From Candidatus Bathyarchaeota archaeon (GTDB lineage: Archaea > Thermoproteota > Bathyarchaeia > 40CM-2-53-6), in the NCBI GenBank assembly GCA_005881615.1, contig VBBR01000061.1:1-34981 (forward strand): a stretch of 34,981 nt of DNA. Reading direction: 5' to 3'. How positions within the stretch are numbered: position 1 is the stretch's first letter; every line of letters begins with the position of its first letter. Both the position numbers and the translations under genes were made by a program. Positions 1 through 34,981 of the stretch are shown here, in pieces. The notes under the pieces were generated by a model. It saw only the letters and a program-made list of their open reading frames with translations. It did not search any database and was not told where the DNA came from.

Positions 1-1
1 T

Positions 2-901
2 CTTCTTCTGAAGTCAGGGGCGAAAATCGATGAGATTAACGCCGTAAGGAAGCATCTGTCCGACTTTAAGGGTGGTCGACTCGCCGAAAGATTGTATCCT
101 GCGACGGTTGTCTCTCTCATCATTTCTGATGTTGTAGGAGACAGGCTAGAATCGATAGCTTCCGGCCCGACCGTCCCGGACGACACAACTTACGCGGACG
201 TTTACAGGATCTTGCAAGAGCGTGAACTCTGGCGAAGAGTCCCTAGCTCTGTTAGAAAGCATATTCATAAGGGAAAGGAGGGCAAAACGCCCGAGACTCC
301 AAAGAGAGGCTCACGGAGCTTCAAAAGGATCCATAACGTTCTCGTCGGAACCAACAAGGAATCATGCGAAGCCGCAGCGGAGATGCTTAAGAAAAGAGGT
401 TATCACTCGTTGATACTTTCGACGAGACTTCAGGGAGAAGCAAGAGAAGCAGGCAAGATATTGGCCGGTATTTGCATCGGCATCCGCGAAAACCAGCTTC
501 CAGTTGCCCCTCCCGCCGCCGTGGTGGCCGGGGGTGAAACCACGGTCACGGTCCACGGAAAGGGACATGGTGGACGAAACCAAGAACTTGTTCTGTCGGC
601 AGCTACTTCAATTCCAGGAGAATACGAGATCCTTGTCTCTTCAATCGGGACCGATGGCGTTGACGGTCCAACGGACGTAGCCGGCGCTGTGGCGGATGGT
701 AATACTGTCGGGAGAGGTTTGAGAATTCACATGGACCCCGACACTTATCTCCGAGAAAACGATTCCTACTCTTTTTTTGAGAGATTGCATGACCTCGTGA
801 CTACTGGTCCAACTGGGACGAATGTAAACGACATTTTCATCGCTCTCATAGGACCCGGAAGTAAAAAGAATGGTACAACGAGACGATCAAGGGGAAGGTG
901 A
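2..901 (+). CDS. glycerate 2-kinase, MOFRL family (5' truncated by window edge)
   Basis: Phosphorylates D-glycerate to 2-phosphoglycerate in the cytoplasm, feeding lower glycolysis. The frame is open from base 2, and the residues before the TTG at 92 fit the family (SGAKIDEINAVRKHLS, then KGGRLAERLYPA), so the real start lies left of the window and the TTG is internal. Further family signals are ISDVVGD, SGPTVPDD, GGETTVTVHGKGHGGRNQE and GTDGVDGPTDVAGAV, with the MOFRL-type end TGTNVNDIFIALIG. The stop at 899-901 is 6 nt before the enolase ATG, so the two are probably co-transcribed and consecutive in metabolism (glycerate to 2-PG to PEP). Family call is strong. 2-kinase specificity is inferred from the family and the enolase neighbour. 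Confidence 0.92.
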   Translation, partial: LLLKSGAKIDEINAVRKHLSDFKGGRLAERLYPATVVSLIISDVVGDRLESIASGPTVPDDTTYADVYRILQERELWRRVPSSVRKHIHKGKEGKTPETPKRGSRSFKRIHNVLVGTNKESCEAAAEMLKKRGYHSLILSTRLQGEAREAGKILAGICIGIRENQLPVAPPAAVVAGGETTVTVHGKGHGGRNQELVLSAATSIPGEYEILVSSIGTDGVDGPTDVAGAVADGNTVGRGLRIHMDPDTYLRENDSYSFFERLHDLVTTGPTGTNVNDIFIALIGPGSKKNGTTRRSRGR

Positions 902-907
902 AGAGCG

Positions 908-2203
908 ATGACGAGCAAGATTTCCGGCGGTTCCGAAATTACAGATGTGAAAGCGAGGCAGGTTCTGGATTCTAGAGGAAACCCCACCGTAGAGGTGGAT
1001 GTTTGGACTCGAGATCGAAGCATGGGACGGGGAACTGTGCCCTCAGGAGCATCGACGGGAATCCACGAAGCCTTGGAGCTGCGTGACGGTGACATGAAGC
1101 GGTTTCATGGCAAGGGAGTGCTGAAAGCCGTCTCTAATGTGAATAATAGAATCAGATCCCGCGTGATGGGCAAAGACGCCAGAGCCCAGCGAGAGATCGA
1201 TGGACTAATGATCGCGCTTGATGGGACATCTAACAAGAAGAGGTTGGGTGCGAATGCGATTCTCGGCGTGTCGATGGCAGTCGCGAAAGTCGCGGCATCA
1301 TCTCAGGGGAAGTCAGTTTACAAGTACCTGAGAGACCTGCCCAGCTACAAGCTCCCTGTGCCGATGATGAATGTGATAAACGGGGGAAAACACGCAGGAA
1401 ACAAGCTTGCCGTCCAAGAATTCCAGATAGAACCTGTCGGAGCTTCGAGCTGCTCTGAGGCTATCAGAATCGGCGATGAAGTATACCATTCTCTGGGCTC
1501 GGTGCTCAAGGCCGAGTATGGTCCCGGCGCAATCAATGTTGGAGACGAGGGCGGGTACGCCCCACCCATCGAAATGACTGGCGACGCGCTAGAAGCGATT
1601 CTTCAAGCAATATCCGACGCCGGTTACGACGAGTCAATAGTTCACGTTGGCATCGACGCGGCCTCGTCCAGCTTCTACAACGGCAAAGATTCCACCTACC
1701 AAATCGACGAGAAGAAACTCAACAGCGGTGAACTAGAGGACTACTACGAGGAACTCGTCAAGACATACCCGATAAGAACGCTTGAGGATCCTTTCGACGA
1801 AGACGATTTCGACAGTTTTGCGCAGATAACGCGAAAGCTTGGAAACCGAATCAAGATTATTGGAGATGACCTCTACGTTACAAACCCCGAACGGATCAAG
1901 AGAGGCCTTCAGAAGAAGGCGACTAACGCGATCCTGATCAAACTAAACCAGATAGGATCTGTCACGGAGACACTGGACGCGATCAAGATGTCGCGGGAAG
2001 CGGGTCTAGACATTGTCGTCTCCCATAGGTCGGGTGAAACCGAGGACACTTTCATCTCTCACCTCGCAATGTCTCAAGAAAGCTTGTTCATCAAGACCGG
2101 CGCCCCAGCCAGAGGCGAAAGGACTGCAAAATACAACGAGCTGCTCAGGATCGAGGAGGAACTAGGAAGCAGTGCCCTTTTCATGGGCTCGACTCTCAAG
2201 TGA
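908..2203 (+). CDS. eno: enolase (phosphopyruvate hydratase)
   Basis: Converts 2-phosphoglycerate to phosphoenolpyruvate; Mg-dependent, cytoplasmic. At 431 aa it has normal family length. The N-terminal motif ARQVLDSRGNPTVEVDV is present. Metal and catalytic segments are visible: VGDEGGYAPP, GIDAASSSFY (Asp ligand), EDPFDEDD (Glu ligand), GDDLYVTNPERI (Asp ligand), LIKLNQIGSVTET with the catalytic Lys, and SHRSGETEDTFISHLA. The start is ATG, 6 nt after the glycerate kinase stop, which suggests translational coupling. It converges with the aldolase gene at 2226. All key residues appear intact. Confidence 0.98.
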   Translation: MTSKISGGSEITDVKARQVLDSRGNPTVEVDVWTRDRSMGRGTVPSGASTGIHEALELRDGDMKRFHGKGVLKAVSNVNNRIRSRVMGKDARAQREIDGLMIALDGTSNKKRLGANAILGVSMAVAKVAASSQGKSVYKYLRDLPSYKLPVPMMNVINGGKHAGNKLAVQEFQIEPVGASSCSEAIRIGDEVYHSLGSVLKAEYGPGAINVGDEGGYAPPIEMTGDALEAILQAISDAGYDESIVHVGIDAASSSFYNGKDSTYQIDEKKLNSGELEDYYEELVKTYPIRTLEDPFDEDDFDSFAQITRKLGNRIKIIGDDLYVTNPERIKRGLQKKATNAILIKLNQIGSVTETLDAIKMSREAGLDIVVSHRSGETEDTFISHLAMSQESLFIKTGAPARGERTAKYNELLRIEEELGSSALFMGSTLK

Positions 2204-2225
2204 CTTTTCACTCCGACCCTCGGGT

Positions 2226-3113
2226 CTAGGCTAGGAATCCACCGCTTCTAAGAAGCCCAGCCACAGCCCTCTTCTCAGCGACCGACAGGGCCTGGAGCGG
2301 TCCTTTCAAGGGTCCAAGCGGCATCTCGATGAGGCTCATCGCCTCTTTCAGAGCTGCCGGATATTTTCCGACCCCGAGCGCTTCGATAACCGGCAATAGC
2401 TTCTCCTGGGCCTCCCTCGCCCCACCAAGGTCGCCTTTCTTGTAATCATCGAATATCTTGCTGGCAACTTTGGGAGCTATGTTTGCGGATCCTATTATTG
2501 CCCCGCTTCCACCGAACTCCAGGTTAGAATACGCCATCGCATCCGACCCGGTGAAGATCGATATTCTGCTCCGAGCCACTTTCAGAAACCGGATCAAGTT
2601 CAGAAAATTGTACTCAGTGTATTTCATCCCCACGACAAGTTTTTCGTCCGATAGCCGTTGGACTGTGTCAGGGGTGACAAAGGAATGGGTCCATTCTGGA
2701 ATATTATAGACCAATAGAGGAAGATCGATGCTCTCGGATATTGTCTTGAAGTGATGATAGTGTCCTTCATCGGTCGTAGTGAAGTAGTATGGTGGCGTGG
2801 CTATGACGCCATCAGCTCCGGCCTTTTTTGCATCTGATGATAGTCGTATTACATTTTCGATGGATGGGTCAGATACTCCCGCCACAACCGGGACTCGGTG
2901 TTCCACCTGGTCAACTACTATCCTGATTAGAGCCTCGCGTTCTTCTCTTGAAAGAAGAGCGAACTCCCCAGAAGTACCTAATGGGAGGAGGCCGTCTATT
3001 CCTGCCTCAATGAGAAAGTCAACGAGTTTTCTGGTAGCGTCTTCGTCGACCCTCCCATCCTTCGTTAGTGGAGTGGGAATAGGGGTCCAGATTCCCTCAA
3101 GCCTTAGCTTCAT
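2226..3113 (-). CDS. DapA/NAL-family class I aldolase (dihydrodipicolinate synthase or 2-keto-3-deoxy acid aldolase)
   Basis: A (beta/alpha)8 Schiff-base lyase of the DapA/N-acetylneuraminate lyase superfamily, about 295 aa. Visible signatures are GIWTPIPTPLT at the N-terminus, LPLGTSGEFALLS (phosphate/carboxylate-binding GTxGE), LLVYNIPEW with the catalytic Tyr, and VVGMKYTEYN with the Schiff-base Lys. The frame also opens at a TTG at 3128, but the ATG at 3113 is preferred because a TATA-like box at 3138-3145 sits about 28 nt upstream, as expected for a leaderless mRNA. Sequence alone does not separate lysine-pathway DapA from keto-deoxy sugar acid aldolase. The convergent glycerate kinase and enolase make the sugar-acid role plausible, and no other lysine genes are nearby. 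Confidence 0.85.
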   Translation of the reverse strand: MKLRLEGIWTPIPTPLTKDGRVDEDATRKLVDFLIEAGIDGLLPLGTSGEFALLSREEREALIRIVVDQVEHRVPVVAGVSDPSIENVIRLSSDAKKAGADGVIATPPYYFTTTDEGHYHHFKTISESIDLPLLVYNIPEWTHSFVTPDTVQRLSDEKLVVGMKYTEYNFLNLIRFLKVARSRISIFTGSDAMAYSNLEFGGSGAIIGSANIAPKVASKIFDDYKKGDLGGAREAQEKLLPVIEALGVGKYPAALKEAMSLIEMPLGPLKGPLQALSVAEKRAVAGLLRSGGFLA

Positions 3114-3137
3114 TGTCGGGCGGGTCAATCTGGTTTC

Positions 3138-3145
3138 GATTTAAC
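3138..3145 (-). promoter_or_regulatory. TATA-like box of the aldolase gene
   Basis: On the minus strand the sequence reads GTTAAATC, centred about 28 nt upstream of the ATG at 3113. This spacing predicts transcription starting at or just before the start codon (leaderless). No Shine-Dalgarno sequence is seen. Confidence 0.4.
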
Positions 3146-3207
3146 AGTTGCAGAGCGGGAATCCCTTCGGTGGGGAAAGGGTTTAACCAAGTTCGAAGAC
3201 CTCCGCA

Positions 3208-3687
3208 TTGCTCCATGACCACGAATCCCGTTTGAGCACTCAAGGAGAACTTGGATATCCCATGCTAATCGACCTTGCGAGATCGGCGCTCATAGTTACC
3301 TTAGGCGTTATCTTCGCATATCTCTATGGTTTCATTGAGCACGGCTACATCCCTCCCGCAGAACACCTCGTCCTCCGATTCTTCAATCATTTTTCAAACT
3401 ATCACATTATCATGTTCGGTTTATTTTCCGCGTTACCCCTCGCGGTGTTGATCTATGATCCTTCATGGGTGGGGGTCTTGATCGCGTTTGGGCTCTGGGC
3501 CTTCCTTCCCCTAGGCGAGGACGTTTCATGGTATCATTTTGCGGGAGCCTGGCCTGGTCCACAGGACTGGACTTCGTGGGGAGGAGGATACTATGTGAAA
3601 AAGCACTGGCTGCCGAAATGGTATCTTGTAAACTCGATAGTCACACTTTTCTTCTACGCGCTAGCGTTTGCTATAGCCATCCTGTGA
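3208..3687 (+). CDS. uncharacterised small integral membrane protein
   Basis: I do not recognise the family. The open frame encodes up to 159 aa from a TTG at 3208. An ATG at 3262 (142 aa) is an alternative start, with AAGGAG about 14 nt upstream. A TATA-like GTTTAACC at 3181-3188 would place the transcript start near 3208. About four hydrophobic helices are visible (around residues 22-45, 66-83, 87-104 and 140-159). Between helices 3 and 4 lies a charged, aromatic loop, GEDVSWYHFAGAWPGPQDW followed by a Gly-rich stretch, which looks constrained and may be the functional site. HGYIPPAEH follows helix 1. It is divergent from the aldolase gene and overlaps the 3' end of the TRAM gene by 34 nt. 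Confidence 0.7.
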   Translation: MLHDHESRLSTQGELGYPMLIDLARSALIVTLGVIFAYLYGFIEHGYIPPAEHLVLRFFNHFSNYHIIMFGLFSALPLAVLIYDPSWVGVLIAFGLWAFLPLGEDVSWYHFAGAWPGPQDWTSWGGGYYVKKHWLPKWYLVNSIVTLFFYALAFAIAIL

Positions 3688-3881
3688 CCCCCGATGAGCT
3701 CGGCTTCGGCATGTCTTACGCCGATCTTGACAATTCGCACTTTCACCCTCTCACCCGGAGATGCTCCACTGACGAAGATGAGCAATCCGTTGAGACGAGC
3801 TAGTCCTCGGCCATCTCTTGACTTTTGCGTGATTTCCAGTTCCACTTCATCGCCCTCCTTTAATCCGTGAAATGTCGACAA
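3654..3881 (-). CDS. TRAM-domain small protein (putative RNA-binding/RNA chaperone)
   Basis: 75 aa, almost entirely one TRAM domain, an OB-like RNA-binding fold: GDEVELEITQKSRDGRGLAR, then GLLIFVSGASPGERVKVRIV, ending in AEAELI. Stand-alone TRAM proteins are common in archaea, and some are known to act as RNA chaperones, for example in cold response. The start is TTG at 3881; an in-frame stop lies 15 nt upstream, so no longer form is possible. The C-terminal 34 nt overlap the end of the convergent membrane-protein gene, so the two transcripts are antisense at their ends. Confidence 0.88.
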   Translation of the reverse strand: MSTFHGLKEGDEVELEITQKSRDGRGLARLNGLLIFVSGASPGERVKVRIVKIGVRHAEAELIGGHRMAIANASA

Positions 3882-3988
3882 ACCAGTCGCGTCCAGCTAT
3901 TGATTGCTTTTCGGCTTTTGTTCAACGGCCTTTAAGACTGTTGTCCAAACCCGTTGGCTAGACGAACAAAGTCTGCTATTCAACTAGG

Positions 3989-4555
3989 ATGATTCGGGCA
4001 CCGTTCATGAATGCGACGAAACCTAGTGCGGCAGATTTCAATCGTGCCAGGCGGAAATATCGACCTCACATGATTCGATTCCTGTTGATTGCGGAATCTC
4101 CCCCTTCTTCAGGAGGGTTCTTCTATTTCCGAATGACGATCGGCAAAGACCATCTTTTTCGCGAGACCATGAAAGCTCTCGAACTGTGGCCTCGGAATAG
4201 GCCCATGCGAAGAGGAGTTGACAAACGGTCGATGCTACGACACTTTCAGTCAATGGGATTCTATCTATTGGACACTTGCGTCTTTCCAGTCGACAAGCTG
4301 CGGCCAATTGAGAGGAGAAAGGCGGTTCAAAACCAGACAGGTCGATTAGTGAGGGATGTGATCGAAGCTAATCCGATGCACATTCTTATCGTGAAATCCT
4401 CTATCCTCAATCCAGTACGTATCGCCTTGAGAGACGCCGGTTTGAAGGCTCGAGTGTTGAACATAGGACCCGTCCCATTTCCGTCACATGGGAATCAGCC
4501 GATATATCGATCTAAGCTGAGGCGAGCGCTGAGCAAGGCTCACCTATCCTTGTAG
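3989..4555 (+). CDS. hypothetical protein, possibly uracil-DNA-glycosylase-like fold
   Basis: 188 aa, soluble and basic. The segment IRFLLIAESPPSSGGFFYF resembles the first strand/loop of the uracil-DNA glycosylase superfamily, in which a hydrophobic strand leads into a G/AESPP loop. A later hydrophobic strand, HILIVKSSI, and a C-terminal VLNIGPVPFPSHGN are compatible with such a fold. I cannot identify catalytic motifs with confidence, so no activity is claimed. ATG at 3989 is used; ATG at 4007 is an alternative. No operon partner is evident: the gene stands alone between the TRAM gene (divergent) and a coiled-coil gene 99 nt downstream. Confidence 0.7.
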   Translation: MIRAPFMNATKPSAADFNRARRKYRPHMIRFLLIAESPPSSGGFFYFRMTIGKDHLFRETMKALELWPRNRPMRRGVDKRSMLRHFQSMGFYLLDTCVFPVDKLRPIERRKAVQNQTGRLVRDVIEANPMHILIVKSSILNPVRIALRDAGLKARVLNIGPVPFPSHGNQPIYRSKLRRALSKAHLSL

Positions 4556-4653
4556 ATTGTCACCTCGGACCGGTCACTTCCTCCTGTTGCCTTGGGTTAC
4601 GGTGTGGCTAAGTGGCTCGTCTCCAAGGTTGTCGTTACTAATCGTGGTGCCTG

Positions 4654-5052
4654 ATGAGTGAAGTAGGTATAGAGAAAGTGGTCGTGGAGCTAAACGGCTT
4701 CCGACAACGAACGGCAATGATCAAGGAAGAGATAGCGAAAGTTAGCAGGGCTCTCGGGGAGCGGGCCGCTCAGCTCAACGACATTGTCGGAAAGAGCTTG
4801 TCGAGCCTTCGCGAACAGCTCGGCGGAACCACACTGACAGGTTATCTTGCGTTGCAAGGAAAATACAGTTCAGGCGAGATAAGCGAACAAGACTACAGCT
4901 CACAAAGAGACTACTACAAAAGCGAGATGCAGAACATGCTCAGACGACTCGACGAAACTAGAAAGCTCATGATGCTCATGGCCCAGCTGGACTCACGACA
5001 ACCAGGACAAGGAGCCTCTGGTCCGCAAAGGCCTCCCGCCCCGACAAACTAG
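4654..5052 (+). CDS. hypothetical coiled-coil protein
   Basis: 132 aa, not recognised. The first 50 residues form a heptad-like helix (IEKVVVELNGFRQRTAMIKE), followed by a short glycine-containing turn. A second helix contains KYSSGEISEQDYSSQRDYY, which resembles the SHOCT-type short C-terminal helical motif (G-x-I-s-x-x-e-Y/F). The tail is low-complexity and rich in Pro, Gln and Gly. There is no signal peptide or membrane segment. ATG at 4654 is the only reasonable start. It converges with the TrmB-family gene 63 nt away; that gap is T-rich (CCTTTT around 5068) and could terminate transcription. Confidence 0.7.
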   Translation: MSEVGIEKVVVELNGFRQRTAMIKEEIAKVSRALGERAAQLNDIVGKSLSSLREQLGGTTLTGYLALQGKYSSGEISEQDYSSQRDYYKSEMQNMLRRLDETRKLMMLMAQLDSRQPGQGASGPQRPPAPTN

Positions 5053-5114
5053 TTCCTCCTCATTATTCCTTTTAGCTTGATCCATTACGCGAGGCTACGG
5101 ACAGTTCCATCTGA

Positions 5115-5915
5115 TCATATCCTGCGAGCCTTCAACCAGTAATATTCGAAATACCTGTCCATAACTCCCGCAAACTCTTCATCTGATAATCGAAACGCTA
5201 TTCGCGACCCCGGCTCGTTAGGAGTCTCAAGGTTCCAAAGATATGTTAGAACCGTATCTCTACCATCCACGGCACAAACATTGTAGGGTTTTGGAGACTC
5301 TTCGTTAGGTTCCTGAATCACCCCAACTTCAGCCTCATCGGAAAGTAATGACAAGCTCTTCTGGTCGACGAAACGTGGATTGACAAACGACAGGACCTTT
5401 ACCGATACACCTCTTTCCCGAGCTGCTTTCAGCGGTGAACGGAGATCCTCCACGTCCTTCGGGATCAGAGTCGCGAACTGGAGATAGGCGCGGGTCTTTG
5501 CAGTCGATACGATCTCTCCAATCTTGTCGGATATCTTGTCGCCTCCGTGGATGACCCAGAGGCTAATGTTCTTCACTACTTCGCGGCGTTCGTAGATCGC
5601 TTGAAGATCTTGTTTCATGAGATTGGTAAACGAAACCATTTCAGACTGTTTCTGTTCCAGTTCTAGCTCTGCAACGGACCTTGGCGGATTCGCCTCGTAC
5701 ACAACCGGTCTCCCAGGCCGAGCTCTGATCCATTTTCTCTTCTCTAGGCCTTCTAGTGTTCCGTAGACTCGTGCATAGGGGATTTGCACGCTCTCGCTGA
5801 TCTCGAACGGGGTTGCGGGTCCGTCGAACACGAGTTTAAGATAGGTTTTGATCTCGTATTCTGTTAGCCCGTGGTCTTTGAGTATTCGATGGATGTTTTC
5901 GTCGATTCGAGACAT
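5115..5915 (-). CDS. TrmB-family transcriptional regulator
   Basis: 266 aa. Residues 10-75 form a TrmB-type winged helix (HGLTEYEIKTYLKLVFDGPA, then EISESVQIPYARVYGTLEGL), the sugar-responsive archaeal repressor/activator family. A helical linker (about 80-110) leads into a C-terminal phospholipase-D-like effector domain (KISLWVIHG-like strand, AAYLQFATLIP, GVSVKVLSFVNPRF). The ATG at 5913-5915 lies about 28 nt downstream of a TATA-like GATTTACG (minus strand), so it is probably leaderless. It is divergent from the aldo/keto reductase-msrA pair across 294 nt, making those genes the natural candidates for its control. The ligand is unknown. Confidence 0.9.
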   Translation of the reverse strand: MSRIDENIHRILKDHGLTEYEIKTYLKLVFDGPATPFEISESVQIPYARVYGTLEGLEKRKWIRARPGRPVVYEANPPRSVAELELEQKQSEMVSFTNLMKQDLQAIYERREVVKNISLWVIHGGDKISDKIGEIVSTAKTRAYLQFATLIPKDVEDLRSPLKAARERGVSVKVLSFVNPRFVDQKSLSLLSDEAEVGVIQEPNEESPKPYNVCAVDGRDTVLTYLWNLETPNEPGSRIAFRLSDEEFAGVMDRYFEYYWLKARRI

Positions 5916-6161
5916 TGGTGCGTGGATGACCTACTTTTTTGCGTAAATCGGGTAGCGAGTATTAGAGGTATTTGACTAAAATAGGTAACGTACATTCGAG
6001 TGTCACGTTGACTCCGAACGGCGTCCTTGAGGGATATCCTTGAGCCTGTTCCAATTCGGACCGCGCGCCGAAACCTACCTAGGTTGTTCAAAGTCGAACC
6101 GCAACCCTGAAGGAATTAAGAAAAACCCATCCGTGAAGGACGCTATGCCTCTGACTAAGAC

Positions 6162-6173
6162 AATTCCGGAATT
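6162..6173. promoter_or_regulatory. perfect 12-bp palindrome, candidate operator
   Basis: AATTCCGGAATT is a perfect palindrome ending 5 nt upstream of the TATA-like box of the aldo/keto reductase gene (6179-6186). That is the position of the BRE or an activator/repressor site in archaeal promoters. The adjacent divergent TrmB-family gene is the obvious candidate binder. This is inference from position only. Confidence 0.35.
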
Positions 6174-6178
6174 CCACG

Positions 6179-6186
6179 TTTAAGTA
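6179..6186 (+). promoter_or_regulatory. TATA-like box of the aldo/keto reductase gene
   Basis: TTTAAGTA is centred 27 nt upstream of the ATG at 6210, with no Shine-Dalgarno sequence between them. This is the geometry of a leaderless archaeal transcript. Confidence 0.5.
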
Positions 6187-6209
6187 ACGTTTTACCCATA
6201 GAATAGAGT

Positions 6210-7256
6210 ATGGCGGACATGAAGTACACCCCACTCGGTAATGCCGGGGTCGATGCATCAGTTCTTGCTCTCGGAGCAATGACCTTTGGTGCTAAGGATA
6301 CATGGAAGCTAGGAGGACTCGGTCAAGACACTGTTGACAAGATGGTTTCACGCGCAATTGACGCGGGAATCAACTTCTTCGACACTGCTGACGTCTACGA
6401 TGAAGGCGAGTCAGAGAAGACCCTTGGCAAAGCGCTCCAACCGTACCGAGATCGAATTCTGATCGCGACTAAGGTTAGAGGCAAAAGCGGCCCGGGAATC
6501 AACGAGATAGGCCTCTCCAGACATCATATTCGACAGGCAGTCCGACAGAGTCTCGAACGGCTTGGGACAAGTTGGGTTGACCTGTACCAGTTCCATTCAT
6601 GGGACGCGCATGTGCCGCTGGATGAATCGATTGAGGCGATGCAGGACCTCGTCGAAGAGGGACTAGTCAACTATCCAGGCGTGTCCAACTTTACCGCCTG
6701 GCAGATGGCGACTGTCCAAGCAAGAGCGGAAGAACGAGGTTTCTCTCGATATGAAACGGCCCAGATGAACTACAGCCTTCTAAACCGCGATGTCGAACAC
6801 GAGATTCTTCCATTTCTCCGATATAGCAAGATGAGTCTACTGGTCTGGAGCCCCCTCCACGGCGGCGTCCTAAGCGGCAAATACTCCAAAGACTCCAAGC
6901 CTCCAGGGACTAGAGCGGGAAACCGAGGCCTCTTCTTCCCATTCTTCGACGAGCAGACAGGCTTCGACATAGTCGAGAGAATCAAGCAAGTCAGCAAAGA
7001 ACAGGATGCAACTCCCGCTCAAGTGGCTCTCTCTTGGCTCCTATCGAAGGGCCATATCGTCCTCGTGGGCGCGAAGACAATGGAACAATTCGAGGAGAAC
7101 CTGGGCGCTCTTGACGTCAACCTTTCCGGCGACCAGGTTGGGAAACTAGACGAGCTCACACGACACCGGATCCAGTACCCGAACTGGATGATCGAACGAC
7201 AAAGTTCCGGGCGGACATTCCCGGTATCAGAACCCCCGTGGACGAGGAAGAATTAG
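6210..7256 (+). CDS. aldo/keto reductase
   Basis: 348 aa NADPH-dependent oxidoreductase of the AKR superfamily with a TIM-barrel fold. It starts with the usual [18 protein letters not shown]. The catalytic tetrad is visible: Asp and Tyr in [14 protein letters not shown], Lys in [10 protein letters not shown], and His in DLYQFHSWD. Other family segments are [22 protein letters not shown] and the cofactor-binding [16 protein letters not shown] near the C-terminus. The closest general type is the YghZ/Tas-like or voltage-gated-channel-beta-like AKR group. The substrate is not predictable. The gene is followed 17 nt later by msrA, and the leaderless ATG is supported by the upstream TATA box. Confidence 0.93.
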
Positions 7257-7258
7257 GC

Positions 7259-7263
7259 AGGAG
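7259..7263 (+). promoter_or_regulatory. ribosome binding site deciding the msrA start
   Basis: AGGAG lies 10 nt before the ATG at 7274. It supports that start over the in-frame GTG at 7238, which lies inside the end of the reductase gene. Confidence 0.55.
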
Positions 7264-7273
7264 AAGAGAAATT

Positions 7274-7837
7274 ATGGATTCTCATGAAACCTCTGGCAGA
7301 GATGGAGAAGTAGCAACTCTTGGGGGAGGCTGCTTCTGGTGCACAGAGGCCATTTTCGACCAACTGAAAGGAGTGGACAAGGTGGAATCAGGTTATTCCG
7401 GTGGAAAAATCCCGGACCCATCCTACGAAGATGTATGCACCGGATCCACAGGACACGCGGAGTCGATCCAGATAACCTTCAATCCCAAGCAGATTTCTTT
7501 CAAGGATATCCTGCAGATCTTCTTCACGACACACGATCCGACTACACTGAATCGCCAGGGGGCAGATGTTGGTACCCAGTACCGGTCGGCAATCTTCTAC
7601 CACAATCCCGAACAAGAAGCTGTAGCTAAGGAAGTAATCAAAGAAACGAACGCGGCGAAAATATGGAAGAAACCAATCGTGACCGAGGTTACGCCGTTCA
7701 AGGCGTTCTACAAGGCTGAAGATTACCATCAGGAATATTTCAAGAACAACGCACGACAACCTTACTGCCAGGTCGTAATCGCGCCCAAGATCGTAAAGCT
7801 ACGAGAGCATTATCGAGAAAAACTGAAGGTGGTATAG
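7274..7837 (+). CDS. msrA: peptide-methionine (S)-S-oxide reductase MsrA
   Basis: Reduces the S-epimer of methionine sulfoxide in proteins and free methionine, using a thioredoxin-type reductant. About 187 aa from the ATG at 7274. The catalytic motif [12 protein letters not shown] gives Cys20. Other family motifs are [42 protein letters not shown] and [12 protein letters not shown]. The frame extends 36 nt upstream to a GTG at 7238, but an AGGAG supports the ATG. It is the second gene of an aldo/keto reductase-msrA pair, and a thioredoxin reductase is encoded at 29 kb. No resolving Cys near the C-terminus is obvious apart from YCQVV. Confidence 0.95.
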
Positions 7838-8007
7838 GCTCCAATCCTGATCGAGTAACAATACCCGACGAAAACGCATGGGGTCTGACACTAAAATGAT
7901 TAGAGTTAGTGGTACTTTTCCCATCTAAGGCGTAGTTACGACTCGCCAATAAGTCAAGCACAAGCTAAGACGATTTCAATTCCTACGTCCCACAGCTGAA
8001 TCAGAAA

Positions 8008-8472
8008 ATGGCCGAAAACATTCCAGCAACTCGCCAAAGATCCCGAACCCGAGTCGTCATCAAGACGATAACGTTCACGCTATCTGTCTCATTGGTTCTG
8101 CTTTCCGGCTGGACTTTCGTCAAGTATCTCCGCTATGCCTCCATTCAGGGCTATATCGTGGAAGGAATAAGACTCAGCCTTTCGACTTTCCAGATCGAGA
8201 TTGTTCTGGCTGGACTAACCGGACTATTGGGCTCGCTCTTGATTCAAAGCTGGCGACGTTCAAGAAAGGCCAGGACGAGTCCGTTGAAAATGACCCAGTT
8301 GACGTTCGGGACGGGGAAACCCGTGCATCCCCTCATGATGACGCAGAGGCCGGCAAGAGATACGAAATTCGTCATCCGAAAGACCAACAAGCCAGGAAGA
8401 ATCTCTCGGAACCGAATGGGCGAGAAACTTCCATCCACGTACACAGGCGAAACAGACAATAGTTCAACATAG
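8008..8472 (+). CDS. hypothetical two-TM membrane protein
   Basis: 154 aa, not recognised. A short basic N-terminus is followed by a hydrophobic helix at about 20-42 (TITFTLSVSLVLLSGWTFV) and a second at about 62-80 (IEIVLAGLTGLLGSLLIQSW). Then comes a long, strongly basic, low-complexity tail (residues 81-154) that is presumably cytosolic. It is preceded by 170 nt with no other gene and followed 117 nt later by a PH-like gene on the same strand. Support is ORF length, topology and an ATG start only, with no homology, so it is less certain than its neighbours. Confidence 0.5.
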   Translation: MAENIPATRQRSRTRVVIKTITFTLSVSLVLLSGWTFVKYLRYASIQGYIVEGIRLSLSTFQIEIVLAGLTGLLGSLLIQSWRRSRKARTSPLKMTQLTFGTGKPVHPLMMTQRPARDTKFVIRKTNKPGRISRNRMGEKLPSTYTGETDNSST

Positions 8473-8589
8473 CAAGCCCAAGAATCTGCCTGTTGTCGGA
8501 CACGCTCTCTGAAGACTGGAAAATTCTAACAACATCGTCCCCAGCTATTCGACAAGAGTTAATGATTGGTCGCCTGCTACTCGCAGATT

Positions 8590-9060
8590 ATGAGCGAAGA
8601 CGTTGAGACGTATTTGGGCGGTTTCTATAGCCCAATCGGAGTCTCAATTGGTCATGTTGGACTAATCTCTCCGATAGGTAAACCCCGTATCGGAGCGGGA
8701 GTCTATGCTACAAGCAGGAGACTGTTCATAGTTGGACCCGGCAAGGCCACTTTTCCTTCGAGTCTGAACAAGATTGCCGCTGGGTCCGGTAAGGGAGATT
8801 TCGTACCTTCAAACTTGACCAAGGATCAAAATGACGCCCTAATTGGCGCTCTGACCGAGAACAAACGGTTCGAAATTGGCAGAGGCCAAGTTTCACAGAT
8901 CGAAGTGAAAAAGCCTCCTGGTTTTCTCAGAACAGGATCGCTAAAGATAACTTCAGCTGACGGACAGACCCTGGACATTAGGATAAGCTTGAACATGCAT
9001 TATGAGTGGACCGTCAGACTTGTACAAGCGTTCAAGCCTGAAGCTGTAACGCTCGACTGA
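8590..9060 (+). CDS. hypothetical protein with PH-like (bacterial PH/GRAM-type) fold
   Basis: About 156 aa from the ATG at 8590. A TTG at 8566 would add 8 residues, but a TATA-like GTTAATGA near 8556 favours the ATG. The strand-rich pattern GAGVYATSRRLFIVG, IGRGQVSQIEVKK, TGSLKITSADGQTLDIRI and then a closing amphipathic helix YEWTVRLVQAF is typical of small PH-like domains: a beta barrel capped by a C-terminal helix. No signal peptide or TM helix is present. The function is unknown. It is the last + strand gene before a convergent membrane winged-helix gene. Confidence 0.65.
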   Translation: MSEDVETYLGGFYSPIGVSIGHVGLISPIGKPRIGAGVYATSRRLFIVGPGKATFPSSLNKIAAGSGKGDFVPSNLTKDQNDALIGALTENKRFEIGRGQVSQIEVKKPPGFLRTGSLKITSADGQTLDIRISLNMHYEWTVRLVQAFKPEAVTLD

Positions 9061-9215
9061 AAAGATCAGGGGGACGCGTGTACGTGTTCCTAACCTTGCT
9101 TCAAAGAGCGAAGAGTGTGCAGGCACTCAGTGTGGATTAGTTAGCTCGTGAGTACGGTACTATCGTGAGGGAAACCACGGAGTAAAGAAGCGTGGGAGTG
9201 GTCAACTTTCAGGAA

Positions 9216-9743
9216 TCATGGTTGATGCATCCCGTCATGGAACCATTTCGCAAGCCTTACCTGGTTCGTGTTTCCGTACCTCTCAACTTGGACGATTCCG
9301 CGTTCTGACAACGCTGCGACTACTCTATGTGTCTTCAATCGTGATAGACCCGATTCCTTCGTGATGTACTTTTGCAAGTACGTGCCTCCATGGGCATCTA
9401 GAACATTGACGATGCTTCTCTCTTCAGGCTTGAGAGTCTTCATAACCATGGCCGTGTTTTCTTTCCCGTTACCATTGCCGGGTGCGTAGTAGTTTTTCAT
9501 CTCAGGCAGCACCAGGAAATAGATGACCCCAACCATGCTGGCTAGTACCGTGCAGAGAAATAGAAGCGAGGAAAACAAGACCAGAAATGGAAAGGTGGCT
9601 GGAAATCCTCTCGTGAGAAGTTGAGAGAGAACCTCCAACGGAGATTCTGTAGGGGCTAGGACTAGGGCGAGGATGTACCCCGAGACTGCAAGTCCGCCCG
9701 CAGCCGACACCAGCATTATCAGGAGGATCTGCAGTTTCTCCAA
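9216..9743 (-). CDS. membrane-anchored winged-helix protein
   Basis: 175 aa. Two hydrophobic helices (about 5-30 and 50-80, including VLFSSLLFLCTVLASMVGVI) anchor the N-terminal half. A glycine/asparagine linker (APGNGNGKEN) leads to a C-terminal winged helix at about 105-170 (LKPEERSIVNVLDAHGGTYL, KESGLSRLKTHRVVAALSER, GIVQVERYGNTNQVRLA). This TM-plus-wHTH architecture is common in archaea and suggests a membrane-tethered DNA-binding regulator; the target is unknown. The start is TTG. It lies 47 nt downstream of the next membrane-protein gene on the same strand, with which it may form an operon. Confidence 0.75.
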   Translation of the reverse strand: MEKLQILLIMLVSAAGGLAVSGYILALVLAPTESPLEVLSQLLTRGFPATFPFLVLFSSLLFLCTVLASMVGVIYFLVLPEMKNYYAPGNGNGKENTAMVMKTLKPEERSIVNVLDAHGGTYLQKYITKESGLSRLKTHRVVAALSERGIVQVERYGNTNQVRLAKWFHDGMHQP

Positions 9744-9790
9744 GTCTCGCCCTACCCCCTTCTCCTTCGCCTAATCCGATCGAGTTCTCC

Positions 9791-10222
9791 CTATTGCGGG
9801 GACGTTGTTGACGCTATCGATGGTGGTTTCCATCTTAGGGTCATTATTCCGCCGACTATACCCAGAACTGATCCGACTATGAAGCCTCCGAAGCCGAAGA
9901 AGCCTAGGATGCTGAAGACCAGTACCAGTATCCCCCACGTCTGTCGCTGATTGGGCTTCAGGCGCAGCAGTACAGCTGACATTGTGACGATGATCCCACA
10001 AATGAGGCCGAATACAGCGATTGCTCCGACGAACCCTGCCGCGAGAGCGCCAGGACTGCCTGTGTAGCCACGTGGCGGCGTGAAGTTGGTGTAGTTGAGA
10101 TGTGGCAAAATGACTACGCTGATGGTCAGCAGGAATATGTCAAAGAGTACTATCAGAGCGCCTCCTACGAGAGCTAGTATCGAGGGAATGTTCGGGTATT
10201 CGACGGCTGTTCTTGACGACAT
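9791..10222 (-). CDS. hypothetical four-TM membrane protein
   Basis: 143 aa with four hydrophobic segments (about 13-38, 60-85, 95-110 and 112-130). Glycine-rich helices such as FSILGFFGFGGFIVGSVLG and LGIVGGIMTL near the C-terminus recall small archaeal/bacterial membrane proteins of the DUF4064-like kind. A short extracytoplasmic loop carries NYT and NFT sequons. ATG start. It is followed by the membrane winged-helix gene on the same strand. No function can be assigned. Confidence 0.65.
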   Translation of the reverse strand: MSSRTAVEYPNIPSILALVGGALIVLFDIFLLTISVVILPHLNYTNFTPPRGYTGSPGALAAGFVGAIAVFGLICGIIVTMSAVLLRLKPNQRQTWGILVLVFSILGFFGFGGFIVGSVLGIVGGIMTLRWKPPSIASTTSPQ

Positions 10223-10391
10223 TTTGGATTTCTTACCTCCAGCCCTACCACGTGTAGGAGATAGAGGAAATAGGTTGGGTGAAACGATCTTGATACAATC
10301 TCTCAGAGAGCTGGACTTCTGGTTCGACCAGCTCGATTCTGAATCCGAGCAGAGCTCTTCGTGAATCTAGTGCATGGTCGCGGATGATTAC

Positions 10392-10507
10392 TGGTAGCCC
10401 GGGGGAGATTCGAACTCCCGTCGACGGGTTTCTTCCCCTAGTAACGGTCCAAAGCCCGTCATTGGCCGGGCATGTGCGCCCTTGCTTGTCCGCTACACCA
10501 CCGGGCT
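10392..10507 (-). tRNA. tRNA-Gln(TTG) with a canonical 37/38 intron and a second insertion near 25/26; CCA encoded
   Basis: Read on the minus strand, the acceptor stem is AGCCCGG (10507-10501) with CCGGGCT (10402-10396), followed by discriminator A and encoded CCA (10394-10392). The T arm is GGGAG-TTCGAAT-CTCCC. The D-arm begins GTGT-AGCGGACAA-GCA. The anticodon stem ACGGG (10459-10455) pairs perfectly with CCCGT (10428-10424) only if 19 nt (10448-10430) are removed between loop bases G37 and A38. The resulting loop CTTTGGA has anticodon TTG. A bulge-helix-bulge fits: C32-T35 pair with intron GAAG, flanked by bulges GG|A and AA|A. About 21 further nt (around 10482-10462) are in excess between the D stem and anticodon stem, and they contain a GGGC/GCCC hairpin. 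A TATA-like GGCTTATTGG lies about 30 nt upstream. Confidence 0.9.
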
Positions 10508-10533
10508 ACAGTCGAGCCCCGGCTTCGATTAGT

Positions 10534-10543
10534 CCAATAAGCC
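10534..10543 (-). promoter_or_regulatory. TATA-like box of tRNA-Gln
   Basis: GGCTTATTGG on the minus strand is centred about 31 nt upstream of the mature tRNA 5' end. This fits an archaeal tRNA promoter with a few leader nucleotides. Confidence 0.4.
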
Positions 10544-10581
10544 TTCCCAAGTTTCACAGGTGCTGAACCAGAAACGAGAGT

Positions 10582-10893
10582 CTAGACCCTCATTACTTGC
10601 ACGTGGGGGACGCCGGCGATTGATATTACCGCGTGCGGATGGACTAGTCCTTTTTCGATCGCAGCTCGAACAATGTTTTCGCCGACAAGGTTGAGGATGT
10701 CAGCTCGGTCCAATAACATTAGGGCCTCCAAGAGGTCGACGGTGGCATTTCCGTAGAAGTTGGTCTGCAAGGAGAGTTTCAACTTGCCTTCCCGAAAAAT
10801 TTTTCCAAGCAGTTCTTTGTCGCAGCAAGCCACCATCGTGCCCTTTTCTGTTCTGTATGACCGGGCATAGACGAGGCCCAAAAGGTCAGCCAC
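10582..10893 (-). CDS. DUF424 family protein
   Basis: 103 aa, a small archaeal conserved protein. The pattern VACCDKELLGKIFREGKLKL, then FYGNATVDLLEAL, ADILNLVGENIV and AVISIAGVPHVQVMRV, matches the DUF424 family as I know it. In archaea this family is often linked to translation genes, although no biochemical role is established. The start is GTG, 4 nt after the aIF2-beta stop, so the two are very probably co-translated. The tRNA-Gln gene follows on the same strand 74 nt downstream. Confidence 0.85.
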   Translation of the reverse strand: MADLLGLVYARSYRTEKGTMVACCDKELLGKIFREGKLKLSLQTNFYGNATVDLLEALMLLDRADILNLVGENIVRAAIEKGLVHPHAVISIAGVPHVQVMRV

Positions 10894-10897
10894 ATTC

Positions 10898-11383
10898 CTA
10901 CGTTGTCAGAATAGACGAGCGAGCGCCGCAGGCCTCGCAGACGAGGAACGACAAACGGTCTCTCCGCTCGACCCTAGTATCAGGTCTGTGACATACGGGG
11001 CAAATGACGAACCGGCTAGAGTAAGCGCCAACTAGTCGGTTGATGGTATCTCTGGAAAACTTGCCCTGGAAATAGCCTTTCCCACCTTCGAAGGAGCCCG
11101 CGGTAGCCATCTCCTTTGCCAAATACTTCAAGATGTGAAGTGGGTCCCTGTTCAATCGATCGGCGACATCGGCGAAGTTGTGAACTATTGTCCGGGCTCC
11201 AATCACCGATACGGAGGCAATGGGAAGCTCGAACCGCTCCCCTGTGGTGCCAGGCGTTGTGATGCCTGCCAGTGCTCTGTCAAGTAGCTGATCATAGTTA
11301 TCCGATGTAGTGACCCTGCTTACAATACGCCCTTCCCGGTATTTCAACCGTTTCCGAGAGCAGATTCCGCAAACCCTTATCAT
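10898..11383 (-). CDS. translation initiation factor aIF2 subunit beta
   Basis: Beta subunit of the archaeal aIF2 heterotrimer, which delivers initiator Met-tRNA to the ribosome. 161 aa, slightly long for the family (about 135-140). The core YDQLLDRALAGI, RFELPIASVSVIGARTIVHN, DPLHILKYLAKEM and the C-terminal C4 zinc ribbon (CPVCHRPDTRVERRDRLSFL then CEACG) are clear. The ATG at 11383 adds about 25 residues carrying an extra CxxC (CGICSRKRLKYREG) before the usual start; a TTG 39 nt further in is the only alternative. It is coupled to DUF424 downstream and divergent from metG. Confidence 0.9.
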   Translation of the reverse strand: MIRVCGICSRKRLKYREGRIVSRVTTSDNYDQLLDRALAGITTPGTTGERFELPIASVSVIGARTIVHNFADVADRLNRDPLHILKYLAKEMATAGSFEGGKGYFQGKFSRDTINRLVGAYSSRFVICPVCHRPDTRVERRDRLSFLVCEACGARSSILTT

Positions 11384-11431
11384 AATCCAGACGTCAAAAC
11401 GCGAATTCTATTCTGGGAAGGGTGAAAAAAA

Positions 11432-13117
11432 CTGGGAAGATGGATTGTCTGCTCTGGATGGCCATACGTCAACGACCGGCCGCACCTCGGAACCTTCACC
11501 CAGCTTCTCTCCGCCGATGTTTACGCGCGCTATCTCAGACTGAAAGGCGAAGACGTCGTCATGGTCAGTGGGAGTGACGAGCATGGCACTCCCATCGAGG
11601 TAGAGGCCATCAAACTGGGTATTCCGCCCCGCCAGCTAACGAACAAGTATCACAAGCTCATCGTCCATCTTCTCAAGGCTTTCGAGATAGAGTTCGACAA
11701 CTATACTCGAACCGAGAGCCCAGTTCACAAACAGTTCGTTCGAGATTTCTATGCCAGAGTCGAAAAGAACGGCTACGTTTACAGCCAAAAGATAACACAG
11801 CTATACTGTATGAAAGACAAACGCTTCCTACCCGACCGTTTCGTCGAAGGTGAATGCCCTTACTGTCACAACCCCAACGCCCGCGGCGATCAATGCGACA
11901 ACTGTGGCAGGGTCCTTGACCCTAAGGACCTCGTTAACCCACGATGTGCCCTCGATCACGAGATCCCGGTTCAGAGAGAATCGGAACACTGGTTCTTCGA
12001 CCTGCCCAAACTCTCAGAACCGCTGCGAAAATACATCGAAACAAACCCTAACTTTCCCGAAAACGCGCGAAACTTCAGCTTAGGCTGGATCAGGGACGGG
12101 CTCAAACCTCGCTCGCTAACTCGCGATAATGCCTGGGGCATACCAGCACCCTTCAAAGGCGCAAAAGGAAAGACGATCTATGTCTGGATGGAAGCCGTTC
12201 TCGGATACGTCTCAGCAACAAAAGAATGGGCCGAAAAAAAGAAACGCCCCTCCTTATGGAAGAAGTACTGGTTTGACCCCCAAAGCCACAACGTCCACTT
12301 CATAGGAAAAGACAACATACCATTTCACGTCGTGATCTTTCCAGGGTTACTCTTGGCCACGAGAGAGAACTATGATCTGCCCTGGGAGGTCTCCTCCTCC
12401 GAGTACATACAACTCGAAGGACAGAAATTCTCCAGAAGCAGAAAAATCGGCGTCTGGATGGACGAGGCCCTTGAGCTAGAAGGACCAGAATACTGGCGCT
12501 ACGCCTTGATCAGCCTCAGACCCGAGCAGAAGGATACCAACTTCACATGGGAAGAATTCGAAAGAAAAGTCAACACTGAACTCAACGATGTTCTTGGGAA
12601 CTTCGTTCACCGAACCATATCATTCACTCAAACACACTACTATGGAAAGGTACCAAAATACTCCGCGAACAGGGAGCAGCACACAAAGATCCTTTCATCA
12701 CTTAGCTCTAGCCTCCAAAATGTGGATGACAGGCTCGGACACTTTAGACTGAAAGAGGGTCTGGAACAGGTCGTCGAGCTGGCACGCGAAGGAAACAGGT
12801 ATCTCAATGAGCACGAACCATGGCGCCTCTACAAGACTGATGCGCAAGCCGCTGGCGAGACCCTTGGGATCTCAATACAAATTGTGGCAACCCTCGGCAT
12901 ACTCCTACAGCCTTTCCTTCCTTCAACCTCGAAAAAGATCTGCCGCAGCTTAACGGGCAAAGCGAGTCTTCGATGGGAATCCGCTGGCAAGACAATAATA
13001 AAACCTGGAGCGAAAATTCGCTCTCTCCCGCCTTTGTTCCACAAGGTCAATGCGGAAAAGCTTCGTTCTAGGCTAGATGAAGTCAGGAGCAGGGTTCCCG
13101 TTGAAGCTGAAGCTTGA
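11432..13117 (+). CDS. metG: methionyl-tRNA synthetase (start codon unresolved)
   Basis: Class I synthetase charging tRNA-Met, archaeal type. An open frame with ATG exists from 11561, but the catalytic N-terminus lies upstream in the same frame: WIVCSGWPYVNDRPHLGTF contains the HIGH-type PHLG, so the gene must begin at or before about 11432. Downstream are VSGSDEHGTPIE, a zinc-binding insert (CPYCHNPNARGDQCDNCG), the FIGKDNIPFHVVIFPG region, the KMSKS-equivalent KFSRSRKIG and an alpha-helical anticodon-binding domain. No C-terminal EMAPII-like domain is present. There is no in-frame ATG/GTG/TTG before the motif. A GTG at 11422 is out of frame by one base because of an A7 run (11425-11431); with six A it would give MKKLGRWIVC. 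An alternative is initiation at CTG 11432. Confidence 0.93.
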   Translation: MGRWIVCSGWPYVNDRPHLGTFTQLLSADVYARYLRLKGEDVVMVSGSDEHGTPIEVEAIKLGIPPRQLTNKYHKLIVHLLKAFEIEFDNYTRTESPVHKQFVRDFYARVEKNGYVYSQKITQLYCMKDKRFLPDRFVEGECPYCHNPNARGDQCDNCGRVLDPKDLVNPRCALDHEIPVQRESEHWFFDLPKLSEPLRKYIETNPNFPENARNFSLGWIRDGLKPRSLTRDNAWGIPAPFKGAKGKTIYVWMEAVLGYVSATKEWAEKKKRPSLWKKYWFDPQSHNVHFIGKDNIPFHVVIFPGLLLATRENYDLPWEVSSSEYIQLEGQKFSRSRKIGVWMDEALELEGPEYWRYALISLRPEQKDTNFTWEEFERKVNTELNDVLGNFVHRTISFTQTHYYGKVPKYSANREQHTKILSSLSSSLQNVDDRLGHFRLKEGLEQVVELAREGNRYLNEHEPWRLYKTDAQAAGETLGISIQIVATLGILLQPFLPSTSKKICRSLTGKASLRWESAGKTIIKPGAKIRSLPPLFHKVNAEKLRSRLDEVRSRVPVEAEA

Positions 13118-13736
13118 CCTACATGTACACACTAACAGATCCAGCGATGCCTTCACATCGCCCAAACAGCTTGCAATCATTTGTAGGGATCGTGGACTAG
13201 ATGGTCTAGCGATAACCGACCACAACGTTCTTACCGTCGACTTTAGCGATGACCCTGTCATCCTTCCTGGGATCGAAATATCGACGCGACATGGGCACAT
13301 AATCGGGCTCGGACTCTCGGAGGCCATTCCCAGAGGACTGTCGGCTGACGACACAATTCGGAGAATCAACAATCTTCACGGAATCTCGATCGTCCCCCAC
13401 CCGTATGATCTTCTTCGCTCGAGTGTAAGACCAAACACTCTGGCGGTCCGTCCTGATGCGATCGAAGTAATCAATTCCTCTAGCTTCCTCCACTCCGTTA
13501 CTTGGAAGCGGGCACGGAAATTCGCGGAGAAAGAGAACTATCCTATGACAGCTGGAAGCGACTCGCATATTCCGGAGACAATAGGAAGAGCATACACTGA
13601 GGTAGAAAGCCCCTCGAAGGATACTGCATCAGTGTTGTCTGCTCTAAAATCTGGATTAGTAACTCCTGTCGGCCGTCCAATCCGGGTATCCGAGCGAGTT
13701 CGAAAAATGTTCCATGCCAAGCGTGAGGAAAACTAG
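13077..13736 (+). CDS. PHP-domain phosphoesterase
   Basis: 219 aa metal-dependent hydrolase of the PHP superfamily. Metal-ligand motifs appear in order: DLHVHTNRSSDA, AITDHN, GIEISTRHGHIIGLG, IVPHPYD and AGSDSHIPETIGRAYTEV. Stand-alone PHP proteins act on phosphate esters or nucleotide-like substrates; the substrate here is unknown. The ATG at 13077 overlaps the end of metG by 41 nt. A TTG at 13101 directly before KLKLDLHVHT is an equally plausible start. The stop codon overlaps that of the convergent FtsZ-like gene within a single CTAG (13733-13736). Confidence 0.9.
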   Translation: MKSGAGFPLKLKLDLHVHTNRSSDAFTSPKQLAIICRDRGLDGLAITDHNVLTVDFSDDPVILPGIEISTRHGHIIGLGLSEAIPRGLSADDTIRRINNLHGISIVPHPYDLLRSSVRPNTLAVRPDAIEVINSSSFLHSVTWKRARKFAEKENYPMTAGSDSHIPETIGRAYTEVESPSKDTASVLSALKSGLVTPVGRPIRVSERVRKMFHAKREEN

Positions 13737-14797
13737 TCCCTTCGGGCTTGAACTTGCTCCATTTGATACAGTGGCACTGAGAGTGTCGTGAACTCCTGGC
13801 CGTCTTCTTGACCGTATTCCGCGTCGTATAGTTCGATAAAGTCGATAAACCCGTTCAGCGCGGTCCCGTAGGGATAGCCTGTCAAGAAGAGGCATACGGA
13901 AGGCTCTGAGGGGCTGTAGACGCTTCCGTGTACGAAGGATAGATTTGATCCTACGATGGAAACCAGTGTGTCGTACGCTTGGGCGAACTGGGCAGTGCTG
14001 AGAGTGGCTGGTCCTCGATAGAGGAGCAACGCTCCCTTGGCCTTGTTGAGAGGCAGGTTCGCAGACGGCGTTCTGAGAGCCTCAATCACAGAAGTTTGAA
14101 GCGTATCCCCGGTTCTAAGCGAGAAATTACAGACTGTCGCTAGGTCTCCTCTCGAGAGAACTTTCAGAATGTCTCTGGCTTCGACATCTTCGGCTCCAGA
14201 CAACAGCTCGGTGAGACTTCGAACGGCAATACTCGCTGTTTCGTCGGTGCTTCTCTTGGATGTACTTAGATAGTCTCGGTTGACTCCGTTGTCTATTACG
14301 ATCGTGCAATCGCACGCGTCGACCATTTTCTTGAGTCCTCGCAGGGCGATGAATCGACGTTCTCTCTCGTGAATGAAGGGAATCGCAACGACCGATACTA
14401 CTGGGCGAACTGGGGTCCGTGATCTTTGTGCGATGATCGGTGCACTTTGTGTTCCCGTTTCACCGCCCAGCCCTGTTACAACGATGGTGAAATCCGAGCC
14501 ATCGGTATATGATGTGACCCGGTGGGCTGCAGACTGAAAGACCTTCTGGTCGTCTCGGCCAACCATGACTTTTGAGTTTGTTGACGCGACTGAGTCCTCA
14601 AGGAAGACCTTGTTTCGAGCAGGTGACCGCGAGAGCTGTCCTCTATCGGTGTTGACAGCCACACAGCGGCTCGGGCTAACCCCTCCCCCTATCGCATGGC
14701 TCAGCAAATTATTCCCCGCACCCCCTACTCCAACAATGGAGACTCTGAGGATCGGATTCGCTAGCCTCTCGTCGGAAGAGATTTCTTCTGCAGACAA
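13733..14797 (-). CDS. diverged FtsZ/tubulin-family GTPase
   Basis: 354 aa. The Rossmann-like GTPase start is clear: SIVGVGGAGNNLLSHAI (residues 20-36) and VAVNTDRGQL. The tubulin signature loop is GLGGETGTQSAP (109-120) instead of the FtsZ GGGTGTG, with Glu for Gly and Gln for Gly. VVAIPFIHERERRFIALRGL and IVIDNGVN correspond to standard FtsZ segments. The T7 region reads DVEARD (204-209) where FtsZ has NxDxxD, so the terminal Asp is kept and the Asn is lost. No acidic FtsZ C-terminal peptide is seen. Diverged FtsZ homologues are known in Thaumarchaeota that divide with Cdv proteins. TTG start, about 35 nt after an AT-rich box (14829-14841). A division role is not implied. Confidence 0.88.
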   Translation of the reverse strand: MSAEEISSDERLANPILRVSIVGVGGAGNNLLSHAIGGGVSPSRCVAVNTDRGQLSRSPARNKVFLEDSVASTNSKVMVGRDDQKVFQSAAHRVTSYTDGSDFTIVVTGLGGETGTQSAPIIAQRSRTPVRPVVSVVAIPFIHERERRFIALRGLKKMVDACDCTIVIDNGVNRDYLSTSKRSTDETASIAVRSLTELLSGAEDVEARDILKVLSRGDLATVCNFSLRTGDTLQTSVIEALRTPSANLPLNKAKGALLLYRGPATLSTAQFAQAYDTLVSIVGSNLSFVHGSVYSPSEPSVCLFLTGYPYGTALNGFIDFIELYDAEYGQEDGQEFTTLSVPLYQMEQVQARRD

Positions 14798-14828
14798 AAT
14801 CGATCAGGACAGTTGGGAAGGGAACGAT

Positions 14829-14841
14829 CATATATCATATG
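14829..14841 (-). promoter_or_regulatory. TATA-like box of the FtsZ-like gene
   Basis: CATATGATATATG (minus strand) is the strongest AT element in the 221-nt gap 14798-15018. It would start transcription about 10 nt before the TTG start. The rest of this gap holds no ORF or repeat that I can support. Confidence 0.45.
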
Positions 14842-15018
14842 AACAGGCAGAGCGTATTCAAATCGTAATACGAAATGAATATTCTACTTCATTGAGATAA
14901 TAAACACACCTGTCAGACGCTCTTCGAACCAGTCAAATGGGCCCGTCATGGACCTTTCCTACATTAGGCAGGTATGTCAGATTGCCTTGCAGAGACATGC
15001 TGGAAATAGAGTAATTCA

Positions 15019-16483
15019 TTAAGAAGTTTGACCACGGGTTTTCGGGTTGTTCCACTTGAGGGTGATCGTCTTGGGATGTGACGCCTTCACTTCATCGATT
15101 CTTCCGACCGAAGTGTTGTGTGGAGAACTTCTTAGTCTATCCGGGTCAGTCTCTGCCTCCTTTGCCGCTTTGAGGAACGCCTCGACAAGTTCGTCGAGGT
15201 CTCGGAGACTCTCTGTCTCTGGCGCTTCGACCATCATCGCCTCGTCTACAATTTGTGGAAAATAGACGGTGGGCGAATGGAGCCCAAAATCTAGCATTCT
15301 CTTCCCCATATCTAACGCTCTGACGCCCGTCTAGTTCAAACTTGCTCCGCTCTAGAACCTTGGAAAGGACGTAGTTTGTATTCAATACGGCAGTTTCCGC
15401 GACGGCTTTCAGACCGTCAGGGCCGAGACTTAGAATGTACGCATAGGCTCGGACCAAGACGCCGATGTTGCCATGAAACGCGGTCACCTTACCGACAGAG
15501 TCAGGAGCATCATAGTCGAAGAAGTACTTCTTGCCATCAAAACCGACTAATGGTAAAGGTAAGAATTTTTCCAGATCTTTCCTAACCCCGACTGGCCCGG
15601 CGCCCGGTCCACCGCCGCCGTGAGGCGTTGCAAACGTCTTGTGAAGGTTAAGATGGACGATGTCGAATCCCATGTCTCCCGGGCGGACCTTCCCCAGTAT
15701 GGCGTTGAAGTTCGCTCCATCGTAGTACAGGAGACCCCCGGCGTCATGAACGATTTTCGCTATTTCGAGTACATTCTTCTCGAAGATGCCTAGGGTGTTG
15801 GGGTTGGTGATCATCAGGCCCGCTGTCCTAGGTCCAACTACCTTTCGGAGGGCCTCAAGGTCTACCATCCCGTCGTCGTTTGATGGGACAACGACCACGT
15901 TGAATCCTGCCATTGCTGCGCTGGCGGGGTTTGTTCCGTGTGCCGAATCGGGAATGATCATTTCGCGCCTTTCATCCAACTCTCCTTTCGACCTGTGATA
16001 CGCGCGCATAATGAGCGCTCCAAGATATTCCCCAGCTGCGCCTGCCACAGGCTGAAGGGACATTCTGCTCATCCCCGTGATCTCCGCGAGGAACTGGTCC
16101 AGCCGGTGCATTAGGGCCAGGATTCCCTGCACCGTCGATTCGTCTTGCTCGGGATGTATCTTTTCCAGTTTCGGATTCTGGGCTATTACTTCGGAGACTT
16201 TTGGGTTGTATTTCATTGTGCAACTCCCTAGTGGGTAGATTCCTAGGTCTACTGCAAAGTTCTCCTGAGAGAGGCGCGTGTAGTGCCGAACCACTTCCGG
16301 TTCAGAAACCTCGGGCAACGGAGGCAGCCCGCTTCTCACCAAGGCCTTTGGGACGCCATTCCAAGGATCCCGCCCCACGACCTTCCGTTCAATATCACTA
16401 GGTCTTGCCGGGGTGTGTCCTCTCTTGCCGTTTCCGGATCGTTCTATGATGAGCGGTTCGTTCCACTTTGCCTGGTGAAACAA
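15019..16483 (-). CDS. gcvPB: glycine dehydrogenase (decarboxylating) subunit 2, frameshifted
   Basis: PLP-binding subunit of the glycine cleavage P-protein. Frame 1 (TTG 16483 to about 15326) is a normal GcvPB: DLGIYPLGSCTMKYNP, LQPVAGAAGEY, SAHGTNPASAAMAGF, and LNLHKTFATPHGGGGPGAGP with the PLP Lys. The conserved C-terminus then continues in another frame (15324 to 15019): VRALDMGKRMLDFGLHSPTV, VEAPETESLRDLDE and SVGRIDEVKA. The switch needs one skipped base around 15325. Compared with family members, a block of roughly 15-25 residues carrying the (C/S)MHEFV motif is missing at the junction, so this is more than a single-base slip. Continuing in frame 1 gives an unrelated tail to 15146. It follows gcvPA after 3 nt. 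It is either a damaged gene or an assembly error. Confidence 0.88.
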
Positions 16484-16486
16484 GCG

Positions 16487-17890
16487 CTAAGCCTCCCGAA
16501 GCTTCTCGATCAGAAGCCGAATCTTGTCTATCGATTCAGTGCTATGAACCTCTGTCACGCAGAAAAGTGCACTCTCACCTAGCTCGGGGAAGTCCTGGAC
16601 AAGGCTCTTGCCCCCATGAACTCCATGGCTGAGCAACGACTTGTTCAATCTGGCCAAGGTTCCTTTTGCCCCTTCGAAAGAAACGGCAAACTCTTGATAG
16701 TGTTGGCTCGCGAACCGGGGTGCCACTACGCCTGGTATCTCGCCAAGCATCTTGATCGCATAATTCGTCTTGACAAGAATGCTCTCAAACAACTCGCGGA
16801 GGCCCTGAGGTCCTAACAAGGAGAGGTAGGCAGCCGCTCCTATTGCAAAAAGAGCCTCGTTCGTGCAAATATTAGACGTAGCTCTCTCCCGGCGAATATG
16901 CTGTTCCCTAGTTTGAAGAACCATACTGAACGCCCTCTCCTTTCCGTCCAGGGTCGTGGTCATCCCGATCAACCGCCCCGGAAGCTGGCGTATCAGGTTC
17001 TCCCCTCGGCACCCAATCATTCCCAGGGCGGGTCCGCCGAAGTTCATCTCTGTCGAGATCGATTGACCCTCGGCTATCACGATATCTGCTCCATACTCTC
17101 CAGGAGGTTTCAATCCTCCAAGCGATACCGGATCGAAGCCGACTATCGACAATGCCCCCTTCTGATGAGATATCGAGGGGACGTTCGCTACCTCCGGGTC
17201 GAGAACACCGAAGAAAGATGGGACTTCACAATATACGGCGGCAGTATCCCGGTCAACTTTGGACTGCAAGTCGGCGGAATTCATGCCGCCAGTTTCCTTG
17301 TCAAACAAGAAAGTCTCGAGTCGAATGCCCACAGGCTCGGTGTAGTTCCTGAGGACCGAAAACTTGGCAGGGTGCATGCCGAGAGGTACGAGAATCTTCT
17401 TCCTTCCCGTGGCTCGACACGCCATTCGAGCCGCTTCGCCAAGGGCCGTTGACCCGTCGTAGAGCGACGAATTAACGGCGTCCATCTGTGTAAGATCGGC
17501 GATCATGGACTGGAACTCGAATAGAGATTGGAGGAGTCCCTGAGAAATCTCCGCTTGATAGGGAGTGTAGGAGGTCTGGAACTCTGTACGAGAGAGGATC
17601 GATTTGACGGCCGCAGGAAGATAATGGTTGTAAATGCCCGCCCCGAGGAAAATTGGCATGTCACTCGCGGACGTGTTCTCTCCCAAAACGCGGTCGACGT
17701 GGCTCTTGACCTCTTGTTCTGACGGTAGCCAATCGACCTTCAAGGGACGATTAGTGCGAACTTGAGCTGGAATGTCGGAATAGAGTTCCTCTATTGAGGC
17801 AACTCCGATTGCCTCCAGCATCGATTTCCGAATCGGTGCACCGGCATTGGGAAGAAAAGGATGGTCGAATGTCGCCATCGGAATTCTCAT
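16487..17890 (-). CDS. gcvPA: glycine dehydrogenase (decarboxylating) subunit 1
   Basis: First subunit of the split archaeal/bacterial P-protein, which with GcvPB decarboxylates glycine and passes the aminomethyl group to lipoyl-GcvH. 467 aa, normal length. Signatures are FLGAGIYNHYLPAAV, FQTSYTPYQAEISQG, SLYDGSTALGEAARMACR, STEMNFGGPALGMIGCR, LQTREQHIRRERATSNICTN and LLGPQGLRELF. The ATG at 17890 is used; a second ATG at 17878 is also possible. A minus-strand GGATTATCA about 25 nt upstream and a shared TATA at 17941-17948 could drive it. The gcvT and gcvH genes are not in the window. Confidence 0.96.
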   Translation of the reverse strand: MRIPMATFDHPFLPNAGAPIRKSMLEAIGVASIEELYSDIPAQVRTNRPLKVDWLPSEQEVKSHVDRVLGENTSASDMPIFLGAGIYNHYLPAAVKSILSRTEFQTSYTPYQAEISQGLLQSLFEFQSMIADLTQMDAVNSSLYDGSTALGEAARMACRATGRKKILVPLGMHPAKFSVLRNYTEPVGIRLETFLFDKETGGMNSADLQSKVDRDTAAVYCEVPSFFGVLDPEVANVPSISHQKGALSIVGFDPVSLGGLKPPGEYGADIVIAEGQSISTEMNFGGPALGMIGCRGENLIRQLPGRLIGMTTTLDGKERAFSMVLQTREQHIRRERATSNICTNEALFAIGAAAYLSLLGPQGLRELFESILVKTNYAIKMLGEIPGVVAPRFASQHYQEFAVSFEGAKGTLARLNKSLLSHGVHGGKSLVQDFPELGESALFCVTEVHSTESIDKIRLLIEKLREA

Positions 17891-17940
17891 CGCGGTCGGC
17901 TCCCGACTACTGATAATCCTTCGCTCAGGGAAATCATTTC

Positions 17941-17948
17941 TTTTATAA
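17941..17948. promoter_or_regulatory. bidirectional TATA box between gcvPA and the GlcNAc-1-P transferase gene
   Basis: TTTTATAA reads as a TATA box on both strands. On the plus strand it is centred about 27 nt before the ATG at 17972 (leaderless). On the minus strand it would start transcription near 17920, about 30 nt before the gcvPA ATG. Confidence 0.45.
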
Positions 17949-17971
17949 TCGGCTATTGCTGACTCGGCTTC

Positions 17972-18991
17972 ATGCTCCCTAGCGGGTGGGAGGTCACCAC
18001 CGCTGTCATCCTTGCAATCGTATCCTTTCCCGTGTCCCTAGTTCTAACCCGCTTCTTCATGCAAGTGAACTCAAAAAGGGGAATCGTTGGGATAGATGTC
18101 CATAAACTTAGCAAACCGCGAATCCCCGAGATGTGCGGCGCCGCAATACCCGTTACGCTGATACTACTGTCTTCAGCCTACGTTCTGACCGGGGGCGGAA
18201 ACGCAATCACGATGCTTGCCTTCTCCCTAGTTGTTGGTTCCGCGGCGATCGTAGGCGCAGTGGATGACAGACTGAAGCTGAGAGGCATCTACAAACCTCT
18301 GCTGACCCTCCTCTGCGGTCTTCCAATTGTAGCCCTCGGATTGGTCTATCCCAATCAAGTGTACAATCCGACACTTCAAGTACCAATCTTCGGGAGCTTC
18401 CACCTCCCCATCATCTATCCACTGAGCATACCGGTCGCCATCTCTGTTACCTCAAACACGACCAACATGCTCGACCCGCTAAACGGCACGATGGCAGGCG
18501 GCGTCTCAATAATATCCGCGGCACTCCTCATAGGAGTCCTCATCACCGGCCCCACGCCAAGCACAGTCTTCCTATACGCCTGCCTACTCTTCTCGGCGCT
18601 AGGTTTCTTCTACTTCAACAGATACCCGTCAAGAGCGTTTTCAGGAAACGTGGGACAATTGTCCATCGGTGCAGCTTTAGGCGCGCTGGCGATACTTGGA
18701 AGGACAGAGATTGCGAGCATAGTGGCCATGTTCCCTCAGATCCAGAACTCCTTCTTCTTTCTCTCAAAAATCAAAAGGTTCACCGAGCACCGAGCGTTAA
18801 CCGCAAAGCCGACAAAATTGCTAGACGACGGTCGCCTAGCCTCGTCATCGGATCCCAAAGCACCACTGACCCTTGTTAGGACACTGCTCGTCGGTCGACC
18901 GGCTAAGGAGTCTGAGGTCGTCTCGACCATCTTTGCTCTCTTCCTCATCTCAGGAGCGCTGGCATTGATCACAATGATTCTGATAAGGTGA
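17972..18991 (+). CDS. GlcNAc-1-phosphate transferase family protein (Alg7/AglH/MraY superfamily)
   Basis: 339 aa polytopic membrane enzyme of glycosyltransferase family 4. It is predicted to transfer a sugar-1-phosphate, probably GlcNAc-1-P, from a UDP-sugar to dolichyl phosphate, the first step of N-glycan assembly. About ten hydrophobic helices are visible. The metal motif VGAVDDRLKLRG (Asp98-Asp99) and the NTTNMLDPLNGTMAG motif (163-176) are intact. The cytosolic GDxG loop reads FSGNVGQLSIG (223-233), with Asn226 in place of the usual Asp. The C-terminal loop has SKIKRF.EHRAL, the usual basic/His site being partly recognisable. The leaderless ATG is 27 nt after a TATA box. The next gene starts inside its stop codon (overlap 18988-18991). 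Confidence 0.88.
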   Translation: MLPSGWEVTTAVILAIVSFPVSLVLTRFFMQVNSKRGIVGIDVHKLSKPRIPEMCGAAIPVTLILLSSAYVLTGGGNAITMLAFSLVVGSAAIVGAVDDRLKLRGIYKPLLTLLCGLPIVALGLVYPNQVYNPTLQVPIFGSFHLPIIYPLSIPVAISVTSNTTNMLDPLNGTMAGGVSIISAALLIGVLITGPTPSTVFLYACLLFSALGFFYFNRYPSRAFSGNVGQLSIGAALGALAILGRTEIASIVAMFPQIQNSFFFLSKIKRFTEHRALTAKPTKLLDDGRLASSSDPKAPLTLVRTLLVGRPAKESEVVSTIFALFLISGALALITMILIR

Positions 18992-19254
18992 CAAGACTGA
19001 ACCAAAGAGCGGTTTCTCTCCAACTCCTCGTCTTCGTAACCCAGTGGGGATTGATGATAATCGGATTCGGAATCCTCGCCGTAGTGGTAGCTCCACTTCG
19101 TTTACAATTCGACCCAAGTCTCGGCCGTTATTTTGACGCGGCGGTGAAAGCCATGATAGCTCTCGTCTTGTCGATTTCATGGCTTTTCATCTGGGACCGC
19201 CAAGTCCGGCTGTATTTCTACCGGAAGAGAGAGGTCACTGCAGAACCGGCTTAG
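18988..19254 (+). CDS. small two-TM membrane protein coupled to the GlcNAc-1-P transferase
   Basis: 88 aa. GTG start overlapping the upstream stop by 4 nt, so very probably translationally coupled. Two hydrophobic helices (about 12-35, LLVFVTQWGLMIIGFGILAV, and 52-70, AAVKAMIALVLSISWLFIW) are separated by a short loop with RLQFDPSLGRYFD and followed by a basic tail. I do not recognise the family. Its size and topology are like OST5/TMEM258 of the eukaryotic oligosaccharyltransferase, but I see no sequence evidence for that. Its stop overlaps the stop of the convergent ATP-grasp gene (TTAG, 19251-19254). Confidence 0.65.
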   Translation: MTRLNQRAVSLQLLVFVTQWGLMIIGFGILAVVVAPLRLQFDPSLGRYFDAAVKAMIALVLSISWLFIWDRQVRLYFYRKREVTAEPA

Positions 19255-20291
19255 GAATAGTTTTCGGCGCGCCATTTTCCGCCTTCCACCATTGCGAAAC
19301 CCATGTCAGTATTCTTGGTGAACCACAGGTTCGCGGGCAGGGCGTTCAGAGTCTTAGTCGATGGGATCTTCTCGCCGAGACACAGCCTTGCAGCAAGCCA
19401 TGGAAAATTCCATTCAGGATGACCTAGTCTCAAAGAGGCCAAAGTGAGATAGTGGACGTTGGTAGTGAATCTGCAGTTGATCTCAGTCGGACGCGGGACG
19501 CCTCTCACATCACCCTTTAGATCAACGCAAAAAATCCCGTGCGGTTTCTCGGAAACGGCTCTAATCGCCTCTAGAGCAGTCATGTTTACCTTGTTTGAAT
19601 GAACCGCCCGGTTTAGCTTGGAAGTCCCGCCCGAGCCTACGATTCGATGCCCCACCCAGCTCAGACGCTCACGAACCATAGAGGTCACCAGCTCTCCTTT
19701 GGTCCAGATAGACATGAAACAGAAATCTCGATTAGGAAGATACTCTTCCACGATGAAATCCGTCCGCAATCCTTCCGTCCAGTGATAACCAACCCAGTAC
19801 TCCACGCTTCGCCAGCTCTTTGCCAAGCAACTCAAGCTCCCCCCGGCTTCCTGCCTCGCTCTGACCCAACAGGGAAATGCGAGCTTCCTAACCAGTTGTC
19901 TTGTACTGCGGTTGCGGGGTGAGAGAACGGTTGGCTCTTTCCTGAGACCTTTCTTGAACCATCTGGACAATGCCTCGTACTTGTCCTGACATATCTTCAC
20001 CGCCTCACGATCAGGGAGGAACACGGAGGCGCGAACCCGGTAGTCGGGCTGAGGAAAGATCATCTCAACCTTGTCCTTCTTGACAACTTGGTTGAGGCGC
20101 CGCAGATATCGCGGGCTGTTGGCCGGGGGGAGGGAATAGGCTCTGTCGATCCATCTGTTTAGTTCGATACTGGTCCTGTCTACATCGGTTCCTTCGAGGA
20201 CTATCTTCTTACCATCATTACTGACTCTCAAACTCCAGCAAACATTGTTGCCTGCACTACCTCCAGCACCAGTGACCAGAATACTCCGCAT
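19251..20291 (-). CDS. ATP-grasp family protein (carbamoyl-phosphate-synthase-like)
   Basis: 346 aa. The pre-ATP-grasp Rossmann start is ILVTGAGGSAGNNVCWSLR. DVDRTSIELNRWIDRAYSLP and EMIFPQPDYRVRAS follow, as in CarB-like ATP-grasp proteins that bind an unknown sugar, nucleotide or amino-acid substrate. The ATP-grasp core lies in the second half: WVRARQEAGGSL, FIVEEYLPNRDFCFM and GIFCVDLKG, then PTEINCRFTTNVHYL with the metal-binding Glu-x-Asn. The reaction is probably ATP-dependent ligation of a carboxylate; the substrate is unknown. ATG start. It is divergent from the OST1-like gene across 103 nt containing an AATAAATAAG box at about 20329-20338 that could serve either strand. Confidence 0.82.
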   Translation of the reverse strand: MRSILVTGAGGSAGNNVCWSLRVSNDGKKIVLEGTDVDRTSIELNRWIDRAYSLPPANSPRYLRRLNQVVKKDKVEMIFPQPDYRVRASVFLPDREAVKICQDKYEALSRWFKKGLRKEPTVLSPRNRSTRQLVRKLAFPCWVRARQEAGGSLSCLAKSWRSVEYWVGYHWTEGLRTDFIVEEYLPNRDFCFMSIWTKGELVTSMVRERLSWVGHRIVGSGGTSKLNRAVHSNKVNMTALEAIRAVSEKPHGIFCVDLKGDVRGVPRPTEINCRFTTNVHYLTLASLRLGHPEWNFPWLAARLCLGEKIPSTKTLNALPANLWFTKNTDMGFAMVEGGKWRAENYS

Positions 20292-20394
20292 GGCGATACC
20301 TTGGCGTCGTGTTTCGTGTTTGTATGGGAATAAATAAGTAGGGAGTCTTTTCGGTTGCTAGTCCAAGCCCCACGGTGCACAATGGTCTCTGCAA

Positions 20395-22101
20395 ATGAAG
20401 GCACTCGTACTCTCGCTTCTGCTGTTGGCAATATTGTCAACCCAGCTTCCTAGCCCGGCCACGGCTCAAACACCTTGCACCTTGAGCAGCTGCACCGCCA
20501 TCGTAAATAGATCCATAGTGACAAACAACTGGGGCGTCACCTTTGTGAGCGACCGGTTCACACTCACCTTAGGCTCATCGCCCGTGTCCCAAATCGCGCT
20601 CGGCATACCCTCCACTCTAAGCAGTAAGCTTCGATTCACAGAGGCTGTCGATTCGCAATCGAACCAGCTGCGAATTTCCCCCCCGAGCACGTCGAGCCTG
20701 CCCTCAGGGGGCAACTACTCAGCAATTGACATCGCATTCCCCTCAGCTAAGACCGGAGGATACAGCTTCAATCTAACAAGCGTATATTCAGACCTACTGA
20801 ATTTCAACGCGACTTCAAGCAGCTTCACTTTTGCGTTCGAACCTTTCCCCCTCACCGACGGAACTTACAATGTTACTAGCGCCCAGCTTTCAGTGAAGAC
20901 TGGCGATTGGCCGTCTCCGAAGGTATCGTCAGTGGACGGGACCTTCGCCAGCGCAACATTCACGGCCCAGACAACTACCCTGAAACCCTACAATACGACC
21001 GTGGCGACAATGACCTTCTCATCCTCTGGCACCGCCCAGAGCATTTTTGACGTCGTAGCAAATCGAACCATCACGCTTACACAAACTGGCTCAATACAAG
21101 TCACAGACTTTTACAACATGACGAACAGAGGTCATGATCTGTCTAGTCTCATTCTACCTCTTCCGAAGAACGTTCAAACAGCCACTGCCAGCGACATCAT
21201 AGGAGTAGTCAGCAGCCTTACTGCATCGACGGCGACAGACGGCACAAATACGGTGACGTTCATTCCGAGGTTCGGAACGGTGAAGGCCGGAGCCGAATCT
21301 TCTGTTAGAATTACTTACGCACTTCCGAACCAGTCTAACCTAATATCCAAAGGCTTGGGGCGATTCGAACTTAGCTTCCGATTATTCGACAATGTCAAGT
21401 TCTTCGAAGCAACACTGCAGATGAAAATAGTAACCCCCTTGGGGTTCCGCCTAGACTCTCTGAGCGGCCAAACCTTCACCACATCTGGCAACCAAATCCT
21501 CGTGGCAGTCTCTAGGGTCACGCCAATGTCAAGCCTATCGTTTACGATGGACTATCAGCTTGATCCATTCTGGGCAAGTCTCTCGGCTCTAGGATGGGCT
21601 GGACTCGCTGTGGGGTCAATCGCGGCCGTTGTCCTAGCTGTTGGCGCAACTAGCACCGCGGGAGTAACAGTCTCAGGCGCGCCGTCCGAGCTCATCGGAC
21701 GGTTCGTGGAATTGTACGATGAAAAATCAGCAATGAGACTAGAAGCCGAAAAAATGGACGAGGACCTCGCGAGAGGAGCTCTTAACCGCCATGAATTCAA
21801 GAGAAGAAGACGTGTTATCGACTTGAGAATCGCCGAGTTGGACAGAACACTTGCACCAGTCAAAGACCAGTTGTCAAAGGCGAACCCCCGCTACCAAGAC
21901 ATGACCAAAAGGCTCGAACGAGCTGAGGCCGACATCCAAGTAGTCCGAACAACATCTGCAGACCTTCGGAACCAGTACAGGAGCGCTAGAATAGCTAGAG
22001 AGCTGTACGAGTCTTTGATCTCAGACCTCGCTAAGAGGAAGGAAAAGGCTCAGCAAACGATGGACACCATAGTCATTAATCTGAGAGAGGAGACTAGGTA
22101 A
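20395..22101 (+). CDS. secreted/membrane protein resembling ribophorin I (OST1), with C-terminal coiled coil
   Basis: 568 aa. A signal peptide (residues 1-24, LVLSLLLLAILSTQLPSPA) leads to a strand-rich ectodomain (25-390) with nine N-x-S/T sequons (N38, 107, 126, 138, 159, 200, 223, 241, 312). A TM helix follows at about 397-420, then a charged coiled coil to the end. Residues 221-358 resemble the second domain of eukaryotic ribophorin I as I recall it: a VIEV..G.IxVxE..xxxxxGA-type strand pair (here RTITLTQTGSIQVTDFYNM), IxPRF..xxG....xxxxYxLP (FIPRFGTVKAGAESS, YALPNQSNL), ALxxRFxDxV (FELSFRLFDNVKF) and xxVKIxxPxG (LQMKIVTPLGFRLDS). Topology also matches (signal, two beta domains, one TM, cytosolic helix). 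Ribophorin I is an accessory subunit of oligosaccharyltransferase. Membrane-protein call firm; OST1 homology tentative. Confidence 0.75.
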   Translation: MKALVLSLLLLAILSTQLPSPATAQTPCTLSSCTAIVNRSIVTNNWGVTFVSDRFTLTLGSSPVSQIALGIPSTLSSKLRFTEAVDSQSNQLRISPPSTSSLPSGGNYSAIDIAFPSAKTGGYSFNLTSVYSDLLNFNATSSSFTFAFEPFPLTDGTYNVTSAQLSVKTGDWPSPKVSSVDGTFASATFTAQTTTLKPYNTTVATMTFSSSGTAQSIFDVVANRTITLTQTGSIQVTDFYNMTNRGHDLSSLILPLPKNVQTATASDIIGVVSSLTASTATDGTNTVTFIPRFGTVKAGAESSVRITYALPNQSNLISKGLGRFELSFRLFDNVKFFEATLQMKIVTPLGFRLDSLSGQTFTTSGNQILVAVSRVTPMSSLSFTMDYQLDPFWASLSALGWAGLAVGSIAAVVLAVGATSTAGVTVSGAPSELIGRFVELYDEKSAMRLEAEKMDEDLARGALNRHEFKRRRRVIDLRIAELDRTLAPVKDQLSKANPRYQDMTKRLERAEADIQVVRTTSADLRNQYRSARIARELYESLISDLAKRKEKAQQTMDTIVINLREETR

Positions 22102-22126
22102 GAATCCTCCCCTGGTCCCCCGATAA

Positions 22127-23380
22127 TTGAAAATCCGCATAGAAGAATACGACAACTGGTTGGATCGAGAACTCGAGAAGGCACTGCGCCCTACCAGGAG
22201 TAAGGCAGGAAAACTTTCTGACGACGCGCGCCGGGCACTTGATGAGGCCCGAAGCTTCTTCGAGGAACTCTCTCGCAAAGCCGACGGAAACCTTGCGACC
22301 AAGAAAGACCCCATCTCGTATCGAGCCGCAAGAGTCGTAGGAAGAGTCGGCCGCGATGCTATCTCAAGCATAGAAAAGATCCAAACCCCCCAGGAGGTTA
22401 GCTGGGATTCCTACAAGGTTCTTCGAGACAATCTCTCCAACACAGCTCGCTCTCTGAGAGAGAGCAGGACCAACACCCAGAGAGAAGTCCACGGACTCTA
22501 TCTGCTAGACATGCTATCATTCTCGGGAATCGTCGAGAGAATTGCGAAAGTCGGAGAAAAGATATCACAGTTCCTCGAGGGAGACGGAGAAAATCTTCAG
22601 CGAGCCAAGACCCTTACCGGCATCGTTGAAACGATCCATCAAATCCGCTTGGAATTGGACGAGAAGAAGAAGGAGACTGTCGAACTTGAACGAACCCGTG
22701 AATCGCTCTCGTCCGCGGTGAAAGAGTTGTCAAGCGAGATGGAGAAGATCACATCAAACGATTCCCTCAAACAAGTCTTGGAAATCGAGAAAGAACTCCG
22801 GAAGGAAAGCAGAGAATTCAGAACAGATACGCTGACCCATCTCCGACGACCTCTCCGAAAACTTAGGGACCTCTCGCAGCGAGGGGAAATCGCCATTAGA
22901 GCTGAGGAGAGAGACGCACTAGGCGAGTATATTCAATCCCCGTACAGGAGCTTCCTTTCGCGAAACTCGGGACCCTACCTCACCCCGATTCTGACAAACC
23001 TGAAAAGCGCTTTAGCCTCAGGCAAGATGGGGCTCAGCCATAGAAAGACCACCAGAGTTGTGGTTCAGCTGGACCAGCTAACAACAACGGAGCATCTCGC
23101 CGAGAAACAGAGCAAAGGCCGAAGCCTCCTGGGGCAACGACAGCGACTCCTGCATGATCCAAACTGCAAGAATCTGTATCTCGAAAGGAAAATCGTTCTC
23201 AAGAAAATTGAAGAGGGAAAAAAGAACGAGCTTCAAGCCGCCGAAAGGCTTCATTTGGCGGAGGAGAAGATCAAGGCCTTGAACAAACAGTTCGAGGAAT
23301 TGCTAACTCAAGCAGAATCGAAGACCAAACAATACCTGTCACGCGACGTTCAGATAGAACGAGCTCGACTTTCGAAATAG
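22127..23380 (+). CDS. cytosolic coiled-coil protein, partner of the OST1-like gene
   Basis: 417 aa, highly charged, no signal peptide or TM helix, not recognised. Long heptad-like helices occur at about 10-55, 165-240 (IRLELDEKKKETVELERTRE) and 345-415 (KKIEEGKKNELQAAERLHLA). A more globular segment lies between them (260-330, SPYRSFLSRNSGPYLTPIL). The start is TTG, 25 nt after the stop of the OST1-like gene, so it is probably co-transcribed. The cytosolic tail of the upstream protein is also coiled coil, so a direct interaction at the membrane is a reasonable guess. SMC-like ATPase motifs are absent. Confidence 0.75.
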   Translation: MKIRIEEYDNWLDRELEKALRPTRSKAGKLSDDARRALDEARSFFEELSRKADGNLATKKDPISYRAARVVGRVGRDAISSIEKIQTPQEVSWDSYKVLRDNLSNTARSLRESRTNTQREVHGLYLLDMLSFSGIVERIAKVGEKISQFLEGDGENLQRAKTLTGIVETIHQIRLELDEKKKETVELERTRESLSSAVKELSSEMEKITSNDSLKQVLEIEKELRKESREFRTDTLTHLRRPLRKLRDLSQRGEIAIRAEERDALGEYIQSPYRSFLSRNSGPYLTPILTNLKSALASGKMGLSHRKTTRVVVQLDQLTTTEHLAEKQSKGRSLLGQRQRLLHDPNCKNLYLERKIVLKKIEEGKKNELQAAERLHLAEEKIKALNKQFEELLTQAESKTKQYLSRDVQIERARLSK

Positions 23381-23431
23381 ATCCGAAACCAACTTAGATC
23401 CACGAGGATGTAATATTCGGCGGCAGAAAAA

Positions 23432-24175
23432 CTAGGAGGTTTGTCCTAGACCTCTGTTTATCCTCTGGAGGAGAGAGCTGAACATTTTCGCGGTTAGTTT
23501 GCCTGTCTGGGTATTCCGTGGGCTTGGATGGTACGACGCAAAGACCTTGCGGCCGTCTGAGAGACCGAATTCGAGCCCATGTTCAAACTTCGGAATCTTG
23601 TCCGAGAAGAGATTGTCTTGCTTCAATAGGTTCATCGTTGAACGATAGGCAAGTTGGCCCAAACACAGGATGACTCTGGACCAATTGCATATCTCCAACT
23701 CCGATTTCAGAAAATGTGCGCAGTTGGAAATTTCCTCGCTCGTGGGCTTATTGTCGGGAGGAACACATTTTACGGCCGCGGTCACGTAAACTCCATGCAA
23801 TTCTAGTCCATCATCCGCGTCAACCGAGCGGGACTGGTTTGAAAATCCTGCTTCGAAAAACGCTTTCACCAAGAAGTCAGCGCTCCTATCTCCTGTGAAC
23901 ACTCTTCCAGTCCGATTCCCGCCGTGAAGTGCTGGAGCTAACCCGACCACGAGAATCGAAGCCTTGATGTCTCCGAAACCGGGGACAGGTTTGCCCCAAT
24001 AGTTACAGTTGAGAAACTGCTTCTTCTTGACCTTGGCCACAGACTCCCGGTAATTAACCAGCCTAGGGCAGACCCGGCATTCGACGACCTCCTTATTCAG
24101 AGGCAAAAGTCTGTCCTTTGCGGATGGTGAGGTCCCGTCGATTGAGTCCGAGTTCATGGTCATCGCCTTGCTCAT
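23432..24175 (-). CDS. uracil-DNA glycosylase, family 5 (UDGb type)
   Basis: 247 aa iron-sulfur DNA glycosylase removing uracil, and often other deaminated bases, in base excision repair. The N-terminal CRVCPRLVNYRESVAKVKKK and YWGKPVPGFGD are typical of UDGb. Motif 1 is GLAPALHGGNRTGRVFTGD (78-96), which lacks the polar catalytic residue of family 4, as expected for family 5. Motif 2 is SYHPSPRNTQTGKLT. Four cysteines for the [4Fe-4S] cluster are C33, C36, C137 (AAVKCVPP) and C152 (ISNCAHF). The frame begins MSKAMTMNSDS, so ATG at 24175 or one of the next two Met may be used. A minus-facing TATA-like box lies at 24252-24258. Confidence 0.93.
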   Translation of the reverse strand: MSKAMTMNSDSIDGTSPSAKDRLLPLNKEVVECRVCPRLVNYRESVAKVKKKQFLNCNYWGKPVPGFGDIKASILVVGLAPALHGGNRTGRVFTGDRSADFLVKAFFEAGFSNQSRSVDADDGLELHGVYVTAAVKCVPPDNKPTSEEISNCAHFLKSELEICNWSRVILCLGQLAYRSTMNLLKQDNLFSDKIPKFEHGLEFGLSDGRKVFASYHPSPRNTQTGKLTAKMFSSLLQRINRGLGQTS

Positions 24176-24251
24176 CCAATTGGACCGTCTACGACTAGAT
24201 TAGCAAGTTCGGTGAAATGTTTGTTAACAAAGAGAGTCGTTCGTGTCTGCC

Positions 24252-24284
24252 CATATAAGCGGGGACCCTCTGGCTGTTTATATG
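24252..24284. promoter_or_regulatory. pair of outward-facing TATA boxes (inverted repeat) between udg and parA
   Basis: CATATAA (24252-24258) and TTATATG (24278-24284) are perfect inverted copies separated by 19 nt. The left one can drive udg leftwards. The right one would start transcription near 24308, leaving about 110 nt before the parA ATG, which also has its own weaker TATA near 24390-24397. The gap 24176-24419 contains no ORF that I can support. Confidence 0.45.
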
Positions 24285-24419
24285 AGATGACTTGGAACCT
24301 CACCAGTTCCTGAGCCCAGAGCATGGAATTCTGAGGATATCGAATCCCTCACCTGTCCCTATTAGCTGTTTTCTGCGAATCAATCTCTTAGTATTCATAC
24401 AGAATAGAATCGCCTAACA

Positions 24420-25187
24420 ATGATCGTTAGTGTACTAAACAACAAGGGCGGGACAGGAAAGACCACAACAGCTGTAAACCTCGCAACCGCAACCGCGATT
24501 GAAGGCAAAAAGACACTCATCGTGGACTTGGACCCTCAGGGAAACGCCACCACCGGATTAGGCTTCGAGAAAGCAACACTTTCTTCGACTGTGTACAACG
24601 TTCTCTCTCAATCGCGGAAGGCAGAAGAGGTAATTCTAAGCACCCGTATCGAGAAACTCTCGTTACTACCCAGCAATCTGGACCTAGCCGGTGCAGAAGT
24701 CGAGCTGTCATCCACCCCCGGTAGAGAATATGTGCTCAGAGAATCCATTGGTTCTATCAAAGACCAGTTCGAACAAATTGTAATCGACTGCCCACCCAAC
24801 ATCGGACTGCTCACACTCAACGCGCTCGTGTCGTCCGACCTAGTCCTCATCCCGGTCCAATGCGAGTTCTATCCCATGGAAGGACTACCAACACTTCTCA
24901 AAGTCATGGATCTCGTCAGATCCCGGCTGAAGGCAGCCTTCGACTACCGGATCATACTGACAATGTACGACCGAAGAACAGCACTATCACGCCGAGTCAT
25001 GCAACAAGTAAACAACAACTTTGGCGAACGCGTTCTGAAATCCGTAATCCCCAGATCCGTACGCATGGCAGAAGCTCCAAGCAAAGGCCTACCAGGGATA
25101 CTGTACCGGCCAAGAAACCCTGCATCAGAACAATACCGTGTACTAGCAAAGGAGCTGCTACAAGTCCAACCGGTCGCAATAGCTTAG
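24420..25187 (+). CDS. ParA/Soj-family ATPase
   Basis: 255 aa deviant-Walker ATPase of the ParA/MinD superfamily. KGGTGKTT (9-16) has the signature Lys, switch I is IVDLDPQGNATTGLGF, and Walker B is IVIDCPPNIGLLTLNAL. EFYPMEGLPTLLK and the late motif EAPSKGLPGILYRPRNPAS match chromosomal/plasmid Soj rather than MinD. There is no N-terminal HTH or amphipathic membrane helix. No ParB, SegB or other DNA-binding partner is adjacent, so the gene is an orphan here. It may partition the chromosome, another cargo or a protein complex. The leaderless-type ATG is about 27 nt after a TATA-like AGTATTCAT. A T5 run at 25246-25250 may end the transcript. Confidence 0.93.
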   Translation: MIVSVLNNKGGTGKTTTAVNLATATAIEGKKTLIVDLDPQGNATTGLGFEKATLSSTVYNVLSQSRKAEEVILSTRIEKLSLLPSNLDLAGAEVELSSTPGREYVLRESIGSIKDQFEQIVIDCPPNIGLLTLNALVSSDLVLIPVQCEFYPMEGLPTLLKVMDLVRSRLKAAFDYRIILTMYDRRTALSRRVMQQVNNNFGERVLKSVIPRSVRMAEAPSKGLPGILYRPRNPASEQYRVLAKELLQVQPVAIA

Positions 25188-25245
25188 CGTGATACAAAGA
25201 ACCCGCGGCACATCAACTCTGAACTAGAACTGCCTGACCGTCCCG

Positions 25246-25250
25246 TTTTT
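25246..25250 (+). terminator. T-rich terminator after parA
   Basis: CCGTTTTTCTTCT lies 59 nt after the parA stop, inside the spacer of a 7-bp inverted repeat (GAACTAG at 25221-25227, CTAGTTC at 25259-25265). Archaeal termination commonly occurs at such U-tracts. Weak evidence. Confidence 0.3.
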
Positions 25251-25328
25251 CTTCTGCCCTAGTTCTTACGCTATGGAACTCCCGTTCATACCTCGCGCTC
25301 GACACCGAGTCTATCCTCAAGGAAGCGG

Positions 25329-26249
25329 TTAGAGAGACATTTCCCTAATTGATGATAGAACCTCGTCGATTGTCGTGTAGGTTTTCTCTGGAAGTTTCTC
25401 AAGGAATACACGAGCCCTGACCCGTTCTTCGGCAGTCATGTCAAAGAGCTTCCACCCATGTTCGTCTACGAGTCGAGACTTGCTGGTCGGGAACCTCGCA
25501 TCCTCGCTCAAGACCTCGCCTAGTGATTCGAGCCCGACCTGCCCCGTTAGCGAATGGAACTGTCCTGAGTTCAAGAAAGTCTTCAAGCGGGCAGCATCTC
25601 TGTACATCCTTACCCCATGAAACGCTAGAATGCTCTTCTCGAATTTTAGGCCAGAAGCTTTGGCCGCAATGTCCTGGAGCTCGCTGTCGTCGAACTCGTA
25701 TATGTTCTGTTTTCCCTTGCCGAACAGCCTACTGTAGAGAATACTCGATCCTACATTGGGGTACTGTCTTGAGATGTCAACACTGTGTACGGCATCGTGG
25801 TCCTGTAGAGCCTTCAACGTATCAGCTGTTGGCTCCCCTCCCCGAAACTCGACGGCGATACTTGTTCGGCCGAGGTTTACAGTGGAAAGAAATGCTCTGA
25901 GTTTGGAGGATAGTTCTTGGTCCCCCACAAGCTCCTTCGGAATCAGGATTGTCAGAACGCTTGCCGTAAGCTGTCTGCAGATCTTCTCGATCGAATCAAC
26001 CAGGCGAACGCTCTTCGATGTCAATTCTAGCCTGTGAAGTTCCGCAAGATCCTTGTGACACCTGACAGAGAACTCGAACCCAGGCGGAACTCTCCGGCGC
26101 CAACTAGATACTGCCACTGAGCTTGGTAGCCGGTAGTATGTGCTATTGACTTCTACGAAGTCGTAGGCAGACGAATAGGCTTTCAGTCGGTCGCCGCTAG
26201 CGACAGAAAAGTAATCCCATCCCACTGAGCCGATAATGAGTTGACCCAT
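25329..26249 (-). CDS. DUF72 family protein
   Basis: 306 aa TIM-barrel-like DUF72 protein. Family features are IGSVGWDYFS at the N-terminus, YDFVEVNSTYYRLPS (E-x-N-x-T/S-F/Y-Y), WRRRVPPGFEFSVRCHKDLA, SIAVEFRG and SVDISRQYP. SRLFGKGKQNIYEFDDSEL replaces the usual Y-x-R-x-H/L-G stretch. The function of the family is unknown, with structural resemblance to xylose-isomerase-like barrels. The ATG at 26249 lies about 29 nt after a minus-strand TATA-like CCTAAATCT that sits inside the divergent DUF72 gene. The start regions of the two genes overlap. Confidence 0.88.
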   Translation of the reverse strand: MGQLIIGSVGWDYFSVASGDRLKAYSSAYDFVEVNSTYYRLPSSVAVSSWRRRVPPGFEFSVRCHKDLAELHRLELTSKSVRLVDSIEKICRQLTASVLTILIPKELVGDQELSSKLRAFLSTVNLGRTSIAVEFRGGEPTADTLKALQDHDAVHSVDISRQYPNVGSSILYSRLFGKGKQNIYEFDDSELQDIAAKASGLKFEKSILAFHGVRMYRDAARLKTFLNSGQFHSLTGQVGLESLGEVLSEDARFPTSKSRLVDEHGWKLFDMTAEERVRARVFLEKLPEKTYTTIDEVLSSIREMSL

Positions 26250-27485
26250 ACCTTCTTGAGACGGTTTGCAACCTCAGATTTAGGGAAGAGGTCGGCGAAC
26301 ACGGGGCGATTTCTCCTAGGTACATCCGGGTGGTCTTATCCGGAATGGGTAGGAGTCTTCTATCCCACGTCCACCGAGAGCAAACTAAGACATTACACTC
26401 ATGTTTTTCCTACTGCAGAGATCGACTCCACGTTCTATGCGTTCCCCCAGCCGGGAACAGTGCTGGGGTGGAACAGATTCTCTCCAAAGGAGTTCATCTT
26501 TTGTGCGAAAATCCCCCAGGCGATCACTCACGACAAACTGGGTGAGATCGGTCCTGCCTTAGAAACTGAATTAGACCGTTTTGCGGAGTTGATGCTCCCA
26601 CTAAATAATAGTGGAAAACTCGGGTGTCTACTCCTGCAGATGCCGCCCAGGTACAAATACGACCTCGGCCATCTGGAAGGATTTCTCTCGATTCTTCCGC
26701 ATGGTTTCAAGTATGCAATTGAGTTCCGGCACAACTCTTGGCTGCAAGACTCAACATGGCCTATGCTCTCCAAGTACAACGTGGCCTACACGATCGTCGA
26801 CGAGCCTCTACTTCCGCCTGAAGTACATGTAACCGCCGATTTCGCATACATCCGTTGGCACGGTCACGGGCAACGCCCCTGGTACGATTACCATTACACG
26901 GAAAAGGAACTAGATTCATGGGTCCCGAAGGTCAAAGAGATAGAACCTTCTGTCAAAACCACCTATGGCTACTTCAACAATCACTTCCACGGCTACGCCG
27001 TAGAAAACGCGCTCAAGATCCTCCAGATGCTGGGAAAACTCACCCCAGCTCAGCGGGAAGCCCTCGACAGGGCCAAAGCCCACTTGGAAAAAGGCAAGGG
27101 GCCCGAAGGCTTGGGAGAATGGACGAAGGGCGGCGACGACCGGCCAAGAATCATCGACCTTCTTAGTGCTCTGATGGGAGATTCGAGACTCGCTCGGGCG
27201 CTGGCCATCCCGGACGGTGATGTGAGCGTCAAAACATCTAGTCCTGAGAGGATTGTCGCAAAGATTCGCGACTACAATTTGACTATGGAATCTGGCGCGA
27301 AAACAATTATTCATGATTGCGGAGATTGGGAAAGGTCAGTCGAGACGCGGCAGCTGTGCAAGCATGTTGGGAAGGTCATATTGATGCTGCCTGAGAAAAT
27401 AGCCTTAGGATGGGTGACTCAGATTCACGAAGACATTGACGCATGGCACTTTCAAAAACCGATGGACAAAACCATCGCTGACTAG
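26241..27485 (+). CDS. DUF72 protein fused to a C-terminal SWIM-like zinc finger
   Basis: Up to 414 aa. Residues 22-265 are a classical DUF72 domain: FLLGTSGWSYPEWVGVFYP, AEIDSTFYAFPQP, FIFCAKIPQAITHD, LLLQMPPRY, YAIEFRHNSW, IVDEPL, YIRWHGHGQRPWYDY and YGYFNNHFHGYAVENAL. About 150 extra residues follow: a charged linker, a helical segment (RIIDLLSALMGDSRLARAL) and then KTIIHDCGDW...LCKHVGKVILML. This fits a SWIM finger (CxC-xn-CxH), with His358-x-Cys360 and Cys373-x-His375; the first Cys is replaced by His. SWIM fingers bind nucleic acid or protein. TTG at 26241 overlaps the divergent gene by 9 nt; TTG at 26256 would avoid the overlap. The stop shares CTAG with the rhodanese gene. Confidence 0.87.
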   Translation: MTHTFLRRFATSDLGKRSANTGRFLLGTSGWSYPEWVGVFYPTSTESKLRHYTHVFPTAEIDSTFYAFPQPGTVLGWNRFSPKEFIFCAKIPQAITHDKLGEIGPALETELDRFAELMLPLNNSGKLGCLLLQMPPRYKYDLGHLEGFLSILPHGFKYAIEFRHNSWLQDSTWPMLSKYNVAYTIVDEPLLPPEVHVTADFAYIRWHGHGQRPWYDYHYTEKELDSWVPKVKEIEPSVKTTYGYFNNHFHGYAVENALKILQMLGKLTPAQREALDRAKAHLEKGKGPEGLGEWTKGGDDRPRIIDLLSALMGDSRLARALAIPDGDVSVKTSSPERIVAKIRDYNLTMESGAKTIIHDCGDWERSVETRQLCKHVGKVILMLPEKIALGWVTQIHEDIDAWHFQKPMDKTIAD

Positions 27486-28273
27486 GATTTTGCTTGACCG
27501 AGTTCCGTGGGAAGGTTCTTCTTTGATGACCATTCGTGCCAAGATCCAACGTAGTTTCTAGCCCGATTGTACCCCATTGATCTTAGCGCGTAGAAGGCGG
27601 CGGCCGCACGAGCCCCGCGGTGACAATAGACAGCTATTTCAGAGCTAGGCTGTAGGCCCACCGAACGAAGTTGTTTGTTGATTGATTGACGACTCTGGAA
27701 TCCTCCTTTTCCGCTGAGAAAATTGGTCCATTCAAACCAGACCGCTCCAGGTACTCTTCCTGAGCGTGGGCAACACTCCCGATTCTCTGATCCATCGAAT
27801 TCTCCTCTGCTTCTCACGTCCAGCACGAACCCAGTCGGCGAGGTGGAGAGAGAGCGAACATGGCTGGCTGTTGCTAGAACAGCAGGGTCAGGATGAGCCT
27901 TGAAAATTGTGGGGACCGTGACTCTTCCTCGCTTCTCGACGGGATACCTGGAATCCTTCCAGGCTCTAAAGCCGCCTTCAAGCATCAGTGGAGTTTTCAT
28001 CCCAGCGTACTCAAGCAACCAAGCAACTCGTGCAGCTCTCATTCCGAACGCAGACTCGTATACGATTGCTCTCTCGTTGCCTCTTAGGCCGAGTCGTCCA
28101 AGTTTCGATTCGAGATCTCGATGAAATACAGTAAGACTCTTCTTGTCTGTTCCGGGAACGAAGTAGTGGAAGAGATCAGCATTCCTTGCTCCGGGAATAT
28201 GGGCTCTAGAATAGGCGGTCCTCGAACGGGCATCGAGGACGGCGATGTTCTTTGATGTTAGGTGCTGTCTCAA
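27482..28273 (-). CDS. two-domain rhodanese sulfurtransferase (thiosulfate/3-mercaptopyruvate type)
   Basis: 263 aa from TTG 28273. Two rhodanese domains are visible: inactive N-terminal (IAVLDARSRTAYSRAHIPGA, with YESAFGMRAA at the former active loop) and catalytic C-terminal (FVLDVRSRGEF, GRVPGAVWFEW, active loop YCHRGARAA with Cys217). It transfers sulfane sulfur from thiosulfate or mercaptopyruvate; the CHRGAR loop does not settle which. The usual N-terminal TVNRSWLRQHL is encoded upstream in frame, but no ATG/GTG/TTG precedes it, only CTG at 28300 and 28309. The frame is then closed by the TAG of the metallo-hydrolase gene. Non-AUG initiation is therefore possible. Confidence 0.9.
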   Translation of the reverse strand: MRQHLTSKNIAVLDARSRTAYSRAHIPGARNADLFHYFVPGTDKKSLTVFHRDLESKLGRLGLRGNERAIVYESAFGMRAARVAWLLEYAGMKTPLMLEGGFRAWKDSRYPVEKRGRVTVPTIFKAHPDPAVLATASHVRSLSTSPTGFVLDVRSRGEFDGSENRECCPRSGRVPGAVWFEWTNFLSGKGGFQSRQSINKQLRSVGLQPSSEIAVYCHRGARAAAAFYALRSMGYNRARNYVGSWHEWSSKKNLPTELGQAKS

Positions 28274-28321
28274 CCAGCTCCGATTGACGGTGGCTTTCAG
28301 AGACCTCAGTTTTCCTACGTT

Positions 28322-28975
28322 CTACTCGGGTTTGAGAATCTGCACCGGACAGGCGGCTAGCTGTTTGAATTTCTCGGCGTCGTTTTCGGAGCCGACGATT
28401 GCTCCGTAGTGCATTGGTATCGCTAGCTTGGGCTTGATCATTCTTGTAGCTTCAGCTGCTTCTTCCGGTGTCATTACGTACGTCCCGCTGACAGGTAGAA
28501 GCGCGACGTCAGTCTTGAAGCCTCTCATTTCAGGAATCGGATCTGTATCGCCAGCGTGGTAAACTCGAACTCCACCGATCGATAGGATGAAGCCGACTTT
28601 TCCATCCTCCTTGGGATGAAATGGTTTCCCGGGTTCACGGAACTTGTTCAAGTTGTAGGCGGGAACCACCTCGATGGTAATATCCCCAAAAACGACTTTG
28701 TCGCCCGGCTTTACGGCCTTGACCTCCTTTACTTTCGTGCTTGAAAGCTCTTTCTTAACGGCGGGAATCGTCACGATGGTCGTTTTTTCCGAAGAAACCT
28801 TCTTGATGTCGTCGATTGAAAGATGGTCGAAATGCTCGTGACTGACAAGAAGAATGTCTGCTTTGTCCGGAATAGGTCGTATCTTAAAGGGGTCTATGAT
28901 TATCGTCTTACCGTTCTTAATTCTGAATGAGTCGTGCCCGAGCCAGCTGATCTTAACCCCTTGATACTCGAACAA
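28322..28975 (-). CDS. UPF0173 metal-dependent hydrolase (metallo-beta-lactamase fold)
   Basis: 217 aa. MBL-fold motifs appear in order: WLGHDSFRI, DPFKIRPIPDKADILLVSHE with HEHFDHL (zinc site), VVPAYNLNKF, HAGDTDPIPEM, LLPVSGTYVMTPEEAAEA and PMHYGAIVGSE. This is the UPF0173/UlaG-like group found widely in archaea and bacteria; the substrate is unknown. The start is TTG. Downstream, the rhodanese gene is in the same frame, separated by the TAG stop at 28322-28324 and no more than 48 nt, so the two are co-transcribed. It is divergent from trxB. Confidence 0.92.
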   Translation of the reverse strand: MFEYQGVKISWLGHDSFRIKNGKTIIIDPFKIRPIPDKADILLVSHEHFDHLSIDDIKKVSSEKTTIVTIPAVKKELSSTKVKEVKAVKPGDKVVFGDITIEVVPAYNLNKFREPGKPFHPKEDGKVGFILSIGGVRVYHAGDTDPIPEMRGFKTDVALLPVSGTYVMTPEEAAEATRMIKPKLAIPMHYGAIVGSENDAEKFKQLAACPVQILKPE

Positions 28976-29086
28976 TCAGTTTCACGGTTTCTGGGCCTCG
29001 GCTAACTCGATAATTAAGCCTTCTAGAAAAAACGGTTGTTCGAGAATACCCATAAATCATTGGACAAGCGATCTTTGAGATATACG

Positions 29087-30007
29087 ATGTACGACGTGAT
29101 CATCATAGGGTCAGGATCAGCGGGCTACACGGCCGCGATTTACTCATGCCGAGCGGGAAGAAAAACCCTGCTCATCGCGGGATCAATACCCGGGGGCCAG
29201 TTGATGCTTACGTCGGATGTAGAAAACTTTCCTGGGTTTCCTGAATCGATAGTTGGACCCGAACTGATGGAACAGATGAGGAAGCAAGCTGAACGATTCG
29301 GTCCAGAAATCGTCTACGACGATGCTTCAGATGTCGATTTTAAGTCTAGACCATTCAACGTGACTGTCGGTAAGAAGACCTACGAAGGAAAGACGGTGAT
29401 CATAAGCACCGGCGCAAACGCGAAGTGGCTCGGAATCCCCTCAGAGACCAAGTTTAGGGGACACGGAGTCTCAAGTTGCGCAACATGCGATGGCTACTTC
29501 TTCAAGGAAAAAAACGTGGTCGTGGTTGGCGGAGGAGATACGGCAATGGAGGAAGCGACGTTCCTCGCGAACATCGCGAAGAAGGTCACGGTTGTCCATC
29601 GTAGGGACAAGTTACGAGCCAGCCAAATAATGCAGGAACGTTCCCTACGAAACCCGAAGATTAGCTTTGTCTGGGACTCAGTCGTGAAAGAAATTCTAGG
29701 AGACAACAATGTCACTGGGGTTACGAGCAAGAACCTTAAGACTGGAAAGGAACAGCTACTCAAGACGGATGGGGTGTTCGTCGCGATCGGCTACGAGCCA
29801 AACACTTCGATCTTCAAAGGACAAATAGATCTCGACCCCAAAGGCTACATCATCACCCACAAGGAAACCGAGACGAACCTGCCAGGAGTATTTGCGGCAG
29901 GAGACGTTAGAGATTTCAGGTATAGACAGGCGATCACAGCCGCAGCCGACGGCTGCAAAGCAGCGATGGACGCTGACAGGTTCATCGGCGAACATTACAA
30001 GAACTGA
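29087..30007 (+). CDS. trxB: thioredoxin reductase
   Basis: FAD/NAD(P)H flavoprotein reducing thioredoxin; about 306 aa from the ATG at 29087. Motifs are VIIIGSGSAGYTAAIYSCRA (FAD), GGQLMLTSDVENFPGFPE, the redox pair Cys131-x-x-Cys134 in SSCATCDGYFF, VVVVGGGDTAMEEATFLA (NAD(P)H) and GVFAAGDVRD (FAD). The frame extends to a TTG at 29036 (17 more residues without homology); the ATG gives the usual MYDVIIIGSG start. TATA-like TAATTAAG at about 29010-29017 and CATAAATC near 29051 lie upstream. A zinc-ribbon gene follows after 11 nt. It may supply reducing power to MsrA at 7.3 kb. Confidence 0.95.
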   Translation: MYDVIIIGSGSAGYTAAIYSCRAGRKTLLIAGSIPGGQLMLTSDVENFPGFPESIVGPELMEQMRKQAERFGPEIVYDDASDVDFKSRPFNVTVGKKTYEGKTVIISTGANAKWLGIPSETKFRGHGVSSCATCDGYFFKEKNVVVVGGGDTAMEEATFLANIAKKVTVVHRRDKLRASQIMQERSLRNPKISFVWDSVVKEILGDNNVTGVTSKNLKTGKEQLLKTDGVFVAIGYEPNTSIFKGQIDLDPKGYIITHKETETNLPGVFAAGDVRDFRYRQAITAAADGCKAAMDADRFIGEHYKN

Positions 30008-30018
30008 GTATCAGACTC

Positions 30019-30222
30019 TTGAAATGTCCAAAGTGCGACTTGCAACTCGACTTTGTCGGACGATACATAGTGCAAGAAGATTTCGAAGCTGGTGCTCCAG
30101 CTCAAATCCGTGACATGGAGGTGTGGCAGTGCGACCTGTGCAAGACCTACTACGAAACCAGCCGCAGCGGACAACCAATCCCGATACGCTTCATGCAGAG
30201 CCTGTTCAAACGCCTAGAATAA
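30019..30222 (+). CDS. small zinc-ribbon protein downstream of trxB
   Basis: 67 aa. Two CxxC pairs, KCPKCDLQL at the N-terminus and VWQCDLCKTYYE in the middle, make a zinc ribbon, with a basic C-terminal helix (RFMQSLFKRLE). The start is TTG, 11 nt after the trxB stop, indicating co-transcription. It resembles small archaeal zinc-ribbon proteins of unknown function. It could be a nucleic-acid-binding or redox-sensing partner, but nothing in the sequence decides this. Confidence 0.8.
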   Translation: MKCPKCDLQLDFVGRYIVQEDFEAGAPAQIRDMEVWQCDLCKTYYETSRSGQPIPIRFMQSLFKRLE

Positions 30223-30235
30223 AGGATAGACTCAA

Positions 30236-30556
30236 TCAGTCCTTGACGCTTTCAGTCTTGTCTTTCATAGTTCTCGGTTTATCCAGACGCTCGTCGATCC
30301 TAAGAGTCGAGGAAATTCGCTTTGCTCCCATCAATCGCAATGCAGAGTGTGACTCCTCAACCGCTTTCAGTATTGTACGGACGTCTCGTGCTTGTAGAAT
30401 CGTTGCCATCGGAGTTACTTGATACACGAGCCCCTCGATTTTGGAGATCACCTGTAGCGCTCGCTTGACGTATCGGCTAACGCTCGTCCCAGTCCCAATG
30501 GGGTGAATACTGAACTCGGCTATCGACACAATTCGTCTCTTTTTCAGAGCCCGCAC
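30236..30556 (-). CDS. UPF0045/MTH1187-family (thiamine-binding-like) protein
   Basis: 106 aa ferredoxin-like-fold protein. AEFSIHPIGTGTSVSRYVKR and VYQVTPMATILQA (usual GLxYQLTPMGTxIEG), together with RIDERLDKPRTMKDKTESV at the C-terminus, are diagnostic of the YqgV/MTH1187 family. Members bind thiamine or its pyrimidine moiety and form tetramers. The start is GTG. It converges with the zinc-ribbon gene 13 nt away, so transcripts overlap at their ends. The next gene upstream on the same strand is the DUF2153-like gene, 40 nt away. Confidence 0.88.
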   Translation of the reverse strand: MRALKKRRIVSIAEFSIHPIGTGTSVSRYVKRALQVISKIEGLVYQVTPMATILQARDVRTILKAVEESHSALRLMGAKRISSTLRIDERLDKPRTMKDKTESVKD

Positions 30557-30596
30557 CTTGAGGGGCGCGATCGTGTTCTGTCCTGATAACTCTTGG

Positions 30597-30968
30597 CTAG
30601 CTGACCAGCCTATTTTGCCGGTCGGGCGCTTTCTGGCGCAACCCGTGAGACTGCTCGTATTTCTCAGTCTTATCGATGTCCAACTCCATGAGCTGGACAG
30701 TTGCCTTTTTTATGATCCCGAAGATTTCCTCGAGCTCGGGTCGCTCAAAATCTTTCAGTGAAAGGTTCCCAATCCACTGCATCCAGCCCTGCATGCTCTT
30801 CGCGAGAGTCGAGCAACATAGGCCGATACCGTATACGATGTCTAGGCGGTCTTGAGGATCAAGGTCCGAGATACGCTTCACCCTGTTCCTCGCTTCTTCT
30901 ACCCAGGACTTAGGTTCATCTGACATTTCCATAAATTTCTCACTTGTTTCTCGTGAATCACTTGTCAT
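30597..30968 (-). CDS. DUF2153-like helical protein
   Basis: 123 aa, all-helical. WVEEARNRVKRISDLDPQDR, LAKSMQGWMQWIGNLSLKDF, ELEEIFGIIKK and LMELDIDKTEKY resemble the archaeal DUF2153 family (G-W-x-x-W-I, then F..EEL.EI and F/L-ELDI), as far as I recall it. The function is unknown. ATG start; the first 20 residues are polar and probably disordered. It is likely co-transcribed with the UPF0045 gene downstream. Confidence 0.7.
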   Translation of the reverse strand: MTSDSRETSEKFMEMSDEPKSWVEEARNRVKRISDLDPQDRLDIVYGIGLCCSTLAKSMQGWMQWIGNLSLKDFERPELEEIFGIIKKATVQLMELDIDKTEKYEQSHGLRQKAPDRQNRLVS

Positions 30969-31091
30969 GCAGAAGTTTCACGGCCTGACTCAGCTCTCAG
31001 CTGCCTGTCCATGATTCACGTGGGATGTCCACACGAGTAAATATTAACGTTACTTGACCTTGATGGGGCAGATAACGGGACAAGACCGGGC

Positions 31092-31283
31092 TTAGTTCGA
31101 CGCAATAACGCTAGCATGAGGCGACAGAAATTTCTCAATCAACACTTGGTTAAGCAGGGCCAGAATCTCTTCGACTGTTCTCGTTGCGTGGGCGAAAAAG
31201 CCGTCCAGATTTGGAGTCTTGGGGCCGCGCCATGGGAACAGTTCCTCCAACTTTACATCCTTCACAGTTTTCTCTGCTTGCAA
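31092..31283 (-). CDS. possible small protein downstream of the ABC exporter
   Basis: 63 aa with a TTG start, 25 nt after the ABC permease stop and on the same strand. It contains one amphipathic helix (TRTVEEILALLNQVLIEKF) and an acidic/aromatic N-terminus (KLEELFPWRG). It has no recognisable family or ribosome binding site. Overlapping + strand frames exist but look like shadows of the permease. Support is position and composition only. The rest of the gap to 30968 holds nothing that I can identify. Confidence 0.3.
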   Translation of the reverse strand: MQAEKTVKDVKLEELFPWRGPKTPNLDGFFAHATRTVEEILALLNQVLIEKFLSPHASVIASN

Positions 31284-31308
31284 GCTTCTGTATCCTCCAC
31301 CCCGAATA

Positions 31309-32817
31309 TCATGACTGCGACACCCGGTATTTCATTGCCCATGCAAACAAAAATAGCGGAACGATTATCCAGGCCGTGGCCGCGGCGACTATCCAAGGCA
31401 AGGGCGATTGAAGTGGCGCTTCGGTCGACACGTTCGGTCCGAACACTGGTCCTGAGATGAAAAAAGAGAGAAGCTGTTGGTATACGCCTGTAGGCGAGAA
31501 GAGCGGAATAATCGTTATGGCTTGGAACCATCCTACCGACCCCGATGGACCTGCTAGGTTGGCTATTAGAACGGCGATGAGGCTCCAAAAGAAGCCGAAC
31601 ATGAGGAAAAACAAAACAGAGCTAAGCAACGCTGATCCTAGACTACGACTTAGTGAAGAAATTGCGAGAAAGAGTAACGAGTATGCTAGGGCAAGATAAA
31701 CCGCAGATCCGATTAGGCCAAAGACCAGCGACCCGGTAGGCGCCGTCCCTGCTCTCCCCCAAACCAAAGCGGCCGAACCGAAAACTACAATGAGCAATGG
31801 AACCACTAAGGATCCGACGACTCCCAGGATTTTTCCAAGGGCCACTCCAAGTCTGCTCACGGGCTTCGACAAGAGAAGATCGAGAGTCCCTTCGCTCTTC
31901 TCCCTCGAAATCGCATCGTAAGCCAACGCCAACGACACTATCGGCAGGATAGTCGGGACGAAGAGCACAGCTGCGAAGGTCAGACCAGTATCCGGACCGG
32001 AGATTGAGGGGGTCGTATAGAAGGACCCAAAGAGAAAGGTTGAGTTGAGCCCAACGCTCCTGACACGGACGAGGTAGGCCCAGCTATCGTAGGGTAGGGG
32101 GTTGATGAAGAATCCGCTGGAGTCCGTCGTGCCGATCTTATACTTGAGAGTCCAGCCATCAGGGGGAGACCCCTTCTCAAGAGGATATGGTAACGAGGTA
32201 GCGTTGGGCACTCTCCAGACGAGCACGTCCGCAGACGACAATGGCTGGCCTGTCAGGTCGGTGAAGACGAGCGAGAGGGTTTCCTTCGAAGAGTCTCCAA
32301 GACTCAACACATGCCACGTAGCGCTCCCAGTGTTTTTGTATGGTGGTGAAATTGCCGCCGCCGTGGAGACACAGCAGAAATAGGACCCCTTCAGGTCGGG
32401 ATAGACCAAACCCAGGCTCGAATTTGGATACGATGTCCACAACTGATTGAAACGAACCCAACCGGAAGAGTCAGTGCCATTGGTCTGAAGGAGTTGAAAA
32501 CGGGTTCCCGTAGGGCCGAAACGTTGCCCCGTTTCCTTGACTAGTTGGACATTGATTCCAGAAAGATGATCCCCTGTTGGGGATGCAATAAAGGCTGCGA
32601 GCGCAGGATGGGTAGCATTAAGATCCGGGTAATACGTCAGATTGTATGTGACAAACTTGGGAACGCTTGTTGGACTGATTGGCCCGGGTGTTACCGCGTA
32701 GGTTCCTCCGAGAACTGCGAGGGCTAGTATGACGCCTATTATCAATAGCCTGGGGCTTTGTATGTTGGACTTCCATTCCTTCCTAGCAACAGGCCACCAA
32801 CCCTTCAGCGGGGTGAT
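31309..32817 (-). CDS. ABC-2 type exporter permease with large ectodomain
   Basis: About 503 aa. The frame has a TTG at 32745, but upstream in frame lies the typical permease N-terminus (WWPVARKEWKSNIQSPRLLI), so the protein starts earlier. GGAGGT (32825-32830) is 7 nt before an ATC codon at 32817; CTG at 32808 is the alternative. TM1 is IIGVILALAVLGGTYAV. An Ig-like ectodomain of about 220 residues (NYT-type sequons; GTDSSGWVRFNQLW and GTTDSSGFF resemble Ig/carboxypeptidase-regulatory-like repeats) precedes the six-helix ABC-2 core with the coupling motif SREKSEGTLDLLLSKPVSR. It pairs with the ATPase directly upstream; the substrate is unknown. Confidence 0.88.
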   Translation of the reverse strand: MTPLKGWWPVARKEWKSNIQSPRLLIIGVILALAVLGGTYAVTPGPISPTSVPKFVTYNLTYYPDLNATHPALAAFIASPTGDHLSGINVQLVKETGQRFGPTGTRFQLLQTNGTDSSGWVRFNQLWTSYPNSSLGLVYPDLKGSYFCCVSTAAAISPPYKNTGSATWHVLSLGDSSKETLSLVFTDLTGQPLSSADVLVWRVPNATSLPYPLEKGSPPDGWTLKYKIGTTDSSGFFINPLPYDSWAYLVRVRSVGLNSTFLFGSFYTTPSISGPDTGLTFAAVLFVPTILPIVSLALAYDAISREKSEGTLDLLLSKPVSRLGVALGKILGVVGSLVVPLLIVVFGSAALVWGRAGTAPTGSLVFGLIGSAVYLALAYSLLFLAISSLSRSLGSALLSSVLFFLMFGFFWSLIAVLIANLAGPSGSVGWFQAITIIPLFSPTGVYQQLLSFFISGPVFGPNVSTEAPLQSPLPWIVAAATAWIIVPLFLFAWAMKYRVSQS

Positions 32818-32820
32818 GGT

Positions 32821-33756
32821 TCAGACCTCCCCCTTAGTGAGGGATAAGAATGCATCTTCCAAGCTGTGCTCTTGACGTCGTGAGCTAATTATTGAAACGC
32901 CGTTAACTATCAAGACCCTATTGATCTCTGCGATCAGCTCCTCAGTCAACGCTCCTGAAATTCTCAACAAGGTCCTGTCTAGCTCTACTCGTGAGACGCC
33001 CTCGATCTTCCGCAATATTTCGACAATTGTCAAGCCCACGCCCTTTGTCTCGATTTCCAGCTCACTAGCGTCACTGACCGATTGGCTGATGGCTCGGGGA
33101 GTGTCGACTCTGATCAATTTTCCCTTGCTCAGTAGTCCGACCTTGGTGCAGAGCCGTTCGACCTCCCCAAGAAAGTGGGAGGAGAGAAAAATGGTTCTGC
33201 CTTCCTGGTGAAGCTCGACAAGCAAGGACCTGACGAAGGCCATGCCCTGTGGGTCTAGACCGAGCGACGGCTCGTCGAGGATGAGAAGTTGGGGATCTGG
33301 CAGTAGCGCGCCGGCTAGAGCGAGGCGTCTCTTCATCCCCAGGCTATAGTCCTTCGCGAGCTTGTCTCTCGCCTCAAAGAGGCCAACACGTTCTAATAAT
33401 TTCTTAATCCGAGTAGCCAGCGCCGATCGGTCGAGGCCATAGAGTTCGGCCCAGTAGTTTAGATGTTGACGCCCGGTCAAGTTGTGGTAGAACCCAGGGT
33501 TCTCCGGCACGAACCCTACTTGCTGCATAGCTTCCAAGGGTTTGATTTGCACATCGTAGCCTCTGACGAAAGCCCGACCAGTTGACGCCCTCAAAAGCGT
33601 CATCAACATCCTTATCGTAGTGCTTTTTCCAGCACCGTTCGGCCCAAGAAAACCAAACAACTCTCCGCCTTCTATCTGGAGATCGAGACTGTCGACTGCA
33701 GGCTTCTGTCCACCTTTGTAGACCTTTGTTAGACCTTCTGTTTCGATAACTTTCAA
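32821..33756 (-). CDS. ABC transporter ATP-binding protein (ABC-2 exporter type)
   Basis: 311 aa. Walker A is GPNGAGKST (38-46). The Q-loop region VGFVPENPGFY has Glu where Gln is usual. The signature is YSLGMKRRLALAGAL (137-151), with SLGMK in place of LSGGQ, as is frequent in this CcmA/NatA-like group. Walker B is LLILDEPSLGLDP and the H-loop is IFLSSH. The C-terminal 80 residues form the accessory domain typical of DrrA/NatA ATPases (ELEIETKGVGLTIVEIL to LEDAFLSLTKGEV). It powers the adjacent ABC-2 permeases. The start is TTG. Its last codons contain the GGAGGT that serves the permease. Confidence 0.95.
   Translation of the reverse strand: MKVIETEGLTKVYKGGQKPAVDSLDLQIEGGELFGFLGPNGAGKSTTIRMLMTLLRASTGRAFVRGYDVQIKPLEAMQQVGFVPENPGFYHNLTGRQHLNYWAELYGLDRSALATRIKKLLERVGLFEARDKLAKDYSLGMKRRLALAGALLPDPQLLILDEPSLGLDPQGMAFVRSLLVELHQEGRTIFLSSHFLGEVERLCTKVGLLSKGKLIRVDTPRAISQSVSDASELEIETKGVGLTIVEILRKIEGVSRVELDRTLLRISGALTEELIAEINRVLIVNGVSIISSRRQEHSLEDAFLSLTKGEV
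32825..32830 (-). promoter_or_regulatory. strong ribosome binding site for the ABC permease
   Basis: GGAGGT on the minus strand lies within the last codons of the ATPase gene, 7 nt before an in-frame ATC (32817-32815) and 16 nt before an in-frame CTG (32808). No ATG, GTG or TTG is available at the matching distance. Confidence 0.5.
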
Positions 33757-33926
33757 GAAGCATGAACTCTGATTTGTCGAAAGAAAGAGAAAGAGGTTGG
33801 ATAAAAGAGGTGGAACTTTAGAGGATTTCTAGGTGCCGTTACTGGTTTGCCAGGTTTAGTGACCGTAACAATAATCGCCGCTCGACAACGGACCCGATCA
33901 TACTCGCTAGGGGTCCTAGACTCAGA

Positions 33927-34981
33927 TCAGTTGGGCAGTTCTGAGAGAATTGAATCGACAGGTTTGACCGAGAGAACGTAAGTTATCCATGTTAGCAGAC
34001 CCCCAACCGCGCCTGAAAGGGCCAACACAAATTGAAGGGGCATCAGTATCGAGAAGAAAGTCCTCAGGATGAATGAGAGGATGAGTGGGAGGGCCATTAT
34101 TGCCATCTCCACAATCCCCAGAACAGCTCCAATTAGAGAGCCAATTACTGTGACGAATCTTGGCCTTGGGCCATCTGAGAAATCCGGGAACCTGGACCCT
34201 ATAGCAATCCCAAGGCTTGCCTCGGCCAATATTACAATGAGCCCCAGGCCTAAGAACCCGAGAACAACGAACGCCGAGGCGCGTAGAAGAAGGGCCGAGA
34301 CGACCGCTCCAAGACCGAGCCCAATGCTCGAGACTAGGGACGTGAACATGAGCTTGCTCTTCACAAGCATCTTGGCAGAAACCGGCAGCGTGCTGATGTT
34401 CCACAACCTTCTCCCCTCTTGACCAATCGATGTCATGCCAAGAAACAATGAGCCCAGTCCGATCCCGAACAGAAACGGAATAACTAGAAAAATTGGATCA
34501 ATCTGAGCGGGTCCGGACGTTGATGATGGGGCGGGGGAGAAGATGGCTGGAAACGATATCATTATGGGCATGATAATCGGTATTGCCATAAGTCTGACCA
34601 CTTCTTTTCTTCGGGTTGCCGAGCGAATCTCTCTCCTGAGCATTGCAATCGAGGAGGAGCTGAGGCCAAGGTAGCCTAGTCGGCTTGGCCCGGACACAGA
34701 GCCGGCTCCGGCGAAGTGAATTGCTGCCGGAGTTACCGCCCAATATTTGGCCCTAAGGGATAGAGCAGTGTATGAAAGCAATAGAAACAATAATACGCTC
34801 AGGCCCAGGAACCCCGCGGCTCCCAGAAAATCAGATTGGAGAACCTTGGTTATTGCGAGCGTGGGCCAGAAGACAGGCACGAAGCTAGCCGCCGCAGCAG
34901 TTCCGACGAGAGAGCTTATGATCTGGATTAGGAAGACTCCGCTGAACAGAAGCTGCGTAACAAGAAGTATCAGGATTATTC
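33927..34981 (-). CDS. ABC-2 type exporter permease (N-terminus beyond window)
   Basis: The frame is open to the right edge, so the GTG at 34880 is internal and at least 34 more residues precede it, including hydrophobic sequence (LLFSGVFLIQIISSLV). There are at least eight hydrophobic segments. MLRREIRSATRRKEVVRLMA is the cytosolic coupling region, and GIGLGSLFLGMTSIGQEGRR with LWNISTLPVSAKMLVKSKL is the classical ABC-2 'G-x-E-x-R...l.LPis...l..gK' motif. It lies upstream of the ATPase on the same strand with 170 nt between (33757-33926). That gap has an AT-rich CTTTTATCC box near 33800 (minus strand) that could be an extra promoter. No ligand can be predicted. Confidence 0.87.
   Translation of the reverse strand, partial: IILILLVTQLLFSGVFLIQIISSLVGTAAAASFVPVFWPTLAITKVLQSDFLGAAGFLGLSVLLFLLLSYTALSLRAKYWAVTPAAIHFAGAGSVSGPSRLGYLGLSSSSIAMLRREIRSATRRKEVVRLMAIPIIMPIMISFPAIFSPAPSSTSGPAQIDPIFLVIPFLFGIGLGSLFLGMTSIGQEGRRLWNISTLPVSAKMLVKSKLMFTSLVSSIGLGLGAVVSALLLRASAFVVLGFLGLGLIVILAEASLGIAIGSRFPDFSDGPRPRFVTVIGSLIGAVLGIVEMAIMALPLILSFILRTFFSILMPLQFVLALSGAVGGLLTWITYVLSVKPVDSILSELPN

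Follow-up and report, generated by a model that had tools for sequence, protein, structure and literature searches.

The genome of a Candidatus Bathyarchaeota archaeon (40CM-2-53-6) very probably encodes a full-length homologue of OST1, the ribophorin I of the eukaryotic oligosaccharyltransferase (OST). The gene lies within a stretch of DNA of 34,981 nucleotides, here called the window, which is positions 1-34,981 of the forward strand of contig VBBR01000061.1 from assembly GCA_005881615.1. Its open reading frame starts with ATG and the N-terminus of the product, MKALVLSLLLLAILSTQLPSPATA-Q, has the features of a hydrophobic signal sequence. The frame is kept in the nine nearest relatives (L001-L009), at 81–92% identity. 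These are soil MAGs named as Bathyarchaeota or Crenarchaeota, with the same gene order around OST1 as in the window, which bears out an earlier sequence-only reading of this DNA as coming from a TACK-like genome. Substitutions relative to four of the relatives are mostly at third codon positions (25/22/132, 34/27/141, 58/53/247 and 33/23/142 for codon positions 1/2/3), which argues that the frame is coding and under selection at the protein level.

The predicted product has the topology of a type I membrane protein. Hydropathy and reading of the sequence place a signal peptide first, followed by a beta-rich outer domain of about 365 residues, a single transmembrane (TM) segment, and a cytosolic tail (Table 1). 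There are nine N-X-S/T sequons, at residues 38, 107, 126, 138, 159, 200, 223, 241, and 312, and all of these are N-terminal to the TM segment, so that they fall on the outside as the sequence-only reading had proposed. The same reading had described a charged, helical cytosolic tail; its approximately 140 residues include 30 K/R and 26 D/E, and helices are present in the predicted structure.

Table 1. Features of the OST1/ribophorin I-like gene and of its neighbours in the window
Feature	Coordinates	Strand	Basis or remark
GT4-family polyprenol-phosphate GlcNAc-1-P-transferase-like gene (Alg7/MraY superfamily)	17972..18991	+	Pfam, similarity
ATP-grasp-type gene between the GT4-family gene and OST1	19251..20291	opposite to OST1	
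OST1/ribophorin I-like gene, 568 aa	20395..22101	+	Pfam, PDB and profile searches; ORF kept in relatives
Signal peptide, residues 1-24, likely cleaved after A-T-A	20395..20466	+	read from sequence, predicted
Beta-rich outer domain, residues 25-390, nine sequons	20467..21564	+	model, sequence, profile
Pfam Ribophorin_I match, residues 60-250	20572..21144	+	25.4 bits, cut-off 25
Second outer domain, residues 221-358	21055..21468	+	profile alignment to human RPN1 275-393, i-Evalue 1.7e-12
Single TM segment, about residues 396-416	21580..21642	+	hydropathy maximum
Cytosolic helical bundle, residues 430-567	21682..22095	+	PDB 8WHN, 2.9e-9; model helices
417-aa charged cytosolic protein, probably coiled-coil	22127..23380	+	25 bp downstream of OST1, co-oriented

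On what does the identification as OST1 rest? The single protein matches PF04597 (Ribophorin_I) by hmmscan at a score barely above the curated cut-off. Against the PDB, it matches 8WHN, the cytosolic domain of the OST1 of Lokiarchaeon MK-D1, at 2.9e-9. PF04597 also matches at E<=0.01 in 6 of 10 close relatives and in 17 of 23 diverse relatives, with a best value of 5.2e-14. A search of the archaeon's own genome with the PF04597 profile returned no match, which reflects a limit of sensitivity rather than absence, given that the protein passes the cut-off by direct hmmscan. A diverse profile was then compared with all PDB chains. It comprises 23 sequences, of which 22 are 19–49% identical to the window protein, and it retrieved 8WHN (2.4e-22), human RPN1 (1e-21), and yeast Ost1 (1.3e-13). 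No other family was retrieved at E<0.01, the next match being at 0.013. The profile alignment to human RPN1 covers its residues 8-603, including both outer domains, the TM segment, and the tail. Within it, a D-x-x-G turn and motifs that the sequence-only reading had listed for ribophorin I (R/I-PRF..xxG, Y-x-LP, an F/Y-x-L-x-x-R-F/L-x-D-x-V strand, and K-I-x-x-P-x-G) pair in order with those of the human protein. The most conserved columns in the archaeal set include G47, D53, P152, Y240, D267, G270, Y308, P348, and Y387.

Some other matches were rejected. Those to the coiled-coil proteins COG6, SMC, CdvA, and GvpG are matches of composition. A match in the PDB to ribosomal P1 (0.0028) spans an Ala/Gly-rich stretch and reaches only 0.31 with the profile.

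Is it possible that the likeness to OST1 is superficial, and that this is some other surface beta-protein, S-layer or M1-aminopeptidase-like, with a coiled-coil tail? Such tails do yield spurious weak matches, and for this reason the profile was rebuilt from residues 1-390 alone, to exclude the tail as the source of the match. Human RPN1 (2.6e-19) was then the sole match in the whole PDB up to E = 1, which largely refutes this explanation. The domain order is also that of human RPN1 from end to end.

The predicted structure bears on the same question. The AlphaFold2 model, built from ten close relatives (82–93% identical), is of low quality, with a mean pLDDT of 47.7 and a pTM of 0.34. Values of 60–75 are confined to the second outer domain and the bundle, the latter modelled as four helices with pLDDT of about 50–74. 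When this low-confidence model was compared with the PDB by Foldseek, human and yeast OST1 were on top (3.3e-12 to 1.3e-7, with TM-scores of 0.24–0.31) and M1 aminopeptidases ranked close behind; because the model is poor, this ranking is weak corroboration. M1 aminopeptidases have no Pfam match and no PDB sequence match to the protein, and a shared beta fold would by itself account for their presence as neighbours in Foldseek. An unrelated surface beta-protein is therefore very improbable. The homology to ribophorin I proposed from the sequence alone is upheld by three mutually independent sequence tests (Pfam, the single-protein match to 8WHN, and the profile searches), and no clearly better family emerged.

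Human ribophorin I (RPN1; 6S7O, 8B6L) likewise combines a pair of outer beta domains with one TM segment and a cytosolic bundle. It is, however, too divergent for a direct single-sequence match to the window protein, and it resides in the ER membrane within a multi-subunit complex, whereas the bathyarchaeal OST1 is expected in the cell membrane. Yeast Ost1 (6C26, 6EZN) is alike in both outer domains and the TM segment. At 476 aa, it lacks the cytosolic bundle that is present in the window protein and the match stops at the TM segment. In the Asgard archaeon Ca. Prometheoarchaeum syntrophicum MK-D1, the OST1 has a homologous bundle of ~140 residues, with a signal peptide and an outer domain upstream (8WHN; PMC11417166). 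OST3/6 and TRAP proteins have been reported for MK-D1, whereas there is no clear OST3/6 in the genome investigated here. The OST1 of TACK archaea (PMC11417166) is of the same family and from the same superphylum, and does not differ in kind from the window protein.

A search for AglB/STT3 in the same genome, suggested by the sequence-only reading, found the catalytic subunit. The genome, which is 89% complete, contains one STT3/AglB (1.1e-41) with the motifs EFDPYFNF, SVAENRPSTW, and WWDYG and a eukaryote-type double sequon, DNGTGNTT. Such a double sequon is reported to be common to eukaryotic STT3 and TACK/Asgard AglB (PMC8993221). Genomic linkage does not back a complex, because STT3 is on a different contig from OST1. 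The profile search of the genome for OST3/6 gave two matches below the cut-off, in short frames of 113 and 152 aa; these are probably thioredoxins and were not accepted. Ost5 is the usual partner of OST1 in subcomplex I. There was no match to Ost5 in the genome, in a search without a working positive control.

The sequence-only reading had also placed an N-glycan biosynthesis gene beside OST1. The GT4-family gene is indeed nearby, but it is not directly adjacent, being ~1.4 kb upstream with the ATP-grasp-type gene between. No other PF00953 gene was detected in the genome. Since the GT4-family enzyme is similar to both Alg7/DPAGT1 and bacterial MraY, it can sensibly be guessed to be the first-step dolichyl-P GlcNAc-1-P transferase. 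The arrangement of these three genes is constant in close relatives. Outside of these, in the other families of the class examined, there is no conserved linkage of OST1 to glycan genes. The neighbours there are mostly unrelated housekeeping genes, including gcvP genes, a histone-deacetylase-family gene, asparagine synthase, adenylosuccinate lyase, and DUF2095. The nearness of OST1 to a glycan gene holds only locally, and its importance had been overstated. In L051-L057, L063, and L065, from other families of Bathyarchaeia, histone-deacetylase-family, asparagine synthase, and adenylosuccinate-lyase-type genes adjoin OST1 in a conserved order.

The 417-aa protein encoded downstream of OST1 has no Pfam or NCBIfam match. 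In all sampled members of the genus, and in a second genus of the family, its gene adjoins OST1. Outside the family it has only distant, unlinked relatives, and it is not beside OST1 in other families. It is a possible operon partner of OST1 and a candidate functional partner. A scan for bacterial-type promoters and terminators and a search for repeats found nothing informative.

Three other genes of the window, all on the reverse strand, are of separate note. A second glycine-cleavage P-protein gene (15025-16483) is frameshifted near 15331 and is missing ~20 codons compared to L001, which may reflect faulty assembly or a genuine disruption of the gene. An FtsZ/tubulin-superfamily GTPase (13733-14797) scores 109.5 bits against an FtsZ equivalog cut-off of 295.2 and is, from a score so far under the cut-off, probably a divergent paralogue. 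A uracil-DNA glycosylase superfamily protein (23432-24175) is under the cut-offs of the family 4 models and is divergent.

The distribution of OST1 was investigated with the diverse profile in a sample of 398 species from 163 genera of the phylum. A match at E<=0.001 is present in 197 of the 398 species and 96 of the 163 genera, and at E<=1e-10 in 150 species; the 47 weaker matches between the two cut-offs are best regarded as unproven. STT3 is far from confined to these genomes, being found in 355 of 398 species. It accompanies OST1 in 191 of 197 genomes (146 of 150 at the stricter cut-off), leaving OST1 without detected STT3 in 6, or in 4 of the strong matches. The co-occurrence of the two (Fisher 4.6e-7 and 1.9e-5) is only suggestive, as these tests ignore shared ancestry. 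STT3 is also present in 164 of the 201 OST1-negative genomes, which means that AglB can do without OST1 in part of the phylum. Two near-complete genomes, G006 (L076) and G130 (L077), have a full-length OST1 and no STT3 by PF02516; either a divergent STT3 has been missed or these have OST1 without STT3. In one family of the phylum, represented by three genomes (L067-L069), the OST1 homologues are 415–429 aa and have no bundle. These end after the TM segment with a short proline-rich tail and are still matched by PF04597. In this they resemble yeast Ost1, for which the profile match likewise ends at the TM segment.

What, then, might OST1 do in these archaea? The likeliest role, with a probability of roughly 0.6, is that of an AglB-associated subunit that docks ribosomes. 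The bathyarchaeal OST1, a type I membrane protein with two beta-rich domains outside the cell and a helical bundle in the cytoplasm, would sit beside the catalytic AglB/STT3 in the cell membrane. Its outer domains would keep nascent or acceptor chains close to the AglB/STT3 active site and its bundle would dock translating ribosomes. Secreted and S-layer proteins would thereby be N-glycosylated while emerging. The cytosolic domain of MK-D1 OST1 binds ribosomes in pull-downs (PMC11417166), and from its homology the protein encoded in the window may do the same. We infer that it physically associates with AglB and that it has an effect on glycosylation.

Ribosome binding by the MK-D1 bundle would also suit a protein that is OST1 by descent and has no role with AglB, being mainly a ribosome or translocon receptor or a chaperone of secreted proteins, with glycosylation secondary. 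In keeping with this, the bundle is the part best matched by the single protein and is highly conserved in the genus, and STT3 is present without detected OST1 in about 40% of the sampled species. However, OST1 occurs almost only alongside STT3. In addition, L067-L069 retain the outer domains without the bundle, and the conserved role must therefore extend beyond ribosome docking. We consider a receptor or chaperone without an AglB role unlikely, though it deserves more weight than an unrelated surface protein.

Discussion of accessory OST subunits usually treats them as a trait of eukaryotes and Asgard archaea. A 2016 study found no promising archaeal candidates (PMC4973528), and a 2023 survey of Asgard archaea mentions Ost1 for these only (PMC10307638). 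In 2024, OST1 and OST3/6 were stated, in one sentence and without detail, to be present in eukaryotes, TACK, and Asgard archaea (PMC11417166). Within the available text of the literature naming both ribophorin and Bathyarchaeota, no description of a bathyarchaeal OST1 was found. The link to the eukaryotic OST that the sequence-only reading had thought notable stands as homology but not as a rarity, because OST1 in TACK archaea had already been reported. The window gene is therefore a confirmed and useful example rather than a new discovery. To it are added the domain anatomy and, with no published description found, the frequency across the phylum, the bundle-less family, and the gene neighbourhoods.

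Full-length OST1 with a bundle is present in Bathyarchaeia, and as many as half of the species sampled across the phylum have an OST1. This suggests that the catalytic subunit had an OST1 partner before the split of Asgard archaea and eukaryotes. More tentatively, and with somewhat less than even confidence, an AglB-OST1 complex of two or a few subunits that docks ribosomes may be widespread in Thermoproteota. Co-translational N-glycosylation by a complex bound to the ribosome would then predate the Asgard-eukaryote lineage, with separate losses of the bundle in yeast and in some archaea. The bundle-less members are a natural test of bundle function, and the origin of the OST complex becomes testable outside the Asgard archaea.
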